From a virus, in the IMG/VR virus record IMGVR_UViG_3300034073_003340, positions 292,634 to 356,633 of that record: DNA of 64,000 nt; one strand, 5' to 3'. A model generated the notes under the pieces. The model had not been told where the DNA came from. It did no database searches and saw only the letters and a program-made list of their open reading frames with translations. Within the stretch, counting starts at the first letter, position 1, and every line of letters starts with the position of its first letter. A program made the position numbers and the translations under genes. Shown here one piece after another: positions 1 through 64,000 of the stretch.

Positions 1-177
1 GGCTTCTTCTTGATCCAAAATAGAAACACCAATGGGCCAGTATATTGCTCCTCTGGCTTCAGCTTTGGTAATTGCCATTGGAGAGAATCCAAAGTTCTTT
101 GCTACCTCAACTCTCAGGACTTGAGGATTCGAATCTATAAAATTTTGGATTTTAACCCAATCAATACGCTTAGTCAT
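1..177 (-). CDS. Partial HTH-domain protein, likely HNH-type homing endonuclease start
   Basis: An open frame starts with ATG at 177 and runs off the left edge; 59 residues are visible, beginning MTKRIDWVKIQ. The segment reads as a helix-turn-helix (a predicted helix, then KNFGFSPMAITKAEARG). Such N-terminal DNA-binding modules are common in phage HNH endonucleases, but the catalytic part is outside the window, so this is inference. A 5' tRNA fragment ends about 10 bases upstream of the start, a position typical for homing genes. Confidence 0.6.
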   Translation of the reverse strand, partial: MTKRIDWVKIQNFIDSNPQVLRVEVAKNFGFSPMAITKAEARGAIYWPIGVSILDQEEA

Positions 178-185
178 AAATGCTG

Positions 186-236
186 GTCTTGGTATTCATC
201 CCAAGACCCCTGTTCTACCATTAAACTATAGGCCCA
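186..236 (-). pseudogene. 5' tRNA fragment upstream of HTH gene
   Basis: The minus strand shows a tRNA-like 5' end: an acceptor strand TGGGCCT, then TA and a D-arm of the form GTT-TAATGGTA-GAAC. Instead of an anticodon arm there is an 8-bp hairpin (GGTCTTGG/CCAAGACC). No T-arm follows before the next start codon. It looks like a tRNA interrupted or truncated by the neighbouring gene. Confidence 0.45.
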
Positions 237-240
237 TGTG

Positions 241-546
241 TTAGAATATATACGAAGCCTGGGTGGCTATCTCATACCAAAGTGGCTTGAGTTCATCAAT
301 GATGATATTAACTTGGTATTGGCAAACTTCGTCAGGTATATTCTGCATCATAGCATCTCTTAATTCCTCGGCCATTAATTCCAAGGCTCTGAATGGATAC
401 TTTTTCTCAACCCAAAGCGGCATAACATGACAGACCAAACCGACAACAATAGCGTCGAGAGCTTGATCTGGCGTGAGAAGCTCACGCCTTATAGAAGCGG
501 GAGGAGCCTTGGGTTCAGGCAAGCGAAAGTCTAGAATTTTTGCCAC
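241..546 (-). CDS. Hypothetical protein, 101 aa
   Basis: A complete minus-strand frame encoding an acidic soluble protein with no signal peptide or membrane segment. The start MAKILDF lies just below the upstream tRNA gene, and the stop is 5 bases above the tRNA fragment at 186-236. The middle is predicted helical. I recognise no family. Confidence 0.7.
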   Translation of the reverse strand: MAKILDFRLPEPKAPPASIRRELLTPDQALDAIVVGLVCHVMPLWVEKKYPFRALELMAEELRDAMMQNIPDEVCQYQVNIIIDELKPLWYEIATQASYIF

Positions 547-624
547 ACTTTATTTAGCGGGCTATAACTCTAGAGAGGACTTTAGCCTCGTATGCTCTCG
601 CGCATTTGACTTCCTTACAAAACT

Positions 625-700
625 TGGTGGCCCATATGGGACTCGAACCCACAACCGACAGATTTTAGAGATCCCTGCTCTACCATTGAGCTAAAAGGCC
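625..700 (-). tRNA. Suppressor tRNA, anticodon CTA
   Basis: A full cloverleaf: acceptor GGCCTTT/ATGGGCC (one T.T mismatch), D-arm GCTC/GAGC, T-arm GTGGG/CCCAT with loop TTCGAGT, A73 and encoded CCA. The anticodon loop is CTCTAAA, so positions 34-36 are CTA, which reads the amber codon UAG. The anticodon stem has one G.G and one G.T pair at its outer end. TAG is still used as a stop here, for example at the methyltransferase gene. Confidence 0.8.
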
Positions 701-745
701 ATGCTCTCTTTATGGAGTCGCATGGCCCTTTTGTCAACCTAAGAT

Positions 746-1507
746 TTATTCCATACCGGCTGGAGTCTGTGGACGCCAGTCATCCCAACCATCGGGAGTT
801 GTGTAGCCAATTCGCTGTAGATAGGCTTCAGTGTCTGCTACACTCGTGAAGGATTCAATCTCTTCCGAGGACAGAGCGACGTAAAACTTACCAAGCTCGT
901 AGTGGACCTGGGCAGGCGCATACATGGGATCACCCTGGTAGATTGCCGCATAACCTTGGTCCGCTTCAACTTCCCAATCGGGGACGACGCTTCCAAACAA
1001 TTTGATGTTTTCCTCGGACTCATTCACCAGGTCAACGTATTTGGTGCCAGGCTTGGCCTTTAGAAGCTTCTTGTGCCTTGCCTTGATTGCGTTGAGTGCT
1101 GCGGCCATAGTTGGCTGAGTTGGCAGTTGAAACTTGTGATAGTTGCTGGCATACCAAGTTGGAATGAAGCCACCGTTTTCAGAAGCTCTGACTTCGCCCT
1201 TGCAGACGTTATCAAGTTTGTCCTTGTTGGCTAGATAGTAGAGACCAGCAGTCTTGCGTCCAGGATAGATGCGAGCTTCGTAGTCGCCGGACTTCTTGAC
1301 TAGAGTCTGCTTGCTTTTGGGAACAGGCTTGGGCGCTGGCTTTGGTGCCTGGTTGGTTTGGGCCGCCTTCCTTGGCTTAGCCTGCCAACCACACTGTCCA
1401 CAATATTCATTGTCATTGGCAATGACTTCGCTTTCCTTGCCAAGATAATCGCCACACTCAGGGCAATTGTAATCAGTGGCTTCAGTTACGATTTCTTTCC
1501 AGCGCAT
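746..1507 (-). CDS. Zinc-ribbon protein with MRxxEI N-terminal tag
   Basis: 253 aa starting MRWKEIVTEA, one of about ten proteins here with this N-terminal pattern. It is followed by a C4 zinc ribbon (CPECGDYL ... YCGQCGW, residues ~15-41), a Lys/Pro/Ala-rich linker (~45-70), and an uncharacterised C-terminal region. A ribosome site (AAGGAGAT) lies just before the ATG, and a CTAAATA box at 1531-1537 resembles a T4 late promoter. It is probably expressed late and could be a virion-associated protein; the function is unknown. Confidence 0.8.
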   Translation of the reverse strand: MRWKEIVTEATDYNCPECGDYLGKESEVIANDNEYCGQCGWQAKPRKAAQTNQAPKPAPKPVPKSKQTLVKKSGDYEARIYPGRKTAGLYYLANKDKLDNVCKGEVRASENGGFIPTWYASNYHKFQLPTQPTMAAALNAIKARHKKLLKAKPGTKYVDLVNESEENIKLFGSVVPDWEVEADQGYAAIYQGDPMYAPAQVHYELGKFYVALSSEEIESFTSVADTEAYLQRIGYTTPDGWDDWRPQTPAGME

Positions 1508-1533
1508 ATCAGATCTCCTTGGAGTTCCGATAT

Positions 1534-2058
1534 TTAGCGATTATACCCACCGCGATTGATTTCAACCAGCTTGGGGAAAAGCATCAGCTTTTCTGTGTAG
1601 TAGGTCTTGACAATCTGGAGGAGTTCTCCCCCGAGACCCAAGTAGTCATCCACGTATTCAATCATCAACCGATTGGGAAACATCGCAGGACGATGAGCCT
1701 TCATCCAGTCAAAGGCAGACTGTGGATCCATACCGTTCTGAATCAGGATACCAATACCCACGGCCGTACTGCGGCTCTTACCAGCAGTACAATGAACCAA
1801 CAGCTTGCCATTCTCAGGAACCATTGCGGCAACTTCTAGTATACTCCTGATATCCCGGCGTGTGGGCACGACGTATTCGGTCGCAGCATCGTTTTCCACA
1901 TCATGAAAGCTGAAGATATAGTGATCGCTATGTTGGCGATCAATTACCGTTGCGCCAAAGTCGCCGCCTGCCTCGTTGACAATGCTGATAATATGGGTGG
2001 GCCAGTCCTCGGCGATGAGGTGCTTGGCTTTGTGAATTCCATCAACTTTAAGTTCCAT
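1534..2058 (-). CDS. Dual-specificity / tyrosine phosphatase-like protein
   Basis: About 174 aa with the signature HCTAGKSRS, matching the HCX5R catalytic loop of the cysteine-based protein phosphatases, at roughly residue 90. An upstream conserved Asp region (FHDVEND) could supply the general acid. Length and layout fit a compact dual-specificity phosphatase. I chose the ATG of MELKVDG because an AAGG ribosome site lies at suitable spacing; a GTG three codons earlier is possible. It might dephosphorylate host proteins or RNA ends; the substrate is unknown. Confidence 0.8.
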   Translation of the reverse strand: MELKVDGIHKAKHLIAEDWPTHIISIVNEAGGDFGATVIDRQHSDHYIFSFHDVENDAATEYVVPTRRDIRSILEVAAMVPENGKLLVHCTAGKSRSTAVGIGILIQNGMDPQSAFDWMKAHRPAMFPNRLMIEYVDDYLGLGGELLQIVKTYYTEKLMLFPKLVEINRGGYNR

Positions 2059-2075
2059 CTGTCCCACCCTTATCC

Positions 2076-2444
2076 TTATTCAACCGGAGTAATCAGACAA
2101 ACCAGCTTTTCATCAACCAGTGCCTGATAAGCAATGTCCCAATCCTGGCCCGACTTTTCCCAAGCAAAATCCATGAGATCCTTGCGAATCACAATTGGAG
2201 GACTCTTCACTGTTGAAAGAACGTAGAATTCCTGTCCGGTGTTCCAACGAATTTCACATCCAAACAGTGTTACCCTAACGGTCTGGCGACCAATCGTTAG
2301 AGGAGCAATTCTACCATCTAGCTGACCAAGGCTAGCAGAGAAGATTTTTACATGCGAGGGAGGCGTGACCTGTGCCATTGCCGGGGTTGCGAAAGTCGCA
2401 GTCAGCGCAACCAGAGCGCTGAGAATCATTTTGATCATATTCAA
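2076..2444 (-). CDS. Exported protein with signal peptide, 122 aa
   Basis: The N-terminus MNMIKMILSALVALTATFA is a typical Sec signal peptide, with probable cleavage after AMA at about residue 24. The mature part (~98 aa) has two cysteines that could form a periplasmic disulphide. It ends 17 bases above the phosphatase start, so the two may be co-transcribed. No family recognised. Confidence 0.75.
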   Translation of the reverse strand: MNMIKMILSALVALTATFATPAMAQVTPPSHVKIFSASLGQLDGRIAPLTIGRQTVRVTLFGCEIRWNTGQEFYVLSTVKSPPIVIRKDLMDFAWEKSGQDWDIAYQALVDEKLVCLITPVE

Positions 2445-2529
2445 TTCTCCAGGCAGGCGCCCTAATGCGCTTTGTGCCTGTTATCACTATATAGTAAACA
2501 GGTGATCAAATCCTATATTGAAGTCAAAG

Positions 2530-2557
2530 AAAAAGCCGTCACTAAGGACGGCTTTTT
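2530..2557 (-). terminator. Hairpin with U-tract after tRNA-Ser(TGA)
   Basis: A perfect stem AAGCCGTC/GACGGCTT with A-tracts and T-tracts on both sides. It directly follows the CCA end of tRNA-Ser and could act in either direction. Confidence 0.8.
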
Positions 2558-2645
2558 GGCGGAGCGTCTGGGATTCGAACCCAGGGAGGTTTTACCCTCG
2601 TCAGTTTTCAAGACTGGTGCAATAATCCATCTCTGCCAACGCTCC
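2557..2645 (-). tRNA. tRNA-Ser(TGA)
   Basis: Acceptor GGAGCGT closed with ACGCTCC, G73, encoded CCA. The anticodon loop CTTGAAA gives TGA. A long variable arm is present, as expected for serine. Solitary gene outside the main array with its own terminator. Confidence 0.92.
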
Positions 2646-2679
2646 AATACATTCTATTTAGCACTGGCTATCAACAATG

Positions 2680-2961
2680 TCAATACCCAATGTAGTTAAA
2701 ATCTTCAATCAGAATCATCTTTTTGGTATCAAGAATACTGATAGCTTCCTTGATAGAATCAGCACGTTGACCATTGAGTCCGAGATCATGCTTTTCAATG
2801 ACCTCATTCATGGCTTCACAATAGTCATTGTTTTCCTTATAGAGATCCTCGACCTCATCCATTTGGACCTGGTCGAGGATCCAGTAGGTGAGATCTTCGC
2901 CACACCCACTGGCCTCCACTGCGATATATCCAGCTTGGTAGCCGGCAGGGATCGTAACCAT
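2680..2961 (-). CDS. Hypothetical protein, 93 aa
   Basis: Starts MVTIPAGYQAGY. Its ATG shares bases with the stop of the upstream 27-residue gene (TAATG), so translation is probably coupled. The sequence is acidic and soluble (LYKENNDYCEAMNEVIEKHD). The longer reading frame upstream of this ATG is the out-of-frame shadow of the micro-gene. Function unknown. Confidence 0.7.
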   Translation of the reverse strand: MVTIPAGYQAGYIAVEASGCGEDLTYWILDQVQMDEVEDLYKENNDYCEAMNEVIEKHDLGLNGQRADSIKEAISILDTKKMILIEDFNYIGY

Positions 2962-3044
2962 TAGAAAATAATGGCTCCAGCGACAAAAGCAATAGCTGCT
3001 GTTGCCACTGGGTGCTGCGAAATCCAAAGCTGAACTCGGTCCAT
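2961..3044 (-). CDS. 27-aa membrane microprotein
   Basis: ATG at 3044 with a strong AAGGAG ribosome site gives MDRVQLWISQHPVATAAIAF and a short tail, ending before a TAATG overlap with the next gene. The C-terminal ~16 residues form one hydrophobic transmembrane helix. The ribosome site forms the 3' arm of a hairpin (3053-3079), which suggests controlled initiation. Evidence is the start context and coupling; no homologue known to me. Confidence 0.65.
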   Translation of the reverse strand: MDRVQLWISQHPVATAAIAFVAGAIIF

Positions 3045-3052
3045 GGTAATCT

Positions 3053-3079
3053 CCTTCCCAACCTACATAGCTGGGAAGG
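3053..3079 (-). promoter_or_regulatory. Hairpin overlapping a ribosome binding site
   Basis: The inverted repeat CCTTCCCA/TGGGAAGG lies between two genes. Its 3' arm overlaps the GGAAGGAG Shine-Dalgarno of the microprotein gene. It may act as terminator of the upstream gene, as an initiation-masking stem, or as both. Confidence 0.5.
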
Positions 3080-3101
3080 AGACTAGTGTCAATATTTTGC
3101 C

Positions 3102-3524
3102 TTACTTGCGGGCAGCAATAACGGAGTGCTTGACCAAGTCAGTGAAGCTGACTTCCTTGCCGCTGCCAATTTCGATGAAGCGGTAGGGATACTTTGCGCG
3201 CCGGTGAGTGTTGAAGCCGATCAGCTTGTATTGCTTGCCCCTCGAGGTAATGATCGCGCCGAAGTCCCCGGGTTCCAGATCATAATACTTGGCAAAGTCG
3301 TTGAAGCTTTCACGCTGCTTGGCTTCGATGCCTTCCTCACCGCCGACCACAAAGCGGATCTTCAGTTCCATGGTCTTGCCATCGCGGAACAGTCCCCACT
3401 TGCCTTCCTGCTTGACGCCGAGGCCGAGAGTAGCAGCATATTCAGCCAGCTTTTCCAGGGCACCATCGACCACCTCTGCGCCGTTCTTGAACGTAAGGTG
3501 GGTAATATGCGTTTCCTTGGGCAT
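3102..3524 (-). CDS. Hypothetical protein, 140 aa
   Basis: Starts MPKETHITHLTF after an AGGAGATCGAAAC ribosome site. A basic-acidic soluble protein without motif that I recognise; GC is higher than in its neighbours. A sigma70-like pair (TTGACT, 16 bases, TATCAC) lies just upstream, typical of the non-late genes here. Confidence 0.75.
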   Translation of the reverse strand: MPKETHITHLTFKNGAEVVDGALEKLAEYAATLGLGVKQEGKWGLFRDGKTMELKIRFVVGGEEGIEAKQRESFNDFAKYYDLEPGDFGAIITSRGKQYKLIGFNTHRRAKYPYRFIEIGSGKEVSFTDLVKHSVIAARK

Positions 3525-3571
3525 GTTTCGATCTCCTGTTTGCGTTTCCGATAAACAGGTGATAGCAGATT

Positions 3572-4096
3572 TTAGGAGTGAGTCAACCTGTTTTTCCTGA
3601 TTGTCATCAAAGCCGCCTGATAAATGGTTTGCTTATATACATCAAGGCGATCCTTGATGGCGTCAGGGCTTATGACTACCGGGTTCAGACATTCATCGTT
3701 TTCAACGTATGGCGTACAACGCATTACATCTGCGACATAAAATTGCTGATAGGAAACGGGCCAAGGATATGAATACAGTTCCGGGCGGTTACCTTCACAG
3801 GTTTGTTCCAAGTAACCCACCGCTCTGATATGACTTACCCAGCAGCCAGTTTCTTCAAAGCATTCACGATGCGCTGCGGCACATGACGTCTCCCCTAGAT
3901 TGATATGACCACCAGGAAACTCCAGTCCGCGCCGACGATTGTTGGCCATTACCAAGCTGCCATCGGCCAACAAAGGAACCATAAAGGCAGTGCTAGTTGA
4001 CTCCGCCGGAGATAGATCATCGTCTAGATAAAATATTACCTTGTTGGGCTTTGACAAGTAACTGATGTCGTCAATCTGATAGGTCTTTTGCTTCAT
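3572..4096 (-). CDS. Nudix hydrolase
   Basis: 174 aa with a full Nudix box: GGHINLGETS, then AAHRECFEETG (pattern GX5EX7REUXEEXGU), at about residues 61-83. Nudix proteins hydrolyse nucleoside diphosphates linked to another group. Phage members act on dNTPs, ADP-ribose, NAD or capped RNA; the substrate here cannot be read from sequence. A second, unrelated Nudix gene is at 61838-62410. Confidence 0.88.
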   Translation of the reverse strand: MKQKTYQIDDISYLSKPNKVIFYLDDDLSPAESTSTAFMVPLLADGSLVMANNRRRGLEFPGGHINLGETSCAAAHRECFEETGCWVSHIRAVGYLEQTCEGNRPELYSYPWPVSYQQFYVADVMRCTPYVENDECLNPVVISPDAIKDRLDVYKQTIYQAALMTIRKNRLTHS

Positions 4097-4106
4097 ACCA
4101 GATAGC

Positions 4107-4460
4107 TTACACGTTTTTGGTGTATCCGTCTAGTTCATACTCAATCGCGGTTAGTTTTTCGTTTACGCGGCGTTGTAGATCCAGAAGGTCACGCTGGGTG
4201 GTGCGGATCTCTCGGAGCATCTGGTGTAGCTCAGTAGTATCACGATTTTGGGTATTTTGTAGGAGGAAAACCATCAGAAAGGTGGCAATGGTGGTGCCTG
4301 TATTGACAATAAGCTGCCATGTTTGACTGAAGCCAGCGAATGGGCCCCAGATGGCCCATACTAGAATAGCAGAGAAAGCCAGAGTGAATGCTATTGGTTT
4401 GCCTAAACTATCTGCAATCCATTCGGAAACGTGATCAAATTTCTTGCTTAGATAGGCCAT
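4107..4460 (-). CDS. Low-affinity iron permease family membrane protein
   Basis: 117 aa resembling the Iron_permease family: PIAFTLAFSAILVWAIWGP as TM1, WQLIVNTGTTIATFLMVFL as TM2, then QNTQNRDTTELHQMLREI, characteristic of the family, and a C-terminal coiled coil. Bacterial members of similar size are mostly uncharacterised. A CTAAATA box about 80 bases upstream may be a late promoter. Unusual cargo for a phage; membrane location is confident, iron transport is not. Confidence 0.75.
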   Translation of the reverse strand: MAYLSKKFDHVSEWIADSLGKPIAFTLAFSAILVWAIWGPFAGFSQTWQLIVNTGTTIATFLMVFLLQNTQNRDTTELHQMLREIRTTQRDLLDLQRRVNEKLTAIEYELDGYTKNV

Positions 4461-4562
4461 GTTGTCACTCCCGCGACTATTCTGGTGTCATAGGACTCCT
4501 GATGGTTGATGAAAAAACTAAGGGAAACCCTCGGATTATTTAGTGAAACTACTTGAATTCGT

Positions 4563-4856
4563 TCAGTAGTGGTGTGGCTCTTCTTCAAGAGCCTGCATCT
4601 CTGACATGCGATCAAGCAGAACATTACCTGCGTTATCGACGACCTTGCCAACATGATCACCGTAGACGTTGAAAAGGTCCTCGGCAAAGGTTTCCGCTGA
4701 GGGAAAAGGTTCACCTGCCTTACGCCAACCACGATCCATGACACTGTCATAGGTGGGAAAGTGCTGCTCCTCGACCATTCGGGTTTCATGGTTCCAATAT
4801 GTTACGTGGAAACCATTGAAGGTCAGCTTGGCCAAAACTTCTACCTGTTTAGTCAC
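4563..4856 (-). CDS. Hypothetical protein, 97 aa
   Basis: Small acidic soluble protein starting MTKQVEVLAKLTF. It overlaps the stop of the upstream gene by 8 bases, which indicates an operon. No recognised domain. Confidence 0.7.
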   Translation of the reverse strand: MTKQVEVLAKLTFNGFHVTYWNHETRMVEEQHFPTYDSVMDRGWRKAGEPFPSAETFAEDLFNVYGDHVGKVVDNAGNVLLDRMSEMQALEEEPHHY

Positions 4857-5214
4857 GCTCCAGAATCCTTAGATTCTGTAAGACTTCTACTGATGAACAC
4901 CTTTCACCGACCGCATTGGGATCGTTTGTGGCAAAAAAGAATCCAGCCCGATCGTTTTCAACAATCGTTATATTGCCTGTCTTCAAAGCGTTGCTAATGA
5001 TGTCACCGTCAGCTTCATCACATTTGATGCCAAGACTTACACTTTGGCCGTAAGTCTGTAGATCCCCATTATCATGCAGATAGATAAAGCCCGCAGATGC
5101 CACATTGTTGGGATTGCCAACAAAGCTTACCAGGACCGAATGCTCAACTCCAGCATACTTACTGATAAAAGCAAATACCCCGTTGTTGAGCATAACATAC
5201 TTGGTGTAGCTCAA
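4849..5214 (-). CDS. Hypothetical protein, 121 aa
   Basis: Starts MSYTKYVMLNNGVFAF; beta-rich appearance, no signal peptide, two cysteines. Overlaps the following gene by 8 bases. No family recognised. Confidence 0.7.
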   Translation of the reverse strand: MSYTKYVMLNNGVFAFISKYAGVEHSVLVSFVGNPNNVASAGFIYLHDNGDLQTYGQSVSLGIKCDEADGDIISNALKTGNITIVENDRAGFFFATNDPNAVGERCSSVEVLQNLRILERD

Positions 5215-5291
5215 GGACGTTTCTCCCTAATCCATGTTTCACAGGAACGGCACTGACGTTGGTAGTGCCTGGGTGTTACAGCAAGGCAGTT

Positions 5292-5322
5292 GGTGTTGTG
5301 CCAGCCTAGCCAGCACAACACC
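5292..5322 (-). terminator. Strong hairpin after the 5335-6027 gene
   Basis: A GC-rich stem GGTGTTGTGC/GCACAACACC just below the stop of the 230-aa gene. No clear U-tract, so termination is likely but not certain. Confidence 0.6.
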
Positions 5323-5334
5323 TTCTGAACCAGT

Positions 5335-6027
5335 TTACGCATAGTAAAAGCTACCAGCGTAGTTCTGACCACCAGTGCGGATTGCGAGGATCGATGCCAG
5401 CCCGATCGAGCGCACGATGACCTGGTTCTCGGCCTTCAGACCGCCCTGGATCTGCGCACCTTCCTTGAGGACCGGCTTTTCATATCCCACGATGTCGGCT
5501 TCGTCGATGGGCTGGCCATCCAGGAAAAACTCGGTCTTGCCAGCGCGGAGGAAAATGGTGTCCAGGTAAAAGTTGGGGTGGACTTCTCCGGCCTTGACGT
5601 GCCGGATGATCGGGGTGTTGGGAATACGTTCGCCCCACTTGCGGGCCTGAACTTCAAAGCGCTCTTCAGCAGCATCCTTGCGCTCGGCTTCACCGGCGAC
5701 CAGCGCAGCTTCGATCTTCGCCGACAGTTCATCGAGCTCTGCGGGAGTCAGGAGGTCGACCAGCAGACCCTTGCCTTCTTCAGCCTTGTTGGCTGCGTCG
5801 GCCAGCAGCTCGCCTGCGATGCGGTTGCGAACCATATTCTGGTAGGTGTTGGTGTTCTTGTTCTGTGCGACCAGCACCGTCGAACCAGTAACCCGCTTGG
5901 TCACGCGACCCTGCATTTCGTTCTTCTTGCCGCCCTTGAGCGGAACGACCGTTTCCATATCGAGGCCGATGAACGAAACGCCGCGGAGTGCGGCCAGGAC
6001 CGTTGCTACGTTGTGAATCTGTGCCAT
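5335..6027 (-). CDS. Hypothetical protein, 230 aa
   Basis: Starts MAQIHNVATVLAALRGVSF after a GGAGATCGACAAC ribosome site. The C-terminal part (FFLDGQPIDEADIVGY, IVRSIGLASILAIRTGG) looks like a beta domain. Clearly higher GC than the flanking genes, so codon use differs. A TTGACT box lies upstream. No function assigned. Confidence 0.75.
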   Translation of the reverse strand: MAQIHNVATVLAALRGVSFIGLDMETVVPLKGGKKNEMQGRVTKRVTGSTVLVAQNKNTNTYQNMVRNRIAGELLADAANKAEEGKGLLVDLLTPAELDELSAKIEAALVAGEAERKDAAEERFEVQARKWGERIPNTPIIRHVKAGEVHPNFYLDTIFLRAGKTEFFLDGQPIDEADIVGYEKPVLKEGAQIQGGLKAENQVIVRSIGLASILAIRTGGQNYAGSFYYA

Positions 6028-6200
6028 GTTGTCGATCTCCTTTGTGTTGCCTATGCTCTCTTTCTATACAAAATAGGTGAGCAGTCAACCAGAAATTTGA
6101 AAAATTTGAATCAGTGGTTGCGACAAAGTATCACATCATCAAGATGGCGTGTCAACCATTCATGGCGGGACCCCGGCCACAAGAGACCAGGGTCCAAAAA

Positions 6201-6920
6201 TTACTTGGTTACGATGAAATCGAAAACGTGATCTTCACCGGCAAAATTAACAGTGACCGAGATATTCTCAGGATACTTGGTCTTTTTGATCTTGTTGAGA
6301 ACCACCCGACCGCCGTAGGTTCCATCCGGATCCACGGTGGTGGTTTGGAGGATCTCATCATTGAGATTGTCGAGTGTTTGCTGGAGCCGATACTGACTCA
6401 GAGCAATACCACCAGCCCCGGCTGCGATAGCTGCTACCTGTCCGCCACTGAGACCGGGATTCTGAATCCGTGTGGTATAAATGCCACCGCGAGGGGTTTG
6501 AGTAGTGATGATAGTGTTGTTGTTCTGTGCTGCTGCCGCAACCCCTGCCAGCATCGCTATGCCGATCTGTGACCACATCGCTCGGTTTTTGGCTTTGCTT
6601 TCCAGTTCATCCTTGGTAAAGCAAGCGATCCGTTCTGCACCGCGAGTCATGAAAACATTCTCGACGCCGAAGTTGGTGGACTCAGTTCCTTTGTTGAATG
6701 CGACCACCATGAACTGGAGACTGCCATGATCCAGAGAAGGAATGGGCATAATGCGAACAGCGCCGTTGGTCATGTCATCCTCGATAGTCGGATCGCCCTT
6801 CTCATACCGAACGGTCTGTCCTTCACGTGGAACAGGTTTGATGCTGATTGGCTTTGCCAAGGCCGGCACTGAAATACACATGGCAGCAGCTAGTGCCACG
6901 CTGATAAAGCTCTTGAACAT
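6201..6920 (-). CDS. Exported envelope protein, 239 aa
   Basis: Signal peptide MFKSFISVALAAAMCISVPA, with likely cleavage after ALA at residue 22. The mature protein has a beta-rich N-terminal part, a hydrophobic Ala-rich stretch (MLAGVAAAA), a Gly/Ala stretch (AAIAAGAGGIALSQ) and a C-terminal beta domain. It resembles small periplasmic or outer-membrane-associated proteins; no named family. Confidence 0.75.
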   Translation of the reverse strand: MFKSFISVALAAAMCISVPALAKPISIKPVPREGQTVRYEKGDPTIEDDMTNGAVRIMPIPSLDHGSLQFMVVAFNKGTESTNFGVENVFMTRGAERIACFTKDELESKAKNRAMWSQIGIAMLAGVAAAAQNNNTIITTQTPRGGIYTTRIQNPGLSGGQVAAIAAGAGGIALSQYRLQQTLDNLNDEILQTTTVDPDGTYGGRVVLNKIKKTKYPENISVTVNFAGEDHVFDFIVTK

Positions 6921-6986
6921 TTCGATCTCCTTTTTAAGATAATCAAACGTAACAAAGGCTTAGAGGATGTCAAGTTCAGATGTGGA

Positions 6987-7016
6987 GAACCCCCAGCCGT
7001 TTCCGACCGGGGGTTC
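6987..7016 (-). terminator. Terminator hairpin of the large ncRNA unit
   Basis: Stem GAACCCCC/GGGGGTTC around GGTCGGAAACGGCT. It ends the ~0.9 kb gene-free stretch above. The U-tract is weak. Confidence 0.65.
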
Positions 7017-7872
7017 ATGAAAGGTTGAGAATACACCTTTTACAAAACGTCTTCGAGCATTATCCCTGGCTTCTGACCAGTTTTCTCTCGATTTCCACTA
7101 AGCGTAGCCGAAGCAGTCACTTAGTAACGTTCCAAAGCCGCCAACTTATAGACCGCTGGCATTAGCGGTGTCCTTACGGGCCTTTCGGTAGTGTCTAGTT
7201 ACGCCTGGAATCGCTTCCAGTTAAGCGGCCGCTAAGCCACAACATACCCTCTTCTACCAACACTAGTAGACGTTTGCCCCTACCAGTGTCCCTGTTAGCT
7301 TGCGCCCAGGGAATTAGGCTTTTTCAGCCTCGTAAGCGAGTCAGGCTTTCATTTTTTGACAGCTATGTCTAAAACAGCTATGTTTAACCCATTGCGATGT
7401 GCTGACTCAGTAGCTTCAAAGGCTTTTGACCTCCAAAATACTACACACCACGTATCTTTCGCCTTGCGGGGCTACTTGATCAGTTTTCAAGAACTGTAAC
7501 ACACGGCTGAACCCGTATATTCCAATCCTATCAACTTGCCACTTGCCCTTGGCGCGACCCTCGGACTGTAGTGACTATCTCTTCCCACTTGGTACTGACC
7601 ATATTTCGCTGGCGACGTTGGGGTGCGAAACCCATTATCGAGCCATCCGTTGGACCACTCGACGTATACCGCTTTCGCGGAACAGTCATCCTATGGCGTC
7701 CTACCTATCTCCGCAACCCGTAAAGGCCCGAAGAGCTATCTTTTGGATAGCAGGGTGAGACTTGCTTGTTATTGACCTATATTGCTATAGGCGAGACCTA
7801 TTGGGTTTCAGCCCCTTTCCCTAAGTTGCCCCAGGTTATCTGCTACAAGCAGCAATCTCTAATCTCTTGAGC
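6987..7872 (-). ncRNA. Large structured RNA, GOLLD/ROOL-type candidate
   Basis: About 890 bases without a credible gene, bounded by sigma70-type promoters at the upstream end and a terminator at the other. On the minus strand it is full of hairpins: CCTATA-GCAA-TATAGG with a GNRA loop, CACTGGTAG.../CTACTAGTG, ACTAAG...CTTAGT, and repeats of AGCTGT. Very large ornate RNAs (GOLLD, ROOL) are known from phages next to tRNA genes; membership here is inference from size, context and structure. Only a covariance-model search could confirm it. Confidence 0.6.
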
Positions 7873-7876
7873 CTCT

Positions 7877-7905
7877 AAAGTAACACCAAAGCATCACCTT
7901 GTCAA
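7877..7905 (-). promoter_or_regulatory. sigma70-type promoter of the large ncRNA
   Basis: TTGACA, 17 bases, TACTTT on the minus strand, placing a start near 7870 at the head of the structured stretch. Confidence 0.55.
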
Positions 7906-7969
7906 CAAAAAAGATTCGATCGTTACCAACATTTTGCTTTGCGTAGCTCTGCGCCGTGTTGGTCTCACT

Positions 7970-7998
7970 CTTATATGTAGATTCAACAAAGGCGTCAA
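7970..7998 (-). promoter_or_regulatory. Second sigma70-type promoter upstream of the ncRNA
   Basis: TTGACG, 17 bases, TATAAG on the minus strand, between the GIY-YIG gene and the ncRNA. Either this or the nearer promoter could drive the RNA. Confidence 0.5.
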
Positions 7999-8026
7999 CA
8001 ACAAAAATGTGCTCTATGACATTTTC

Positions 8027-9157
8027 TTACGCGGCTATTCTTTCTTCAATTCTTTCAGAGAGTTCCAGAATGGCAGAACGCGCTTCCTCAACTGACATCT
8101 GAAACCATTCACCGTTTGGTCCACGCTTTTTAGCAAAAAACTTATGGATCACCTTTTCTGCAAGAGCTCGATCTAGAAAACCATGATAGAACGCGAATGA
8201 GAAGTCACTGTGAGGATTGTGGGTATTGAAAGCCACCAACCGTTGCTGCAGATCCATGGTCTGTCCGATCTTCACCCATCCAGGAAACGTAGGTGACGTC
8301 ACTACATATACAAAGCCACGCTTGTCACTGGATCTACTCTGCACCGTTCGCAGTTTGGGTTGAGCATTGCGAAGAGCCTGTTGGAAGGCTTCCTGCTCGG
8401 CGACACGCACAGATTCCACTTGTTCTGTATTAGCGTCTTCGTGGGCTAATGAAGCTTTAAGGAAGGGCCCTACTTTATCCAACAGCGCGGCGCGTATATC
8501 AGCATCTGACGTTTTACCACTCTGATATAGTTTGACTATAAATTCTCGTCTGGCTTGGTTGCCTCCTAACGCTGAATTCAGTCGCTGTATGCTTCTACGA
8601 CGACGCAGGTTATGTTCTATAACAAGGTTTCGCCAAGTTGCTTGAAAACGCCTCTGGAAACGTATGTAGGAAACATCCTCTATCTTTTCTTCTTTGTATT
8701 CTTGAGAACGAGCTTGGATTACCTTTTCAATCCATTCGGGAACTGACCTCCCGTAAGAAGCAAATAGATCTCGAAACCGTTGCTGGCGATTGATCGCCCG
8801 TTCGTCGCGCACCTCTCTAGATAGGGGAACAATAGCAGTAGGACGTGATGCTAGAATCTGTCCTACTTCTAATATGAATTCTTTTCGAACGGCATCCAAC
8901 ACCGTCGGCGCTAGTAATTCACGCTCCCATAATAGAGGTTCACCTAGAAAACCATGATCAACGATCTTTGAGAACTGATACTTAGTTCCATAGTACATAA
9001 GGATATGATCATCAGCATCAGCTCGAGAAATTGTGCCCAGACCAAGATTCTTTCTGATACTGTTGTAAGTGTTGAAGCAAGAACGAAACTGTTTTTCACA
9101 TATTGTCCAGCCACCGAATGGCACTACGGCTAACTCAGACTTGTTCTTTTTGCCCAC
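8027..9157 (-). CDS. T5orf172 / GIY-YIG domain protein
   Basis: 376 aa. The C-terminal ~95 residues (GFVYVVTSPTFPGWVKIGQT, then RLVAFNTHNP, LAEKVIHKFF) match the T5orf172/MUG113 branch of GIY-YIG nucleases: YV, VKIG, an Arg and a late Glu. The N-terminal 270 residues are charged and helical with a possible DNA-binding role. Its position beside a large ncRNA and tRNAs fits a homing or nuclease role. Nuclease class is confident, target is not. Confidence 0.75.
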   Translation of the reverse strand: MGKKNKSELAVVPFGGWTICEKQFRSCFNTYNSIRKNLGLGTISRADADDHILMYYGTKYQFSKIVDHGFLGEPLLWERELLAPTVLDAVRKEFILEVGQILASRPTAIVPLSREVRDERAINRQQRFRDLFASYGRSVPEWIEKVIQARSQEYKEEKIEDVSYIRFQRRFQATWRNLVIEHNLRRRRSIQRLNSALGGNQARREFIVKLYQSGKTSDADIRAALLDKVGPFLKASLAHEDANTEQVESVRVAEQEAFQQALRNAQPKLRTVQSRSSDKRGFVYVVTSPTFPGWVKIGQTMDLQQRLVAFNTHNPHSDFSFAFYHGFLDRALAEKVIHKFFAKKRGPNGEWFQMSVEEARSAILELSERIEERIAA

Positions 9158-9339
9158 GGCTAAACTCCTTTGTTAGGAGTTTAGCATCAACTAAAAAGAC
9201 ATCAATCAGGAAGAACTAAGGGCCCTACTAGCTGTTAGCAGATAGTAACCTAGAGGAATTTCGTCGTGAGCAGTGGTAAAAGAGAGTCGACCCGTGGGGA
9301 TTGACCATCGATTTGAAACTCAACCTGCCGTGATTTCTC

Positions 9340-9690
9340 TCACTGCCACACAGATAGGTTTAGGGCTCCAAACGCCCTAAAGCCTTTGGAGCCCAACCAA
9401 TAACAAAGACCTAAATCTTTGTTATGGTTTCCTTGCTGGGTTCTAGAGCCGACCCGAAGGCTAAGCTCAATAGTCCATACTTGGAATCGGTTTAGGGATC
9501 CTGATCTGTTTGACCATTTCAGGATCCCAACCAACACAGACATTTCTATCTGTGTGGTTTTTGTGAAGTGTTCTACTGTTTCTTTGAAATTAACCGAAGT
9601 CAACTCCAGGGAGTTCAATAGCTCTTTCACAAAACTCGGGTTTAGACCAGCTGGGTATTAGTCGAAACTAATGGCACCAGCTGGTCAACC
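9340..9690 (-). other. Gene-free stretch with a series of stem-loops
   Basis: At least five inverted repeats lie in tandem: GGGCTCCAAA/TTTGGAGCCC near 9365, AACAAAGA/TCTTTGTT near 9405, GGATCCTGA/TCAGGATCC near 9497, ACACAGA/TCTGTGT near 9535, and GACCAGCTGG/CCAGCTGGTC at 9645-9690. Several are followed by AACCAA. A 96-codon frame crosses the region but has poor coding character. It may be one structured RNA or a set of regulatory hairpins. The rest of the gap (9160-9340, 9690-9880) shows nothing else. Confidence 0.5.
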
Positions 9691-9879
9691 AACATGAACC
9701 GAAATCCATATGGTATCAGGAGTGTTCTGCGTCTTTACAATCTACTATCTACCAAAGCATCTAGTAAATTGTTAAGTGCGTCTGCGCTTCCGATATCTCT
9801 TATCTATGCGCAATCGATCGTCCACGCAAGAATTTTTACAGGAATGTTACGGTTTTGTGTGGATAAGACTGTGGATAAC

Positions 9880-10215
9880 TCAGGCAGTCGCAAAAACCCA
9901 GCCGGTCTTGCTGGCGTTTTCAACCAAAGTATCCATGAACCGCGCTGCCACCACGATATCGTCTCCAAAACATGGCCAATCTGCCTGGCAATAGTTGTTG
10001 GCAACAGCATCCATGAGATAGTCGCGTTCATAAGTGTCAAGCGTTCCATCGCTCACATCACCCGGATAGTAGGCTTTGAGACATCTTACCAACGTGGGCG
10101 ATGTCATGACAATGGCTGCTAGGATTGCTTTGTTGGGAGCAATCATACCGCGTTCACGGAGAGTATTGTCGCAGATATCAATCTGCGCCGCAGTAAGGGT
10201 GGCCAGCCTGGGCAT
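9880..10215 (-). CDS. Hypothetical protein, 111 aa
   Basis: Starts MPRLATLTAAQIDICDN; its ATG overlaps the upstream stop (TGATG), so it is coupled to the 124-aa gene above. Helical soluble protein, no known motif. Confidence 0.7.
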   Translation of the reverse strand: MPRLATLTAAQIDICDNTLRERGMIAPNKAILAAIVMTSPTLVRCLKAYYPGDVSDGTLDTYERDYLMDAVANNYCQADWPCFGDDIVVAARFMDTLVENASKTGWVFATA

Positions 10216-10589
10216 CAGAGGGCTCCTTCCTTGGGAACCCTGAATGTGATTTCCAGTCTCGAGCTAGGCTCCCGGTCATAGGGCTCGTGGTAGGCCTCGC
10301 TGTCGATGTAATCGATTACCGCGGTTCCTCCCTCGAGGAGAAACTCAATATCTACTAGCTGCCGAATAGCCTCGCCGTTGAGATTACCAGTAAAAATTAC
10401 CAGCGACCGTTCGGAAACCTTCACACCACTGATGTAGAAATCCAGCGTTTCAGAAACATAACGGAACTGCGCAGTCGCAATATCACGAGGCGTCCGTTCA
10501 GAGAAATAAAGAGTAGCAGGGTTTTCTGCCATTCTGGCCAACCAAGCATCGAGCCATTCAATGGTAGCCAACTTCATATCGATCTGCAT
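10215..10589 (-). CDS. Hypothetical protein, 124 aa
   Basis: Starts MQIDMKLATIEWLDAW. First gene of a two-gene operon with a sigma70-like promoter upstream (TTGACG, 16 bases, TATATC). Mixed alpha/beta, no recognised family. Confidence 0.7.
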   Translation of the reverse strand: MQIDMKLATIEWLDAWLARMAENPATLYFSERTPRDIATAQFRYVSETLDFYISGVKVSERSLVIFTGNLNGEAIRQLVDIEFLLEGGTAVIDYIDSEAYHEPYDREPSSRLEITFRVPKEGAL

Positions 10590-10662
10590 TGAGCACCTCC
10601 TATCTTGCCACCAGATATAGCACCAGGTTTTTAGGCGTCAACCGTTTAGGTGAATAAATTCA

Positions 10663-11691
10663 TTACCACTTACATGCGGTCTTCCATCTTGGATCTGAGT
10701 AAATCCCCAGAAGGTCATCTTTGAAAGCTGTGAACTCTCTTAGAGACACCAATTGGATTCCTTGGTCCTTGGAAGGAAAGAGGCGACGGTATACGAGATT
10801 TTCGGATATCTTTAGGACATGATGATGCTTTTTGGCAAAGCTTTGGATCTGATTATATGCCCATTGCTGGTCTGGTCGAAAAAGTTCTTCGGGGATCCAT
10901 GTCGCCATTTGAAGGGTAACATGACCTTCAACCCCGTCCATGACGTCAGAAAGAGAACTCTTATGGGGTATGGATTGGATGCCGCCGTGTGTGATCGAAT
11001 TGAAAAAGCGAATAGATTGTTGATTCCAACCTTCTTCAGAGATACAATATTTGGTAAACCCTATCTTGCCAAGGATTGCGCCTCCGCTAAACGGTATGAT
11101 AACGTTCGAGCCTTTGAACTTGGAAAAATACTTTCCGCTTATCATGAATAGAGTTGCGTATTTCCCCCAGTCTGAAATGCTGTTAGTCAGTAGAGCAATG
11201 GGGTCCCTGCCGACTGCGCCTCTTTGAAGCATCCTGTAAAGGGTATGCTGATTGACGATGATATGAGAGGAGATCACGTCAACATAAAGCTTGCGCTTGC
11301 CGATCGCATAATTGATATTGTGTAGCTCAAGAAACTTTTCAAAACGTTCTTCTTGGGATGCCAGTTTGTCAATACAAGCCATCTCCTTGAAGTCCCAGAC
11401 AAACTGACTGCTAACATCTAGCACTGGGCCGTTGTCTTCCATGCGACTACGATTTAAAATATGGTTGAAGGATCCTAGTCTAGACTTGATCTGATTGCTT
11501 ACCTGGTTTTTGACCTTCTTGAGCTTGACATCTGAGAGGCTAGTATGCCCAGAATAGAAATTCTTGTCACCGGCCCAGAATATATCCAAGATAGTATCTA
11601 TCAAGGCCCCTTCTGTTCTCGGTTTCACTAGGCGGCGGATCTCGTCTTTTACAAGACCCCAAGCCAGCTTGTCATAGTCTTGATCCAACAT
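10663..11691 (-). CDS. Hypothetical protein, 342 aa
   Basis: Large soluble basic protein starting MLDQDYDKLAWGLVKDEI. The second half alternates hydrophobic strands and loops (SGKYFSKFKGSNVIIPFSGG, LYRMLQRGAVGRDP). No catalytic signature that I can name. A-T rich like the tRNA-array genes. Confident that it is coding, not of its role. Confidence 0.75.
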   Translation of the reverse strand: MLDQDYDKLAWGLVKDEIRRLVKPRTEGALIDTILDIFWAGDKNFYSGHTSLSDVKLKKVKNQVSNQIKSRLGSFNHILNRSRMEDNGPVLDVSSQFVWDFKEMACIDKLASQEERFEKFLELHNINYAIGKRKLYVDVISSHIIVNQHTLYRMLQRGAVGRDPIALLTNSISDWGKYATLFMISGKYFSKFKGSNVIIPFSGGAILGKIGFTKYCISEEGWNQQSIRFFNSITHGGIQSIPHKSSLSDVMDGVEGHVTLQMATWIPEELFRPDQQWAYNQIQSFAKKHHHVLKISENLVYRRLFPSKDQGIQLVSLREFTAFKDDLLGIYSDPRWKTACKW

Positions 11692-11757
11692 TGATCGATC
11701 TCCTCAATCTGATCAATAACATGGACTATGTCTTTGTCAATCAGAACAAATAGACAA

Positions 11758-12054
11758 CTAAGGAACCTTCCCAAGCTGGATATCAATCCATGCCAATTTG
11801 GCCAACATTGCTGATTGTTCGTTTGGGAGGAGGGCCTGTAGCTTTGTTTTCTTTTCTCCAAACCCCCTATCTGAAACCATATGCGAAGCCAACCATGATA
11901 GATTTCGCGCTATAATTTCTCTGGATTGTTCAGGGGTAAGCCCAGTCTCGGCATCATTGCCTACCAAAACCCAACCAGACGCATGATTATTAAGCCATTC
12001 ATAAAGAAAAGGCAACTCCTTGCGGGCTACGGTGATTTTGGCCGGTATTTTCAT
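11758..12054 (-). CDS. Hypothetical protein, 98 aa
   Basis: Starts MKIPAKITVARKELPFLYEW; an upstream in-frame TTG-type extension is less likely. Helical, no motif. Followed by the tRNA-free stretch down to the 342-aa gene. Confidence 0.65.
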   Translation of the reverse strand: MKIPAKITVARKELPFLYEWLNNHASGWVLVGNDAETGLTPEQSREIIARNLSWLASHMVSDRGFGEKKTKLQALLPNEQSAMLAKLAWIDIQLGKVP

Positions 12055-12097
12055 ATGATTCAGGTTACTGGATTTTGAAGAAAAATCAACCAGAAAC

Positions 12098-12130
12098 AAC
12101 AAGACCCGGTGGAAACCACCGGGTCTTGTC
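12098..12130 (-). terminator. Strong bidirectional hairpin
   Basis: A perfect stem AAGACCCGGTGG/CCACCGGGTCTT around AAA. It separates the tRNA-like gene and membrane protein operon above from the 98-aa gene below. Confidence 0.7.
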
Positions 12131-12280
12131 TAGGGACTTTCACCCCATGCGCTCGACCGTCTGTGCTCTGAGCCGGCGAACCGGTTATCCAAGGGATGGA
12201 AGAGCACATCTCATTCCCTTTTATCTACCGAGGTCAACCTATGTCGAGAGGTTGATTTAACTCGATAGCGACTTCTAAGC
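12131..12280. other. Gene-free stretch, no clear element
   Basis: About 150 bases between a terminator and a tRNA-like gene. Short imperfect hairpins only; no open frame with a ribosome site. Confidence 0.4.
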
Positions 12281-12354
12281 ATCGGGGGATGGGCTCGAAC
12301 CACCGCCGACCGCAGCTTCACGCCGCAGCGCTCTACCAACTGAGCTACCCCGAT
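12281..12354 (-). tRNA. tRNA-like gene with abnormal anticodon loop
   Basis: Perfect acceptor ATCGGGG/CCCCGAT, D-arm GCTC/GAGC and T-arm with loop TTCGAGC. The anticodon stem pairs so far up (GCGGC/GCTGC) that only GTGAA remains in the loop, and U33 is missing. GTG would be histidine, but there is no G at -1. No CCA encoded. Either a degenerate tRNA or one with a non-decoding role. Confidence 0.7.
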
Positions 12355-12357
12355 ATA

Positions 12358-12387
12358 AGGGGTGGAGACTTGCCGGTCTCCACCCCT
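12358..12387 (-). terminator. Hairpin after the membrane-protein gene
   Basis: Stem AGGGGTGGAGAC/GTCTCCACCCCT, just above the tRNA-like gene. It could be a terminator for the 12464-13153 gene. Confidence 0.55.
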
Positions 12388-12463
12388 AGGAGGTGCGTCG
12401 CTAGGCTTGCACCGCCTCTGTCACAATGGCTACAATAACTCATAGCCAATGTCAACAGATATT

Positions 12464-13153
12464 TTAGTCGTCCGACTTGATTCCCACAAAACGTAGGATA
12501 AAGAGGAACATATTCAGGAAGTCGAGGTAGAGGTTCAAGGCCCCCATGACCACGATGCGACCCTGTGTGTCACCGCTCATGCTGGGATCGTAGGCGTCCT
12601 TGAGACTCTGCGTATCCCAGGCAGTCAGACCAGCGAAGATCAAAATACCCGCAATACCAATGAACAGATTCAAGCCGCTGCTGGGAATGAAAATATTCAA
12701 GATCATGAGAGCAATCAGACCAAACAAAGCAAATACCAGAAATGCTCCAATTGGTCCTAGATCACGCTTGGTGGTGTAGCCGTAGAGGCTACACCCTGCA
12801 AAGCCAACCGCACTAGCAAGAAAAGCCATGAGGATAGATCCTCCTGTGTATCGGCTCAAAATCACCGAAAGTCCCAACCCTTCGAGGACCACAAAGGTCC
12901 AATACAAAGTGTGGAGAGTTGTCAGCTTCATGCGCTCAACACCCAGACTCATCGCCAGCACAAGACCCAACGGGGACAATGCCACCAGCCAGAACAGGAG
13001 ACCACCCTGCTTTAAAATCTCCAACATGCCACTCGCAGTAGCAAACCATGCTGCGCCTGCGCTGACCAAGAGACCCATAAGCATCATGTTATAGATGCCC
13101 GTCATATAGTTGCGAAGTCCCTGGTCATAGGACACGCTTCGTGAAATTTCCAT
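12464..13153 (-). CDS. Bax inhibitor-1 / YccA family membrane protein
   Basis: About 229 aa with seven hydrophobic segments from residue ~25 to the C-terminus, and the family hallmarks of a compact seven-helix protein with short loops and a C-terminal DTQ-type stretch (LTAWDTQSLKDAYD). E. coli relatives YccA and YbhL modulate FtsH; YccA is an FtsH substrate and inhibitor. The phage copy might protect membrane proteins from FtsH; that is inference. The start at MEIS is set by the GGGAG ribosome site; a sigma70-like promoter (TTGACC, 17, TATACT) lies upstream. Confidence 0.88.
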   Translation of the reverse strand: MEISRSVSYDQGLRNYMTGIYNMMLMGLLVSAGAAWFATASGMLEILKQGGLLFWLVALSPLGLVLAMSLGVERMKLTTLHTLYWTFVVLEGLGLSVILSRYTGGSILMAFLASAVGFAGCSLYGYTTKRDLGPIGAFLVFALFGLIALMILNIFIPSSGLNLFIGIAGILIFAGLTAWDTQSLKDAYDPSMSGDTQGRIVVMGALNLYLDFLNMFLFILRFVGIKSDD

Positions 13154-13213
13154 GTGATCATTCTCCCTAGGGTTCACAGATCCAGTATAATGGAGGAATA
13201 CCCAAAGGTCAAC

Positions 13214-14410
13214 TTACTTGATGAGACTCTGAATCTCCATGAGCAGGAGAGCTGGCGTAATCTCTTCAGCATGTTGTTTTCCTAGGCGTCGTAATGAAAC
13301 CACGCCTTTTTCAACATCACGTTGACCAATCACTACGATCCAGTTGCGCTTCATCTCACTATGTTCTTTTATCTTTTGTTTTAGATTCTCATCTCGGTCG
13401 TCGTAAATCACGCGAGCACCTTGGACCTGTGCCAAATCTCTAAAGGCCTCTGATGCTTTTTCTCCGCCTGGTAACGGTATCACCACTACATTCTCAGGTG
13501 AAAGCCAGAACGGCAGATTGCCTTCATAGTTTTCAAGCAATATACCAATAAAGCGTTCAAAAGAGCCGAGAATAGCGCGATGTAACATAACAGGTCGCTG
13601 ACGACTACCATCTGCGGCCACATATTCAGCCTCTAGGCGTTCTGGTAATACCATATCCAATTGGATCGTGCCGCATTGCCATTGACGTCCTTTGAGATCC
13701 TTGAGAGCAAATTCTAGTTTGGGACCGTAGAATGCCCCTTCGCCTTTCTGAATGACAAAGTCCAGGCCAGCAGCTTTGACAGCTTCTGAAAGATCGTGCT
13801 CTGCTTTGTTCCAGTCTTCTTCGGAACCAGCTCGCACCGCTGGGCGGGTCGATAGGCCGACCACAACATCAGAGAACCCAAAGTCATTATACACCTCCTT
13901 TAGCAAGAGGATGAAAGACTTTACCTCATCAACTACCTGCTCAGGCGCGCAAAATATATGCGCATCGTCTTGCGTAAACTGTCGAACTCTCATGATTCCA
14001 TGTAGAGCGCCACTTGGTTCACTGCGATGACAACAGCCAAACTCTGCCAAGCGAATTGGAAGTTGTCTATATGAAACTACACCACTGTTGAATATCTGGA
14101 CATGACCAGGACAGTTCATTGGCTTAATCGCAAACTGCCTTTGGTCATCATCTAGAACATACATATGATCTTGGAACTTCTCCCAATGACCAGACTTCTC
14201 CCATAGGGATTTATCAACCAGCTGCGGCGTCTTGACCTCTTGGTAGCCATCACGTCTGAGTTTTGATCGTATATACTCTTCAATAATCCTGAAGAGTTCA
14301 TAGCCCCGAGGATGCCAAAATACTGACCCCGCGGCATCATCCTGGAGATGAAAAAGTTTGAGGTCACGACCAAGACGACGATGGTCGGAATTAGAAAGTT
14401 GAATATCCAT
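13214..14410 (-). CDS. thrS: Threonyl-tRNA synthetase, lacking TGS and editing domains
   Basis: 398 aa against ~640 for bacterial ThrRS. It begins directly at the catalytic core (NSDHRRLGRDLKLFHLQDD). Class II motifs are present: motif 2 region (CCHRSEPSG...MRVRQFTQDDAHIF) and motif 3 (MLHRAILGSFERF). The zinc ligands are Cys of NCPGH, His of DAHIF and His of LHRA. The C-terminal anticodon-binding domain is complete (VVVIPLP to the end). The N-terminal TGS and N2 editing domains are absent, so serine mischarging would not be corrected in cis. Three tRNA-Thr genes are in the window. Confidence 0.93.
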   Translation of the reverse strand: MDIQLSNSDHRRLGRDLKLFHLQDDAAGSVFWHPRGYELFRIIEEYIRSKLRRDGYQEVKTPQLVDKSLWEKSGHWEKFQDHMYVLDDDQRQFAIKPMNCPGHVQIFNSGVVSYRQLPIRLAEFGCCHRSEPSGALHGIMRVRQFTQDDAHIFCAPEQVVDEVKSFILLLKEVYNDFGFSDVVVGLSTRPAVRAGSEEDWNKAEHDLSEAVKAAGLDFVIQKGEGAFYGPKLEFALKDLKGRQWQCGTIQLDMVLPERLEAEYVAADGSRQRPVMLHRAILGSFERFIGILLENYEGNLPFWLSPENVVVIPLPGGEKASEAFRDLAQVQGARVIYDDRDENLKQKIKEHSEMKRNWIVVIGQRDVEKGVVSLRRLGKQHAEEITPALLLMEIQSLIK

Positions 14411-14462
14411 AAAACACCACTAGAATTTGAAACAAGGAAATAATCACAAAAGCCAAGGGTTA

Positions 14463-14651
14463 TCAGTCCTTGGCGGTGGTAGTCGATGTTTCTGTGGTGA
14501 TTGGATTAGCTTGAACTAGCTTTTTGAGATGGTTGATGATAACACCGTCCATACTACCAATGCGGCCCAAAGCGCGATATTCGTCGAACTTGCTATCAAG
14601 CCACGACTGAACTTCGGCATCAGTAAGAGGAAAGGCGAGGGTGTTACGCAT
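14463..14651 (-). CDS. Hypothetical protein, 62 aa, late gene
   Basis: Starts MRNTLAFPLTDAEVQSWLD, directly below a perfect TATAAATA late box. Helical, with a Thr-rich tail. It may be a diverged member of the MRxxEI-tagged set. Confidence 0.7.
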   Translation of the reverse strand: MRNTLAFPLTDAEVQSWLDSKFDEYRALGRIGSMDGVIINHLKKLVQANPITTETSTTTAKD

Positions 14652-14658
14652 CGTGACC

Positions 14659-14666
14659 TATTTATA
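14659..14666 (-). promoter_or_regulatory. T4-type late promoter TATAAATA
   Basis: Exact match to the T4 late consensus, 7 bases above the ATG of the 62-aa gene. Confidence 0.75.
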
Positions 14667-15042
14667 ACTTATTAAGGCCAAGGACAAGAATAAAAATCCA
14701 ACTAGCATAGATCCAGTTGTTCCATTTGATTCTCTGTTGGATTTTGTGCCAATCTCTTAGAGAGTTTTGACATCGAGTAGCATGGTCTGGATTAGGCCCA
14801 GTGACCACATTTAGCTTACCGTTTTTGTCCACCCAGCAACGGAAACTTGGTCTTCCAAAATGTTTACGAGAATTCCAGATACGTGCGTTTTGGGCGTCTC
14901 TATCCGTCACTATGTTGGCTATAATTCGCAAAGTAAAATAGGCTATCAACCAGATGGCACTACATTGCCACATCACTTCTATGGTGGCATTCTCAAACCA
15001 CAAAATCCCCCAGATCAGAGGAAGAAAGAGTATACCGCCCAT
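14662..15042 (-). CDS. Membrane protein, 126 aa
   Basis: Two N-terminal hydrophobic segments (residues ~3-17 and ~22-42) and one near the C-terminus (WIYASWIFILVLGLN), with a basic soluble stretch between. Translation is coupled to the upstream lipoprotein gene through TAATG. No family recognised. Confidence 0.7.
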   Translation of the reverse strand: MGGILFLPLIWGILWFENATIEVMWQCSAIWLIAYFTLRIIANIVTDRDAQNARIWNSRKHFGRPSFRCWVDKNGKLNVVTGPNPDHATRCQNSLRDWHKIQQRIKWNNWIYASWIFILVLGLNKL

Positions 15043-15251
15043 TAGTTCAGACGCCGCGCGGCTGTTTCACAGGCAGAAACCACCTCATCGTTATTGTAAC
15101 CTGGACGGTTGCTTGCTCGTTCCAAACAAGCCAGGAATAACTCTCGACGCGCAACATCTTTTCTAGCCCGTTGAACAGCGGTTTCAGGGCTAACAGGGCT
15201 ACAGGCCGAAATCAAGCCAATACAGCAAGCGATGTGAATAGCAGTTTTCAT
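15042..15251 (-). CDS. Lipoprotein, 69 aa
   Basis: Signal peptide with lipobox LISAC (lipidated Cys at residue 17), followed by a short helical, arginine-rich mature part with two further cysteines. Small phage lipoproteins of this type often act in superinfection exclusion or as spanins; which one is not decidable here. Confidence 0.7.
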   Translation of the reverse strand: MKTAIHIACCIGLISACSPVSPETAVQRARKDVARRELFLACLERASNRPGYNNDEVVSACETAARRLN

Positions 15252-15297
15252 TGCCTATACCTACATGATAGAGGCAAACTTTACAATAATGAAAGTT

Positions 15298-15431
15298 GCG
15301 ACGGGCAAAGTGGCGTCTATGGGGGTTGCCTGTTGCTCTACCAACTGAGCTATTTTGCCGTTTTAGCAGCAAAAGTAGGATTCGAACCTACGGCCTTCTG
15401 GTTTGATAATCCACAAACTACGGCCCGTCGC
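15298..15431 (-). tRNA. Permuted tRNA unit 1 (anticodon arm unresolved)
   Basis: On the minus strand the order is: outer stem GCGACGGGC, CCG...GGATTATC, then a tRNA 3' half (T-arm GTAGG/CCTAC, acceptor TTTTGCT, G73), linker CTAAAAC, a 5' half (GGCAAAA, TA, D-arm GCTC/GAGC), then ACTTT and GCCCGTCGC closing the 9-bp outer stem. The two acceptor strands pair 7 bp only if read as permuted. The anticodon stem (ACAGG versus CCAGA) pairs poorly, so this copy may be decayed. A palindrome, TATGGCGTAATTACGCCATA, precedes it. Confidence 0.7.
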
Positions 15432-15469
15432 ATCTTCGTTATGGCGTAATTACGCCATAGGATCAAGTA

Positions 15470-15649
15470 TCAAATACCTGCGCTTCTTAGAAGACCAGAA
15501 TGCTGTAGAAAATATAGCAAAGCTACCAATGCCACAATCACCTTGAGAATCTGATTAAGAGGTCTCGGAAGCGTCATCATGTCAATTACTAGGATGATGA
15601 CATAGACGATGAGAGCTAGGAATAGCAGACTGATTAGAGCTGATACCAT
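15470..15649 (-). CDS. Small membrane protein, 59 aa
   Basis: Start MVSALISLLFLAL, chosen by the AAGGAG ribosome site 7 bases upstream; a longer frame would run into tRNA-Leu. Two transmembrane helices (~3-23, ~36-52) flank a short MMTLPRPLNQ loop. Similar two-helix proteins with a LPxP loop are common in jumbo phages; function unknown. Confidence 0.75.
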   Translation of the reverse strand: MVSALISLLFLALIVYVIILVIDMMTLPRPLNQILKVIVALVALLYFLQHSGLLRSAGI

Positions 15650-15711
15650 GAGTATTCTCCTTAGTTGGTATGAAACCATTATACTAAGGGGAATACTCAG
15701 AGTCACTAACT

Positions 15712-15788
15712 TGGTGGGCATAGTGGGATTCGAACCCACACTGTGAGGATTTTAAGTCCCCTGACTCTACCGATTGGCCTATATGCCC
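15712..15788 (-). tRNA. tRNA-Leu(TAA), short variable loop
   Basis: Acceptor GGGCATA/TATGCCC, loop CTTAAAA, A73, CCA encoded. The variable loop has 5 bases, not the long arm expected for leucine. Confidence 0.88.
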
Positions 15789-15833
15789 AACGCCAAACTC
15801 TCTTATAGCGTAAAAGAGCTTGGATCAACTATT

Positions 15834-16346
15834 TTAGTTATCAGATTCAGATTCGTCCACAGCTTTCTGGATAATGTCACACAAGAGCTGATTGAATGTG
15901 ATATCACGTTCATGCGCCAACTTAAACAAAACCAAGAGCTGATCATCGTCCAAATCCAGAGGGATAATAACCCTTGGATCGAATTTTTCGTTTGCCAGCA
16001 TCGCGACACCTTTTTCCAAGATGTCATCGACTACTTCTAGATCAATGTAGTCAAGACCCTCATATGCTTCACTGCGATTGACTCCACGCTTGGTAGCTTC
16101 TGCCATAATGGCATCGCGGTAATCAGGATTGATCCAACGATAAGCTGCCTGCTCGTTCGCATCCAGACCACTAGCAACTGTGATCTCGATCACGGTCTGG
16201 TCTTCGCGCTTGAACGCAACACTCATTGTGGCGAATTCGTTATCACATCCAAGGACCTGTGCGCCTTCATATGAAGACCACTGGTGCTCCCATGCGTCGT
16301 TGATACGATACTGGATTGCGTCTAAAAACTGTTGGAGAATGTTCAT
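15834..16346 (-). CDS. Hypothetical protein, 170 aa
   Basis: Start MNILQQFLDAIQYRI. Acidic protein; the C-terminal part (VIIPLDLDDDQLLVLFKLAH...TFNQLLCDII) resembles a ribbon-helix-helix-like or antitoxin-like tail, but the match is weak. It is convergently close (38 bases) to the methyltransferase stop. Confidence 0.7.
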   Translation of the reverse strand: MNILQQFLDAIQYRINDAWEHQWSSYEGAQVLGCDNEFATMSVAFKREDQTVIEITVASGLDANEQAAYRWINPDYRDAIMAEATKRGVNRSEAYEGLDYIDLEVVDDILEKGVAMLANEKFDPRVIIPLDLDDDQLLVLFKLAHERDITFNQLLCDIIQKAVDESESDN

Positions 16347-16384
16347 GTTAGATCTCACATCTGGGGGTTCCGATCTAATCATCT

Positions 16385-17287
16385 CTAGATAGTAGGATCA
16401 TCACCTGGTGTCAATCTACTTTCTGCATAAGCTATATACTGTGGATCAATATCAAATCCCACCCACTTCAAGCCCATTTCTTTGGCGGCAACCGCACTTG
16501 TGCCAGTGCCCATAAAGGGATCAAGTAAGGTTCCAGATGCGCCACTGAACTTGATAGCTCGTCTCGCTAGTTCAATAGGAAAGGTAGCAGGATGAGTGCC
16601 CCTTTGTATGTTGCGATCCACAATCGTGTCATAAGGTATATACCAAGTATTTCCAGGGCAATGGACGTCCTCTACGGGTCCATGACTAGAGATCTTTAGT
16701 GCGAGCGCGTCTTCGAGTTGTTGGCGCTCTATAGGGCTCGCTGAAGCATCAAAGGCCTTTTTGTTGGCGTAGCCCATCTTCTTAATCAATTTACCACGCC
16801 AACGACTTGTCTTGTCCAAGTTACCTTTGTCGGCATACGGCACACCAATGGCATTCTTGTCACAGGGAACTGTACCAGTCTTGGTAAAATGGAAAAGATG
16901 TTCCCAAGTGGGGTTGGCAAATCTTTTGCTGTTGATTGGCTTATAGTGACCAATTTGCTGATCATCTATCGCAATACTCTTGACCCAGGTGAAATTGTTC
17001 TGGAGGATCATGTATTGACGAGCTACATTGGCGACATCCATTCCAACCCAAGGATCTACATTGCTATAACCCATATTGAGAAAGAAGTGACCATTGGGTT
17101 TTAAGACTCGATTGATTTGGTCAAACACATCAGACAACCAGTTGAGATATTCATCTCTGGGCTTACTGTCCTTGTATTCTCCATATTTGATATCAAGATT
17201 GTAAGGCGGACTAGTGATACAGATATCAATGCTCTCACATTCCAGAGCTTTCATTCCATCAACGCAATCTTGTAATTTGATAGTCAT
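16385..17287 (-). CDS. Site-specific DNA methyltransferase (beta class)
   Basis: About 300 aa. Motif IV TSPPYN is at residue ~32 and precedes motif I (DPFMGTGTSAVAA) near residue 265, an order typical of beta-class N4-cytosine / N6-adenine enzymes; TSPPY favours N4C. The target-recognition region lies between (RFANPTWEHLFHF). No restriction gene adjoins, so it probably protects phage DNA or regulates it. The start could also be a GTG 18 bases upstream. The gene ends with TAG, the codon read by the CTA tRNA. Confidence 0.88.
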   Translation of the reverse strand: MTIKLQDCVDGMKALECESIDICITSPPYNLDIKYGEYKDSKPRDEYLNWLSDVFDQINRVLKPNGHFFLNMGYSNVDPWVGMDVANVARQYMILQNNFTWVKSIAIDDQQIGHYKPINSKRFANPTWEHLFHFTKTGTVPCDKNAIGVPYADKGNLDKTSRWRGKLIKKMGYANKKAFDASASPIERQQLEDALALKISSHGPVEDVHCPGNTWYIPYDTIVDRNIQRGTHPATFPIELARRAIKFSGASGTLLDPFMGTGTSAVAAKEMGLKWVGFDIDPQYIAYAESRLTPGDDPTI

Positions 17288-17332
17288 ATCGTACTTATTA
17301 GGCACGATATATCTTTTCTATCACCCAAGACG

Positions 17333-17362
17333 AATCCCCGGCTAGTTGCCTAGCCGGGGATT
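17333..17362 (-). terminator. Terminator after the 90-aa gene
   Basis: Perfect stem AATCCCCGGCTAG/CTAGCCGGGGATT directly below the stop of the 17367-17639 gene. Confidence 0.75.
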
Positions 17363-17366
17363 GATG

Positions 17367-17639
17367 TCAAATGCTAGACTTGTCTCGATTTGCTTCCATG
17401 GCAATTCGTTCAGCTTCGGCCTGCGCTTTGCGCTCTGCCTTTGTTGGAACAGCCGTCATAGCTTTGATGTAACCGGCCTGTTCCTCGGCACCCATACGAG
17501 ATAACACATCTTCTCGAATGAATTCAAACCGACTAATTTCTGTGCTTTCTGCGTTATGACCCCGGAGACTTCGTAGTCGCATATCAATCAACTGGAGATA
17601 CTTCTGGTTTTCCGTGAGGATGATCTTATCGTCGGCCAT
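17367..17639 (-). CDS. Hypothetical protein, 90 aa
   Basis: Start MADDKIILTENQKYL after an AAAAGGAAC ribosome site. Helical, ending in a coiled coil rich in Ala/Glu/Arg (KAERKAQAEAERIA). No family. Confidence 0.7.
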   Translation of the reverse strand: MADDKIILTENQKYLQLIDMRLRSLRGHNAESTEISRFEFIREDVLSRMGAEEQAGYIKAMTAVPTKAERKAQAEAERIAMEANRDKSSI

Positions 17640-17716
17640 GCTTGTTCCTTTTGCTCTAGTGAGAACACCAGTAGAGCAAGGCAACGCAGGTAACAATATC
17701 TTTTTTGCTCAAAAGA

Positions 17717-17746
17717 AAACCCCCGGCCTTTGAGACCGGGGGTTTT
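17717..17746 (-). terminator. Terminator at the end of the Ser tRNA cluster
   Basis: Stem AAAACCCCCGGTCTC/... GGCCGGGGGTTTT with flanking T's directly after the CCA of tRNA-Ser(GCT). It probably ends the array transcript or its main branch. Confidence 0.8.
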
Positions 17747-17831
17747 GGCGGAAAGCTAGAGACTCGAACTCTACCCCTTGCGGAGCACATTCCTTAGCAG
17801 GGAAGTCCAGACCCTGTCTGGTTAACTTTCC
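17746..17831 (-). tRNA. tRNA-Ser(GCT)
   Basis: Acceptor GGAAAGT/GCTTTCC, loop CTGCTAA, long variable arm with CTCC...GGGG, G73 and CCA. Confidence 0.92.
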
Positions 17832-17850
17832 GTAATGCTGACTAACAGCT

Positions 17851-17936
17851 TGGCGGATAGCGAGGGACTCGAACTCTACCCCTTGCGGAGCCAATCGCTT
17901 TCCAGGCGATGCCACACCCTGTGTGGTTCACTATCC
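17851..17936 (-). tRNA. tRNA-Ser(GGA)
   Basis: Loop CTGGAAA on stem ATCGC/GCGAT, variable arm almost identical to that of the GCT gene, G73 and CCA. A probable tandem duplicate with a changed anticodon arm. Confidence 0.92.
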
Positions 17937-17937
17937 G

Positions 17938-18026
17938 TGGAGGAAGACTAGGGACTTGAACCCTACACCCATAAGGGTGCCCACTGGTTTCGAATCAGGT
18001 CCGGGGCCCTCCCCGGTTAATCTTCC
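17938..18026 (-). tRNA. tRNA-Ser(CGA), mismatched anticodon stem
   Basis: Loop TTCGAAA, long variable arm GGGC...GGGT, CCA encoded. The anticodon stem (CCTGA/CCAGT) has only three pairs and position 73 is T rather than G. Starts one base from the neighbouring gene. Confidence 0.82.
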
Positions 18027-18036
18027 ATGGTATTTA

Positions 18037-18182
18037 GTTGAGGGCAAGTATCCGTATGGCATCTTTCCGTTGCGTTTGCCAATTCCGCCACTTCCCGTCA
18101 CAGAGTCGGGAAGCCAGGACTCGAACCTGGAAGACTAAAAGTCCACAGTTTTCTTTGATAAGCCAAACAATCGGCCCTCAAC
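18037..18182 (-). tRNA. Permuted tRNA unit 4 (class II, Leu/Ser-like)
   Basis: Outer stem GTTGAGGGC/GCCCTCAAC (9 bp) and motif sequences CCGATTG...GGCTTATC and ACTT. The 3' half comes first: variable arm GGAC...GTC, T-arm CCAGG/CCTGG, acceptor CTTCCCG, A73; linker CTCTGTGA; then 5' half CGGGAAG with a leucine-like D-arm. The acceptor pairs 7/7. Joined at ACGG and CTGT, the loop would be A-rich with AGA or AAG in the anticodon place, so Ser or Leu is unresolved. Confidence 0.78.
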
Positions 18183-18186
18183 TTTG

Positions 18187-18259
18187 CGACCTATAGGGGA
18201 ATCGAACCCCTCAAATTCCGCTAGACAGGCGGTTCTCTTTCCCAGCTGAGTCATAGGCC
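18187..18259 (-). tRNA. tRNA-Asp(GTC)
   Basis: Acceptor GGCCTAT/ATAGGTC, loop CTGTCTA, T-arm GGGG/CCCC, G73, no encoded CCA. Confidence 0.88.
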
Positions 18260-18271
18260 ATATGACACATT

Positions 18272-18451
18272 TTATGATGTGTAGCTATCAACAATCTTAG
18301 CAATTGCTCGATGTCTTTGTCTATATTCTTTTGCCGAAGCATTGGCTTCAAAATCCGTTGAATGGTAGGTTCCCATAACCAAGGTCCTACAATCCTCGCT
18401 GATCATAAACCATCGGAAGCGCCCACAAGGCTGAAGCAACACTTCGATCAT
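18272..18451 (-). CDS. Hypothetical protein, 59 aa
   Basis: ATG at 18451 gives MIEVLLQPCGRFRWFMISED and continues to TAA at 18272. The C-terminal half is helical and basic (KEYRQRHRAIAKIVDSY). It sits between permuted tRNA unit 2 and tRNA-Asp. Coding judged from composition and a GGTGAAAA context; no family. Confidence 0.65.
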   Translation of the reverse strand: MIEVLLQPCGRFRWFMISEDCRTLVMGTYHSTDFEANASAKEYRQRHRAIAKIVDSYTS

Positions 18452-18503
18452 TTTTCACCAATAATATGAGTGGATTATGCTCATATTTACCTGGTGTTAG
18501 TTT

Positions 18504-18640
18504 CAACGGGCAAGTTGCGAAAAGGATGTTTTTCGGTGTCCTAACCACTAGACGAACCCCGCATAATATAGAGCGGGGTATGGGATTCGAACCCATGTAA
18601 CCGGCGTGATAAGCGATAACCCTTATCAGTCGGCCCGTTG
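18504..18640 (-). tRNA. Permuted tRNA unit 2 (Asp/Glu-like, anticodon ATC if joined)
   Basis: Outer stem CAACGGGC/GCCCGTTG. Then CGACTGATAAGGGTTATC, a 3' half (GCTTATCACGCCGG, T-arm ATGGG/CCCAT, acceptor ACCCCGC), a 9-10-base linker, a 5' half (GCGGGGT, TC, D-arm GTC/GAC, A, CCG), then AAAAACATCCTTTTCGCAACTT. The acceptor pairs 7/7. Joining CCG to GC rebuilds the stem CCGGC/GCCGG around TTATCAC, which matches the normal tRNA-Asp loop TTGTCAC except for A34. Not a classical tRNA gene in any order but the permuted one. Confidence 0.85.
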
Positions 18641-18641
18641 A

Positions 18642-19049
18642 TTATTTTGGATTGCGCATCATATCCACTGCGCCGTCAACCTCATCTAAAACCTCGAAGC
18701 CATGCTTTTTATACCAAGCCACCAAAGCTTCAGTCGAGGTATCAGCATAACCATCGGCACTGAGTTTGATAGTCACGCCATGCTTGTCGGCGAGATCGCA
18801 TATGGCGCGCAAAGCTTGGGTTCCGGAACCGGAGCCTGAGCCCTGTATATCACTTAAACGAATAGAGCTATTTCCTTGACCTCGGACTTCCACCTTGGCT
18901 GATCCAATAAGTCTCTGACGATGATTGAATGGACTCTCTTGTGAGATGCTATCAAGTTCATCAAGCAACCTCTGAGTGGGAGAATCAGGATCAGGAGTGG
19001 TCTTCCCCAATTTTATGGTTAGCTCATTTGTGATTTCATTCCAGCGCAT
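18642..19049 (-). CDS. GNAT-like acetyltransferase with MRxxEI tag
   Basis: 135 aa starting MRWNEITNEL, with a late box (AATAAATA) just upstream that overlaps the CCA of tRNA-Arg(CCT). The fold reads as a GNAT domain: GSGSGTQALRAICDLAD resembles the acetyl-CoA loop (R/QxxGxG/A) followed by its helix, then AWYKKHGFEVLDE as the C-terminal signature. Substrate unknown. The tag suggests a virion-related protein. Confidence 0.75.
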   Translation of the reverse strand: MRWNEITNELTIKLGKTTPDPDSPTQRLLDELDSISQESPFNHRQRLIGSAKVEVRGQGNSSIRLSDIQGSGSGSGTQALRAICDLADKHGVTIKLSADGYADTSTEALVAWYKKHGFEVLDEVDGAVDMMRNPK

Positions 19050-19053
19050 GTTG

Positions 19054-19061
19054 TATTTATT
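19054..19061 (-). promoter_or_regulatory. Late promoter AATAAATA of the GNAT gene
   Basis: The box lies 4 bases above the ATG, so the mRNA would be nearly leaderless. Its first base is the last base of the tRNA-Arg CCA end. Confidence 0.65.
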
Positions 19062-19131
19062 GGCGCTCCGAGTAGGATTCGAACCTACAATAGCAGTCTT
19101 AGGAGGACCGCTCCCATCCATTGGCCGGAGC
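19061..19131 (-). tRNA. tRNA-Arg(CCT)
   Basis: Acceptor GCTCCGG/TCGGAGC, loop CTCCTAA on stem CGGTC/GACTG, G73, CCA. The upstream protein gene ends inside its 5' half. Confidence 0.88.
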
Positions 19132-19428
19132 ATCTTTCCAAGTCAACTTAAACAACATAGCGTCTTTGGGATCCACAAAGCTGAAGCCTCGACGATGATC
19201 ATCTGTGTAAAGCTTATAGGTAAAATACTTGATCTTGCGCTCTTCCAGCCAGTTGATCAATATCATCCATATGGGAGGATCCGCATATGTGTCCAACACA
19301 TCTATTTCCAACATAAAGGTGACCTGTAGTTTTTCCGCAAGATCACCTAGATTGGCACGATTGCGATTGGCTCGTATTTTCATACGAGTGTGCATATAAG
19401 GATTATGTTTGAATGGGCCTTTGAACAT
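19099..19428 (-). CDS. Hypothetical protein, 109 aa, overlapping a tRNA
   Basis: Starts MFKGPFKHNPYMHT; ATGs a little downstream (MHT, MKI) are alternatives. The C-terminal DAMLFKLTW segment resembles ends of other small proteins in the window (AMAFKLVF at 22125, ALLKLSW at 47613). The last ~10 codons lie inside tRNA-Arg(CCT), which is unusual and suggests the original stop was lost when the tRNA arrived. Confidence 0.65.
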   Translation of the reverse strand: MFKGPFKHNPYMHTRMKIRANRNRANLGDLAEKLQVTFMLEIDVLDTYADPPIWMILINWLEERKIKYFTYKLYTDDHRRGFSFVDPKDAMLFKLTWKDAPANGWERSS

Positions 19429-19463
19429 TCCTTATTCTAACATAGAGTAGAGAAATGTCAACC

Positions 19464-19540
19464 TGGCGTCCTCGAGAGGATTCGAACCTCTGACCTGAAG
19501 ATTAGAAGTCTCCTGCTCTATCCAGCTGAGCTACGAGGAC
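19464..19540 (-). tRNA. tRNA-Arg(TCT)
   Basis: Acceptor GTCCTCG/CGAGGAC, loop CTTCTAA, G73, CCA, textbook cloverleaf. Confidence 0.93.
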
Positions 19541-19546
19541 ATCAAG

Positions 19547-20230
19547 TTATTTTCTTACGATGAATTCCTTGCTATTGCCGGAATTCGTAATCCACACTAT
19601 TCGGTTACGATCAATTTCGCTAGAAAAAACTTCGGCCTTGTCCAAGATTTTTTGGTTATACTCTAGAGCCCATTTTCGATCACTCAAGAGATCTTTCTTC
19701 AGGTCGTCGCCATCTGTTATAAAGCTCTTTTTGGAATTATAGATATTGTAATATTCAGGGTGTTCCCGATTTCTCACATAATAGCGACCATCGACCTTTA
19801 AAAATCCAGACTCTTCGTATTTGGAAACCAGTTGATCGATTTCTTCTTCTGATTTGACTGGTTTTAAAAGCTCTCTCCAGTTACCCGACGTTCTCATACC
19901 AGCAAAATGTTCCGCTACCCTCTTGTCAGAGCTCCAGGATTCCAAGATACCCTTTTGCCAAGTGGTGTATGAACCATCCTTGATGATACCTCTGTAGAGT
20001 GAAACTTTAGGAGGCAATGATGCTCTCACAGGAGCAAAAGCTGCCTCAATCTCTTGAGCAATCTCATCATTGGCCTTGATATGATTTACTAAATCACCTT
20101 CGGTCCAATTCACAGTTTCCCATAAATCAATAGCCGATTGAGCTTCACGACTAAGAGTCGAGTAAGCTTTCTTGGCCAGTCCAAACACATTGCTGATCGG
20201 GGCTTTTTCGAAGATTTCTTTGTAACGCAT
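19547..20230 (-). CDS. ADP-ribosyltransferase-like protein with MRxxEI tag
   Basis: 227 aa starting MRYKEIFEKA. An ADP-ribosyltransferase exoenzyme layout is visible: Arg in SLYRGI (~residue 85), the STS-type ESWSSDKRVAEHFAG (~105-120), and a C-terminal Glu in KEFIV. T4 Alt and ModA are ADP-ribosyltransferases, Alt being packaged in the virion. Here a perfect TATAAATA late box overlaps an earlier ATG, so the second ATG is the real start. Family call is fairly firm; the exact catalytic Glu is not. Confidence 0.75.
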   Translation of the reverse strand: MRYKEIFEKAPISNVFGLAKKAYSTLSREAQSAIDLWETVNWTEGDLVNHIKANDEIAQEIEAAFAPVRASLPPKVSLYRGIIKDGSYTTWQKGILESWSSDKRVAEHFAGMRTSGNWRELLKPVKSEEEIDQLVSKYEESGFLKVDGRYYVRNREHPEYYNIYNSKKSFITDGDDLKKDLLSDRKWALEYNQKILDKAEVFSSEIDRNRIVWITNSGNSKEFIVRK

Positions 20231-20235
20231 AGCCA

Positions 20236-20243
20236 TATTTATA
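20236..20243 (-). promoter_or_regulatory. Late promoter TATAAATA of the ART gene
   Basis: Exact consensus, 6 bases above the chosen ATG at 20230. Confidence 0.75.
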
Positions 20244-20261
20244 GGCTAGAAGCAAACGATA

Positions 20262-20960
20262 TCACGTACCGACTACAAAAACATCAACAGTCGTGTTAGC
20301 GTTCACCATGTTAAAAGTGGTGAGCAGACCTGAAACGTTCTGAGATTTCACATAACCTCGAATAGAGGTATTGGATGATTCCTGTCTAGATACGCTTACA
20401 AAGCATGAGTCATTGGCATTGATTCCAGATGACGCGTTTGGTCTAGCATTGGCACCAACAAACAATACTGTTGTAAAATTGGCAGATGATATATCACAAG
20501 TCCAAACACCGTTACTGGAGGCAACTGAACCTGTCCAGAATTTCACATTGGAATCTATTAGACCGCTTGATCCAAAAGGCGTAGAGTAGCCTTTTGGGCG
20601 TCCTATCACATTCCATTGTGAACCATTGTATACTAATGAAACACCGGAATAGTTAACATTGATTACCAAAGAGGATTCACCATCAATCAGTTTTCCGTTG
20701 CCCTGAATTGTGATGTTATGAACGGCCGCATTTCCGTTGCCGTCTTTTATCTTAATCATCTTTCCCGAAGATGGATCAGAGGGAAGATTGAGCACAGTGG
20801 GAGAATTTCTCGTCACCACTACCACTGAGTTGAGCATTGAAATCAAAGTAGGGGAAGTTGTCACGATGGCAACATCAGCAAGAACGTTGGACAGATCAGC
20901 AAGAGCTTTTTCATCCAGTGTTTCTTCTAAATCTTTGATTTGCTTGATACGGACCTGCAC
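20262..20960 (-). CDS. Phage fibre / virion surface-like protein
   Basis: 232 aa, GTG start after AGAGGAAACACG. N-terminal short coiled coil (LEETLDEKALADLSNVLADV), then beta-repeat sequences with GNGNAAVHNITIQGNGKLIDG and SGVSLVYNGSQW, as seen in tail-fibre and tip proteins. Ser/Asn/Val-rich, no cysteine-rich part except one DSCF. Probably a receptor-facing or decoration protein; isolated from other tail genes. Confidence 0.65.
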   Translation of the reverse strand: MQVRIKQIKDLEETLDEKALADLSNVLADVAIVTTSPTLISMLNSVVVVTRNSPTVLNLPSDPSSGKMIKIKDGNGNAAVHNITIQGNGKLIDGESSLVINVNYSGVSLVYNGSQWNVIGRPKGYSTPFGSSGLIDSNVKFWTGSVASSNGVWTCDISSANFTTVLFVGANARPNASSGINANDSCFVSVSRQESSNTSIRGYVKSQNVSGLLTTFNMVNANTTVDVFVVGT

Positions 20961-21099
20961 CGTGTTTCCTCTATACTATAGGTGCGATATTTTGATTATC
21001 ACACCAAGATAGAGTCAGGCTCCCAATATGTCAATATTAACCCTAGGTTAACCTATCCAAAGCTCGTCTTTTGACATATTATGTGATTTGAAAAGAATA

Positions 21100-21252
21100 A
21101 GATCCAAGGCCGGATTCCACACCCCGGCTCCAACACGGTTACCGGGTTCTCTGCCCGGACCGTCAGCCCAACAAAGCAATCACTAGCCTTGGGGGTGAGG
21201 GCTCCGGAAACCCAACCTTATCCCAATATTCATTCATGCCTTCAAGGATCTT
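21100..21252 (-). ncRNA. Stem-closed spacer RNA in the array
   Basis: AAGATCC and GGATCTT close a ~150-base element with inner hairpins (GGT..GGG/CCC..ACC). No tRNA arms. It lies directly after a truncated tRNA-like gene. A 24-codon frame (MNEYWDKVGFPEP...) inside it is not convincing as a gene. Confidence 0.4.
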
Positions 21253-21301
21253 GGTGCTTTCACTGAGAATCGAACTCAATTTGTAGCCAATCTACAGAAG
21301 C
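21252..21301 (-). tRNA. Truncated 50-base tRNA-like gene
   Basis: 5' end GCTTCTGTAG is identical to tRNA-Ile(GAT) at 30455-30528. It passes straight to a hairpin TGTAG/CTACA, a T-arm TTGAG/CTCAG with loop TTCGATT, A73 and CCA. D-arm and anticodon arm are collapsed into one hairpin. Probably a deletion product. Confidence 0.6.
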
Positions 21302-21314
21302 ATAGTCATGAGCA

Positions 21315-21342
21315 GGTGGGTCAGCTTTTCAACTGACCCACC
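21315..21342 (-). terminator. Hairpin after the 28-aa membrane gene
   Basis: Stem GGTGGGTCAG/CTGACCCACC, 6 bases after the stop of the small membrane protein. Confidence 0.65.
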
Positions 21343-21348
21343 GCATGA

Positions 21349-21435
21349 TTAGATAATCATGAACAGATGGTTGAGGATGATTGAGATCAGATATCCCAGC
21401 ATCGCTTCAACGATCACGCGAATAATACACGCCAT
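21349..21435 (-). CDS. 28-aa membrane microprotein
   Basis: Strong ribosome site AAGGAGGTGCTAAG before ATG. The product MACIIRVIVEAMLGYLISII continues HLFMII-like and is one transmembrane helix. It follows a 10-codon leader frame and a hairpin, and precedes a terminator, so it is a self-contained unit. Could be a small toxin or membrane modulator; speculative. Confidence 0.65.
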   Translation of the reverse strand: MACIIRVIVEAMLGYLISIILNHLFMII

Positions 21436-21445
21436 CTTAGCACCT

Positions 21446-21492
21446 CCTTGAGGTTGCTACATCCGTTAAAACCTAACAAGAATCAACGGATG
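21446..21492 (-). promoter_or_regulatory. Attenuator-like hairpin between leader frame and microprotein
   Basis: ACATCCGTT and AACGGATGT form a 9-bp stem; its 5' arm lies in the last codons of the 10-codon leader. Ribosome position on the leader would decide whether it forms. Confidence 0.5.
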
Positions 21493-21515
21493 TAAATTGT
21501 TTTAACATACATCAT
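21483..21515 (-). CDS. 10-aa leader peptide
   Basis: AAAAAGGAGAAAACA precedes ATG; the frame reads MMYVKTIYIR and stops. A strong ribosome site on such a short frame, followed by a stem-loop and a second gene, is the layout of translation-coupled attenuation. Confidence 0.5.
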   Translation of the reverse strand: MMYVKTIYIR

Positions 21516-21686
21516 TGTTTTCTCCTTTTTTAGGCTTCGTGATGATCTAGAGGGTAAATTACCCTCTAAGGCACAACCACGAGTCGTGCTTAGCCTTCGC
21601 TATTAATGAGTTGTTAGCCCCAACATAGCTACGATGTTACCATCGATTTCTTATCATACACAACTAACTTTGTTGTGTCTATATTC
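21516..21686. other. Gene-free stretch with palindromes
   Basis: Contains the perfect palindrome TAGAGGGTAAATTACCCTCT(A) near 21550, which may terminate transcription from upstream tRNAs, and a short stem GCACAAC.../GTCGTGC. No gene seen. Confidence 0.4.
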
Positions 21687-21768
21687 TGGTGCTGACGGTG
21701 GGACTCGAACCCACGATGTGGTATGAGGCCTTACGAAAGCCTTGGAATCGCCGCTATCCGACATCAGC
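21687..21768 (-). tRNA. tRNA-Thr(CGT)
   Basis: Acceptor GCTGATG/CGTCAGC, loop TTCGTAA on stem AGGCT/GGCCT, A73, CCA. The variable region has about 11 bases, longer than normal for Thr. Confidence 0.82.
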
Positions 21769-21844
21769 AGATTAGGACCCAATATTCATAGCGTCCCCGC
21801 TTTAGATGGGAGTGACCCAACCTTGCCCGCTTGGGGCCTTACCT

Positions 21845-21920
21845 TGGTGCCGGCACGAGGGATCGAACCCCGGGCCTCAAGATTACAAATCTAGCGCTCT
21901 ACCAACTGAGCTATACCGGC
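21845..21920 (-). tRNA. tRNA-Thr(TGT)
   Basis: Acceptor GCCGGTA/TGCCGGC-type, loop TTTGTAA, A73, CCA, canonical arms. Confidence 0.93.
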
Positions 21921-21925
21921 ATGTG

Positions 21926-21979
21926 AGTGGTCCAATGTCTGTTGCCAGCACAGTCCCTTAGGGACTTCATTGGACCACT
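21926..21979 (-). ncRNA. Spacer RNA closed by a 12-bp stem
   Basis: AGTGGTCCAATG pairs perfectly with CATTGGACCACT. An inner hairpin AGTCCC/GGGACT and an unpaired GTGCTGGCAACAGA remain. Sits between two tRNAs; too small and too perfect to be background. Confidence 0.5.
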
Positions 21980-22052
21980 GATTTGTGTTTAACAAAAGTG
22001 GCCACCTTTGTCAAACTAAAACATTAGCCAGTACATCCGTGGTCTAATGTTT

Positions 22053-22123
22053 TGGAGCCCCAACTAGGATTCGAACCTAGCCTCCAGCGTTCGAAGCGCC
22101 GGGTCCCATCCATGGGCTGGGGC
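22053..22123 (-). tRNA. tRNA-Arg(TCG)
   Basis: Acceptor GCCCCAG/TTGGGGC, loop CTTCGAA on CGGCG/CGCTG, T73, CCA. Its 5' end abuts the stop of the 98-aa gene. Confidence 0.88.
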
Positions 22124-22124
22124 A

Positions 22125-22421
22125 TTACGCCGGACAGCGATCAAAAACCAACTTGAACGCCATCGCATGTCGTTTTTCCATGAACCAGATTTCCATCTGG
22201 TCACCTATACCTTCTTCTATTGGGGTATCAACCCAATAGTCGCCGCGTGGGCCAACCATTCTATTGAGCCATTCTTCAGTTTCTGGTTTCATCCAACGAT
22301 GCCTAGTCAAGTATTGCTTGAGAGTCATTGTTGGATGATTTTTAAAAGGTTCATAGAATCGATCTGTTTCAGCTTCGGATAGTTCAAAAACGTATCCGCC
22401 TTCATCTTCATAAAGATTCAT
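22125..22421 (-). CDS. Hypothetical protein, 98 aa
   Basis: Start MNLYEDEGGYVFEL. Acidic, with the C-terminal segment RHAMAFKLVFDRC seen in related form in other small genes here. A promoter-like TTGACA, 15 bases, TATAAT lies upstream. No function assigned. Confidence 0.7.
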   Translation of the reverse strand: MNLYEDEGGYVFELSEAETDRFYEPFKNHPTMTLKQYLTRHRWMKPETEEWLNRMVGPRGDYWVDTPIEEGIGDQMEIWFMEKRHAMAFKLVFDRCPA

Positions 22422-22472
22422 AAGTCACCTCCTACACCCAGATTATAACCAGGTGTAAGAGATGTCAACACC

Positions 22473-22742
22473 TTACTTTTCAGAAAGTGGCTGAGTAGTG
22501 GCATATCGCAGCAAAGCGGTAATAATACCAACTACTGTCAGGATAACACCGCTATGCTCACCCATAAGGGCCTGCATCGAAGGCAAATAAATTTGAAGGG
22601 CGCCAAAAATAGTCAGTGCCGTTGAAAACCAAATCGTCTTAGACTTGGCCGCTTTGATTAGCCATGTCTTAGCGTTAATCCCCATTGCCTGAAGCATATC
22701 AAGATATGGGATAACATTTGGTTCTTTGCTTGGTTCAGTCAT
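22473..22742 (-). CDS. Putative holin-like membrane protein, 89 aa
   Basis: Cytoplasmic N-terminus, TM1 ~34-53 (IWFSTALTIFGALQIYLPS), TM2 ~62-79 (SGVILTVVGIITALLRYAT), C-terminal TTQPLSEK. Size and topology fit phage holins, and the PLSEK tail is common in them, but no endolysin is near. A GTAAATA box upstream might be a weak late promoter. Confidence 0.6.
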   Translation of the reverse strand: MTEPSKEPNVIPYLDMLQAMGINAKTWLIKAAKSKTIWFSTALTIFGALQIYLPSMQALMGEHSGVILTVVGIITALLRYATTQPLSEK

Positions 22743-22785
22743 AGTCGATCTCCTTGTCAGAGTGTCGACTATTTACCGCAATGGT

Positions 22786-22858
22786 ATATGGGCAAGTTGG
22801 TGGCCAGGGGCTTGGTTCAAAGTTTGAGTTTGATAACCCTGAGCCGTCCGGCCCATAT
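22786..22858 (-). ncRNA. Shared RNA motif without a tRNA (copy 5)
   Basis: Outer stem ATATGGGC/GCCCATAT, then CGGACGGCTCAGGGTTATC on the 5' side and CCACCAACTT on the 3' side. These are the same signature bases as around the permuted tRNAs. The inner stem CAGGG/CCCTG closes an ordinary loop instead of a tRNA. It starts two bases after the CCA of tRNA-fMet. Confidence 0.7.
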
Positions 22859-22860
22859 TT

Positions 22861-22937
22861 TGGTTGCGGAGGACGGATTCGAACCGCCGACCTTTAGGTT
22901 ATGAGCCTAACGAGCTACCAGGCTGCTCCACCCCGCG
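22861..22937 (-). tRNA. Initiator-type tRNA-Met(CAT)
   Basis: C1 faces A72, the mark of bacterial initiators; A73 and CCA are encoded. Loop CTCATAA on TTAGG/CCTAA, so only two of the three usual G-C pairs are kept. D-arm AGCAGCCTGGTAGCTCG is also initiator-like. Confidence 0.9.
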
Positions 22938-22981
22938 TCAATACGATTAGCAAGAACTGTTTCTTGTGTCAATAATTTTTG

Positions 22982-23170
22982 TGGAGACGACGGGATTCGA
23001 ACCCGCACGAAAAGCTGACCCAAGCATTACCAAGGGCTGGTGTGTAGGTTCAAAGACTCGTCGCGAGCCTATAAAAAATATCCCACACCATCTTACGCAA
23101 CCTTTCAGGTTTTACCCTGAATCGCGGTCTTGTCTTTTGCGATTGCCTGTCCCTCTAGGCGGACGTCCCC
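22982..23170 (-). ncRNA. tRNA-like RNA with a ~110-base insertion, tmRNA-like candidate
   Basis: 5' GGGGACG pairs with 3' CGTCTCC, A73; T-arm GCGGG/CCCGT with loop TTCGAAT. Between are GCC/GGC (D-like), a 6-bp stem AATCGC/GCGATT with a 13-base loop, CAGG/CCTG, and TGGTGTG/CACACCA. A reading frame starting GCAAAAGAC could be a tag of 11 codons ending in TGA. The shape suggests a minimal tmRNA or an intron-bearing tRNA; the tmRNA D-loop consensus is absent. Confidence 0.5.
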
Positions 23171-23196
23171 ATGTAGTGAATTTTTAGTCTACCAGG

Positions 23197-23269
23197 TACA
23201 GGGTGGGAGAATCGAACTCCCTTCTTCCGATTTTCAGCCGGCCGCATTGACCACAGTTGCTTACCCTGC
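23197..23269 (-). tRNA. tRNA-Phe(GAA)
   Basis: Acceptor GCAGGGT/ACCCTGT, loop CTGAAAA, T-arm GGGAG/CTCCC, A73; CCA not encoded. Confidence 0.88.
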
Positions 23270-23289
23270 ATGAGGGAGTAGACTCGCGC

Positions 23290-23652
23290 CTACTCCCCTT
23301 CGAACTTTGCCTTTAAGGCTTCGTAGAGCTTTCGCTCTTCGTCGTCCTTTTTCAGCTTCTTTGCGAGGGCGGTTGCTCGTCTCTTTTCAGCGGCAATCGC
23401 AGCTTTTGCCTTTTTGGCTTTCAGCTTTTCAATTCGCGTTTCATATTCATCATCCGTCTCCAGACGATTACATGACAGACGAATTGTTACCTCACAATCA
23501 TCATAATACCAGTTGGTTTCGACGTAGAGTTCTAAACCCTCGCCATACTGGGCTATGAGATCCGCCAGTTTGTAGGTTTCATGCGTGTTGAGGATTTCAA
23601 CAGTATGTGATACATTCCGACGGGCAAGTTCTTTTTCGTTCAAATCAACCAT
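23290..23652 (-). CDS. Hypothetical coiled-coil protein, 120 aa
   Basis: Start MVDLNEKELARRNVSH from the AGGAGGTGAAT site. The second half is a Lys/Ala/Glu coiled coil (KLKAKKAKAAIAAEKRRATALAKKLKKDDEE by parts). No known family. Confidence 0.7.
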   Translation of the reverse strand: MVDLNEKELARRNVSHTVEILNTHETYKLADLIAQYGEGLELYVETNWYYDDCEVTIRLSCNRLETDDEYETRIEKLKAKKAKAAIAAEKRRATALAKKLKKDDEERKLYEALKAKFEGE

Positions 23653-23701
23653 ATTCACCTCCTATTCCAACACAAAAGGATAGAGGTTTCCAAGGTATCA
23701 T

Positions 23702-23777
23702 TGGAGGCCCCAGTGGGAATCGAACCCACATAGATCCGCTTTGCAGGCGGTCACAATTCCCATTCTGTCATGGGGCC
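23702..23777 (-). tRNA. tRNA-Cys(GCA)
   Basis: Loop CTGCAAA on CCGC/GCGG, acceptor GGCCCCA/TGGGGCC, T73, CCA. Confidence 0.92.
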
Positions 23778-23798
23778 ATGTTGCTGTTCAAAACAGCT

Positions 23799-23872
23799 TG
23801 GAGCGGGTGAAGGGAATCGAACCCTCGTCTTCAGCTTGGAAGGCTGTAATAATACCATTATACGACACCCGC
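23799..23872 (-). tRNA. tRNA-Gly(TCC), first copy
   Basis: Acceptor GCGGGTG/CACCCGC, loop CTTCCAA, T73, CCA. Confidence 0.92.
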
Positions 23873-23875
23873 GTG

Positions 23876-24037
23876 TCAGGTCTTCTTTGAGATGCCAAAA
23901 CACCTGAGAAGCTTTGCCAAAAAGGGATGGCGCTCACTGAAGGTCAGCGGTCGAAACCAACAGTAATCGTGAGCAATACCCTCACGAGTATCACAGCACC
24001 ATTCTCCGTTTTCATCATAGTGATGATCTAGGTTCAT
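23876..24037 (-). CDS. Hypothetical protein, 53 aa
   Basis: Start MNLDHHYDENGEWCCDTREG after AAGAGGCTTTG. The longer frame upstream is only tRNA sequence. Two adjacent Cys and several His could bind metal. Squeezed between two tRNA-Gly genes. Confidence 0.6.
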   Translation of the reverse strand: MNLDHHYDENGEWCCDTREGIAHDYCWFRPLTFSERHPFLAKLLRCFGISKKT

Positions 24038-24052
24038 CAAAGCCTCTTTGGT

Positions 24053-24130
24053 TGGAGCGGGTAACGGGAATCGAACCCGTCTCTTCACCATGGCAAGGTG
24101 ACATAATCCAGACCAATATACTATACCCGC
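24053..24130 (-). tRNA. tRNA-Gly(GCC), first copy
   Basis: Loop TTGCCAT on TCACC/GGTGA, acceptor GCGGGTA/TACCCGC, T73, CCA. Confidence 0.9.
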
Positions 24131-24357
24131 GTGTTCAATCTTGAAGATCCGTAGCCGCGATCTTGTTCTATGCTACAATCTACCTACCTGAATATCACTA
24201 TTCAAGTGCCTCGCCATTATGCGATGAGACCTTATTGGTCTCCGGCTGCGCCAACCCGACCATATAGCTGAAGGATTGCCATGGTCTGTTTGGCTTGCTG
24301 GCTTAATCACGGTGGTCTCTTCCCTTGTGCTGGTCTATTCGCCCAACTCCCACTCGT
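24131..24357 (-). other. Gene-free spacer with hairpins
   Basis: About 225 bases between tRNA-Gly and the GIY-YIG gene. Visible stems: GAGACC/GGTCTC and CTTGAAT/ATTCAGG. No tRNA arms and no frame with a ribosome site. Confidence 0.4.
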
Positions 24358-24957
24358 TCACTTCTTACGGTTTGTTTTTCTGGCCTTAATCAACTGAGAA
24401 GCTTTCTCTTTTCCGTGAATTTCTACTAGGGTTTTACCCTTTAGTTTGGCTCTGATATTATCTCCCCAACCCTCAGGGACCGTTCTCCCTTTAGACCACC
24501 CTTGCTTAGTCCAAGTATCAAGCTCATCCGACTTGATCTTTTTATTACCAAGTTCTGGATGAGTGATCCATATAGATCCAAATTGGGTATTGTTAGAACC
24601 AACACCGACTTGTTTTAGTTGTCGGGTAGATTGTCTCTTCTTCTGAGCTTGTGGCGTTTGAGCAAACTTTCGAGCAAATTCATACCCGCCGTCACCGCCC
24701 TTTGTCAAATTATAGGTATCAGTGCGGGCTACAAACTCTTCTGTAACGACCTCTTTCTCTTTCAGATACATTTCTGATCTTGAAGAAAAATTTTCTAGAA
24801 CCTCCTTTTGAAAGTTCTCGATACCATACTTGGCAATAGCTGACTTGATAAGTTCTCCTGAACCCATATAGCCATCGTCTAAATCAGTAGTTGAATGAAC
24901 CCCGATATAGATCTTGCCATTAATGAGATTGGTGATCTTGTAGAGTATGTAATTCAT
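24358..24957 (-). CDS. GIY-YIG homing endonuclease
   Basis: 199 aa. N-terminal nuclease domain with YILYKITNLINGKIYIG (GIY-YIG core), YMGSGELIKSAIAKYG and a later Glu (EKEVVTEE). The C-terminal half is basic with repeats resembling NUMOD/IENR DNA-binding modules (GSIWITHPELGNKKIK, KGRTVPEGWGDN). Lies between tRNA genes, the usual niche of free-standing phage homing enzymes. Likely cuts a neighbouring tRNA locus in related genomes. Confidence 0.9.
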   Translation of the reverse strand: MNYILYKITNLINGKIYIGVHSTTDLDDGYMGSGELIKSAIAKYGIENFQKEVLENFSSRSEMYLKEKEVVTEEFVARTDTYNLTKGGDGGYEFARKFAQTPQAQKKRQSTRQLKQVGVGSNNTQFGSIWITHPELGNKKIKSDELDTWTKQGWSKGRTVPEGWGDNIRAKLKGKTLVEIHGKEKASQLIKARKTNRKK

Positions 24958-25029
24958 ACTCTATTTACCTCGTCGCGAACTTCCTCAAAAGCTTTCGCTC
25001 CTGCTGTAGCTCGACCTGCAAGATTGGTA

Positions 25030-25096
25030 CGCCCACGAAGACTCGAACTCCGATAAACCGGTAATCGGCCGGTTGCCTTACCATTAGACGATGGGC
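25030..25096 (-). tRNA. tRNA-Ile(GAT), C33 variant
   Basis: Acceptor GCCCAT/GTGGGC, stem AACCGG/CCGGTT with loop CCGATTA. Anticodon GAT, but position 33 is C instead of U. Short overall, no CCA. Confidence 0.72.
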
Positions 25097-25102
25097 GCAA
25101 GC

Positions 25103-25286
25103 TTGATTCAAAAAGCGTGGCTTGGTTCCCCGTTTCAAGCACCACAAGCGACTCTATACCAATACTCCGCCGGAGCATTCAGTGCGCAACTCTGACTCTA
25201 CCAGGTTCAAATCCTGGTCATAATATTCAGCAACCATACCCACGAGACCTTTGATGTCTGCGAAGGTATCACGCTTTTTGAATCAA
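25103..25286. repeat. 17-bp perfect inverted repeat around ~150 bases
   Basis: TTGATTCAAAAAGCGTG at 25103-25119 and its exact complement at 25270-25286. The interior has a small minus-strand frame with protein-like sequence (MVAEYYDQDLNLVESEL...) and, on the plus strand, a T-arm-like CCAGG/CCTGG. Could be an RNA closed by a long stem, or ends of a small mobile segment. Confidence 0.55.
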
Positions 25287-25321
25287 TTGAATATAACAAA
25301 GGACATGGCCTTTGTCAACAT

Positions 25322-25395
25322 TGGAGCGGATAGGGAGAATCGAACTCCCCTAACTACGTTGGCAACGTAACGCATTACCACTATGCTATACCCGC
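25322..25395 (-). tRNA. tRNA-Gly(GCC), second copy
   Basis: Loop TTGCCAA on TTACG/CGTAG, acceptor GCGGGTA/TATCCGC, T73, CCA. Confidence 0.9.
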
Positions 25396-25404
25396 ATGGT
25401 ATTT

Positions 25405-25525
25405 GCTGACCGGAACCTCTCGCCAACAGCGCAAGCTCACCACACTTCCGTGCCCGGCCATCTTGCCATTTTTGCTCGACCGCTAGGTAGTCTGTGCCTC
25501 TAAAGGTTTCACATCCTACATCAGC
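25405..25525 (-). ncRNA. Stem-closed spacer RNA
   Basis: GCTGA/TCAGC closes a ~120-base element with the block AGAGGCAC, also found in the spacer at 29555-29626. No tRNA features. Unknown RNA or a decayed tRNA pair. Confidence 0.35.
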
Positions 25526-25562
25526 AGATTTGTTCTAACAAATCGTAATCAATTTGTCAATC

Positions 25563-25640
25563 TGGGGTGACCGGCGGGAATTGAACCCAGCACCTTCGGC
25601 TTCACAGGCCGCTATCCACAAACCAGTAGACCACGGTCAC
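25563..25640 (-). tRNA. tRNA-His(GTG) with G-1 and C73
   Basis: Loop CTGTGAA on GCGGC/GCCGA. The extra 5' G faces C73, the standard identity pair read by most HisRS; CCA encoded. Confidence 0.92.
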
Positions 25641-25648
25641 CATACAGA

Positions 25649-26059
25649 TCAGAGGGCTTTGCCCGTCCTCGCATCAACAATTCTTACTCCTGGAAAAACT
25701 GCTAGGCTACCACTTTCTCCACCTTGGAAATAAGCGTCGTATCCTTTTGCTCGGAGTTCTCTAAAAAACCCCGGTATCTTTTCCATTTCACCATAATACT
25801 CTTCTATTTCATCCTCTGTGGGATAGTAGATATTATGAACATCCAAATAGCAAGCATAGGTTTCGGCCAAATTGTCCCCGTAGATTTTCTCACCCCAAGT
25901 GGGCGAATCAGAGAACCATAAACCAGCATCTGGTATCTTGAACTTGGTAATATTCTTGGTATTACTACCATGATACATGACGCTCTTGACCTTGGAGCCA
26001 GAGAACGGATTTGGAACAAACTGCTCCGAATCTTCACCAATGATTTGTTTCCATCGCAT
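25649..26059 (-). CDS. ADP-ribosyltransferase-like protein with MRxxEI tag
   Basis: 136 aa starting MRWKQIIGED. MYHGSNTKNITKF, GLWFSDSPTWGEKIYG and ACYLDVHN follow the PARP/ART fold pattern: YHG as the NAD-binding His, FSDS as the second strand. KGYDAYFQGG and AVFPGVRIVD form the end strands. A late box AATAAATA lies 5 bases upstream. A compact effector of the type phages inject is plausible; target unknown. Confidence 0.72.
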   Translation of the reverse strand: MRWKQIIGEDSEQFVPNPFSGSKVKSVMYHGSNTKNITKFKIPDAGLWFSDSPTWGEKIYGDNLAETYACYLDVHNIYYPTEDEIEEYYGEMEKIPGFFRELRAKGYDAYFQGGESGSLAVFPGVRIVDARTGKAL

Positions 26060-26063
26060 TGAA

Positions 26064-26071
26064 TATTTATT
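26064..26071 (-). promoter_or_regulatory. Late promoter AATAAATA
   Basis: Located between the 3' end of the class II tRNA (26073) and the ATG at 26059. Confidence 0.65.
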
Positions 26072-26072
26072 C

Positions 26073-26160
26073 TGCTGAGCGCGGAGTCGAACCGCCTACC
26101 GTTTATGGCATCGCCCATCACTTCTTATTGATTCGTACTGGCCCGGCCAGCTACTCAGCA
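26073..26160 (-). tRNA. Class II tRNA, probably Leu(AAG)
   Basis: Acceptor TGCTGAG/CTCAGCA, long variable arm, T-arm with loop TTCGACT. The anticodon hairpin ATCA/TGAT leaves ATAAGAAG, 8 bases, with AAG after U33. No CCA. D-arm CTGG/CCAG has an unusual loop. Confidence 0.6.
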
Positions 26161-26237
26161 TGGCCCTCTGGACGGGACTCGAACCCGCCTCGACCCGGCG
26201 TGACAAGCCAGCGGCGTCACCCGACGCCTCCCAGAGG
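26161..26237 (-). tRNA. tRNA-Asp(GTC), second gene
   Basis: Acceptor CCTCTGG/CCAGAGG, loop TTGTCAC on CTGGC/GCCGG, G73, CCA. Its anticodon arm is close to that rebuilt in permuted unit 2. Confidence 0.9.
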
Positions 26238-26291
26238 ATATGGTTTTCTGCTCTCAGAATGTCACGCCTAGTTTCAGCGGCGTTCCCTCGG

Positions 26292-26364
26292 TGGAGACTA
26301 GGGGGATCGAACCCCTGACCTACGCAATGCCATCGCGTCGCTCTCCCAGCTGAGCTAAGTCCCC
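26292..26364 (-). tRNA. tRNA-Ala(GGC)
   Basis: Acceptor GGGGACT/AGTCTCC, loop ATGGCAT on ACGCG/TGCGT, A73 followed by CC. Confidence 0.85.
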
Positions 26365-26374
26365 ATGGGAGGGG

Positions 26375-26999
26375 TCACAAGGACCCCTTGGCTAGGATCA
26401 GTCTTTCTAGACCAATTGCCCAGCCAACACCTTCGGCGTATCTACCGCCTCCAGCGATTTGTTTTTGCGCGCCAAGCTGCTCGCATACGCCTTCGAATCC
26501 ATCCTCTATATAATAGGATAATCCGCGTTTTACAGCGTCATTGAGCTGCCACTCGACCCCTTGAGAGTCAATACAGCGTCGCAGTAGCTCAACAACTTCG
26601 TCGCGGTCCTCAGGGCCCTGTGAGCCCAGATACTCTACGCCAAATTGTATGAACTCCCGATACCGGCCTGCTTGTGGGCGCTCGTATCGGTAACAACGAC
26701 TCACATAGAAGATCTTTAGTGTCTTTTCTGTGTGTCGCCATTTTTCTCGCCAGAGCTCTTGGATGAGCCCGGTGACTTCGGGAATCAAGCAAACATCTCG
26801 ACCTCCCTTATCCTGGAAGGCCCACATTTGATTGATTATCTCTGGACCGGCTTTGTCGATGAAAGTCTGTTGTTCCCATATTGCGGGCAGAATAACCTCG
26901 TTGAAACCAGCTTCAGTGAACCAACCCCCTCAAGGAGTTGATTACATTGGTCATTTCACGGGCGTCGTCGCCCATGAGGACCCTTGTTCCCCTTAGCAT
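26375..26999 (-). CDS. hisS: Reduced histidyl-tRNA synthetase, frame interrupted
   Basis: ATG at 26999 starts MLRGTRVLMGDDAREMTNVI, the class II HisRS N-terminus. After LRG the frame breaks at a run of five G (26925-26929). Dropping one G gives LRGWFTEAGFNEVILPAIWEQ and a continuous frame to 26375. Motif 2 (SRCYRYERPQAGRYREFIQFG) and the HisRS signature (KRGLSYY; GGGRYAEG; GWAIGLERL) are present. The whole protein would be ~207 aa: catalytic core only, without the insertion domain or the anticodon-binding domain (usual length ~420). The break is a sequencing or assembly error, a mutation, or +1 frameshifting. Confidence 0.82.
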
Positions 27000-27039
27000 A
27001 AATCACCTCTTGTTTTCAGCGACCCTAATGGTCGTTGGA

Positions 27040-27108
27040 TGCCCCTCTAGGGATCGAACCTAGGTTACAACATTCAAAGTGTCGTGTCTTACCATTAGAC
27101 GAAGGGGC
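27040..27108 (-). tRNA. tRNA-Gln(TTG)
   Basis: Acceptor GCCCCTT/GAGGGGC, loop CTTTGAA on CGACA/TGTTG, A73, no CCA. Confidence 0.87.
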
Positions 27109-27118
27109 AATGTAGAGA

Positions 27119-27182
27119 CCTGAGCAAGTTGATGCGGCGAGGGGTTCATCACCAAAAGATAACCCTCATGCTTCGGCTCAAA
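27119..27182 (-). ncRNA. Shared RNA motif without a tRNA (copy 7)
   Basis: Outer stem with GAGC/GCTC, then CGAAGCATGAGGGTTATC and GCATCAACTT. The inner stem GAGGGTT/AACC(C)CTC is closed by a 14-base loop. Shows the motif in its simplest form, between tRNA-Asn and tRNA-Gln. Confidence 0.7.
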
Positions 27183-27186
27183 TCTA

Positions 27187-27262
27187 TGGCTCCGGAGGAG
27201 GGACTCGAACCCCCAACATCCTCGTTAACAGCGAGGCGCATCTACCATTGAGCTACTCCGGA
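27187..27262 (-). tRNA. tRNA-Asn(GTT), first copy
   Basis: Acceptor TCCGGAG/CTCCGGA, loop CTGTTAA on CTCG/CGAG, G73, CCA. Confidence 0.92.
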
Positions 27263-27266
27263 ATGA

Positions 27267-27382
27267 ATATGAGCAAGTTTTGTAAAGGACTTTCCCAGTT
27301 GCCTGGGGTGATGGATTTGAACCATCTAGTTTTGATTTGAAGTCAAAAGTTTTTCCGATAACCCTTTACTATCGGCTCATAT
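27267..27382 (-). tRNA. Permuted tRNA unit 6, anticodon TCA
   Basis: Outer stem ATATGAGC/GCTCATAT; motif CGATAGTAAAGGGTTATC and CAAAACTT. The 3' part carries GGA (D-stem), an anticodon hairpin TTTGA/TCAAA with loop CTTCAAA (anticodon TCA), T-arm GATGG/CCATC and acceptor ACCCCAG. A linker of about 4 bases follows, then CTGGG..AG..TCC. TCC pairs GGA, so the motif replaces the D-loop. TCA would read UGA (opal) and possibly UGG. Its 5' end touches the CCA of tRNA-Arg(GCG). Confidence 0.75.
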
Positions 27383-27455
27383 GGCGCCCTCGGGAGGATT
27401 CGAACCTACCTCATCTTCCCTTCGCAGGGGAAGTGCATGATCCACATGCGAGGGC
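27382..27455 (-). tRNA. tRNA-Arg(GCG)
   Basis: Acceptor GCCCTCG/CGAGGGC, loop CTGCGAA on TTCCC/GGGAA, G73, CCA. One mismatch in the T-stem. Confidence 0.85.
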
Positions 27456-27460
27456 ATTAG

Positions 27461-27532
27461 TAGTCCCGTGGTGACTCGAACACCAATCCGCCCTTTATGA
27501 GAGGGTGGCACTAACCTTTGTGCTACAGGACC
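27461..27532 (-). tRNA. tRNA(CAT): elongator Met or Ile2
   Basis: Loop CTCATAA on CCCT/AGGG, acceptor GGTCCTG/CGGGACT with a G1.T72 wobble, A73, no CCA. Met versus lysidine-modified Ile cannot be told by eye. Confidence 0.85.
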
Positions 27533-27535
27533 ATA

Positions 27536-27611
27536 TGGTGAACCGGGCGGGACTCGAACCCGCGACCAGCTGATTAAAAGTCAGCTGCTCTACCGACTGA
27601 GCTACCGGTCC
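27536..27611 (-). tRNA. tRNA-Lys(TTT), first copy
   Basis: Acceptor GGACCGG/CCGGTTC, loop CTTTTAA on GCTGA/TCAGC, A73, CCA. Confidence 0.93.
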
Positions 27612-27667
27612 ACTCCAGCTCTCTTTAGCTAAAGATTTCCGTTAGTCAAAGATTTTTCTTACACCAA

Positions 27668-28120
27668 CTACTTTAAAATCACCGGTATGTTCATTTTCTT
27701 AGCCAGATCTTCAACCTGGTCTCGAAAATATTCATCATCGTCCTGTCCACCTTCGTCTCTTATCCATATCTCCTTGACTGTAGAGGAGTTTATTGGATAA
27801 AGAGGTGATGGTTCTATCACCGTTTCATCTTCGGGACGGGTCCCCAAAATGATTCGGACTTCATCCCAACGATCAACCACTTGCGTTTCAAAACCCTTGG
27901 GGGCTTTTAGCACAAATGTCACATTGGCTGAATTCTTTACACCACCAGAGAACCAAAGATTGGGATCAGTAGTGGTTGAAACAAAATATTCAACATTGCG
28001 ATCATGGTCGATGTCGTCATAGCTGGTATGGATGCCACCGTCTCTTAATATTGAAAGGGCAGGCCTCATATCAGTAGCATGATACAAAACACCGCCAGTC
28101 AAGACTTCATATAACCGCAT
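27668..28120 (-). CDS. ADP-ribosyltransferase-like protein with MRxxEI tag
   Basis: 150 aa starting MRLYEVLTGG. LYHATDMRPALSILRDGGI is the YHxT-type NAD-binding opening seen in ART/RNA 2'-phosphotransferase folds. EYFVSTTTDPNLW is the second strand, VTFVLKAP and VKEIWIRD follow. It is the third ART-like gene with the same tag and late box. A phosphotransferase (KptA-like) activity on RNA is an alternative reading. Confidence 0.65.
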   Translation of the reverse strand: MRLYEVLTGGVLYHATDMRPALSILRDGGIHTSYDDIDHDRNVEYFVSTTTDPNLWFSGGVKNSANVTFVLKAPKGFETQVVDRWDEVRIILGTRPEDETVIEPSPLYPINSSTVKEIWIRDEGGQDDDEYFRDQVEDLAKKMNIPVILK

Positions 28121-28125
28121 ATCTG

Positions 28126-28133
28126 TATTTATT
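28126..28133 (-). promoter_or_regulatory. Late promoter AATAAATA
   Basis: Begins at the last CCA base of tRNA-Val and lies 5 bases above the ATG. Confidence 0.65.
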
Positions 28134-28208
28134 GGTGGGAGCCGTGGGGATTGAACCCACCTCGTTCTGCTTGTAAAACAGATGTCATCACCAGATGGCT
28201 AGACTCCC
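28133..28208 (-). tRNA. tRNA-Val(TAC), first copy
   Basis: Acceptor GGGAGTC/GGCTCCC, loop TTTACAA on TCTGT/GCAGA, A73, CCA. Confidence 0.92.
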
Positions 28209-28209
28209 A

Positions 28210-28284
28210 TGGTAGTCGGTGAGGGTTTCGAACCCCCGACCCTCTCGGTGTAAACGAGATGCTCTACCACTGAGCTAACCGACC
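28210..28284 (-). tRNA. tRNA-Val(TAC), second copy
   Basis: Loop TTTACAC on TCTCG/CGAGA, acceptor GGTCGGT/ACCGACT, A73, CCA; one base from its neighbour. Confidence 0.9.
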
Positions 28285-28324
28285 ATGTTATCAACATAAA
28301 CAATCCTATTTGGAATGTCAATAT

Positions 28325-28407
28325 TGGTGGGAAGCAATGGAGTCGAACCATTCCCCGAAAGCGCGGTTTTACAGACCGCTTGCTAGAACCGCTAGCTTTT
28401 ACTTCCC
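28325..28407 (-). tRNA. tRNA-Tyr(GTA), first copy
   Basis: Loop CTGTAAA on GCGGT/ACCGC, long variable arm, A73, CCA. Confidence 0.93.
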
Positions 28408-28421
28408 ATATTTGTAATCAG

Positions 28422-28493
28422 TAGCGCGGACGGGAATCGAACCCGCTTACACCTGGGTGAAAACCAAGCCGCCTGCCATTAGCGTTCCGCGCC
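28422..28493 (-). tRNA. tRNA-Glu(TTC), first copy
   Basis: Loop TTTTCAC on CTTGG/CCAGG, acceptor GGCGCGG/CCGCGCT, A73, no CCA. Confidence 0.87.
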
Positions 28494-28504
28494 ATGAAGT
28501 ATTG

Positions 28505-28576
28505 TGACCCATAGGGGGATCGAACCCCTGTTCTCGCCTTGAAAGGGCGCGCTCTTAACCATTAGAGGAATGGGCC
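28505..28576 (-). tRNA. tRNA-Glu(TTC), second copy
   Basis: Loop CTTTCAA on GCGCC/GGCGA, acceptor GGCCCAT/ATGGGTC, A73, no CCA. Confidence 0.88.
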
Positions 28577-28607
28577 GTGTGGGCAAATACCCTGCTGACT
28601 TACAGCT

Positions 28608-28682
28608 TGGTGGACGATACAGGGATTGAACCTGTGACCTTTCCCATGTCAAGGGAACGCGCTACCGCTGCGCCAATCGTCC
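28608..28682 (-). tRNA. tRNA-Val(GAC)
   Basis: Loop TTGACAT on TTCCC/GGGAA, acceptor GGACGAT/ATCGTCC, A73, CCA. Confidence 0.92.
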
Positions 28683-28685
28683 ATA

Positions 28686-29351
28686 TCAAGCAAACAAGGA
28701 ATTTTTTGCTTGAATCTTATTACCATTTGAATCAATACCTGGATACCCGTGATTCTGTAAAATCACATGGGCCGCTGCCTTGAGACGCAACCTCGGGAAA
28801 TCTTTGGTATAGAGGATCAAAGAGTAGGTTAGCTTTTCTTCACAACCGCCACCTGATCCAGTATTGATTCCGATCCTTTTTAGGTGGTCAGAATGAATTA
28901 AATGCTTTCGGTAAACATTTCCTTTGGGGCGAATTATAATCTTGCCCTCCCAACCCGCTTCCGGAACGTGGGGTGACTCACTACTCCAACCAGTTTCTTT
29001 CTGACCAATAGGAGAAGTGTGGGTCGTTGGACAAAGTGGGTTGAAGTTCAAATTTGAGATTTCAAATTCAACATAATCACTAGCGGTTGGATAATAGGGA
29101 TTTTTAGCTTCCCAACGTGGTCCAAAGTGTATGGCGATCTTCATGTAATTGGCTGTCAGCCACTCCGCAATTGCGTTAGTGGTATCCAGACAATACAAAG
29201 ACTTCAAAAACTCATCGAACTCAAGAGCCAACTTGGACTGTTCGCGCTTGAAGCGCAAATCAAAACGAGTTCGCTTCAAGTGCTCAGCATATTCACTGGA
29301 GCACTCAAAAAGCTTACCGGTCCAAGGGCACTTGTTAACAATTACCTTCAT
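28686..29351 (-). CDS. Hypothetical protein, 221 aa
   Basis: Starts MKVIVNKCPWTGKLFE. The opening CPWTGKLF with a nearby Cys could be half of a zinc site. The rest is mixed alpha/beta with a C-terminal LKAAAHVILQNHGYPG. An isolated protein gene inside the tRNA array, with its own TTGACA-like promoter. No family recognised. Confidence 0.75.
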   Translation of the reverse strand: MKVIVNKCPWTGKLFECSSEYAEHLKRTRFDLRFKREQSKLALEFDEFLKSLYCLDTTNAIAEWLTANYMKIAIHFGPRWEAKNPYYPTASDYVEFEISNLNFNPLCPTTHTSPIGQKETGWSSESPHVPEAGWEGKIIIRPKGNVYRKHLIHSDHLKRIGINTGSGGGCEEKLTYSLILYTKDFPRLRLKAAAHVILQNHGYPGIDSNGNKIQAKNSLFA

Positions 29352-29387
29352 GCCAACTGAGTAGCATAAAAAGACCAGTTGTCAACA

Positions 29388-29474
29388 TGGTTGCAGAGGT
29401 GGGATTTGAACCCACGTAGCCTTTCGGCAGCCTCGGTTATGAGCCGAGCGAGATAACCACTCCTCTACCCTGCG
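29388..29474 (-). tRNA. tRNA(CAT) with initiator-like C1.A72 and a long variable arm
   Basis: Acceptor CGCAGGG/CTCTGCA with C1 opposite A72, A73 and CCA. Loop CTCATAA on CTCGG/CCGAG. The variable arm is long (GCC...GGC), which no normal Met or Ile tRNA has. An odd hybrid of initiator and class II features. Confidence 0.8.
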
Positions 29475-29476
29475 AG

Positions 29477-29549
29477 TGCAACCAGTTGGAATCGAACCAA
29501 CGACACGCGCATTTTCAGTGCGCTGCTCTACCTGCTGAGCTATGGTTAC
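29477..29549 (-). tRNA. tRNA-Phe(GAA), second copy
   Basis: Acceptor GTAACCA/TGGTTGC, loop CTGAAAA on GCGCA/TGCGC, A73, no CCA. Confidence 0.9.
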
Positions 29550-29554
29550 ATGGA

Positions 29555-29626
29555 CCTAACAGGGGCATTTCAGCCCTCACTTTCTGACCAGCGTGGCGGT
29601 CAGCCGTGCCTCTTACACTAGTTAGG
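29555..29626 (-). ncRNA. Stem-closed spacer RNA
   Basis: CCTAAC/GTTAGG encloses CTGACC/GGTCAG and GGGC/GCCC hairpins, a three-way-junction shape, plus AGAGGCAC shared with 25405-25525. Confidence 0.45.
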
Positions 29627-29629
29627 ATT

Positions 29630-29706
29630 TGGTGCCGACACCTGGAATCGAACCAGGAAAATCACCCTTATGAGAGGTAATAGGAGACCGCCTCCTTCCT
29701 ACCGGC
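29630..29706 (-). tRNA. tRNA(CAT): Met or Ile2, second
   Basis: Loop CTCATAA, acceptor GCCGGTA/TGTCGGC, D-arm AGGA/TCCT, A73, CCA. Confidence 0.82.
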
Positions 29707-29712
29707 AAAGTT

Positions 29713-29787
29713 TGGCACGGGTGGAGGGATTCGAACCCTCTCTGCATGGTTTTGGAGACCAGCCGACTACCAGTATCATACACCCAT
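29713..29787 (-). tRNA. tRNA-Trp(CCA), first copy
   Basis: Acceptor ATGGGTG/CACCCGT, loop CTCCAAA on TGGT/ACCA, G73, CCA. Confidence 0.87.
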
Positions 29788-29802
29788 ATGAAAGATTTTT
29801 AG

Positions 29803-29873
29803 CAGGGCCAGTAGGAATCGAACCCACAAGAGCTGGTTTGGAGCCAACCATGATACCATTTCATCATAACCCT
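29803..29873 (-). tRNA. tRNA-Trp(CCA), second copy
   Basis: Acceptor AGGGTTA/TGGCCCT, loop CTCCAAA on GTTGG/CCAGC, G73, no CCA. Confidence 0.87.
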
Positions 29874-29896
29874 ATAGGTCAGAAAAGCTGACACAG

Positions 29897-29965
29897 TGGA
29901 AGCCTGGGATTTGAACCCACCAAACGGCTTTTATTCACCGTCATGCACCAAAACATCTGGCCCCC
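29897..29965 (-). tRNA. tRNA-like gene, anticodon unresolved
   Basis: Acceptor GGGGGCC/GGCTTCC, T-arm with TTCAAAT. The anticodon stem ACGGT/GCCGT leaves an 8-base loop GAATAAAA. AAA after U would be Phe; no secure call. A plus-strand hairpin GACGGAT/ATCCGTC lies just below. Confidence 0.65.
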
Positions 29966-29993
29966 ATGGAGGACGGATAGTAATCCGTCTTTG

Positions 29994-30064
29994 CGCAGCA
30001 TGGGGGAATCGAACCCACCACCTCCAGGATTCCGCCTGGTATGCTAAACCTACAACATAGCCGC
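29994..30064 (-). tRNA. tRNA-like gene with 6-base anticodon loop
   Basis: 5' GCGGCTA, T-arm with TTCGATT. The stem CCAGG/CCTGG leaves CGGAAT; GGA is visible but U33 is missing, and there is no serine variable arm. Acceptor pairing is imperfect. Confidence 0.6.
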
Positions 30065-30065
30065 A

Positions 30066-30150
30066 TGGTGGGTAGGTGCGGAATCGAACCACTCCCCGAA
30101 GGATCTGATTTACAGTCAGACTGCCGTATCCAAGACGACTTTACCTACCC
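30066..30150 (-). tRNA. tRNA-Tyr(GTA), second copy
   Basis: Acceptor GGGTAGG/CCTACCC, loop CTGTAAA on TCTGA/TCAGA, long variable arm, A73, CCA. Confidence 0.93.
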
Positions 30151-30154
30151 ATAG

Positions 30155-30234
30155 AGGACCAGGTGGGACTCGAACCCACGATGTATAATAGCCGGTTAAA
30201 AGCCGACGCCGATCGCCGCTACGGTGACTGGTCC
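30155..30234 (-). tRNA. tRNA-Lys(TTT), second copy
   Basis: Acceptor GGACCAG/CTGGTCC, loop CTTTTAA on GTCGG/CCGGC, variable region ~11 bases as in tRNA-Thr(CGT), T73, no CCA. Confidence 0.82.
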
Positions 30235-30240
30235 AAAGAT

Positions 30241-30318
30241 TGGTCAGGGTGAGAGGACTCGAACCTCCACGATGTCCTCCTTCCAAAGGAGACGACTTAC
30301 CAATTAGTCCACACCCTG
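30241..30318 (-). tRNA. tRNA-Pro(TGG)
   Basis: Acceptor CAGGGTG/CACCCTG, loop TTTGGAA on TCTCC/GGAGG, A73, CCA. Confidence 0.9.
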
Positions 30319-30360
30319 ATGTGGTCAAGACTTGCTAGATATATTGCTGTCCCGCATGGG

Positions 30361-30440
30361 ACACCTGCCCGTCGGGGAGTCGAACCCTTCCGGTTGGGGA
30401 CTTGAACCCCGCTTCACCCTAGCACCTACCCACTCGGTAG
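30361..30440 (-). pseudogene. Degenerate tRNA region with two T-arm-like hairpins
   Basis: CGGGG-TTCAAGT-CCCCA and GGG-TTCGACT-CCC lie in tandem. The first could be an anticodon arm with CAA (Leu), the second its T-arm. No matching acceptor strands were found. Probably a decayed or rearranged tRNA-Leu. Confidence 0.45.
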
Positions 30441-30454
30441 CTTTCGCTAAGTCT

Positions 30455-30528
30455 TGGTGCTTCAGCAAGGAATCGAACCTTGGTCGTGCCATTATCAGTG
30501 GCGTGCTCTACCATTGAGCTACAGAAGC
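30455..30528 (-). tRNA. tRNA-Ile(GAT), canonical
   Basis: Acceptor GCTTCTG/CTGAAGC, loop CTGATAA on GCCA/TGGC, A73, CCA. Confidence 0.92.
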
Positions 30529-30533
30529 ATGAT

Positions 30534-30661
30534 CGATGAGCAAGGAGGTGTGCTAGGAGATTGACTAGGTCCTACCCCGGCCCTCATTGTGGACCGGCCG
30601 AGACTCGAACTCGGATCGTTTGTTTCACAGACAAAGATAACCTAACGCTATCGGCTCATCG
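30534..30661 (-). tRNA. Permuted tRNA-His(GTG), unit 8
   Basis: Outer stem CGATGAGC/GCTCATCG; motif CGATAGCGTTAGGTTATC and ...CCTCCTT. The 3' part is anticodon arm TTTGT/ACAAA with loop CTGTGAA (GTG), T-arm CCGAG/CTCGG and acceptor CCGGTCC, A73. Linker CAATGA, then GGGCCGG, GG and a D-arm TAGGA/TCCTA. The acceptor pairs 7/7 with one G.T. The break is between D-stem and anticodon stem. There is A73 and no G-1, unlike the other tRNA-His. Confidence 0.82.
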
Positions 30662-30662
30662 G

Positions 30663-30745
30663 TGCGGATGACTGGACTCGAACCAGCACGCCACTAGGGC
30701 ACCGCCTTCTGAGGACGGCAAGTCTACCAATTTCATCACATCCGC
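30663..30745 (-). tRNA. tRNA-Leu(CAG)
   Basis: Loop CTCAGAA on CCGTC/GGCGG, long variable arm, acceptor GCGGATG/CATCCGC, A73 then CC. Confidence 0.9.
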
Positions 30746-30767
30746 ATGTAAAAGGCTTGTGAACCTT

Positions 30768-30844
30768 TGGTGCTCCCCGTGGGACTCGAACCCACACTGA
30801 ACGGAGTTTGAACCCGCTGACTCTACCAATTGGCCTAGAGGAGC
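30768..30844 (-). tRNA. tRNA-Leu(CAA), short variable loop
   Basis: Loop TTCAAAC on GCGGG/TCCGT, acceptor GCTCCTC/GGGGAGC, A73, CCA; 5-base variable loop as in Leu(TAA) at 15712. Confidence 0.82.
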
Positions 30845-30863
30845 ATGACACTGGCTAACAGCT

Positions 30864-30948
30864 TGGTGCGGATAGTGGGACTCGAACCCACACGCCCTAA
30901 GGCACAGGCCTCTCATGCCTGCAAGTCTACCAGTTTCATCATATCCGC
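30864..30948 (-). tRNA. tRNA-Leu(GAG)
   Basis: Loop ATGAGAG on CAGGC/GCCTG, long variable arm, acceptor GCGGATA/TATCCGC, A73, CCA. Confidence 0.9.
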
Positions 30949-31019
30949 ATAGTCAACAAAGTGTCAATATTAACGACCTTTACTCTTACCTCCCGGAACG
31001 GTCAAGCGGGCGACTTTGT

Positions 31020-31094
31020 TGGTGCCCCATCCAAGAATCGAACTTGGATCTACGCCTTACCAAGGCGTTATAATAACCATTATAATAATGGGGC
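31020..31094 (-). tRNA. tRNA-Thr(GGT)
   Basis: Loop TTGGTAA on CGCC/GGCG, acceptor GCCCCAT/ATGGGGC, A73, CCA. Confidence 0.92.
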
Positions 31095-31095
31095 A

Positions 31096-31170
31096 TGGAG
31101 CAGGTAGAGGGGATCGAACCCTCTTCTACGGTTTGGAAGACCATCATAATAACCAATATACTATACCTGC
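31096..31170 (-). tRNA. tRNA-Gly(TCC), second copy
   Basis: Loop CTTCCAA, acceptor GCAGGTA/TACCTGC, T73, CCA. D-arm nearly equal to that of the adjacent tRNA-Thr(GGT), suggesting local duplication. Confidence 0.92.
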
Positions 31171-31171
31171 A

Positions 31172-31248
31172 TGGTGTCCATGGAGAGATTCGAACTCTCA
31201 CTGTCTGCATTCTAAGCGCAGTGCCTCTTCCGATTGGGCTACATGGAC
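31172..31248 (-). tRNA. tRNA-Leu(TAG), short variable loop
   Basis: Loop CTTAGAA on CTGCG/TGCAG, acceptor GTCCATG/CATGGAC, A73, CCA, 5-base variable loop. Confidence 0.85.
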
Positions 31249-31249
31249 A

Positions 31250-31347
31250 TGGCAGAGAGCAGAGGACTTGAACCTCAAGCGCATGTAGGGGTAAATGGCG
31301 CTCACATGATTTTCATCAGCCCAGCGACCTCGCTGGTTTTACTCTCT
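31250..31347 (-). tRNA. Class II tRNA-like gene with tetraloop in place of anticodon loop
   Basis: Acceptor AGAGAG/CTCTCT, G73, CCA; D-arm CCAGC/GCTGG; long variable arm closed by GCGC pairs. The anticodon hairpin TGAT-GAAA-ATCA has only a GNRA tetraloop. Isotype cannot be called. Confidence 0.62.
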
Positions 31348-31348
31348 A

Positions 31349-31425
31349 TGGTAGATGATCAGGGGTTCGAACCCTGGACCTACGGTTTAAGAGACCGTCG
31401 CTACTACCAACTGAGCTAATCATCC
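31349..31425 (-). tRNA. tRNA-Lys(CTT), first copy
   Basis: Loop CTCTTAA on ACGGT/ACCGT, acceptor GGATGAT/ATCATCT, A73, CCA. Confidence 0.92.
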
Positions 31426-31551
31426 ATAAGGGGCGCCACTAGCTTGTTCGTTTCCCTGGCGTGCCATGGCGCCCAGCCAACAGCACTAGGGAGAAACCTT
31501 GCTTAAGGGTTTCGTAAGCATTGCCCCGTCCGACAATACTTGGAACTTGGA
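31426..31551 (-). other. Gene-free spacer with hairpins
   Basis: Stems GAAACC/GGTTTC and GCTTA/TAAGC are visible on the minus strand. No tRNA and no convincing gene. Confidence 0.35.
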
Positions 31552-31620
31552 TGCCCATCGAGGATTCGAACCTCGGTTGACCGGTTCAGAGCCGGGTCTC
31601 TTACCGTTAGAGGAATGGGC
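31552..31620 (-). tRNA. tRNA-Gln(CTG)
   Basis: Loop CTCTGAA on CCGG/CCGG, acceptor GCCCATT/GATGGGC, A73, no CCA. Confidence 0.88.
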
Positions 31621-31635
31621 AATAAGAGATAAAGT

Positions 31636-31709
31636 TGGTAGCCCCAACGGGGATCGAACCCGTTTCGCCGCCTTGAGAGGGCAGCAGCTTACCAATAGAA
31701 GATGGGGCC
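31636..31709 (-). tRNA. tRNA-Glu(CTC)
   Basis: Loop CTCTCAA on CTGCC/GGCGG, acceptor GGCCCCA/TGGGGCT, A73, CCA. Confidence 0.9.
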
Positions 31710-31710
31710 A

Positions 31711-31798
31711 TGGAGGACCAGGTGGGGTTCGAACCCACAAGGGACTTTCATCCGTCGCATTAAGAGTGCGGTGAGCCAACCAACTGCTCAACTGGTCC
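31711..31798 (-). tRNA. tRNA-Lys(CTT) with long variable arm
   Basis: Loop CTCTTAA on CGCA/TGCG, acceptor GGACCAG/CTGGTCC, T73, CCA. A class II-sized variable arm (GGA...TCC) is abnormal for lysine. Confidence 0.82.
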
Positions 31799-31803
31799 AT
31801 GAT

Positions 31804-31940
31804 CAACGGGCAAGTGGTGAAAAGGATGTTTTTCCCGGCTTTACCAATTTGCCTATCCCCCGTCAATGGTCGGGGGAGGAGGACTTGAACCTCCAAACAG
31901 GGTCTCCTAATGACGATAACCCTTATCAATCGGCCCGTTG
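31804..31940 (-). tRNA. Permuted tRNA-Leu(TAG), unit 3
   Basis: Outer stem CAACGGGC/GCCCGTTG; motif CGATTGATAAGGGTTATC and AAAAACATCCTTTTCACCACTT, nearly identical to unit 2. The 3' half has GTC-ATTAGGA-GACCC, a variable arm, T-arm GGAGG/CCTCC, acceptor TCCCCCG, A73 and an encoded CCA. Linker TTGA. The 5' half is CGGGGGA, TA, leucine-type D-arm GGC/GCC, GGG. Joining GGG to GTC rebuilds GGGTC/GACCC with anticodon TAG. The CCA in mid-transcript is strong evidence for permutation. Confidence 0.87.
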
Positions 31941-32015
31941 GTCTAGGTGAGAGGATTCGAACCTCCAATCCCTTGCTCCCGAAGCAAGTGCCTTACCAGA
32001 TTAGGCCACACCTAG
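31939..32015 (-). tRNA. tRNA-Pro(CGG)
   Basis: Loop TTCGGGA on CTTGC/GCAAG, acceptor CTAGGTG/CACCTAG, A73, CCA. The last CCA bases are the first bases of permuted unit 3. Confidence 0.9.
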
Positions 32016-32046
32016 ATGATAGTTTACCGACATTTCGGTCAATATC

Positions 32047-32123
32047 TGGCTCCCAATGTAGGACTCGAACCTACAGCATCGACGTTAACAGCGTCGCTCC
32101 CCTACCGACAGGGACCATTGGGA
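32047..32123 (-). tRNA. tRNA-Asn(GTT), second copy
   Basis: Loop CTGTTAA on GACG/CGTC, acceptor TCCCAAT/ATTGGGA, G73, CCA. Confidence 0.92.
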
Positions 32124-32147
32124 ATGGAATAAACCACTTTGGTTTAT

Positions 32148-32219
32148 TGGTGGAGCATAAGAGAATCGAACTCTTCCTACCGCGGTGCAAGCGCAGCGAC
32201 TAGACCCACTAGATGCCCC
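32148..32219 (-). tRNA. tRNA-Ala(TGC), first copy
   Basis: Loop CTTGCAC on CTGCG/CGCGG, acceptor GGGGCAT/ATGCTCC, A73, CCA. Confidence 0.87.
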
Positions 32220-32286
32220 AAAAGGGATTGCCCGCCCCATCGGGTTTGTCCGCATTAGGCTAACTTTCAGGACTTGTTAGCTAACA
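32220..32286 (-). other. Spacer with hairpin
   Basis: GCTAAC/GTTAGC closes a short element; the rest is unpaired. Nothing else seen. Confidence 0.35.
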
Positions 32287-32357
32287 GTGGATATCTTGGA
32301 CTCGAACCATTTTCTCCAGCTAGACGCTGGCGCATTACCATATATGCTACCAATCCA
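32287..32357 (-). tRNA. tRNA-like gene with 5-base anticodon loop
   Basis: Acceptor TGGAT/ATCCA, weak T-arm. Stem CCAGC/GCTGG encloses only GTCTA. It looks like an Asp-type loop (CTGTCTA) that lost C32 and U33. Confidence 0.6.
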
Positions 32358-32359
32358 TT

Positions 32360-32436
32360 TGGTCGGGATAGCAGGACTCGAACCTGCGACCTCTTGTCCC
32401 CCAGACAAACGCGCTACCAGGCTGCGCTATACCCCG
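32360..32436 (-). tRNA. tRNA-Pro(GGG)
   Basis: Loop CTGGGGG on TTTGT/ACAAG, acceptor CGGGGTA/TATCCCG, A73, CCA. Confidence 0.9.
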
Positions 32437-32772
32437 ATGATTTGGCCTTTTGTTTGTGATATGCGAAATATATTCCCTGGCACTTCAGGGTGATCCGCAT
32501 GAGGAAGGATTACTCCTTTCCCCTGTGCCTAAAGAACGGCGCATCACTACACCGTCCAATTTTTACTCCCACGTTCTCTCCGTGGTTTCATCCTTGGCCC
32601 GCCCATATGGGTTTATTTTAAGTGGCTATCCCGCAGTCTCGTTCCGCATATACCACTTGACAATTCAGGGAACCTGCACTAGGCATTTTCCTTGAAAGGT
32701 CGATCTATATCACACTAAGAAACTTTCGTTCCTTGGTGCTACGTCGTTGTGCCTTGTGGACATCAACTCCGT
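32437..32772 (-). ncRNA. Structured leader RNA of the tRNA array
   Basis: The ~335 bases between the array promoter and the first tRNA of the cluster have no gene. Hairpins include CCACG/CGTGG, AAGGA/TCCTT, ACGG/CCGT and AACGAAAGTT. It does not show RNase P or tmRNA core sequences. Either a leader or an independent small RNA. Confidence 0.5.
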
Positions 32773-32777
32773 TTTTG

Positions 32778-32806
32778 AGTTTAGCAGCTTCTTTTTGCTG
32801 TGTCAA
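32778..32806 (-). promoter_or_regulatory. sigma70 promoter of the tRNA array
   Basis: TTGACA, exactly 17 bases, TAAACT, reading toward the array. The best promoter match in the window, so the array is probably transcribed early by host polymerase. Confidence 0.75.
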
Positions 32807-32876
32807 CAACTTTTTTGTTGCTGCTAAACTTTTTTGTTTGTGCCTTCTGCGCTAGCATCGGGCGGTTAAAAGGAAA

Positions 32877-32900
32877 GCCCCGGTAGTTTCCTACCGGGGC
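32877..32900 (-). terminator. Terminator between the 65-aa gene and the array promoter
   Basis: Perfect stem GCCCCGGTAG/CTACCGGGGC with T-rich flank on the minus strand (TTTCCTTTT). Confidence 0.8.
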
Positions 32901-32933
32901 CTTGTTTCCTTTTATGGGATGGACTTTTTGGAG

Positions 32934-33128
32934 TTATCCTCCGTGTCCCTCCTGGAAACTGGCCCCGGTCGTATCAAGATTCGCAGGCTTATTATAACCG
33001 ACGAGTGTCCCGACTGGGCGGGTAATTTGTTCGCTACGCTGCCATTCGGCGCCCATAGCGGAGGCGGTAAACAACACGGCTTTCAGGCCGGCCTTTCCGC
33101 ATTCCATATGGGTTCCAATATGCGACAT
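32934..33128 (-). CDS. Hypothetical protein, 64-65 aa
   Basis: Start MSHIGTHMECGKAGLKAVLF with GAGG upstream and a perfect TATAAATA at 33180-33187. Ends above a strong terminator. Two other frames are open here, so coding is moderately sure. Confidence 0.55.
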   Translation of the reverse strand: MSHIGTHMECGKAGLKAVLFTASAMGAEWQRSEQITRPVGTLVGYNKPANLDTTGASFQEGHGG

Positions 33129-33179
33129 AGAAATCAATTACCTCAAATTCTGTGATGCCCGAATTGGCATCTGTGTTTC

Positions 33180-33187
33180 TATTTATA
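33180..33187 (-). promoter_or_regulatory. T4-type late promoter TATAAATA
   Basis: Exact consensus. A 10-codon frame starts right after it, and the 65-aa gene lies 52 bases below. Confidence 0.65.
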
Positions 33188-33199
33188 CTGAACGATTCA

Positions 33200-33325
33200 T
33201 TCGTCAAGCACAAAATGACCACAAAGCAAAAAAGTTTTCTACTTTGCTTCCAAGGGGCTTAATGTACTCCTTGGACTTTAGTTGCAAGCCCTTAGAAAAA
33301 TAAATTTCAAAGCCTACAACCTTTG
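33200..33325. other. Gene-free stretch
   Basis: Imperfect stems only (AAGCAAA.../TTTGCTT, CCAAGG/CCTTGG). No gene. Confidence 0.35.
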
Positions 33326-33398
33326 TGGAGAATATCGGACTCGAACCGATCACCTACGCCTTGCAAAAGCGTCGCTCTCCCAGATGAGCTAATCCCCC
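33326..33398 (-). tRNA. tRNA-Ala(TGC), second copy
   Basis: Acceptor GGGGGAT/ATTCTCC, loop TTTGCAA on ACGCT/GGCGT, A73, no CCA. Separated from the array by the promoter and terminator. Confidence 0.88.
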
Positions 33399-33567
33399 TT
33401 GGTTGCTATAGTCTCCCCGACCCTCCGGGTATAACCTCGCTTCTCGCTTGGTGCCTATAGCTAGAGCATCTAGTAAGCTAATGCTGTTCTGCTGCTCTAT
33501 GTTCCCAATATACTGAAGTCCGTAGCCTAGGGCAATAACTTTTTCAGCTTCTACAAATCTATTTATA
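33399..33567 (-). other. Open stretch below a late promoter, no start codon
   Basis: TATAAATA at 33560-33567 reads into a frame of ~60 codons with protein-like sequence (EAEKVIALGYGLQYIGNIEQ) but no ATG, GTG or TTG near the promoter. Either a gene with a non-standard start or a remnant. Confidence 0.35.
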
Positions 33568-34621
33568 CCTGGTTAATTTCTATAAGCTCAAAAGCTAGCA
33601 AAACCCTATTTCTATCAACCAGTGCCTTTATGAACTGCTGAGTGGCATTTTCCCATGTAAACTTTTCGCTATGAGCCACAACGTCCCAGCGAGGAATAAC
33701 AGAGCAAACATTGATAGCCATGGCCAAGTCGTCATGGGTATATCCATTGAAGCATCCTTCAATTATATCCTTGGGACCAGTAACCGGATAGGCAGCAACC
33801 GGCGTTCCACAACGCATTGCTTCAATCATGACTAATCCAAAGGTATCTGACTTACTGGGGAAAACAAACACATCAGCATAACTGTACCAACGCGCCAGAT
33901 CTTCACCTTGTTTAGATCCCAAAAATATCACATCAGGATATTTGGCCTTATAGGTTTCCAACATTGGCCCATCGCCGATTTGGATTTTTGTTCCAGGCAT
34001 CTTGAGTTCATAAAAAGCTTCAAGATTCTTTTCAACGCTAACACGACCAACATTGAGATAAAATGGGCGTGGCATATCCTCAGATTTCATAGGTGATCTT
34101 TCCCGAGGATAAAACAATTTGGTATCGACACCTCGCCCCCAAACAATGAGCTTGTGCTCAGGGAAACCATGAGAGATCATTTCTTCTTTCATGGATTTGG
34201 TTGTGACTAGAATATAGGAATCATTGCGGTAAACATGACGAAGCCACTTCCATGCGAGATTTTTACCAAATCCAACGCGGGCTTCAATATACTCAGCAAA
34301 TTTGGTATGGAAACTTGATGACCATTTTTCCCCTCGACGCTTTAAGATTTTACGCATGGAGAGACCAAGCGGGCCTTCGGTGGCAATATGAACCATAGCG
34401 GGGTTTTCAGCAGCAAGAAAACTCTCGAGCACTGCTGATGGAAAAAGGGCAAGACGTATCTCGGAATAACCAGGGCACGGGATATTTCTGAATAGTCCAG
34501 GATGGACTACCTTGACACGATATCCCTGATTCTTCAATTCTTTTATTGTATTCTTAAGGGTAGTAACCACCCCATTGACTTGAGGCTCCCAAGCATCGGT
34601 TACGATCAGGATTTTCTTCAT
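33563..34621 (-). CDS. Glycosyltransferase family 4
   Basis: 352 aa. N-terminal Rossmann domain opening ILIVTDAWEPQVNGVVTTL, the GT4 alpha-mannosyltransferase-like donor/acceptor pattern. Middle: YLNVGRVSVEKNLEAFY and IQIGDGPMLETYKAKYPDVIFLG. C-terminal: YSYADVFVFPSKSDTFGLVMIEAMRCGTPVAA, the EX7E motif. Closest in pattern to the MgtA/PimB-like enzymes that mannosylate lipids. Overlaps the phosphoesterase gene by ATGA, so both probably act on one envelope pathway. Confidence 0.9.
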   Translation of the reverse strand: MKKILIVTDAWEPQVNGVVTTLKNTIKELKNQGYRVKVVHPGLFRNIPCPGYSEIRLALFPSAVLESFLAAENPAMVHIATEGPLGLSMRKILKRRGEKWSSSFHTKFAEYIEARVGFGKNLAWKWLRHVYRNDSYILVTTKSMKEEMISHGFPEHKLIVWGRGVDTKLFYPRERSPMKSEDMPRPFYLNVGRVSVEKNLEAFYELKMPGTKIQIGDGPMLETYKAKYPDVIFLGSKQGEDLARWYSYADVFVFPSKSDTFGLVMIEAMRCGTPVAAYPVTGPKDIIEGCFNGYTHDDLAMAINVCSVIPRWDVVAHSEKFTWENATQQFIKALVDRNRVLLAFELIEINQV

Positions 34622-35445
34622 TGCTTATCCTCCAAGAGCACAATAGGTTGCTCGTATGTATGAGCTTCCAAGAGCCCAGCGTTCCAAGTTGCTAGTTCCA
34701 GCAGCTTGCCTTCGCGCCATTCAAGAAGGACGAATCGACCATCATGATGTTCCGCAAGGGCTGTTTTGCTTTCTACAAAATCGCCATCATTCATATAGAG
34801 AATGCCGTCGATCATTCTAATCTCAGCATGATGAATATGACCAGCAATGATACCATCATAATTTCTAATCTTACATGCTTCTGCCAAACCTTCTTCAAAC
34901 TTGCCAATAAAACTAGCCGCGTTCTTGACTTTGGTCTTCACGTATTTGCTGAGACTCCAGTAACCCATTTTGAACCTACGACGAAACCAATTTAGATAAC
35001 GATTGATTTCAATAAGAGTAACATAGCCCCAGTCACCCAACTTTGCCAACCATTTGTGATAAGTGGTGATAATATCGTATAGGTCACCGTGCGTTACTAA
35101 CATGCGCTTACCAGAAACCGTGGTATAATCGTATTCCTGGACTATCTCAACATCACCGAGCATCAAAGGTAGGTAATCTCTTACAGTCTCATCGTGATTT
35201 CCAGGTATATAGACTACGCGAGTGCCTTTGCGGCTTTTACGTAGGATCTTTTGAACAACTTCGTTGTGGGCTTTTGGCCAATACCATTTCTTACTCAACT
35301 GCCACATATCAATTATGTCGCCGACTAAGAAGAGATTATCGGATTCAGTGTTGCGGAGAAACGCCAACAACTCCTGAGCGCTCGCGCCCTTGGTTCCAAG
35401 GTGTAGATCAGAGATCCAGATACTTTTGTAAATTTTCGGTTCCAT
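34618..35445 (-). CDS. LpxH-like metallophosphoesterase
   Basis: 275 aa with the calcineurin-like metal ligands in order: SDLHLG (~12), GDIIDMW (~42), GNHDE (~79), THGD (~113), GHIHHAEI (~196). This is the UDP-2,3-diacylglucosamine pyrophosphatase (LpxH) arrangement, extended by the helical insert typical of LpxH2-like proteins. Coupled to a GT4, it suggests remodelling of lipid A or another glycolipid. Substrate not certain. Confidence 0.85.
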   Translation of the reverse strand: MEPKIYKSIWISDLHLGTKGASAQELLAFLRNTESDNLFLVGDIIDMWQLSKKWYWPKAHNEVVQKILRKSRKGTRVVYIPGNHDETVRDYLPLMLGDVEIVQEYDYTTVSGKRMLVTHGDLYDIITTYHKWLAKLGDWGYVTLIEINRYLNWFRRRFKMGYWSLSKYVKTKVKNAASFIGKFEEGLAEACKIRNYDGIIAGHIHHAEIRMIDGILYMNDGDFVESKTALAEHHDGRFVLLEWREGKLLELATWNAGLLEAHTYEQPIVLLEDKQ

Positions 35446-35529
35446 GCTTCCTAATTAGCTAATTAGGAAACACAAAATCTATTTTAATGGAATCGTAACA
35501 AAGACCCAGTTGCTGATTGAGCATTCAGC

Positions 35530-35742
35530 TCATGAAGTGGTAAACCCTTTTTCATGAAATTTGGCAGCAATCGTGAGACGCTGGGCAAAGGGAACCTGGA
35601 TGGTTGCTCGTCCACCATCTTTACAATGTTGGATGATTTTCTTGGCTTCCCTTATGTCACAATTCGTGATATCACGAATCAACATAGCTAGACCTTTGGT
35701 ATCAGTCTTTCCATCATGCTTGTGAATCGTCAATTCTGCCAT
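35530..35742 (-). CDS. L7/L12 C-terminal-like small protein, 70 aa
   Basis: Start MAELTIHKHDGKTDTKGL. IRDITNCDIREAKKIIQHCKDGGRATIQV has the layout of the ribosomal L7/L12 C-terminal domain (strand, KEAKxxV helix, G, strand). Phage genomes often encode such stand-alone domains; role unknown. Confidence 0.65.
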   Translation of the reverse strand: MAELTIHKHDGKTDTKGLAMLIRDITNCDIREAKKIIQHCKDGGRATIQVPFAQRLTIAAKFHEKGFTTS

Positions 35743-35821
35743 ATAACTCATTCCTATGATAGAGACAGTAGGCAAGCACTAGCACTAGGACGGAAACAAT
35801 GTCAGTAATTAATTCCCACAT
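35714..35821 (-). CDS. Small membrane protein, 35 aa
   Basis: ATG at 35821 preceded by GGAGAACTAT; product MWELITDIVSVLVLVLAYCL plus a polar tail with one transmembrane helix. Overlaps the next gene's start by 29 bases. Another ATG four codons upstream is possible. Confidence 0.5.
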   Translation of the reverse strand: MWELITDIVSVLVLVLAYCLYHRNELYGRIDDSQA

Positions 35822-35836
35822 ATAGTTCTCCATATA

Positions 35837-35843
35837 CTAAATA
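35837..35843 (+). promoter_or_regulatory. Late promoter-like CTAAATA
   Basis: Four bases before the plus-strand gene at 35848; divergent from the membrane protein gene. Confidence 0.55.
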
Positions 35844-35847
35844 CTCA

Positions 35848-36015
35848 ATGCGTATTCGAGAATTCCTACCGGAGAATTGGTGGAAAGACCTCGATCCTGG
35901 TTTTCTTGGGATGATGGGTTATACAGAAGAAACCCAGAAACCCAAAGAAGATCCAGCCGATCTTGTGTCCAGTGTAGCCAGTGACGTTAAGCAGATTCGC
36001 CGTCGTCCCCGCTAA
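35848..36015 (+). CDS. MRxxEF-tagged small protein, 55 aa
   Basis: One of the few plus-strand genes. It starts MRIREFLPENWWKDLDPG, then an acidic middle and a basic end QIRRRPR. The tag and the late box are the evidence. The 3' end overlaps the convergent HNH gene by 29 bases. Confidence 0.65.
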   Translation: MRIREFLPENWWKDLDPGFLGMMGYTEETQKPKEDPADLVSSVASDVKQIRRRPR

Positions 36016-36424
36016 GCTTTGCTATCCGCCTTGCTTCTGCCCTAGCTGTCGCTTCAGCACCCGTCTTTTTGAAATGACAAGGCTGACATAACGTCTGAAG
36101 GTTGGGCAATTTCCAGTATTCAAGGTCACCATTGCTTTCAATCAATGGCTTCTTATGATCTAAGTGCCAGACATCTTTGCCCTTACGAGCACATTGATGT
36201 CCACACTCCCTACAGATGCCCTTATCTCTTCTATAAACGACCTTACGGGTTACTGCTGGCCAGTGGAGTATTTTGTATTCCTTGACGCATGATGGGTGCC
36301 AATTGGCCCTTTTATTCAGCGTTTGGCCGTCTTTCTTAAAAATCAATTGACCACACCAACGACATTGTCCCGGTAGTGGGTTATGATAATGCGGAGGCTT
36401 TGGTGGTTCTCTATGTGAGCTCAT
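35987..36424 (-). CDS. HNH endonuclease
   Basis: 145 aa with an HNH core WHLDHKKPLIE ... LQTLCQPCHFKKT and two zinc knuckles (CRWC ... CRECGHQC). The N-terminus is Pro/His-rich. A CATAAATA late box overlaps the region just before the ATG. Could be a homing nuclease or a packaging-associated HNH; no tRNA or intron adjoins. Confidence 0.85.
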   Translation of the reverse strand: MSSHREPPKPPHYHNPLPGQCRWCGQLIFKKDGQTLNKRANWHPSCVKEYKILHWPAVTRKVVYRRDKGICRECGHQCARKGKDVWHLDHKKPLIESNGDLEYWKLPNLQTLCQPCHFKKTGAEATARAEARRIAKLSGDDGESA

Positions 36425-36428
36425 CACA

Positions 36429-36436
36429 TATTTATG
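36429..36436 (-). promoter_or_regulatory. Late promoter-like CATAAATA
   Basis: Five bases above the HNH ATG. Confidence 0.55.
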
Positions 36437-36440
36437 ACAT

Positions 36441-36869
36441 TCAAGCTTTACCTAGGAGCCGTCGAGTATCTTCTTTGCTAGGATATTTCTTTAGACTTGT
36501 CATTTTCAAAGCCAACTGATACTGTTTCCAAGCTGCGATCACCTGTTCACTTTGAGTTTCTTCACCAGTCAAAGTGGGCATAAGATCCATCCACACCGCT
36601 TCCTCAGACACAAACCTAGGAAACTTTCCTTGAAGTCTTGGCTGAATCAGTTTTCCACTAAGATAGAGTTCAGTTGCCACATCATAACATCGTCCCTGAT
36701 CTAGACCCATCAGGTAATCAGGTCGATGAAGATATTCGTCAACCACGTCTTCTATCTGACTGGAGTCGTAGATAGCCGTTTGGGCAATGACTAGATAGAC
36801 ATCGTCATAATCCACCGTGCCTTTTACAATGTCACGGACACAACGTCCAAAAGAGAATCCTATTTTCAT
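36441..36869 (-). CDS. Hypothetical protein, 142 aa
   Basis: Start MKIGFSFGRCVRDIVKGTVD. The opening resembles a family of small phage proteins with SFxRCVRDIVxG, otherwise unnamed. Helical C-terminus. Lies 8 bases below the 82-aa gene. Confidence 0.7.
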   Translation of the reverse strand: MKIGFSFGRCVRDIVKGTVDYDDVYLVIAQTAIYDSSQIEDVVDEYLHRPDYLMGLDQGRCYDVATELYLSGKLIQPRLQGKFPRFVSEEAVWMDLMPTLTGEETQSEQVIAAWKQYQLALKMTSLKKYPSKEDTRRLLGKA

Positions 36870-36876
36870 GCTGATA

Positions 36877-37125
36877 CTATGATGCGACCAGCACCTTTGC
36901 GTCAAGATTCTTCTCGAGTTTATCAATAGATTGTAAGATGTTTCTGGTTTGGTTGATCCGCTCACGAGTCAGCCTATCCCCCAGATCCTGCGCCGCGGCT
37001 AAATCATCATCGGTTAATCTGTTCCCAAGACCTTTGAGAACTAAAAGCAATTCCTTTTGTGTAACATGGAAATTCCACATGATACTGGCCGTCAGATGAC
37101 CGTGGTGGATTTTGGTGTCAGACAT
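36877..37125 (-). CDS. Hypothetical protein, 82 aa
   Basis: MSDTKIHHGHLTASIMWNF; helical with coiled-coil tendency. Ends with TAG. No family. Confidence 0.7.
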   Translation of the reverse strand: MSDTKIHHGHLTASIMWNFHVTQKELLLVLKGLGNRLTDDDLAAAQDLGDRLTRERINQTRNILQSIDKLEKNLDAKVLVAS

Positions 37126-37235
37126 TTTTCTTCCTCACTATAAAAACTTCTCAGGCTCTTATAATGAAGTGTGTGAGAATGACGGTTCGTAACACTTTAG
37201 ATGAATAATATCGATGTGTTGTGCTAAACAAACGA

Positions 37236-37679
37236 TCAGTCGTAATCTATGTCCAATGACAAAACGATGACATGGCGTTCAATCCCTGGGGCTGGATTGA
37301 TCACAACTTCGTGACCCTCACGGCCGCAGGAGATGATATTTCCCTCATAGACAGAACCATCTGATAACATCATTCCACCAGGATGAATTTCGCGATCAAG
37401 GCAGAGGGACTTTACGACTTTTGTGATCTTGAAAATATGATCCGTGTTATCATCCAAGGTGAAATCGCAACCCAAAGTGGTAGCTACCTTTCGACGATTG
37501 GAGTGATCGGCAATATCGATCAATCTTTCCAAAGCACCATTCACCGGTTTGGCCGGACAAATGTAGGTTCCGTGCGAAATATTGATATCCATACCAGGAG
37601 ACATCTCTTCAGCATATGAGATAGGAAGTGTCTGCGAACTCAGAGCAAGAGCAACCAAACCGATCATCATATTGGCCAT
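37236..37679 (-). CDS. Exported protein, 147 aa
   Basis: Start MANMMIGLVALALSSQTLP from the AGGAGGTATCG site; signal peptide with cleavage near SYA-EE. The mature part has four or five cysteines and a beta-rich profile, fitting a periplasmic protein. Unknown role. Confidence 0.75.
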   Translation of the reverse strand: MANMMIGLVALALSSQTLPISYAEEMSPGMDINISHGTYICPAKPVNGALERLIDIADHSNRRKVATTLGCDFTLDDNTDHIFKITKVVKSLCLDREIHPGGMMLSDGSVYEGNIISCGREGHEVVINPAPGIERHVIVLSLDIDYD

Positions 37680-37735
37680 CGATACCTCCTGTATTATCCG
37701 TATGCTATGCTCTTCTTGATTTGGGTCAAGAAGTC

Positions 37736-38638
37736 TTAGGCGCAGCTCGTCGCAGCCATCTTGCGAGACCAAGAGCGAGCAGTTTTAGTAATACTACTCT
37801 TGGCATTAGCAATCTTCTTTTTGGACTGGGCAATCTCCAACTGTCTGAGCTCCTCAGAAAGAGCAGGGCTTTGACCAATGATGTCTCGAACTTCTTGGCT
37901 ATAAGCATACAGCAGGCTCAGCTTACAGCGACAAAGCGAACCATCTTTCTTTTTTACCATATAGCCATAAAGTTTGGCATTCCGAGGATTGAGACCAGCG
38001 ATCTCCAAAACTTCCCCCTTGAAGAGAAACTTTATGCCGACCAGAGGATGCTCACCCGTCTTAGTCTTCATACGGGTTTCAAAAAGATCACCTTCAACAA
38101 ATTCCTTTTTGGGATTGTTGAATGCCGACAGCGGAACTCGGTGGTTGATAAAGTGTCGACGGAATCGCTTATAGATTTGACGGAAAAACGCGCCGTGACC
38201 CGACTCATATTGGCCAAGCCCTTCAAAAAACAAAGATTTGCCGCATTTTTCAATGAACAACGGATGACGACTACCAGCATCCTTCAACATAAACTGAGCA
38301 ATATGTGAAAGCTCGTGAGCAATGATACCATCCACCGCAATCCGCCAGTCGTTGGTTTCAAAACCTCCGATCTCACGCGAATCATTATAGCTGGAATATT
38401 CAACAAAGGCTCTGATATCTTCCCGAAGATAGTGATAGGACTGAATGAGAATCCTGAAACCTGCGAATTGGTTGGACTTTACCAGTCGACGAGCTTGGCC
38501 AACCGGACCAGTGGGAACGTCTGCGATTTTGATGAAAAGAGGAACGCAGGGGAACTGGAACTCGTTCTTCATCCACTCTACCTGTTCAGCTGTGGTCTTT
38601 TCCACATGAGCTTTGAACTGGTCCATAGTGGGAAGCAT
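37736..38638 (-). CDS. SprT-like zinc metalloprotease-type protein
   Basis: 300 aa from MLPTMDQFKAHVEKTTAEQV. IIAHELSHIAQF is the HExxH zinc site; GHGAFFRQIYKRFR supplies a third His, as in SprT/Spartan proteins (HGxxF). The C-terminal part (VGIKFLFKGEVLEIAGLNPR, CRCKLSLLYAY) is a beta domain repeated in some phage SprT-like proteins. Might process virion or DNA-bound proteins. Confidence 0.8.
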   Translation of the reverse strand: MLPTMDQFKAHVEKTTAEQVEWMKNEFQFPCVPLFIKIADVPTGPVGQARRLVKSNQFAGFRILIQSYHYLREDIRAFVEYSSYNDSREIGGFETNDWRIAVDGIIAHELSHIAQFMLKDAGSRHPLFIEKCGKSLFFEGLGQYESGHGAFFRQIYKRFRRHFINHRVPLSAFNNPKKEFVEGDLFETRMKTKTGEHPLVGIKFLFKGEVLEIAGLNPRNAKLYGYMVKKKDGSLCRCKLSLLYAYSQEVRDIIGQSPALSEELRQLEIAQSKKKIANAKSSITKTARSWSRKMAATSCA

Positions 38639-38702
38639 ATTCGATCTCCTGTTTCTACCTAAGCTTCCTATTAGCAGAAACAGGTGAGTAGTCAACCTGT
38701 TT

Positions 38703-39335
38703 TTAGAATTTTCTTTCTTTTATATAGGCCTTAACCTGTTCGTGAATATGAGAACTTTCCAAGGAGATTTGTTCAATCTCTTTGGTCAAACCTTTGACCA
38801 GTCGTTCTATTTCATGAATTGATTCAGTATTCATATGGCAGATCTTATCAAACTGACTTTCATCAGAGCCTAGTCTACCATTAAGCGTTCTTAACGAATA
38901 GGCATGGGAATTCAAAGTTCCAATTCTAGATTGCGCAATTGCTCGTTTGGTTTTCAAAATTTGATAGTCTTGTATATGGGTCTCGAGGGCAACTGGATCT
39001 AGATCTCGCCAGGAACCAATATACTTGGTTACGTTTTTGCCGACACGATCATAATTCAGTTTAAACCATACAGCATTACTGGCTTCCTCAATCTGGATAA
39101 TGTGACCATAAAATTCTTCTTGGAGATCCAGCTTTAGAAGAGCTTTTTGGAAGTCATGCTCACCATGTGGTAGAATTTTATATCGACCCCTGATACCTCT
39201 TTTGAGCAATTCTAGATCAAAGTCACCTCGAATGGTACCCTGCTTGTATCGACTCCTGTTATTACGATATGAATAGGAATACGGACTTGTATTCGTGGGC
39301 GAGTGCCGACTGGCTTGATAAAGAAATAGATGCAT
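38703..39335 (-). CDS. Hypothetical helical protein, 210 aa
   Basis: Start uncertain; MHLFLYQASRHSPTN chosen. The N-terminus is Ser/Tyr/Arg-rich, followed by a globular part and a long coiled coil (IHEIERLVKGLTKEIEQI). Divergent from the plus-strand gene at 39402. No family. Confidence 0.65.
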   Translation of the reverse strand: MHLFLYQASRHSPTNTSPYSYSYRNNRSRYKQGTIRGDFDLELLKRGIRGRYKILPHGEHDFQKALLKLDLQEEFYGHIIQIEEASNAVWFKLNYDRVGKNVTKYIGSWRDLDPVALETHIQDYQILKTKRAIAQSRIGTLNSHAYSLRTLNGRLGSDESQFDKICHMNTESIHEIERLVKGLTKEIEQISLESSHIHEQVKAYIKERKF

Positions 39336-39369
39336 GACTCTCTTGTGCAGAATCACCACATGGAAAATC

Positions 39370-39377
39370 AATAAATA
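39370..39377 (+). promoter_or_regulatory. Late promoter AATAAATA
   Basis: 25 bases before a strong AGGAGG ribosome site of the plus-strand 447-aa gene. Confidence 0.65.
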
Positions 39378-39401
39378 GGTGAAAATATCTAGGAGGCTCC
39401 T

Positions 39402-40745
39402 ATGACTGACGCAAATAACATGCGCCGCTACCTCAAACTTTTTGAAGCTGCCGCGCCGGACTACGTAGGCCCCAAAGCCTCCGATACCGTTACCTATGCC
39501 GCTGAGCAGACCAAGGGACAGGTTACCAAGATTACCGCTACTCTGAAATCCTATAATTCAGCTCGCTATACCAAGCTAGGTCGTAACCTACTTCGCATTG
39601 AAGCTCTCACGGAAGAGATCAAGACCCTACAAACCGAAACCAAGGCAGAAGCCCGTGAATTGGTTGCTGACTTATTCAATGCTGAAGATGCTGCCTGCAC
39701 CCGTGTTGTAGATACAGTTGGATTCATGTTCCACATGAGCAAAGATCCAGTAGCTTCTGGATCGGTTAGCTACAGCAAGGTTCTAGACGAGCTCCAGGCT
39801 CACTTGACTCCTGAACTAATCAGCATTCTTGAAACCCTGAAGGCGAAGCATACTAGCGCCCCAGTTCAGAGAGCTGCTAGTCTCAAGGCAACTGACAAGG
39901 CGGCTCAGACGGAAGAATCCATTGTTGAAGGCATTGGCGACAAGCTTGTTGGATTTTTCAAGAAGCTTTATCAGAGCATTAAGGCATGGGGTGTTAGCTA
40001 CGATAGCAAACTAGATGCCCTCAAGGCTGAAGTTGGTATCATGGAAGAGTTAGAAGAGGGATGGGCAGAAGAACGCCAGAAATTCTTTAATCAAATTGCC
40101 AATAGAATGAATCAGAAATTGGATAGTTCTCTTATCAGAGCCATTGAAGCTACCGATATTACCCCAGACGAATGGCAGATGAATCCTATCAACTGTATAA
40201 TGAGAATTCGAGGGGCTCAAGAGGAACTCAATAGTTTTGAGTCCATTCAAGAAGACCAGGACGATGGCTGGTATACTCATCATGAAATGTATGGTAAGAT
40301 TTCCAAGGAAGATTGGAAAAAGGGCTGGAGATATAATCATCTAAAGAAGCAGCCATTTTTCAATTCAAACACCAAGACCTGGCACGATAATATTTCCGAA
40401 GAGACAACTGAGTTCAATGTTGGCGACGTCGTCCGTATTAACGCTGGGCGCTCACAAGCTCATGGTGAATACGGTATGATTGATGCGATAGATGAGGCCC
40501 CTGAAGATCAGGGTGGCAACATCTATAAAGTGGTCTTGATCGGCACTGGATATTGGGCCGAATACGAGGAACATGAGCTTGAAATGAGCTCAGAAGCAGA
40601 GGCCAGAGCAGCCTCTCGTTTGTATACTCCGGTAAAAGAAAGCGACGATTGTGATCACGAGTGGGTCGAGGGCGTGGATGACGATGGTAATCTAGAAGAG
40701 CCGGCTTACGACGTCTGTGTCAATTGCGGAGAAATCCGAGATTAA
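39402..40745 (+). CDS. Tagged late protein with C-terminal zinc ribbon, 447 aa
   Basis: Starts MTDANNMRRYLKLFEAAAPD; the tag MRRYLKLFEAA begins at residue 7. Long helical/coiled-coil regions (~20-150, 190-260), a beta domain (FNVGDVVRINAGRSQAHGEYG ..., an SH3/KOW-like barrel, ~330-380), and a C-terminal CDHEW ... CVNCGEIRD zinc ribbon. EAA after the tag resembles a prohead-protease cleavage context. Possibly an internal virion protein. Confidence 0.75.
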   Translation: MTDANNMRRYLKLFEAAAPDYVGPKASDTVTYAAEQTKGQVTKITATLKSYNSARYTKLGRNLLRIEALTEEIKTLQTETKAEARELVADLFNAEDAACTRVVDTVGFMFHMSKDPVASGSVSYSKVLDELQAHLTPELISILETLKAKHTSAPVQRAASLKATDKAAQTEESIVEGIGDKLVGFFKKLYQSIKAWGVSYDSKLDALKAEVGIMEELEEGWAEERQKFFNQIANRMNQKLDSSLIRAIEATDITPDEWQMNPINCIMRIRGAQEELNSFESIQEDQDDGWYTHHEMYGKISKEDWKKGWRYNHLKKQPFFNSNTKTWHDNISEETTEFNVGDVVRINAGRSQAHGEYGMIDAIDEAPEDQGGNIYKVVLIGTGYWAEYEEHELEMSSEAEARAASRLYTPVKESDDCDHEWVEGVDDDGNLEEPAYDVCVNCGEIRD

Positions 40746-41215
40746 CAAGGAATCCTTCGCAAGAGGGGATTAGATAAATCGGACAACTTACGAAGCATTT
40801 CATATTTCTTGAAAGCTTCGTCTCTAGAGACCTTGAGGTGCTTTAAATCATCCTCAAGGTCTCTTATCACGTTCTTGAAAATCCAACGGGTCAAAAAGAA
40901 CTTTTCGCGCTCACTCGAGAGCTTTTGCTGCTGTATAGCAACCTGTATATTTGCCTCAAGAAAGGCCCGTAGCAGGGATCTCAGATGATCATTGGTCTTG
41001 ATAATGTCAAACGATGGCTTGTTGATAACATGATCGTATATGGTGCTGGAACTGTAGGTGTTGGCTCCTCTTGGAGGGCTGTTATGAAACCAGCCCTCCG
41101 TTTCACCTTCAACTAACCGTATTGCCCTGAGCAACGTATAGTCGTCAACAACAATCATATCATGTTTGTGTAAAATCATATCGTCACTTGAGCCGCCGAT
41201 GATTTCCTTGACCAT
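40742..41215 (-). CDS. Hypothetical protein, 157 aa
   Basis: Start MVKEIIGGSSDDMIL, coupled by TAATG to the upstream 511-aa gene. C-terminal coiled coil (LEDDLKHLKVSRDEAFKKYE). Its end overlaps the convergent gene by 4 bases. Confidence 0.7.
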   Translation of the reverse strand: MVKEIIGGSSDDMILHKHDMIVVDDYTLLRAIRLVEGETEGWFHNSPPRGANTYSSSTIYDHVINKPSFDIIKTNDHLRSLLRAFLEANIQVAIQQQKLSSEREKFFLTRWIFKNVIRDLEDDLKHLKVSRDEAFKKYEMLRKLSDLSNPLLRRIPC

Positions 41216-42750
41216 TATGAGGCTCGGAGACGCACCAGCCACACATCAATAGATGGCCCAGCCTCCTCTGACTTGGAAGCTTTGCGCTGAACGTAGATGC
41301 CGTATCCATCATCCGATGGATTCTCACGACTTACCACCATGGCTCCGGGGCCGCTCATCGTCATAGTGCCTTCAATAGTCAGATTATGACCGCCGACCAT
41401 TCGCATACCATTTGGATTCAGGCTATCGAATGGGAGAATTGCTCGTCCGGCCAGTTCACTGTTGAAGGGATAGTTTTTGACCAGGATCTCATCCTTTTCT
41501 AGACCATTTTCCTCGAGCAGTTTCTGCAGATCCTCGGGCAGTTCTGAGAACGGAGTGGGGTCATCGTCGTGAACGAGGTCGGCACCCTTGAAGATACCGC
41601 GATCGCGCTCGCCGCGCGCCTTAACGTCGGCTTCCTTCTCGGCCTGCTGACGACGACGCTTCATTTCCTTGCGCTCATTTTCCTGATGCTCAGCCCTGGC
41701 CGCTTCTGCTTCATCGCTCAACTTGGGGCGGGCCATACCTTCACCGCGCCGAATACGATCATCGCCCTTGACATTGACCACACTGTCAGCCGAACCATCG
41801 CCGCGCAATACCGCAGCGAAATCCTCAGGACTAAAGGAACGACGTCCCTGCTTCTTAGCCGTGACATTTTCCTCATGGGCAGCGAGACGAGCCGCACGGG
41901 TAACCTCGTCGATTTCCCCTCCGACCTTGTGAGCGTGGACGCTGGAAATACTATCGAGGTCGATGCTACCGTCTGCGTTGGTATCGGCCTGGATATCATT
42001 GATGAAAATCTCGCCAGGATCGGCCTTGGCCTTTTGAGGAACCGAATCGTCGTCATAAACGCCCTGAATATCCGGGACGCCCATGTCCTTGAGAGCCTGC
42101 GCCAATTCTTCGTTGGTCTTGGACTCATAATCCGTATTGGGATCAAACTCCTTGAGTGCTTCCTGGGCCTGAGTTCGACCATACGCGCCAGGAACATTGT
42201 TGGCACCCGGTCGTTCGCGAGACTTACGCTGATCATCAGCGCCGCCGAAGGAATCACCGGACATTTCGCCCGACTTGGCCATTTCCTTCATTTTCTTTTT
42301 CATTTCGTTATCGGCCGCAACTTCCTCTTCCGTGCGGCGATCCCAAGGGTCATGTTTGTCCAGACCAAAACGTTCTTCAATCGTCTTGTTTCGGTCTTCC
42401 TCGGTTTCAGTTTCCTGACGAATCTTTTCCTTGGCGTCATGTAGCATATCGGCCTGACGATCTCGGCCAACCATGCTCTGAACCTCTGTGAGCATAGGCC
42501 ATTCAGTCCAGAACGCATCTCGCTGGGCTTCGTCATCATGATAAATGGCAAGAACGCTATGCTTATAGCCCTTGAAGGCATCAGATCGCATAGCATCCAG
42601 GAAAGTGGAGGCGTATGTTTCGTTCCAGTTACGATTCTCTTCCTGGCCTGGGATAGCTTCGATAAAAGCAACGAACTCTTCAACGGTGTCGCCAGCTACC
42701 GCAAGGGTAGCTACTCGCCCGTCAATCATTTCCTTATAGCCGTAAATCAT
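41215..42750 (-). CDS. Large hydrophilic protein, 511 aa
   Basis: Start MIYGYKEMIDGRVATLAVAG from CCAGGAGCG. A small N-terminal globular part is followed by a long, highly charged, low-complexity middle (R/E/D/K/A-rich). The C-terminal beta domain ends SIDVWLVRLRAS. That ending matches TVDVWVLRYKPS within the 590-aa protein at 53454, so the two share a domain. GC-rich compared with neighbours. Could be a scaffold or DNA/virion-associated protein. Confidence 0.7.
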   Translation of the reverse strand: MIYGYKEMIDGRVATLAVAGDTVEEFVAFIEAIPGQEENRNWNETYASTFLDAMRSDAFKGYKHSVLAIYHDDEAQRDAFWTEWPMLTEVQSMVGRDRQADMLHDAKEKIRQETETEEDRNKTIEERFGLDKHDPWDRRTEEEVAADNEMKKKMKEMAKSGEMSGDSFGGADDQRKSRERPGANNVPGAYGRTQAQEALKEFDPNTDYESKTNEELAQALKDMGVPDIQGVYDDDSVPQKAKADPGEIFINDIQADTNADGSIDLDSISSVHAHKVGGEIDEVTRAARLAAHEENVTAKKQGRRSFSPEDFAAVLRGDGSADSVVNVKGDDRIRRGEGMARPKLSDEAEAARAEHQENERKEMKRRRQQAEKEADVKARGERDRGIFKGADLVHDDDPTPFSELPEDLQKLLEENGLEKDEILVKNYPFNSELAGRAILPFDSLNPNGMRMVGGHNLTIEGTMTMSGPGAMVVSRENPSDDGYGIYVQRKASKSEEAGPSIDVWLVRLRAS

Positions 42751-42811
42751 ATTCGCTCCTGGAGAAATTGTTCTTGCTGTTGTAGCAGGAAACACCAGGG
42801 CGTCAATACTA

Positions 42812-43222
42812 TTATGGTGTGATCGGATTGGCTGTTATAGAAAAATCTAACTCAAAGGCGTTGTATTTGTTTTGTAGATTCTTTGCGTTCAGATAATAAG
42901 TTCGCATAGAATCAAGGAACAGGCGATCATCTTCCTCATTCGCCTTCAAGTAAGAGTCGTATATTACAAACTTATCAGCGCGCCTATGCGCTTTATGATG
43001 ACCAAAGCCTCTATTCAACAACAGACCATCTAGCGGCTTCTCTGATATCCAAAAGTCAATGGAGAAATCCTGACTGTTTGGAAGAATATGGGCTATTTTG
43101 ATTTCCAGTGATCCAAACATCGGAATACTGAATTCAAAGACCTGAATGTGGCCCGGAAGGATTCGATATTGACCATATGTGTCACGCTGGTCGGGTTTTA
43201 AAATCGTGACAACAGAGCTCAT
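42812..43222 (-). CDS. Hypothetical protein, 136 aa
   Basis: Start MSSVVTILKPDQRDTYGQY; mixed fold, no motif known. The longer frame above it overlaps the tRNA-like element at 43243. Confidence 0.65.
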   Translation of the reverse strand: MSSVVTILKPDQRDTYGQYRILPGHIQVFEFSIPMFGSLEIKIAHILPNSQDFSIDFWISEKPLDGLLLNRGFGHHKAHRRADKFVIYDSYLKANEEDDRLFLDSMRTYYLNAKNLQNKYNAFELDFSITANPITP

Positions 43223-43242
43223 ACAACACCTAGAAATGGAGA

Positions 43243-43312
43243 CCCCTGGAGGAATCGAACCTCGCACCGTCCTTCCTACGTTTAACGGACCGGCTTAGAA
43301 GACCAGGGTAGG
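43243..43312 (-). pseudogene. Degenerate tRNA-like gene
   Basis: A T-arm GAGG-TTCGATT-CCTC and an acceptor (ACCCTGG with CAGGGGT, one mismatch) can be drawn. The middle (GTCCG...GGAC) does not give a normal anticodon arm. Confidence 0.4.
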
Positions 43313-43426
43313 GACAGGGGCCAATTGCCAGACTTGCTGGCTAGAATGCAGACAGTCTATTTACCGTCTAAAATGAGGTCTACTCGTTGTCATAAGGCAA
43401 CCATAAGACAAAATTGAGTGTTTGTC

Positions 43427-43434
43427 AATAAATA
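43427..43434 (+). promoter_or_regulatory. Late promoter AATAAATA
   Basis: Five bases before the ATG of the tagged plus-strand gene at 43440. Confidence 0.65.
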
Positions 43435-43439
43435 TAGAT

Positions 43440-44144
43440 ATGAGACTTTGGGAACTAAATTCGAGCACTAGATCTTGGCCACTTGAGGATCGTCGTGATC
43501 CCGAGGACAAGCCATGTCAGATAAATGAACTGTTTGATCAACCGTATGAATGGGAATGGATAAAGACCCCCATGGGCCAGCCTGCTGCTGAATTTCAGAC
43601 AGACTCAGAAACCTATTTTGTTGAGTTTACTACTTTTCAAAATGGACAGACCATGTTCTATTTTGAAAGCGATGAATACGGTGATGATATTTCAGGGGTA
43701 GGAGATCAGTTTAGGGTATTCGCTACCGTATACCAAATTCTAGATGAATATCTTAGAAAGAATAATGTGAAATGGCTACATTTCACAGGGGATGAACCAA
43801 GTCGTGTAAAGCTTTATAAGCGTTTTGCTGAGAAAATATCAAAAAAATATGACATGAAGCTTGAGATTGGAACTCATTCTGGTCAAACAACTTTTGATTT
43901 ATTTTCCGAGTCGATCAACGAAGAAGGTAAAATCGTCCCTAACGTCAACACAACTATTGACGTTCAGCCTGGCGAGACCCAAAGACTGGCCGCCAAGTTT
44001 GGAAATAAACTGGATGATAAAAGCCGTCCACCGCTGCTACGTGGTAGCTACGGGGACGACTCGGCGCGCTTTTCAGCTAATCAGGGCGATCCATTCTACG
44101 GCCCAGATGGAACTCGCTTGCCCAAAAACAAAAAGTGGTCTTAA
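43440..44144 (+). CDS. MRxxEL-tagged late protein, 234 aa
   Basis: Start MRLWELNSSTRSWPLEDRRD. The middle (LYKRFAEKISKKYDMKLEIG) looks like a compact alpha/beta, GNAT-like segment. The C-terminus is disordered (LLRGSYGDDSARFSANQGDP). Third plus-strand gene with tag and late box. Its end overlaps the kinase gene by 4 bases. Confidence 0.72.
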   Translation: MRLWELNSSTRSWPLEDRRDPEDKPCQINELFDQPYEWEWIKTPMGQPAAEFQTDSETYFVEFTTFQNGQTMFYFESDEYGDDISGVGDQFRVFATVYQILDEYLRKNNVKWLHFTGDEPSRVKLYKRFAEKISKKYDMKLEIGTHSGQTTFDLFSESINEEGKIVPNVNTTIDVQPGETQRLAAKFGNKLDDKSRPPLLRGSYGDDSARFSANQGDPFYGPDGTRLPKNKKWS

Positions 44145-44626
44145 GGGCGAACGTAGGTAATCTTCGTGAATCCCTCTTCCACCGTGGGTGCCTGATATCG
44201 CGCGTTCATAGCCAGTAGAGCGACGTGCGGAACACTCTTTCCAGTTGCTTCAAAACGCGCCTTCATACGACGCTCAAGCTCAGGCTGCGGAACTACGAAT
44301 ACCACTGCTTCAACTTCATAACCCTCAGGGAGATTCTTAAAATACTCCTTGCGATTCTTGGCGCTCATCGACGTGCGATCAATGATGATATTCTTGCCCG
44401 CATTCAAAGCATTGCGAATAGCATACTTGAACGTCTTATTGAATTGACCCCAAGGAGCCAGTCCATGAGCTTCATTGTAGGTTAGACCGCGCTCAGCGGC
44501 CCACTCCTCAACGAGGTCATCAGTGGAACAAACAACCCATTCGTCAGTCTGTGATGAGAGAAACTTTTCTCTCCAAGTTGACTTGCCACTAGCGGGCGGT
44601 CCGATAAGAATGATTAGCTTTGACAT
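44141..44626 (-). CDS. Polynucleotide-kinase-like P-loop protein
   Basis: 161 aa. Walker A GPPASGKST at residue ~9, STDDLVEEWA, IIIDRTSMSAKNRKEY (Walker B-like DRTxxSxxxRxxY), ERRMKAR as lid. This is the 5'-polynucleotide kinase / AAA_33 pattern seen in T4 Pnkp's kinase half, without a phosphatase domain. It could phosphorylate RNA ends for ligation, which matters given the permuted tRNAs. Confidence 0.82.
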   Translation of the reverse strand: MSKLIILIGPPASGKSTWREKFLSSQTDEWVVCSTDDLVEEWAAERGLTYNEAHGLAPWGQFNKTFKYAIRNALNAGKNIIIDRTSMSAKNRKEYFKNLPEGYEVEAVVFVVPQPELERRMKARFEATGKSVPHVALLAMNARYQAPTVEEGFTKITYVRP

Positions 44627-44662
44627 ATGCTGTCTATAGACTAGATTACACCAAGTGTCAAC

Positions 44663-45553
44663 CTATTGATGAATGCGACGAACTTCAGCTTCCAGAGAGT
44701 TCAGAAATCCTACCCCAAACCCTACATTGGCAGCGTCCATGCCATCAATCAGATGTTGCGGAAGATCATTAGTGATTTCGTCGGTACATGACGCAACCGC
44801 GATGGCCACTGCGGCAGCACTATCAGTATCTCCGCCCCGATCAATAGCATCGTGGATGATCTGGGTCATACTATCAAAGGCCGTGAGCGCATAAACCATA
44901 TAACTGGAAATACTGCTAGCTTTGATGCTGGTTCCAAGACCTCTGTCATGTGAATCAACGAGATAAGACCAACGGTAGGACTCATCGGTTCCATCAACCC
45001 AGTCAACGTGATTCATTAGCCAACCTTGTAGACTGTCTTTGGATCCTTGCTCGTGAGTAAAGTAATGAACTGCGAGAGCAACAATTTGAGCGTGAACTGC
45101 GGTAGACGGATGATGGGTGGAAATAGCCTGGATGGTAGAAGCAAGCTTTACCATAGAGATATCAGGCAATAGACCTAGCGGAGCGACACCCATGACACTA
45201 CCGTTGCTTTGCTTGGTGCGACTGATATTCATAAGAAAATCGTCGGCATCACCAACACTCTTGAGAAACGCCTGATAACCGCGACTATACCCTTCACGAG
45301 GATCTTGACGGTAGGCCGTTAGGTAGGCTTCCACATATGCCCAGGGATTGAATAGATCAGATGGTAGATCACCGATCATGACCATACAGTTAGCAATGGC
45401 CCGCTGGGTATCATCGGTATACTGACCAGGTGATAGCTCTAAGTAGGTTGGATGTTGGACAAACGTCGAGAAGTCAATTGGCGCCTTCTGTTGCTTGCGC
45501 GCAAACTCCCATGCGATAGCATAGGCATCAGCTACAGCCATTTCAACTAGCAT
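44663..45553 (-). CDS. ADP-ribosylglycohydrolase
   Basis: 296 aa with the two acidic metal sites of the ARH/DraG family: GQYTDDTQRAIA near residue 45 and RGGDTDSAAAVAIA near 245. Between them MGVAPLGLL and ISTHHPSTAVHA are also typical. Removes ADP-ribose from proteins or nucleic acids. In a window with three ART-like genes it could reverse phage or host ADP-ribosylation. Start MLVEMAVADAYA set by GAGGAAAT. Confidence 0.88.
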   Translation of the reverse strand: MLVEMAVADAYAIAWEFARKQQKAPIDFSTFVQHPTYLELSPGQYTDDTQRAIANCMVMIGDLPSDLFNPWAYVEAYLTAYRQDPREGYSRGYQAFLKSVGDADDFLMNISRTKQSNGSVMGVAPLGLLPDISMVKLASTIQAISTHHPSTAVHAQIVALAVHYFTHEQGSKDSLQGWLMNHVDWVDGTDESYRWSYLVDSHDRGLGTSIKASSISSYMVYALTAFDSMTQIIHDAIDRGGDTDSAAAVAIAVASCTDEITNDLPQHLIDGMDAANVGFGVGFLNSLEAEVRRIHQ

Positions 45554-45564
45554 GGGAGATTTCC

Positions 45565-45831
45565 TCAATTATGAAAGGGAAAGTGACCAAAAGAATTTCC
45601 TATGACCTTGCGAATAGTCATCGCCTCTTCTTTGGAAATCTCTTCGACAGTGAAGTCATCTTCATCAAACTCACCTTCGTCCCAACCTTCGTTGGTTCCA
45701 AACATATATGAATGTTCGGAAAGATCACCTTTGGTTCTAAGCCAGTCAGCCTCACTATTGAAGATTTTGAATCCGTCAACATCGAACTCGTCACCCCAAT
45801 CCTTGCTGAACTTTACTAGAACCGGCATCAA
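45565..45831 (-). CDS. Hypothetical acidic protein, 88 aa
   Basis: MMPVLVKFSKDWGDEFDVDG; very acidic centre. ATGA overlap with plsC above. No family. Confidence 0.7.
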   Translation of the reverse strand: MMPVLVKFSKDWGDEFDVDGFKIFNSEADWLRTKGDLSEHSYMFGTNEGWDEGEFDEDDFTVEEISKEEAMTIRKVIGNSFGHFPFHN

Positions 45832-46586
45832 AGTTCTCCCTTAAATTTTACAAGGTTGGAGGGTCCAGGATCGAATCCTCTGGCTTCCTGAAAAAGTTGA
45901 CGAGTAGACGTTTCGATATCGTTTTCCAAGCGAGCCATGAACTCCTCCTTATTAAGGCCAGGCTCTATAGGAGGTAGATATTCCACTACCGCATTACCAG
46001 GAGTCTTGCGAAAATTGGCCTGCTCCCAGAAACAGCCCAGATTTGTTCCTGCTGGGACCACTGGGACATTGTGAGTGTTATACATGGACCAAATGCCCAG
46101 TCGATAGCGATGATGCTCACCGGGCTTGGACAGGTGTCCCTCGGGATAGATGAGGATTCGCTTACCTGCCCGAAACGCTCGGTCCGCGCCCTTCATCAAG
46201 TCTTCTTTGGATTGGCCTCCGCCACAAGAATCAACCACAATGGCGCCGATTTTACGCAAGAGTCCCTTGAGCAGAGGGATCTTTTCAAGATGGTTACCAG
46301 TGACAAAAACAAGGTCCTTGACCACACTAAAGCTGGCGAAGCCGTCACCCCACGACTGGTGCTTGGGAGCAAGAATGAATGGACCGCTAGGTAGATTTTC
46401 CAGTCCTCGATGCTCGACCCGGATACCAGCAAACCAACGCATAGCAGTCAACATCCGCTGAGCATAGCGTCGCACGATCCAACGGGTAATGAATTTGCCT
46501 GGGAAGATGACACTCAGTGTCGCCATAAACACATACGCTATGCTGATGACGTAATAGGCCAGCGTGAAGATGGTGCTGCGGATCAT
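45828..46586 (-). CDS. 1-acyl-glycerol-3-phosphate acyltransferase (PlsC family)
   Basis: 252 aa. N-terminal membrane helix (~5-30), then the acyltransferase motifs: KHQSWGD (HX4D), GCGGGQSKEDL..AFRAGKRI, YPEGHLSKPGEHHRYRLG (the EGxxS region with an unusual H), VPVVPAGTNLG. PlsC makes phosphatidic acid; lipid A or ornithine-lipid acyltransferases share the fold. With the LpxH-like and GT4 genes it suggests envelope-lipid modification. Confidence 0.85.
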   Translation of the reverse strand: MIRSTIFTLAYYVISIAYVFMATLSVIFPGKFITRWIVRRYAQRMLTAMRWFAGIRVEHRGLENLPSGPFILAPKHQSWGDGFASFSVVKDLVFVTGNHLEKIPLLKGLLRKIGAIVVDSCGGGQSKEDLMKGADRAFRAGKRILIYPEGHLSKPGEHHRYRLGIWSMYNTHNVPVVPAGTNLGCFWEQANFRKTPGNAVVEYLPPIEPGLNKEEFMARLENDIETSTRQLFQEARGFDPGPSNLVKFKGEL

Positions 46587-47083
46587 GCTTCTGGTTCACC
46601 TAGATTGGCGCGGCGATAAGCTTCCCCGCGAGCAGCTTTAGCCAGTTTGGCTCGCTTTTGCTCCTCGACCTTTTCTGCGACTTTTTTGTCAATCAGTCGC
46701 TTGCCCTGATCTGACATGAGGAACTCTTCGACCGCCTCTGCCTTTTCCGCCGGTGAAAGTACTGATACGGGAGCAGGAGTATAGGAGTGCTTGAAGTAAG
46801 CCTCATCATATACCTTGTAGTCGTTGGTATCCTCGTCCCAGTGTCGGGAATCGTAGAATCGCCCCTCTACCTGGTATCCGAAAAGACCCAGCTTGAGTGA
46901 CACGCCAGCGTGGTCACACTTTCGAGTCCATGTGAATTCAAAGGTGAATAAGTCACCCCAACCGAAGTTTTGTCCTTCGATTTCCCAGGCCTTGTTAGGC
47001 CAACGGGTCTTACCGTGCTTCGAGAAGAGATGCTCCCACTTATTGTGGTCCTCGAAGATTGCGAGATTGAGTCCTATACGCAT
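46583..47083 (-). CDS. Hypothetical protein, 166 aa
   Basis: MRIGLNLAIFEDHNKWEHLF; beta-rich N-terminus, then a Lys/Ala/Glu helix (EKVEEQKRAKLAKAA). Overlaps plsC by ATGA. No family recognised. Confidence 0.72.
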   Translation of the reverse strand: MRIGLNLAIFEDHNKWEHLFSKHGKTRWPNKAWEIEGQNFGWGDLFTFEFTWTRKCDHAGVSLKLGLFGYQVEGRFYDSRHWDEDTNDYKVYDEAYFKHSYTPAPVSVLSPAEKAEAVEEFLMSDQGKRLIDKKVAEKVEEQKRAKLAKAARGEAYRRANLGEPEA

Positions 47084-47120
47084 CCAGCTTGCCTATAGGC
47101 AATTGGATCATATGTCAAGC

Positions 47121-47147
47121 AAATGGTGCCGAAAATCAGCACCATTT
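47121..47147 (-). terminator. Hairpin terminator candidate
   Basis: AAATGGTGC/GCACCATTT between the 166-aa gene and the WYL-like gene. Confidence 0.6.
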
Positions 47148-47164
47148 GCCCTTGAATATCAGAT

Positions 47165-47530
47165 TCAGATAGAGGCTGAAGCCATTGGGCTCCCAACGGG
47201 AACCGGCAGATCTTTGCCTACACCGGTGGCAGCAAAGATATTATCCCATTTTGAGATATCACCGGCACGGTCAGGATGATTTTCCATATGCTCCCCGTTG
47301 AGTTCTACCTTCTTGACTCGTCGCATGTCGTATCGTCGGATACCTGGGTCGCCTCCGCTGACTTGATATCCGTAGAGACTTTCCTTGCCATTTTTGGAAC
47401 CATAAATCCAAGGCTCGACCACACGATCAGTCGGTTCTTCCACGGAAGAGTTCTCGCTATGATAACGAAAACATACCTGTAGACGATTTTGAATCGCGTC
47501 CACGAGGGTAGGATGATTTGGTTCCATCAT
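47165..47530 (-). CDS. WYL-domain-like small protein
   Basis: 121 aa. LVDAIQNRLQVCFRYHS, RVVEPWIYGSK, SLYGYQVSGGD and YDMRRVKKVEL follow the WYL domain, a ligand/nucleotide-sensing SH3-like fold in transcription regulators and CRISPR accessories. No DNA-binding domain attached. Possibly a nucleic-acid-binding regulator. Confidence 0.75.
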   Translation of the reverse strand: MMEPNHPTLVDAIQNRLQVCFRYHSENSSVEEPTDRVVEPWIYGSKNGKESLYGYQVSGGDPGIRRYDMRRVKKVELNGEHMENHPDRAGDISKWDNIFAATGVGKDLPVPVGSPMASASI

Positions 47531-47612
47531 TTCAGGGTCTCCACTAAAGGTTGCGTGGTAACATAAGGCTAGCATTGATCTTTAGTGCTAGCAAGCGTGA
47601 TCAACGTATGAT

Positions 47613-48032
47613 TCAAACAATGCGCAGCGGTTTTTGTTTGAAGCCAGGTTTGCTAAAACGCTCTTCACACTTTGTTGTTGGGTTTCCAAACATTGTTATA
47701 TCAAAGTAATCTCTTGGTATTATTTCGCTTCGCTTGTCAGAGACCTTGATTTCGACGAAGGTCCATGACAGTTTGAGCAAGGCATACTGAGCCTTGGTGA
47801 GACCATAGGCACAGAAATGTCTATCGGTCCATCCATAAGTCCCATCGGTATACCACTGAACGGGAACTTCTCTGAATTCATTTCTGACTTCTGGAAATAC
47901 CTTACGGATATGATTGATGATAGTTTTGTTAGAGTCTCGTTGTTTCTTATATGCTGGAGAATATATATAACTGGGATGACGAATATAGAGGTTTATTAAT
48001 CCATCTGTGCGGGTGAAAATTCGAACTCTCAT
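47613..48032 (-). CDS. Hypothetical protein, 139 aa, paralogue pair
   Basis: MRVRIFTRTDGLINLYIRHP; DRHFCAYGLTKAQYALLKLSW aligns with DKHFIAYNLSKTELMLIKLSW in the gene above (by parts). One-base overlap with it. Basic protein, unknown function. Confidence 0.7.
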   Translation of the reverse strand: MRVRIFTRTDGLINLYIRHPSYIYSPAYKKQRDSNKTIINHIRKVFPEVRNEFREVPVQWYTDGTYGWTDRHFCAYGLTKAQYALLKLSWTFVEIKVSDKRSEIIPRDYFDITMFGNPTTKCEERFSKPGFKQKPLRIV

Positions 48033-48496
48033 TACACCCTCACTGGCTTGGCTTTGGTATTTTTCTCAAGACGTGCCAAGAGGGCATTGCTTGGTCCGAA
48101 GATACCAGGTGAGTCAATTGTGAAGGCAAGAGGATCCGCCGGATCATTTTGTAAACGAACCGGTTGAGTAGAGAATTGCCAGGAAAGCTTGATCAGCATC
48201 AATTCTGTTTTAGACAGATTGTATGCTATAAAATGTTTGTCACATTTGACTGTTTTGAAACGGCGTATAGACCAAGACTTTGATCCTGGTATGCGAACCT
48301 GTTTGGTGTTCACATATCTGAATTCCGTAGGAATATGACTAAATTGGCGACGGATCCAATTACAAAATTCTCTGGTTTTGTTTCTATTGGTTTTGCCTTC
48401 AGTGTCCCTCCACTGGGAAAGACTGTCATGTGGCACCAGTATAGAGAATTTGGAATCCTGTTCCAAAATACGGATGGGATAGGCGAGTGTCTGCAT
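48032..48496 (-). CDS. Hypothetical protein, 154 aa, paralogue pair
   Basis: MQTLAYPIRILEQDSKFSIL; tandem relative of the gene below. A CTAAATA box about 40 bases upstream could be a late promoter. Confidence 0.7.
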   Translation of the reverse strand: MQTLAYPIRILEQDSKFSILVPHDSLSQWRDTEGKTNRNKTREFCNWIRRQFSHIPTEFRYVNTKQVRIPGSKSWSIRRFKTVKCDKHFIAYNLSKTELMLIKLSWQFSTQPVRLQNDPADPLAFTIDSPGIFGPSNALLARLEKNTKAKPVRV

Positions 48497-48549
48497 AACC
48501 TACACTGTAGATAGGTGTAGGTCTGGTTGTCATTATTTAGATGAGAGTT

Positions 48550-48855
48550 TTAGAGCCTGCTCAGCTTATCCATCATAAAGCTGCTCACTGTGGCATTACT
48601 TAAACGATAGGAAGTGTTGGCACTTTTGATTTCGATCTCACGAACCTCATCTCTGGGGTGGAGTTTCACAGCCTCAACATGGACCTTGCCAGTCTTACCT
48701 ATACGAATCACTTTACCCAAAGCAGCCATTGGATAGGTAGACCAGTTGACAAACATTAGGTAATCACCGACGTCAATTTCGTCACCATGGCGATCTTTGG
48801 GCCAGCGAGAGCCCCTCATGAGCTTGATGCGCTCAACTGAACTCTCGCTGGTCAT
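48550..48855 (-). CDS. Hypothetical protein, 101 aa, paralogue of 49192 and 49896 genes
   Basis: DEIDVGDYLMFVNW and LGKVIRIGKTGKVHVEAVKL form an SH3/KOW-like barrel; the C-terminus FMMDKLSRL equals the MMARLS endings of the two larger genes upstream. Shortest member of a three-copy family. Confidence 0.72.
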   Translation of the reverse strand: MTSESSVERIKLMRGSRWPKDRHGDEIDVGDYLMFVNWSTYPMAALGKVIRIGKTGKVHVEAVKLHPRDEVREIEIKSANTSYRLSNATVSSFMMDKLSRL

Positions 48856-48856
48856 A

Positions 48857-49138
48857 TTAATTGGTCACCTTGCGTTCATCTACCTTATAGGTCACGGAGT
48901 CATTACCCTTGAGGTAGCAAATCTGTCCAGTGACCGGCTTGTTGGCCTTGGTAGCAATGAAAATTCGTCCCTTGCCGGCGCGACCACAATCCAAGGGCTG
49001 GCATATGATGATCTTGCTATAGCCTTGACTCTCCAGATGATCGATTAGATCACCGGTCTTCATGACCGGCTGGGTCATCGACCCACAAGCGGAAAGCATG
49101 AGCGAGGTCAGGGCTATCAGCCCAGGGGTATTCATCAT
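48857..49138 (-). CDS. Lipoprotein, 93 aa
   Basis: Signal peptide with lipobox LSAC (Cys ~18); mature domain contains DHLESQGYSKIIICQPLDCG. Own TTGACT-type promoter upstream. A small surface or inner-face lipoprotein of unknown role. Confidence 0.75.
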   Translation of the reverse strand: MMNTPGLIALTSLMLSACGSMTQPVMKTGDLIDHLESQGYSKIIICQPLDCGRAGKGRIFIATKANKPVTGQICYLKGNDSVTYKVDERKVTN

Positions 49139-49191
49139 GTCAATCTCCTTTGATTTAAGACTCTAGCATAAGACTGGAGGTAGTCAACTAC

Positions 49192-49896
49192 TCAAAGGAT
49201 AGAGAGCCTAGCCATCATAAGTTTATCCATGAGATCCTTTGTCATGATTACGATGAGACTGTTGTCTTTGATTCGCTTTTCTGCCACAATATCATCCTCT
49301 TTGAGCTTGATGTTCTTGGCATAAACCGTTCCATCCTTGTCAATCTTAGTGACCTTACCGTAGTAGATTCCCGCGGCATTGCGATCATTGTTGAAGTGAT
49401 AGAGAATATAGGAAATAAAATCACCAACCTTGATCTCACGATCCAGCTTGTCATAAGCCAAAGCCTGTGGCTTATCTTCAGGCTTTTCATAAGCCCAAAC
49501 CGTTCCTATCTCAGGCTTATGATCTTTTTCCCAAAACGCAATATAGGGATGAAACTGAATTCGGTTTTTACGGCCTTCCCACACCACGTGACCAGTAATT
49601 TGGACTTTGGTAAAATGGTCCTCTTTGACATTTTCAGGAAGTTCCGGTATAGGTTTTCTTGGGTTGAAAATCCCTCTATAATTGAATTCATAACTGCCAT
49701 GTAGGAGATCCTGGACATTATTGATTACAAGTCGCCCAATAGATCCCTTCCTTTTTGGCTCATATCCTTCGTCAAAGGAAACATAGATAGGTTCATCCTG
49801 TAGATATTTGCGCAGTAGTTCTGCCATCAAAGATGGCCACGGACCAGGGCCGGGCGATGATTTATTATAGAAGGAAGAAAATGAAATTCTTGTCAT
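49192..49896 (-). CDS. Hypothetical protein, 234 aa, KOW/SH3-like tail
   Basis: N-terminal unique part, then LDREIKVGDFISYILYHFNN and YGKVTKIDKDGTVYAKNIKL, the same barrel as the 48550 gene. One-base overlap with the 236-aa paralogue above. Confidence 0.72.
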   Translation of the reverse strand: MTRISFSSFYNKSSPGPGPWPSLMAELLRKYLQDEPIYVSFDEGYEPKRKGSIGRLVINNVQDLLHGSYEFNYRGIFNPRKPIPELPENVKEDHFTKVQITGHVVWEGRKNRIQFHPYIAFWEKDHKPEIGTVWAYEKPEDKPQALAYDKLDREIKVGDFISYILYHFNNDRNAAGIYYGKVTKIDKDGTVYAKNIKLKEDDIVAEKRIKDNSLIVIMTKDLMDKLMMARLSIL

Positions 49897-50606
49897 CAGT
49901 CTGCTGCCAGTCTAGCCATCATGAGACGGCTCATAAGTTTATCGTTTACAATCAGGAGTTCACTGGCACCAAAGGCTTTGACTTCTTCGCCTGCCTTTTC
50001 ACCATCGCGAAGTTTTAATGTCTTTACAAAGACGCCGCCCCGATCAGTCATTCGAGTAACGGTACCAAACTTCATGGAGATATGACCATACCGGCGATGA
50101 ACAAAACAAACAAATTGACCAGTCTCGATTTCCTGACCAAGAGAATCATATGGAATTACCCTAGGTGCTTTGGGCTTTGCGTCGCCTGGAGTCCACTCCC
50201 ACTGAGTGCCACCGGACCAGTTGGGGAGATATTCTACTTCCCCAGCAGATGGAGAACATTTGTTCTTTCTTCCATCCCAAACGACTTCAATATCTCTTAT
50301 ACCTAGATAATGGTCGGAACGATTATAATAGCTGCTATTAGGAGAATTGGGCGGACGGTAATCAAAAGTAATAGAATTGAGCCTACCCACACTTCCTTTG
50401 CGTCGCTCGTCTAAAACTTGAACATAAACTGGCTCACCAGCTATCAGCTTTCCTTCAATTTCATTCTTCAACGCAAGATATGTATTAACATCATTGTCAA
50501 CACGAGTATATCGTGCCCCCCACCGGGTTGAACAGAGTAGAATACCATCATCATGGAATTCAAGCTTTTTTGGAATTTCGTTATTAGAGTTCTGATTTTC
50601 TGTCAT
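49896..50606 (-). CDS. Hypothetical protein, 236 aa, KOW/SH3-like tail
   Basis: Paralogue of the previous gene (GQFVCFVHRRYGHISMKFGT, VTRMTDRGGVFVKTLKLRDG). Both contain VYVQVLDERRKGSVGRL / IYVSFDEGYEPKRKGSIGRL. Probably tandem duplication. Confidence 0.72.
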   Translation of the reverse strand: MTENQNSNNEIPKKLEFHDDGILLCSTRWGARYTRVDNDVNTYLALKNEIEGKLIAGEPVYVQVLDERRKGSVGRLNSITFDYRPPNSPNSSYYNRSDHYLGIRDIEVVWDGRKNKCSPSAGEVEYLPNWSGGTQWEWTPGDAKPKAPRVIPYDSLGQEIETGQFVCFVHRRYGHISMKFGTVTRMTDRGGVFVKTLKLRDGEKAGEEVKAFGASELLIVNDKLMSRLMMARLAAD

Positions 50607-50647
50607 TGTGTCTCACCAGTTTATTCGATCTGGCCGACACAGAAGTG

Positions 50648-50676
50648 GGGCGTAGTCCTATAGTAAGACTACGCCC
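50648..50676 (-). terminator. Hairpin below the HD remnant
   Basis: Perfect stem GGGCGTAGTC/GACTACGCCC, with no U-tract, 23 bases below the stop at 50700. Confidence 0.65.
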
Positions 50677-50699
50677 GGTGTCCTGTCTATATTATTTGG

Positions 50700-50904
50700 T
50701 TAGGCTTCGGTAGCCTTGTGGACAGCTTCGATCAGTTGGATCTGACTCTCCAGAATGTGCTTGATGTTCTCGTATGCGTTGACCTGGTGCAGAAACAACC
50801 GGCGGGCCTTCTTCAGCATGGGGAAGAAAAGTTCATACACCTCGCGGATGTATTCCTTTAGCTTTTCCAGCTTGAATACACCGACCATGGACTGTAGGTT
50901 GTGC
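50700..50904 (-). pseudogene. C-terminal remnant of an HD-hydrolase paralogue
   Basis: HNLQSMVGVFKLEKLKEYI and VYELFFPMLKKARRLFLHQV then NAYENIKHILESQ match the C-terminus of the HD protein at 51443 (HNVSSMLGVFTVEKQKIYI, LFLPMLKRARRLFPHQV). The catalytic HD half is missing and replaced by the 108-aa gene. An internal ATG might still express ~60 residues. Confidence 0.7.
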
Positions 50905-51231
50905 TCAGACCGCAAGCAGAGTCTTCGCCAATGTGATATCCTCCTCATTGGAGAAGAATAAGCGGTCATCAGAGATGAAGGTAATCCCAGCAGGTAGCCC
51001 CTCTGAAATGCTGTCAAAGCACCAATTTGAAAGTGAGAGTGAGCTCGAAATTAGCTTGAGAACCAACTGTCCTGCCGACTCGACACCTGCATCAAGCGTA
51101 TATGGATACACAGATTGGTCCGGCCGGAAACAATCGTCCATGTTGAAGCCCGTACAAATTACCTTTTGCCGATCAGCAGGATCCTCTCCATAGTAGAGTT
51201 CGAGAACCTTTTCCCATGCGCTTTCTTTCAT
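50905..51231 (-). CDS. Hypothetical protein, 108 aa
   Basis: MKESAWEKVLELYYGEDPAD; mixed fold, ends exactly where the HD remnant begins. It may have displaced the 5' part of the paralogue. No family. Confidence 0.65.
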   Translation of the reverse strand: MKESAWEKVLELYYGEDPADRQKVICTGFNMDDCFRPDQSVYPYTLDAGVESAGQLVLKLISSSLSLSNWCFDSISEGLPAGITFISDDRLFFSNEEDITLAKTLLAV

Positions 51232-51239
51232 TTTAGCCT

Positions 51240-51442
51240 CTGTTTAACGTTTCTTCACCTAAACTACGCGAATTCAGGAAAGAATCAACCACTTTTCCAT
51301 GACTGAAGATTATGGATTCTTGCTAAAAGAGGAACCTGTCACCAGATCTGTTTCAAACTAACAGGTTCTCGAACTGTTACGCCTTTCTGATTGCGAGAAC
51401 CCGGGGTCAGAACGTGCCGCTGGAACAAGCCTTACAAAGGCT
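51240..51442 (-). other. Gene-free stretch with two long hairpins
   Basis: GAACCTGT/ACAGGTTC near 51330 and GGTTCTCG/CGAGAACC near 51370, plus AAGCC/GGCTT directly below the HD gene stop (terminator). Possibly a structured trailer or small RNA. Confidence 0.45.
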
Positions 51443-52075
51443 TTAGGGTTTCGAAGGTTCTACCCACGTGAACTTAATAAGGTCCATCTGAGTCTGAAGC
51501 ACGAACTTGATGTTCTCATACGCATTGACCTGATGTGGGAAGAGGCGACGGGCTCGCTTCAACATAGGCAAGAACAGATCAACCACTTCTTGAATGTAGA
51601 TCTTCTGCTTCTCGACAGTGAACACCCCAAGCATTGAGCTGACGTTATGAATCCGGTCGCAACCCTTTGCGATACTTGCGATGGGATCTTTGCTCATTGC
51701 TTCGAAAAGAGCAACTTCGTCTTTTTTGACGCCGCGAAATTCCTTGGTCATGTTCTCAACCGCACAGTCGACTCGCTCTGCGAATTCAGGATCCTCAAAG
51801 AATAGTTCGCGAATCTCGGCGGCCGTTACTCCATAGTCCTCGCGGACATCGTGAAGCATAATGGTGGCAATAACTTCCTGACGATACATGAGATCGGGAA
51901 GGGTCAGTGCGAACAGCGCAATTTCGATTTGGTGTTGGAACTCGGGGGTTACGCCGTCCTTACGGAGGCCGGTATGATACCTGTGGGCAAATTCCAATGC
52001 AGCTAGGGCATGATGATAGCGGGCGCCGACCAGTTGCTGACGAAGCGTAAGAAGCTTTTTCTGATACTCTGTCAC
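51443..52075 (-). CDS. HD-domain (p)ppGpp hydrolase-like protein
   Basis: 210 aa. ALEFAHRYHTGLRKDGVTPEF with QHQIEIA (first His), TIMLHDVREDYGVT (the HD pair) and GCDRIHNVSSM (later Asp/Asn) follow the RelA/SpoT hydrolase and MESH1 pattern. Stand-alone HD hydrolases degrade alarmones; a phage could use one to blunt the stringent response. C-terminal helices match the remnant at 50700. Confidence 0.82.
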   Translation of the reverse strand: MTEYQKKLLTLRQQLVGARYHHALAALEFAHRYHTGLRKDGVTPEFQHQIEIALFALTLPDLMYRQEVIATIMLHDVREDYGVTAAEIRELFFEDPEFAERVDCAVENMTKEFRGVKKDEVALFEAMSKDPIASIAKGCDRIHNVSSMLGVFTVEKQKIYIQEVVDLFLPMLKRARRLFPHQVNAYENIKFVLQTQMDLIKFTWVEPSKP

Positions 52076-52133
52076 CTGCGTCTCCTTTGTCTATGCTCAT
52101 AAGAGAACATAGATTAAACCAGGTGTCAACTAA

Positions 52134-52580
52134 TCAGATGTATGAGATAGAGAACATATAGCCGAGACCTTCAATCATCTGACTCTGGACTTGGCGCGCA
52201 CCAGGGCAAGCCTGCATCAACTCACTTATATATTCCTGTTTGGTCTTGCCCATGAAGGGCGGTGGGACCATGATACGAATTGAGCCTTGTCGCAAAAACT
52301 GAATGTCGTTGGGAGGGGGATTTAGAGAGCAAAGACCATCGTATAATTGCCCCAAATTCAGCCCTATGAGGAAGTCACGATCTAGGTCTTCCTCGGTTAC
52401 ATTCGTGGATACAACGATGCGCTGCGGGGCTTCTATGGGGCACTCACTAGCCATGAGCAGCTCAAGCCGACCTTGAGCTACACTGCGAACAGTTTCTTCA
52501 GTCGATGGATGATCGATCAGCGCCTTGAGCTTTTCGATTTTTGATCGACCATCTTCGAATAGGAATTCTCGAGCTCGCAC
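52134..52580 (-). CDS. MRxxEF-tagged protein, 148 aa
   Basis: GTG start gives MRAREFLFEDGRSKIEKLKA, a clear tag, with a CTAAATA box ~30 bases upstream. Helical domain then QGSIRIMVPPPFMGKTKQEY. Unknown function; late, possibly virion-linked. Confidence 0.72.
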   Translation of the reverse strand: MRAREFLFEDGRSKIEKLKALIDHPSTEETVRSVAQGRLELLMASECPIEAPQRIVVSTNVTEEDLDRDFLIGLNLGQLYDGLCSLNPPPNDIQFLRQGSIRIMVPPPFMGKTKQEYISELMQACPGARQVQSQMIEGLGYMFSISYI

Positions 52581-52609
52581 GATGACCTCTGGGTAGGATT
52601 AACTACCCA

Positions 52610-52616
52610 TATTTAG
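52610..52616 (-). promoter_or_regulatory. Late promoter-like CTAAATA
   Basis: Above the tagged 148-aa gene; leader of ~30 bases. Confidence 0.5.
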
Positions 52617-53027
52617 TCACGGAGCGAATTGGGTATTGGGTCCAATCTCTCGGTTTGTTCGCGCCAATTGTTCTGCTGGCGTGAGGATCTTGTTGATCAA
52701 GGTGCGAGCCTGCTTGCTGGCCAGACGCAGTTTTTCACCAGGTATGAGGTCAAAGTCAACCCCTTCTCTAGGCTGATGCGGCTCAAACAAGATCCCAGTC
52801 CAAATGCGATTACCCTGGCCTGGCTTCACCAATTCCAAGCGCCCATTACAGACATGGCGCAGATAGACCTTGGTATTGATTTTGGCCTTGGCTCCCTGGG
52901 TCCCATCGAAATCGCGAAGGGACCGCACGGCGATCACCTCGCTATTCTCAAGCTGGATACCGTTTGATAGCTCAACGTATGGCCACCGCCAGTCACACGT
53001 TGAGGAACGACGACAGATCACGCTCAT
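52617..53027 (-). CDS. Hypothetical protein, 136 aa
   Basis: MSVICRRSSTCDWRWPYVEL; basic, beta-rich. ATGA overlap with the gene above, so part of an operon ending in the 590-aa gene's transcript. No family. Confidence 0.7.
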   Translation of the reverse strand: MSVICRRSSTCDWRWPYVELSNGIQLENSEVIAVRSLRDFDGTQGAKAKINTKVYLRHVCNGRLELVKPGQGNRIWTGILFEPHQPREGVDFDLIPGEKLRLASKQARTLINKILTPAEQLARTNREIGPNTQFAP

Positions 53028-53461
53028 TCCTCGGAGATCTTTTCGTAGTTCTCGTCAATTTCGCCATTTTCAATGGCTTGATGGAGACCCTCGCCAATTA
53101 TGTCCAAATCGCAATTGCTGAAACCGTGAATTTTGTGGAAAGCAATGATTTCTTCATGATCTGTAATCTCTTCCAGATCAACATTGCTCCAGAACTCCAC
53201 GTTGGTTTGGCTATGCTTGCCTGCGAAATCACAAAAGAAGGCAGTGGTTCCTTCAAGAGCCGCTTTTATCTTAGCCCACTCGTCGCGGTCGTAGATTACC
53301 TGATCTTCGATTTCAGATACCCGACCGTAACGAAAGCCCACCTTGACCAAAACACTGTTGGCAAAGCGGAAAACATTCCGCTCCTTGTCAATCTCTTCCC
53401 ATGTTGCTACGAGCTGGCCAGCAATATGCAGGCCCTTTTCAGAAAATCCGTAATCAGCCAT
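53024..53461 (-). CDS. Hypothetical protein, 145 aa
   Basis: MADYGFSEKGLHIAGQLVAT; acidic, soluble, with an 8-base overlap to the 590-aa gene. No motif. Confidence 0.7.
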   Translation of the reverse strand: MADYGFSEKGLHIAGQLVATWEEIDKERNVFRFANSVLVKVGFRYGRVSEIEDQVIYDRDEWAKIKAALEGTTAFFCDFAGKHSQTNVEFWSNVDLEEITDHEEIIAFHKIHGFSNCDLDIIGEGLHQAIENGEIDENYEKISEE

Positions 53462-55226
53462 CGACGGCCTCCGTAAGTGTTTCGAGATCGAGAATCGTGG
53501 TCTTGAGCTTGCCGTTATAGGCCAGCTTGAACATCATTGCCGCACCCTTGTTAGGGAAAGTTACCGCGACACTCTTGATGTCAACGGCCTTCTTGAAGGT
53601 GCCCTTTTTCATTTGGGTACTCGCGATAGCAGCATCAATCAGTGCCTTTTCCTCGTCACTGATTGCGGTCTTATCGCCATGGTAGCCAGCATTATCCAGC
53701 TTTTCTTCGTCGGTCTCCGTGAAAACCACCATACCCTTCTGACTGTCTAGAAGGTTAGCCTTCTCGAGTGCCTGGTAGGCAGTACGCACAGACGATCCAT
53801 ATTTGACGGTAAGTTCTCGCAATTCCCAGGAACGCTTGAACCATTTGTGAAAGTCAGCAACCGGACCTATCTCCTGCCGTCCTAGCTTGTCGAACTGGAC
53901 TAATTCCCAATCTTCAGTCATGTGGAATGTCTTTCCGCCGCTTCCCCATTCGGGCAGAGACTCGCCGGCACCTGGGAGACCGTCATAGTAGCCAGTCATC
54001 ATCAGGATACTAGTCTTGGCCCTGCCAAGATTGTCCCATTTCTTGCCTTTCATGAAAGTGTCGACCATCTCCTGATAATCAACACTTTTATCATCGTTGG
54101 CATCATCTTCGTAGTGATTCTTCCAGCGAAAGTTTCCTTTGCGGTAATCGGGAGCCTTGTAATAGGCCCCCGATGGCTTATATCGCAGAACCCAGACATC
54201 CACAGTGGGTATGCTTTCTAACTCGATGAAATCCTTGATCATACTGTATTCCAATCCAAGGATCTCACTTTCACCATCGAACTGGACTACAGCAGTGTTA
54301 GTATACTTCTGACCATGCCAGCCGTGAGGATGAAAGTAGGTATTGAACTTGCCTTGAACTGTGAACACTTCACCGGCCTTGATGCTGCGATAAAGAACCG
54401 GGGTATACTCACCCAAACTCTTTTCCGCTGCCTGTCGCATTGCCTGGCGATCTTCCCCATGCTTCTGCCATGCCGCACTAAAGGCCGCCTCTTTGATTTC
54501 CCAATCCTGGTAAGCTGCCTCCGAAGCGTTGTGTGGAATATTCGGCGGGCGTTCAGGTCGAGGATTGGCTTTGTCCCATGCGGCAATATGGCGATTGAAG
54601 ACTGGATTGGGAGCACCATAATAGATGTCTACATCATGCGTGAATTTCCAGCGACTCTTGTCGACCATCTGCTGGCGAATGTTGACCTTGGGCTGCTTCT
54701 TGCGAGACTCGGGTTTCTCTGCAATCTCAAGATTCTTGGCTTCTGCCCATTTATTGTTACTGGACCAACCGACCAAAACATCATCGGGAGAAAAGCGGGA
54801 CTCGCCCAGCTTCTTGTATTCGTCGATTACCTCATTATCGGCTTCACTCATGGCTTTCCAGAGTTTCTGGTAAGCGGCTTCGTTCTCAGGACGGATTTCA
54901 CTACGGGTATAGGCCGGTCGTGTGTAGGCGTGAGGCGTTCCTGGGTTGATGGTCTGCGAGGGATACTCTACATCGTGGCTCAGAGCTTGGCGCTTGTCGT
55001 CGAAATCACGCGCAATCTCAGATAGACGACGAGTCCTCTCTGCCTTCTCTTCCTCAGACAACATAGTGTCTGGGGCAGGGAGAGCAACATCGCTGATTTC
55101 CACTACTACTTCACGGTTAGTGGTTTCAGTCTTATCGCGCTGGTGTCCCCAGCGGCTGACGAGTGGCGTGCCCTTAGGCACCCGAGCATATAAACCTTTT
55201 TGGAAAGGACTGTCGGCGAGTTTCAT
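53454..55226 (-). CDS. Large protein with ART-like segment, 590 aa
   Basis: Start MKLADSPFQKGLYARVPKGT from AAAGGAGATCC. N-terminal charged helical part; centre VLYRSIKAGEVFTVQGKFNT with Arg and later ESEILGLEYSMIKDFIELE, recalling the R-S-E order of ADP-ribosyltransferases. TVDVWVLRYKP is shared with the 511-aa protein at 41215. The C-terminal half has two or three small globular parts. A possible virion effector; only the shared segment is firm. Confidence 0.6.
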   Translation of the reverse strand: MKLADSPFQKGLYARVPKGTPLVSRWGHQRDKTETTNREVVVEISDVALPAPDTMLSEEEKAERTRRLSEIARDFDDKRQALSHDVEYPSQTINPGTPHAYTRPAYTRSEIRPENEAAYQKLWKAMSEADNEVIDEYKKLGESRFSPDDVLVGWSSNNKWAEAKNLEIAEKPESRKKQPKVNIRQQMVDKSRWKFTHDVDIYYGAPNPVFNRHIAAWDKANPRPERPPNIPHNASEAAYQDWEIKEAAFSAAWQKHGEDRQAMRQAAEKSLGEYTPVLYRSIKAGEVFTVQGKFNTYFHPHGWHGQKYTNTAVVQFDGESEILGLEYSMIKDFIELESIPTVDVWVLRYKPSGAYYKAPDYRKGNFRWKNHYEDDANDDKSVDYQEMVDTFMKGKKWDNLGRAKTSILMMTGYYDGLPGAGESLPEWGSGGKTFHMTEDWELVQFDKLGRQEIGPVADFHKWFKRSWELRELTVKYGSSVRTAYQALEKANLLDSQKGMVVFTETDEEKLDNAGYHGDKTAISDEEKALIDAAIASTQMKKGTFKKAVDIKSVAVTFPNKGAAMMFKLAYNGKLKTTILDLETLTEAVDG

Positions 55227-55274
55227 AGGATCTCCTTTGAAACAACCTAACATCAAGGCTTAGAATATCAAGAC

Positions 55275-55304
55275 AAAAAAGGCTCTGGGTCACCCCAGAG
55301 CCTT
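55275..55304 (-). terminator. Rho-independent terminator of a small RNA
   Basis: Stem GGCTCTGGG/CCCAGAGCC followed by TTTTTT on the minus strand. Confidence 0.85.
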
Positions 55305-55490
55305 AGTATTGGTAGTGCGTGGTTCTACCAGAAGTTGGCGCAAAACGGGTAGCTAATCCCGCCAAGATAAAAATCTCTGTCCAACAGAAACTCGGTGCAA
55401 GATTATTGTTGAGCCCTATTGTCGGGCTGGAGTGGACGGCTTTTCCAGACCAGTAAGTCCCTATCGTTGGGCTCTATCGTCATCTTGCTC
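55275..55490 (-). ncRNA. ~215-base small RNA with own promoter and terminator
   Basis: Begins just after TTGACA-17-TATAGA and ends at a U-tract terminator, with no reading frame. Fold is rod-like: GCAAGAT/ATCTTGC, GAGCCC/GGGCTC, then a loop region, and a second hairpin TGGTAG/CTACCA. Size and shape recall 6S-type or regulatory RNAs; identity unknown. Confidence 0.7.
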
Positions 55491-55495
55491 TGGTG

Positions 55496-55524
55496 TCTAT
55501 AGCGACATCTATATTAGCTGTCAA
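55496..55524 (-). promoter_or_regulatory. sigma70 promoter of the small RNA
   Basis: TTGACA, 17 bases, TATAGA; start predicted near 55489. Confidence 0.75.
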
Positions 55525-55528
55525 CCGC

Positions 55529-55720
55529 TCAGGTGAAAGAATGTCGAGAAATATTTCCTAGGTGAATGAGAACTCTATTAGTTCCTTCGTCTGTGGAACT
55601 CAGAGCTCTTGGCGTGCCACCCAGTGTCGCACTAGTATGATCAATCCAGTCTGTTGCTCTTTCTTCCGAGCCAAGGATATCAACAGCTTTATCGTAAATC
55701 TTTTGTAAGTTAGGTGTCAT
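55529..55720 (-). CDS. MbcA/ParS/Xre-type antitoxin domain protein
   Basis: 63 aa. AVDILGSEERATDWIDHTSATLGGTPRAL-type layout (split here) and STDEGTNRVLIHLGNI match the DUF2384 toxin-binding domain of RES-Xre and MbcTA antitoxins, without the N-terminal HTH. No RES toxin nearby, so it may neutralise a host toxin. Confidence 0.65.
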   Translation of the reverse strand: MTPNLQKIYDKAVDILGSEERATDWIDHTSATLGGTPRALSSTDEGTNRVLIHLGNISRHSFT

Positions 55721-55723
55721 AAT

Positions 55724-56218
55724 TCACTCCACGCGGAGATCAACATTTCTTACTGTCTTTGCGAAGTCTTCCACATTGCCGCATTTAAAGATAGCCAAAC
55801 GACTGAGCGTATAATCACCAGCCGGTAACTTGTCTGGAATTTGAACTGCCTGTGCTAGGGATTCAGTACGGTCGCCTGAATAAAACTCACCATCCGTAGT
55901 GTTCCAAAGAACACTATTACCCGTAGGTAAATGTAAAACCCAAAGCCAGCTGGTCCTTACAAAACAAGGTTTACCGGGCTGTCGCTCGATCTGCATATTG
56001 TAGAAGATTTGCGTTCCGCGCTTTACCACATGAGTGGATTCACCAAACGGTTCATTGCTTATATAGCTAGTTACAATATAGGCACTAGCATCATTATCTC
56101 TTGCGGTCTGGATATTAGCCTTTGTTTGCGCAATGAGTTCATCTAACCCAATATAGATAACAATCAGGCCCAAAGAAAGCAAGATTATCTTCAAAAAGTT
56201 AAGAATCCATTCAGGCAT
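55724..56218 (-). CDS. Membrane-anchored periplasmic protein, 164 aa
   Basis: One N-terminal helix (~8-25, FLKIILLSLGLIVIYIG) then a beta-rich domain with two cysteines and LPAGDYTLSRLAIFKC, like an immunoglobulin-type fold. A GTAAATA element precedes it. Unknown function. Confidence 0.7.
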   Translation of the reverse strand: MPEWILNFLKIILLSLGLIVIYIGLDELIAQTKANIQTARDNDASAYIVTSYISNEPFGESTHVVKRGTQIFYNMQIERQPGKPCFVRTSWLWVLHLPTGNSVLWNTTDGEFYSGDRTESLAQAVQIPDKLPAGDYTLSRLAIFKCGNVEDFAKTVRNVDLRVE

Positions 56219-56299
56219 AAGGCCTCCAGAAACTAAAAGGGCTCACTGTATTTACCAGTGAGCCCCAAAGTCCTAGATTTTTATTTAGCCAAGGACTGA

Positions 56300-56731
56300 T
56301 TACGGCACCATACAAGCTGCCTGCAGAATGCCGATGCCGAAACCGATGCCGCCGATAAAGGTGCCACTGGCCACGCAATTGTCTTCAATTCGCTTTTCGA
56401 TTGCCGGGAAAAGCTTGCTGATCACGAAAAACACCGCGAGCTGAATGATGCCACTGACCGCACCCCACATCGCCATGTCGAGCATGTTGACTGAGTGACC
56501 AATGACCACGGCCATTGGAACCGCAAAGCCCAGGAACGTTCCAACCAGCTGAACGGCGGCCGCATTGTTGCCTGCCTTGATCAGGGCAAATTCCTTGTGC
56601 GGGGTGATCATCACGTAAAGCGCGAGAAAGACCACAGCCAGGACCATACTGGCGCCGAAATATGCGAGGAAGTGAGGGATAGCGTCACTAAAATAGGCAA
56701 CGGTTTCCTTGGCAACTGCTGACTTACTCAT
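56300..56731 (-). CDS. YjfL / DUF350 family membrane protein
   Basis: 143 aa with four helices (~20-40, 56-78, 85-105, 120-140). HFLAYFGASMVLAVVFLALY, then GTFLGFAVPMAVVIGHS and the Gly-rich GGIGFGIGI end match DUF350. In E. coli yjfL sits with yjfM and yjfC; the same three families are together here. Confidence 0.85.
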   Translation of the reverse strand: MSKSAVAKETVAYFSDAIPHFLAYFGASMVLAVVFLALYVMITPHKEFALIKAGNNAAAVQLVGTFLGFAVPMAVVIGHSVNMLDMAMWGAVSGIIQLAVFFVISKLFPAIEKRIEDNCVASGTFIGGIGFGIGILQAACMVP

Positions 56732-56743
56732 AAAGGTGTCTCC

Positions 56744-57919
56744 TTATTCTTCGGGCACAAAGTAATGTGGGATGAAACGCGAGGCATTTCCCGTGACCTC
56801 GCTCACGTCTTCACGGATGCCCATGCCCGAAGGACGACCGCCAACAATCCAGCTGCCAATGATGGGAGTCATTCCATCAAACTTGGGCAGTGGAAGGTAT
56901 TCCTGGAAGATTGATTCAGCAAGTTGATCATAGCCGCGAGAAACTCCCTGAATCGCAACCTTACCATCCTTGATGATCTTTACATCAGCGCCTTCACGCG
57001 CCAGCATAGGCTTTTGGACATAGTTGCCCTTAAGAGGGGTCGAAGACCAATAAGCCGGGAGAAGGTTTTCATGACCGGGGTAGAGTTCCCACAGGATGGG
57101 AAGAATACCCTTGTTGCTCAGGACCAGCTTCCACGCTGGTTCAATGACGTCCCAGGGTTCGTTGAGCATGAAACGTCCAAAATCCTCACGGATCAGCCAT
57201 TCCCAGGGATAGAGCTTGAAGATTGTGTTAATTGACTTCTCATTGAGATCAGTGAATGTCGAGCCGTTCCAGCCGATATTCTCAATGTCAATGTAGTCAG
57301 TGTTGAGACCGGCCTGTACCGCACAATCCCGGAGGTATTCAGCGGTGCCCTTGTCTTCGAGGTTTTCAGCGACCGCAGCAAAGTAAAAAGTTTCGTTGGG
57401 TCCGAGAACCTTGCCACCAATATCCTTGAGAACCTCGATCAAACGTTCGTGGATGCTGTTGAACTGATCAATAGTTTGACCCGTACGCTGAGCATACTGC
57501 TCCATCCAAAACCACTGGACTACCGAGGCTTCCAGTAGACTGGTCGGAGTATCCGCGTTGAACTCCAGCATCTTTGGAGTGCCTTGCGCATCAAAGGCAA
57601 AGTCAAAACGACCATAGAGGTCAACGTCCTGGCGCTCCCAGGACTTCTTGATCAATCCATGAAAGTCTGCCGGGATCGCGAGCTGACTGAGCATGTCGCG
57701 TTCGATCGCATAATCAACAGCCGAGAGGCACATACGATAAAGAATCGTGCTAGCGTCTTCGACCTTATCGATTTCAGCAGAGGTGAATTCGTATGCCTTA
57801 CTTTCATCCCAATAGGCGGGATCCACACCAGGCTCCGTCACAAGAGTGTGCCAGTTGAAGCCAACCTTCTCACATTCTTCCTGCCAATTAGGCCGGACTT
57901 CGATCTCAAGACGCTTCAA
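56744..57919 (-). CDS. Glutathionylspermidine-synthase-like ATP-grasp protein (YjfC/YgiC)
   Basis: 391 aa, full length. GRFDFAFDAQGTPKMLEFNADTP-type ATP-grasp centre (LEFNADTPTSLLEA), PWEWLIREDFGRFM, LELYPGHENLLPAYW-like and KGNYVQKPMLAREGADV. C-terminal GSWIVGGRPSGMGIRED. These are hallmarks of the GSP_synth family. YgiC/YjfC lack the amidase half and their ligase substrate is unsettled. 12 bases from the DUF350 gene. Confidence 0.88.
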   Translation of the reverse strand: MKRLEIEVRPNWQEECEKVGFNWHTLVTEPGVDPAYWDESKAYEFTSAEIDKVEDASTILYRMCLSAVDYAIERDMLSQLAIPADFHGLIKKSWERQDVDLYGRFDFAFDAQGTPKMLEFNADTPTSLLEASVVQWFWMEQYAQRTGQTIDQFNSIHERLIEVLKDIGGKVLGPNETFYFAAVAENLEDKGTAEYLRDCAVQAGLNTDYIDIENIGWNGSTFTDLNEKSINTIFKLYPWEWLIREDFGRFMLNEPWDVIEPAWKLVLSNKGILPILWELYPGHENLLPAYWSSTPLKGNYVQKPMLAREGADVKIIKDGKVAIQGVSRGYDQLAESIFQEYLPLPKFDGMTPIIGSWIVGGRPSGMGIREDVSEVTGNASRFIPHYFVPEE

Positions 57920-57979
57920 TTTATTCTCCTGTAACTACTGCTCAATATCTACACTGGACATTGAACAAGTCAACCGCTT

Positions 57980-58459
57980 TTAACTATTTTCGCCGTTTGC
58001 CGGCAACTGAACTATTGATCCACGCTTATAAAAGTCGGCAAAATGACCTGGAATCCTACAAGTGATCTGAACCTTTGATCCAGGAACATGCCCAAGTATC
58101 CAAGTGGTAACCTCTTTGTCTTTGCCATTAGTAGTAACTTGGTCCATGATCAAAGCTACTCCGCCCTGACAAGCGGACTTTGTGTCTATTGGTTCCAAAT
58201 CACGGCCTGGAATTCTATAAACAATCTTGTCACGATAAACCACTGATGGCGGCTTCTTGTATTTGAGTACTACTACCTTTTCCACTTTTTCCTTGCGGGT
58301 CACCGGGATAGATTTTGCGATTATTATTGCCGCACCAATCAGGCTACCAAGTACCAACCCGGTGAATAATACCGTTACAAGGCTTCGCTGATCTTTTGGC
58401 CAAAAGTAAAAGCTTATGAGCAGGACAACAGCAAATACAATGAGGCAAAAGATCAGCAT
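57980..58459 (-). CDS. Membrane protein, 159 aa
   Basis: Two N-terminal helices (~2-18, ~27-50) and a C-terminal domain with two cysteines in ACQGG and ITCRIPG. Follows the lipoprotein gene by 8 bases. Perhaps part of the envelope cassette. Confidence 0.7.
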   Translation of the reverse strand: MLIFCLIVFAVVLLISFYFWPKDQRSLVTVLFTGLVLGSLIGAAIIIAKSIPVTRKEKVEKVVVLKYKKPPSVVYRDKIVYRIPGRDLEPIDTKSACQGGVALIMDQVTTNGKDKEVTTWILGHVPGSKVQITCRIPGHFADFYKRGSIVQLPANGENS

Positions 58460-58467
58460 TCTATACC

Positions 58468-58911
58468 TTACTTGGCTACTGGGGCTTCAGAAACCTTCGT
58501 GGTATCAGGTAGATAAAAAGGAGAAATACCCAGTGGATTCAGACCGGCTCGCTGAACCAGTTCCTGAATCGTAAGACTTTCGGCCCAGAGGATACAATCG
58601 GAAGTCTCATTGGTATAGTAAACCGTGGTGCTTCCATAACTGGTAATTTCAGTTCCAGAAACAAAAACTCGAACCCGTGCCAGAGAAGCCTCCGGTGTGA
58701 GAAATCGAGTTCTGATTTCCCCTACCAGCTCTTTTGATGGGGCAGAAAGACCCATCTTGGATGCTGGAATACAGAGACTTTCCTTATCGGCAAGAGTCGT
58801 TACCTTGGTTCCGCCGCTTGCGTTACGCGCTTCAGCGGCTGTTTCAGCTGGAGGGGCGCAAGCCGCAAGGCCAGCACAAAGAATCAATGTCGCTAGAGAT
58901 TTGCGAATCAT
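58468..58911 (-). CDS. Lipoprotein, 147 aa
   Basis: Lipobox LAAC at residue ~18, then Ala-rich linker and a domain with two cysteines. ATGA overlap with the DUF1190 gene above. Envelope cassette member. Confidence 0.75.
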   Translation of the reverse strand: MIRKSLATLILCAGLAACAPPAETAAEARNASGGTKVTTLADKESLCIPASKMGLSAPSKELVGEIRTRFLTPEASLARVRVFVSGTEITSYGSTTVYYTNETSDCILWAESLTIQELVQRAGLNPLGISPFYLPDTTKVSEAPVAK

Positions 58912-59681
58912 CCGCCGAAACCTCCGCCAAAGGAACGTCCCATGCCTCCGAAACCGCCACGTGAACTAACACTGGGGCTGGACTTGAAACTACTGCCGCT
59001 GCCGCTGCTGATAGAGCTACGGCTACCACTTCCTGACGAAATGGTGCTGCGACTTCCAGCTGCCGAAAGAGGATCCACAGTCGATTTGAACGTGTTGGTC
59101 GGCTTGAACGAGTTTCCAAAGCCACCACGGATACTGGACGGTGGCGTCATCGCAGTGCTGGACTTCAGGGAACCCTTGGTAGAAACCCCAGATCCAGAAG
59201 CACGAACATTGTAGGGCGCGGTCCCAATGGGAGCCGAACGGCTATAGCCTCGTCCCGACGTATAGATAGGCGCCTGGTAACCATTACCGCGACGCTCACG
59301 CTCACGATAGCTTCCAGGTCCATAATAAAGAGGAGCCGGCGTCGACATCGCCGAACCCATCATGTATCCCAGCATCATTGGCATGAACACGTCGCCAGAA
59401 CCACCATACATGCTGGCAGGGCGACACATATCTGCGCCAAACTGCTCAATACACGCCTGGCGGTCGTTGAACTTGGGCGCGTTCTGAAGATGCTCACGCT
59501 GCGCTAGCTTGTCAGCTGCTTCACAGGTTGCTTCATCATATACGGCAACACATTCCGCCTTGTTGGCAAAGGTTCCGCCGTTGTCTGCTGGAGTCTGGGG
59601 AGCCGGTTCGCATCCCGAGAGAGCAGCAGCGGCACTTACACTGGTCAACAGAACCAGCGATACTCGGGTGCTACGCTTCAT
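58908..59681 (-). CDS. DUF1190 (YgiB/YjfM) lipoprotein
   Basis: 257 aa from MKRSTRVSLVLLTSVSAAAA with lipobox LSGC. ECVAVYDEATCEAADKLAQREHL, NDRQACIEQFGADMC and FMPMMLGYMMGSAM are the DUF1190 core (paired Cys, Met-rich GYMMG). The C-terminal half is Ser/Gly/Arg-rich and ends in GG repeats. In enterobacteria it is linked to the GspS-like gene as here. AAAGGAATACC sets the start. Confidence 0.88.
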   Translation of the reverse strand: MKRSTRVSLVLLTSVSAAAALSGCEPAPQTPADNGGTFANKAECVAVYDEATCEAADKLAQREHLQNAPKFNDRQACIEQFGADMCRPASMYGGSGDVFMPMMLGYMMGSAMSTPAPLYYGPGSYRERERRGNGYQAPIYTSGRGYSRSAPIGTAPYNVRASGSGVSTKGSLKSSTAMTPPSSIRGGFGNSFKPTNTFKSTVDPLSAAGSRSTISSGSGSRSSISSGSGSSFKSSPSVSSRGGFGGMGRSFGGGFGG

Positions 59682-59749
59682 GGTATTCCTTTCATCCCGT
59701 GGCCGATTGCCATTAGATGCTATCCATCTGCTAGATATTGGTCTACCTG

Positions 59750-59980
59750 TCAATTACTTTTTGATCCAAAGTCCACCACCAGTAAATTATCGCTCTTTTC
59801 TATAAGATGGTTTGAGGACTCAACAGCTTCAGCGGCTTCTGCTACTGAATCCAAATGGATTAGTAGATTTTCTAAGACATTGGGATCGATATTGCCATTT
59901 TCAAAATTACAAAGAAAATAGTCAACCGCGACGGCTATGATGCTGAGTTCTTGAGAAGAAAGGTCTTCAATTTTATACAT
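59750..59980 (-). CDS. Hypothetical acidic protein, 76 aa
   Basis: MYKIEDLSSQELSIIAVAVD; helical and acidic. No family. Confidence 0.68.
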   Translation of the reverse strand: MYKIEDLSSQELSIIAVAVDYFLCNFENGNIDPNVLENLLIHLDSVAEAAEAVESSNHLIEKSDNLLVVDFGSKSN

Positions 59981-60048
59981 CGTCTATTCACCATAAAGGG
60001 AGAAGTTTCCTTCTCCCTTTATAGCAAAAACTGGTGATAAAATCTAAA

Positions 60049-60906
60049 TTATCCTGCCCAGCCTGGAGGCGGAGTACAACCAGTTCCAATGAACGCAGGC
60101 GGCAACTCATTGAGATAACGCTGATCTTTCTTTGCTACCTGGATACCTCTTTTTTCGAGGTTCTTTCGACTATCATAATAGAGAATCATCGTACAAAGGA
60201 TACTGCCGCGCTGGAATGCCACGCTGGTCGTCTTAAAGCTTGTCTGTGGACCAAAACCAGCACCCATGTCAAAAGATGTGTCAGAAGCCGTATCGGTTGG
60301 TTCCGCGCTGTTGGAACAGCTAGCAGACAAAGTGGCTGAGGTGTTGGCACCTCGGAACACAGACTTCGTCATTTCACTAGAGCAGGTAACATCACCAGAT
60401 GACCACATTGGACCACTATAGGGCCAATTGGTCGGACTACGCGGGAAGCTGGTTGGTGATGGATAGACGGGATACGGGTGATGGTGATGAATTACCGTGG
60501 TAGTGTTTGGCTTTTCCTTTTCTTCAAAAACGATTACGCCAATTACACCACTCACCACTGCCTGACCCTCTTGTGTCATAGCAGCACTGTAGCTTTTGTC
60601 TTTATCCTCAAATGTGAACTTGGCTACCGCATTATTATCTAGTGTCCAACCTGGAATGCGAATGCTGCCATAGGGGCTAATAATATACCCCTGGCTACTT
60701 GGAGTGGCAGGCTTGCCATCGAAGACACTTTTGCCATCAACGCTAGGGACAATCAGGACTTGTTTGCTGGATCTATTTTTGAATTCAACTTCGAATTCAG
60801 AACCCTTGCGACCTTCTACGAATACGTTGCTCTCATGGGAGTACTCCGTAATGGGTCTGCCACCAATCAGAATATTGAGCTCAAAAGGGTTTGACTGATC
60901 TTTCAT
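60049..60906 (-). CDS. Conserved phage protein of unknown function, 285 aa
   Basis: FELNILIGGRPITEYSHESN, VFVEGRKGSEFEVEFKNRSS and LIVPSVDGKSVFDGKPA belong to a beta-sandwich family I have seen in large phage genomes, unnamed. Then VTTVIHHHHPYPVYP, a His/Pro linker, and a C-terminal domain. A CATAAATA box ~90 bases upstream with a structured leader suggests late expression. Confidence 0.72.
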   Translation of the reverse strand: MKDQSNPFELNILIGGRPITEYSHESNVFVEGRKGSEFEVEFKNRSSKQVLIVPSVDGKSVFDGKPATPSSQGYIISPYGSIRIPGWTLDNNAVAKFTFEDKDKSYSAAMTQEGQAVVSGVIGVIVFEEKEKPNTTTVIHHHHPYPVYPSPTSFPRSPTNWPYSGPMWSSGDVTCSSEMTKSVFRGANTSATLSASCSNSAEPTDTASDTSFDMGAGFGPQTSFKTTSVAFQRGSILCTMILYYDSRKNLEKRGIQVAKKDQRYLNELPPAFIGTGCTPPPGWAG

Positions 60907-60998
60907 ATATTTCTCCTTACAGGACTTCTGCTCACCTGCGCGTGAGACTTCTGCCTGTTCTATGGTCCACTCCGAGTGGGACCGTTACTCAGCAGTAT
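60907..60998 (-). promoter_or_regulatory. Late box and structured leader
   Basis: CATAAATA near 60993-61000, then hairpins GGTCC/GGACC and AGAAGT.../ACTTCT before AAGGAG. An unusually long leader for a late gene here. Confidence 0.45.
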
Positions 60999-61373
60999 TT
61001 ATGCCTTAATAGACACACTTAATGCCAAATAAACTAATAGCACATAAGTGAGCCCATGCGCAAGATGGTCTATACCATGGGCATACACGGTTGCCTGGTC
61101 AATGTTTGACCCAAACCATTTATTGGCTTTATATCTTAGATAATCAATATGATAGTGGATCAGTACATCAAAGAATGCCAAAACAACGGCCACTTCATGG
61201 AAGCCAAATGCCATGAAAACGACCATGGTTCCTGCTCCATGGACACAAGCATGGAGGACGCCCCAGAGCTGTAAATAGGAACTCTTTTCATCAAGCATTT
61301 GCTTGGTCTGAAAAGGATAGTCACATAGAAAGTCTTTGATCAGTAGACTGGATATCAACCATAATGAAATCAT
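60999..61373 (-). CDS. DUF3307 family membrane protein
   Basis: 124 aa with four helices; ISSLLIKDFLCDYPFQTKQM and HYHIDYLRYKANKWF with LAHGLTYVLLVYLAL fit DUF3307, whose conserved His/Asp/Lys face the membrane. Role unknown. Four bases from the next gene. Confidence 0.75.
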   Translation of the reverse strand: MISLWLISSLLIKDFLCDYPFQTKQMLDEKSSYLQLWGVLHACVHGAGTMVVFMAFGFHEVAVVLAFFDVLIHYHIDYLRYKANKWFGSNIDQATVYAHGIDHLAHGLTYVLLVYLALSVSIKA

Positions 61374-61376
61374 AAT

Positions 61377-61841
61377 TCAATCTACAACAGAAGAGTACTG
61401 CTCGTCATTAATCACTTCATCCTGCTTGCTTAAAAGCAGCGGGAGGATAGCGAGTATGATAACGATAGCGACCGCTATCTTGTAAGGTTGACCTTTGGCA
61501 CTGGTTGCCGCAGCACTGATAACAAAGAATGCCAAGATACTAGTGGAGACAGGGCGTAGTCGAAAATAGGATTCAACTTTATCAAGAAGATTTTTATCCC
61601 GTTCAATGCTACGGGCTAACGCCTGCTCTTCTTGAGTCTGATAACCTTCTGGGTTGGTTGAGGTGCGATTTTGTGGGTTGACCGGATCATATTGGACCCG
61701 GTTGAGTCTACGATGAAGATACGCCACTAGTCGTCTAAATGGCCCAAAGCGCAAAAGCCAACCTTCATATCGTTTTAGCAAGGAATTCTTAGTAACAATC
61801 GCTTGCTTGGTCATGTCTTCAAAGAAATCCAGCTGTTTCAT
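61377..61841 (-). CDS. Membrane protein, 154 aa
   Basis: Basic cytoplasmic N-terminus with coiled coil, two helices near the C-terminus (~98-113, ~120-136). ATGA overlap with the Nudix gene above. No family. Confidence 0.7.
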   Translation of the reverse strand: MKQLDFFEDMTKQAIVTKNSLLKRYEGWLLRFGPFRRLVAYLHRRLNRVQYDPVNPQNRTSTNPEGYQTQEEQALARSIERDKNLLDKVESYFRLRPVSTSILAFFVISAAATSAKGQPYKIAVAIVIILAILPLLLSKQDEVINDEQYSSVVD

Positions 61842-62410
61842 CTTCCTACCATACTGATAATCTTAGCAACGGATCTCTTTACTCTTTCATCAGGCAAACG
61901 CTCTGCCTCATCAAGAGGAATCCATTTAGCTGCTGATACTTCGTCAACTTGTGGAGTCAAAGCTACAAGATCTCTTGCCAGTCCAAGATACAAGAAGTCA
62001 TGATGCCAATGCTCGTCTTCATTCTTATGAGGGCGAGCCGGAATATAATGTGAATCGACATCAAGCGCAATGTGATGGCTATAATGAAGGTAATCAACCA
62101 ATTCAATTGGGAAACCAGTTTCTTCAGCAAGTTCCCTTAACGCGGAATCTCGAGGGGCAACATCGCCTTCATAATGCCCACCAGGAAAAAGCCATTTGTC
62201 AAAACCCAAATGATGAATCATCAAAAGATGTGTCTTATCAGGGTTCAAAAGAGCAAAGCTGGAAGTCACGTGACCATCAAAATTTCGACGGTCCTGCAGA
62301 TCTTGATCTTCCGCAAGTTGTCGTGATAGATGAGAGAACATTTGTCTATCATAGCCATTGAATAGCAGATAGTTGTCCAAATGTAGGTTAATCAAAACAT
62401 TGATGTTCAC
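61838..62410 (-). CDS. Nudix hydrolase
   Basis: 190 aa, GTG start overlapping the stop above (GTGA). Nudix box GGHYEGDVAPRDSALRELAEETGF (two parts) at residue ~76-98. Histidine-rich substrate loop HKNEDEHWHHDFLYLG. Different from the Nudix gene at 3572. Could act on dNTP or nucleotide sugars. Confidence 0.88.
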   Translation of the reverse strand: MNINVLINLHLDNYLLFNGYDRQMFSHLSRQLAEDQDLQDRRNFDGHVTSSFALLNPDKTHLLMIHHLGFDKWLFPGGHYEGDVAPRDSALRELAEETGFPIELVDYLHYSHHIALDVDSHYIPARPHKNEDEHWHHDFLYLGLARDLVALTPQVDEVSAAKWIPLDEAERLPDERVKRSVAKIISMVGR

Positions 62411-62568
62411 GGGTTGATTCCGAGGATCTTGAGATAATTTCTAGCCACTTGAAGTTCTAACTCATAATCCTCAGGAGTATGATTTCCATTGAAACGAGCC
62501 AAAGCTGAATCAACTATCAACTTGAGCTTTTGCTCATAGCGAGTTTGAGGAATGGAGCCGTCCTTCAC
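62407..62568 (-). CDS. Hypothetical protein, 53 aa
   Basis: GTG at 62568 starts MKDGSIPQTRYEQKLKLIVD and the frame ends at 62407. It overlaps clpS and the Nudix gene by 4 bases on each side, a strong operon signal. Helical. Confidence 0.68.
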   Translation of the reverse strand: MKDGSIPQTRYEQKLKLIVDSALARFNGNHTPEDYELELQVARNYLKILGINP

Positions 62569-62858
62569 GCAAGTTCAACAATCGCTTTGAGAGGATGCTT
62601 ATAGCTTTTGGCAACCTGATTACACTCGAAAACCTTTTGCTCGGCAATTTCCTTGGTGTAAACACCAGCAACTCCACGACCTTTTTCGTGAACATCCATA
62701 GTGAGCTGATGAGCTTCTGTGGCTGACTTGTTGAAAATTTCAACCAACACCTGGATGACAAAATCCATTGGGGTATAGTCATCATTCAAAAGCAAAACCT
62801 TATAAAGGCTAGGAACTTTCAACTTGGTAACAGTCTGGGTGTCGAGTGCGGTGCTCAT
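62565..62858 (-). CDS. clpS: ClpS adaptor
   Basis: 97 aa from MSTALDTQTVTKLKVPSLYK. YKVLLLNDDYTPMDFVIQVL is the N-degron pocket sequence (NDDxTPMxFV), with MDVHEKGRGVAGVYTKEIAE following. ClpS hands N-degron proteins to ClpAP. A phage copy may redirect host proteolysis. Strong AAAGGAGACTAT site. Confidence 0.93.
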   Translation of the reverse strand: MSTALDTQTVTKLKVPSLYKVLLLNDDYTPMDFVIQVLVEIFNKSATEAHQLTMDVHEKGRGVAGVYTKEIAEQKVFECNQVAKSYKHPLKAIVELA

Positions 62859-62932
62859 ATAGTCTCCTTTAATGATCTCCACATAACGTTAAAAACGTGT
62901 GTAATCAATATCTGTTTGAAATCAGATAACCA

Positions 62933-63736
62933 TCATCCAAAGTCGGCATCGGTTAACTTCAGACTTTCAATCCATTCTAAATATGCCGGAAAAGCATCAT
63001 AACCAAAAGACCGCAAATATCTAATAAATGAGTCATAGTTGGTTTCGTTTTTCAACGCCCAAGGTAGCTGATCCACATTGTAGTTTGTGATATCGCTGTT
63101 GTTCCAGCGATTGTGGACAATCTTATGAGCCGTTGGACTCAAGAAGTTTGTTCTCATCATGTCTTCAATGGCCATGCGACTGCGAGGAGAAGGAGCACGA
63201 AAATCAGTTGATCGCAAAATCTCACCGGGATCACTTCCCTCTTTTTGTATGGATGATCGATTCACCACCTTGTAATGATGTTGCTCCCAAATGTTGAAAA
63301 CAGGCTCACCTTCAAATTCCAAGCTGTCAATCTGATGCTTAGTCCAAGGACATATGATAGGTAGTGATTCGTCTCCCATCATATACATTCTGAGAATTGG
63401 TAGATTGTTGGCTTTAAAAACTAGAGCCTTTTCCACGTTGATCAAATTGAGCTTAGTCCGCAGACTGGAGGTGAACTTTCCGTTCTTAATCTCAAAATCA
63501 CCCAAAGGATAGAAAACAGCTTGCTCGCCACGCTTGGTTGAAGCTGAGCAACGCTGATAGATTTGAATATACTCCAAAGATCTTGGATTCTTAACCAGAT
63601 GCCTAAGAGTTTCCTTTAGATCATCTCTCCACTCGGGACTGTCCATGTCCACATAGAAATCAGCATCACCGTTTGCCTTGATTCCAGCGGGCAAAAGCCC
63701 GCTGGATTCTAAGTCTTCCCATAGATAACCTGACAT
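62933..63736 (-). CDS. Hypothetical protein, 267 aa
   Basis: MSGYLWEDLESSGLLPAGIK; soluble, without motif I recognise. One-base-type overlap with the gene entering from the right edge. Confidence 0.72.
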   Translation of the reverse strand: MSGYLWEDLESSGLLPAGIKANGDADFYVDMDSPEWRDDLKETLRHLVKNPRSLEYIQIYQRCSASTKRGEQAVFYPLGDFEIKNGKFTSSLRTKLNLINVEKALVFKANNLPILRMYMMGDESLPIICPWTKHQIDSLEFEGEPVFNIWEQHHYKVVNRSSIQKEGSDPGEILRSTDFRAPSPRSRMAIEDMMRTNFLSPTAHKIVHNRWNNSDITNYNVDQLPWALKNETNYDSFIRYLRSFGYDAFPAYLEWIESLKLTDADFG

Positions 63737-64000
63737 TAGATGAATGCCTTCAATGCGCGTGGATCAGAAGGACCACCAACATACTGGTTGAAGATATAAC
63801 GAATAGTCTTTGCTACCCAAACATCCAATGTAGTTTTGGTATTCTTGCTTGTGTTAGAACTTTCATCATCAACGTAATTGCTGACTTCAGCCATTGTGGT
63901 AAGAGAGCCGGACATTGTCAAAGCGTCAAATAAAGTATCCAGATCATACTGACTTCCGGGAAGGTTTCGTGCCTTCGGACCAGCAAATTTCTGAATAAAT
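63736..64000 (-). CDS. Partial protein entering from the right edge
   Basis: The frame is open to the window edge (FIQKFAGPKARNLPGSQYDL ...), so the ATG inside the window is probably not the start. At least 87 residues, acidic centre (NYVDDESSNTSKNTK). No family. Confidence 0.65.
   Translation of the reverse strand, partial: FIQKFAGPKARNLPGSQYDLDTLFDALTMSGSLTTMAEVSNYVDDESSNTSKNTKTTLDVWVAKTIRYIFNQYVGGPSDPRALKAFI

What the first reader, a model, noticed from the sequence alone, without database searches (positions are those of the whole stretch)
6987..7998. Stand-alone ~0.9 kb structured RNA with promoters and terminator
Two TTGACR-17-N6 promoters and a terminator bracket a gene-free, hairpin-rich stretch next to a GIY-YIG gene. 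Giant phage RNAs such as GOLLD and ROOL have this size and context.
Basis: partly seen in the sequence, partly recalled or inferred. Interest (0 to 1): 0.7.

Follow-up and report, generated by a model that had tools for sequence, protein, structure and literature searches.

The report
GOLLD cage-forming RNA of giant phage
The gene-free stretch encodes a GOLLD RNA, a known kind of giant phage RNA that in one solved example assembles by itself into a hollow 14-part cage; this copy lies in a 436-kb virus genome with 57 tRNA genes and belongs to a divergent set of GOLLDs in which the loop that would face the cage interior often carries a tRNA.

Summary
The minus strand of 7451-7022 matches the Rfam GOLLD model end to end (164.1 bits, cut-off 150, E = 3e-44); no other large-RNA family matches. 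That model covers only the conserved 3' half. The whole RNA runs from about 7870 down to about 6985. Seven aligned full-length relatives (the window included) support one structure over 5' and 3' domains: 191 pairs, 91% of cells paired, 121 pairs with compensatory changes, none of 500 shuffles as good. No reading frame is conserved. The GIY-YIG neighbour is not a constant partner.

Sampled GOLLDs fall into two score sets: 27 at 281-332 bits and 18 at 145-207 bits. The low set includes this one, Sinorhizobium phage Phosso and the Caulobacter phiCbK group; half of it carries a tRNA in the linker, which this phage does not. It is a new member of a known RNA class. Transcription and cage formation are inferred from homology, not shown.

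The parts
6985..7870 (-). GOLLD RNA gene, about 885 nt; both ends inferred (start just after the promoter, end at the hairpin)
   Evidence: Full-length alignment with six relatives and covariation; ends from conserved promoter and hairpin
7022..7451 (-). Conserved 3' domain of GOLLD (the part covered by the Rfam model)
   Evidence: RF02032, 164.1 bits, E = 3.2e-44, model positions 1-416 of 416
7452..7870 (-). 5' domain, outside the Rfam model
   Evidence: Helices 1-18; alignable in six relatives; two models from it find further members in place
7762..7855 (-). First 5' element: hairpin whose loop GCUUGU pairs with ACAAGC about 100 nt downstream (pseudoknot) around three further hairpins
   Evidence: Helices 1 and 2: 96.7% and 100% of cells paired, 3 pairs each with double changes
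7669..7680 (-). CCGC-GAAA-GCGG hairpin; possibly the counterpart of loop L11a (GAAA) of GOLLD env-38, not proven
   Evidence: Read in the sequence and alignment; L11a described in PMC12286853
7340..7388 (-). Variable linker of the 3' domain (approximate ends), no tRNA in it; in env-38 the linker lies inside the cage
   Evidence: Alignment; no tRNA by ARAGORN or Rfam; cage position from PMC12286853
7225..7240 (-). Hairpin GUGGC-UUAGCG-GCCGC at the place of P21a, whose loop pairs with itself between half-shells in env-38
   Evidence: GC dinucleotide in the loop in six of seven sequences; assignment to P21a inferred from env-38 numbering
7877..7905 (-). Promoter TTGACA-17-TACTTT
   Evidence: Kept with the same spacing in L181, L120, L156
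7970..7998 (-). Second promoter-like site TTGACG-17-TATAAG, conserved only in the nearest relative
6988..7015 (-). End hairpin AACCCCCGGUCG-GAAA-CGGCUGGGGGUU, probable terminator without U-run
   Evidence: Hairpin kept with changed bases in L120 and L156; Phosso has GCCCCGCAAGGGGCUUUUU at this place
8027..9157 (-). Upstream neighbour gene, GIY-YIG (T5orf172) protein; not part of the RNA unit
   Evidence: Pfam; beside GOLLD only in L181 among seven related records
6201..6920 (-). Downstream neighbour gene, 239 aa, no Pfam or PHROG match, own TTGACA-type site at 6973
   Evidence: kept beside GOLLD in L181 and L156

Best explanation
This is a GOLLD RNA gene on the minus strand, about 885 nt from about 7870 to about 6985, in a 436-kb virus genome. 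It is most likely transcribed from its own promoter and ended by its own hairpin. The RNA folds into a 5' domain and a conserved 3' domain with a short variable linker in the latter. By homology with GOLLD env-38, copies most likely assemble through kissing loops and A-minor contacts into a closed RNA cage with the linkers pointing inside, during lytic growth. Shown here: family membership, full-length covarying structure, absence of coding, conserved promoter and end hairpin, tRNA-rich context. Inferred: transcription, cage assembly, timing, and any role in holding tRNAs or other cargo.
For: Rfam GOLLD match over the cut-off, full model; full-length relatives in 350-470-kb virus genomes; 191-pair structure with 121 compensated pairs, 0 of 500 shuffles as good, in both domains; z = -6.8; no conserved ORF; conserved promoter and end hairpin; tRNAs on both sides and 53-59 tRNAs in related genomes of 350-470 kb. 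Cage: PMC12286853.
Against: The Rfam score is near the cut-off (164 against 150), far below the 281-332 bits of the main set. The 5' domain, which forms the cap of the cage in env-38, could not be compared with env-38 here. No expression data. One GOLLD was reported dispensable for phage production (cited in PMC7567579), so the benefit to the phage is unclear.
Confidence: 0.95

Rival explanations
1. It is a GOLLD by descent, but in this branch the RNA does something else: it is mainly a carrier or processing scaffold for a tRNA in its linker, and this phage's lineage has lost or never had the tRNA. A closed 14-subunit cage need not form.
For: 9 of 18 low-scoring GOLLD records carry a linker tRNA of varied identity (Gly, Arg, Leu, Tyr) at nearly the same place; the 5' domain is not recognisable in 15 high-scoring GOLLDs.
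Against: Both domains are conserved at equal rates in relatives without any linker tRNA (70-72% in each domain for L120 and L156), so the RNA is kept for itself. A GC dinucleotide stays in the presumed self-pairing loop P21a.
Confidence: 0.2
2. It is a ROOL RNA, an OLE, HEARO or another large RNA class, or an unknown class.
For: Size and tRNA-rich phage context also fit ROOL (PMC12286853).
Against: Only GOLLD matches in a scan of all 4227 Rfam families.
Confidence: 0.01
3. It is a degraded or unannotated protein-coding gene, and the hairpins are incidental.
For: Small ORFs of up to 71 aa exist on both strands.
Against: None is kept in all three close relatives; substitutions against L120 fall evenly on the three positions, 89/84/79; strong RNA covariation.
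Confidence: 0.01

Closest known systems
GOLLD RNA (Rfam RF02032), solved example env-38 (PMC12286853)
   Same: Full-length match to the conserved 3' model, similar length (about 885 against 833 nt), 5' domain plus conserved 3' domain with a variable linker, phage-encoded near tRNAs
   Different: Scores 164 bits against 281-332 for the main set sampled; its 5' domain is not recognised in 15 main-set members; identity of the cap contacts untested
GOLLD of Sinorhizobium phage Phosso and of the Caulobacter phiCbK group (unannotated in their records)
   Same: Same low-scoring set; Phosso alignable over the full length (52%), phiCbK found in the 5' domain by models built here
   Different: Both have a tRNA in the linker; the window has none
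ROOL RNA
   Same: Works alike as far as known: a phage RNA that forms an RNA-only cage (PMC12286853), often near tRNAs
   Different: Different sequence and fold; no match here

Membership tests
GOLLD (RF02032) | Match to the Rfam covariance model at or above the gathering score | tested here: met
   164.1 bits against 150, positions 1-416 of 416
[quoted passage not shown]
   About 885 nt inferred; 5' domain conserved in relatives but not recognised in 15 main-set GOLLDs
GOLLD (RF02032) | Structure supported by covariation | tested here: met
   121 of 191 pairs with compensatory change, 0 of 500 shuffles as good
GOLLD (RF02032) | Encoded by phages or prophages, often near tRNAs | tested here: met
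   Virus record with 57 tRNA matches, tRNAs on both sides
GOLLD (RF02032) | Self-complementary loop L21a (bridge B8 of the cage) | tested here: inconclusive
   GC dinucleotide in the loop of six of seven sequences; which loop is L21a was inferred, and GC in a 5-6-nt loop is not rare
GOLLD (RF02032) | Assembly into a closed 14-subunit cage | not testable with these tools
   Needs in vitro transcript and mass photometry or cryo-EM
GOLLD (RF02032) | Expression rises during lytic growth | not testable with these tools
   No transcriptome of this phage
ROOL | Match to its Rfam model | tested here: not met
   No match among all families of Rfam 15; that ROOL is in that library is from memory
HEARO | RNA next to its own nuclease gene (IsrB type) | tested here: not met
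   No HEARO match; the neighbour is a GIY-YIG protein and is not kept beside the RNA

The most novel reading that the evidence does not exclude
The RNA belongs to a separate GOLLD branch, seen in phages of Caulobacter, Sinorhizobium and Mesorhizobium and in 350-470-kb virus genomes with 53-59 tRNAs, that has its own 5' cap domain and a linker that repeatedly takes up different tRNAs. Its cage may differ in size or symmetry from the solved one and may hold covalently attached tRNAs, with the lineage of this window as a natural cargo-free control.
Probability: 0.35. Interest if true: 0.55.

Novelty: new member of a known kind. Interest (0 to 1): 0.36.

Why it matters
What GOLLD does is unknown. 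This adds a full-length member with a supported structure for its 5' domain, and shows unannotated GOLLDs in cultured phages (Phosso, phiCbK group, Mesorhizobium phage Cp1R7A-A1, DSS3_MAL1), where it can be deleted and assayed. Relatives with and without a tRNA in the linker give a natural comparison for asking whether tRNAs are the cargo of the cage.

Tried and rejected
Pattern scans of IMG/VR: 15-base patterns mostly hit by chance. Of 154 pattern-hit IMG/VR records tested with the GOLLD model, 40 matched at E <= 0.001, one of them only a weak partial match; unconfirmed loci were not used as GOLLDs. A first tRNA tally on all pattern sites was dropped for that reason. GIY-YIG gene as a partner protein: not kept beside the RNA. 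Plus-strand promoter-like site at 7356: lies in the variable linker, not kept in relatives (sequence comparison). AACGATCGAA as a control site shared by other genes: not enriched in the window. Plasmids: no match. Recoded amber stop, suggested by a CTA-anticodon tRNA: TAG still ends 6 of 54 ORFs of 150 aa or more and the test is not informative. Models R1 and R2 (15 and 17 pairs) are weak and serve only as support.

Full report
What is there. The window is part of a 435,856-base virus record. On the minus strand, 7451-7022 matches the Rfam model of GOLLD RNA over its full length, 164.1 bits against a cut-off of 150, E = 3.2e-44. It is the only GOLLD in that record; 14 control genomes have none. 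No other large-RNA family matches.

Extent. The Rfam model covers only the conserved 3' half. Iterated profile searches found relatives alignable from about 7905 to 6984: L181 at 93% identity, L120 at 72% (465-kb contig), L156 at 70% (462-kb contig), Sinorhizobium phage Phosso at 52% (469 kb), and the more distant L193 and L154. TTGACA-17-TACTTT at 7905-7877 is kept in L181, L120 and L156 with the same spacing, and a 12-bp hairpin at 7015-6988 is kept with changed bases; Phosso has a classical terminator at that place. I infer a transcript from about 7870 to about 6985. The next gene (6201-6920) has its own TTGACA-type site at 6973, so the RNA looks like a unit of its own.

Structure. On the seven-sequence alignment RNAalifold gives 196 pairs, 122 with double changes. 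A fixed structure of 191 pairs, with one pseudoknot added by eye, pairs in 91.2% of cells against 71.9% for shuffles and 36-44% when slid; 121 pairs are compensated against 62.7 in shuffles, and no shuffle of 500 reaches any observed value. The structure was derived from this alignment, so part of the excess over slid versions is built in; the number of compensated pairs is the stronger evidence. The pseudoknot (7855-7762) joins the loop of the first hairpin, GCUUGN, to NCAAGC about 100 nt later, and both helices covary. The single sequence folds better than its shuffles, z = -6.8.

Not coding. No ORF of 35 aa or more is kept in all three close relatives, and substitutions against L120 spread evenly over three positions. 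Two of the ORFs, 71 and 61 aa, have no PHROG match.

Context. tRNA genes lie on both sides (54 by ARAGORN in the window; 57 by Rfam in the genome), and related genomes of 350-470 kb have 53-59. The GIY-YIG (T5orf172) neighbour is beside the RNA only in L181; the downstream gene is kept beside it in L181 and L156. Neither is a constant partner.

Two sets of GOLLD. Records confirmed with the Rfam model fall into 27 at 281-332 bits and 18 at 145-207 bits. The low set holds the window, L181, L120, L156, Phosso, phiCbK, BL57, Mesorhizobium phage Cp1R7A-A1, DSS3_MAL1 and nine other contigs. Sampling was by short patterns and similarity to this RNA, so the gap may be partly a sampling effect. Two models built from the 5' domain find further low-set members at the expected place, some only weakly, but none of 15 high-scoring ones.

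Linker tRNAs. In 9 of 18 low-set records a tRNA lies in the linker: tRNA-Gly in phiCbK and BL57, Arg in DSS3_MAL1 and L121, Leu in Cp1R7A-A1, Tyr in L159 and L216, and matches of unassigned identity in Phosso and L125. In the 24 high-scoring ones that could be oriented none was seen, and several have tRNA-Met just downstream. The window, L181, L120 and L156 have no linker tRNA. The records are related, so these are counts, not independent events. That tRNAs sometimes sit in the linker is already stated in PMC12286853.

Mechanism. GOLLD env-38 forms a closed 14-subunit cage with the linker inside (PMC12286853). For this member the same is inferred. At the presumed place of loop L21a, which pairs with itself between half-shells in env-38, a GC dinucleotide is kept in six of seven sequences; this is consistent but weak. 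In one prophage a GOLLD was reported to accumulate during lytic infection and to be dispensable for phage production (cited in PMC7567579).

Verdict. It is a known kind, of moderate interest, mainly because the set includes cultured phages and linkers with and without a tRNA.

Noticed in passing
L003 (phiCbK, JX163858.1) 4028-4514; L004 (BL57) 4028-4514; L002 (Phosso) 6044-6512; L241 (DSS3_MAL1) 2020-2483; L242 (Cp1R7A-A1) 1965-2427: GOLLD RNAs present in these phage records but not annotated there; in the Cp1R7A-A1, DSS3_MAL1 and phiCbK records only the tRNA inside the linker is annotated.
   Followed up: partly
L003, L004, L241, L125, L221, L228, L231: tmRNA genes, some of the permuted kind, lie within about 1.5 kb of GOLLD in several phages.
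   Followed up: no
window 625-700 (-): ARAGORN calls a tRNA with CTA anticodon, an amber-suppressor candidate; TAG is the rarest stop of long ORFs in the window (6 of 54 at 150 aa or more), which does not by itself show recoding.
   Followed up: partly
window 13214-14410 (-): Threonyl-tRNA synthetase-like gene of 398 aa (class II core and anticodon-binding domains), 50% identical to one in Phosso.
   Followed up: partly
window 12464-13177 (-): Bax1-I family membrane protein gene (E = 8e-53), unexpected to me in a phage.
   Followed up: no
window 7915-7924 (-): AACGATCGAA just upstream of the GOLLD promoter is identical in L181, L120 and L156; possibly a regulator site, not enriched elsewhere in the window.
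   Followed up: partly
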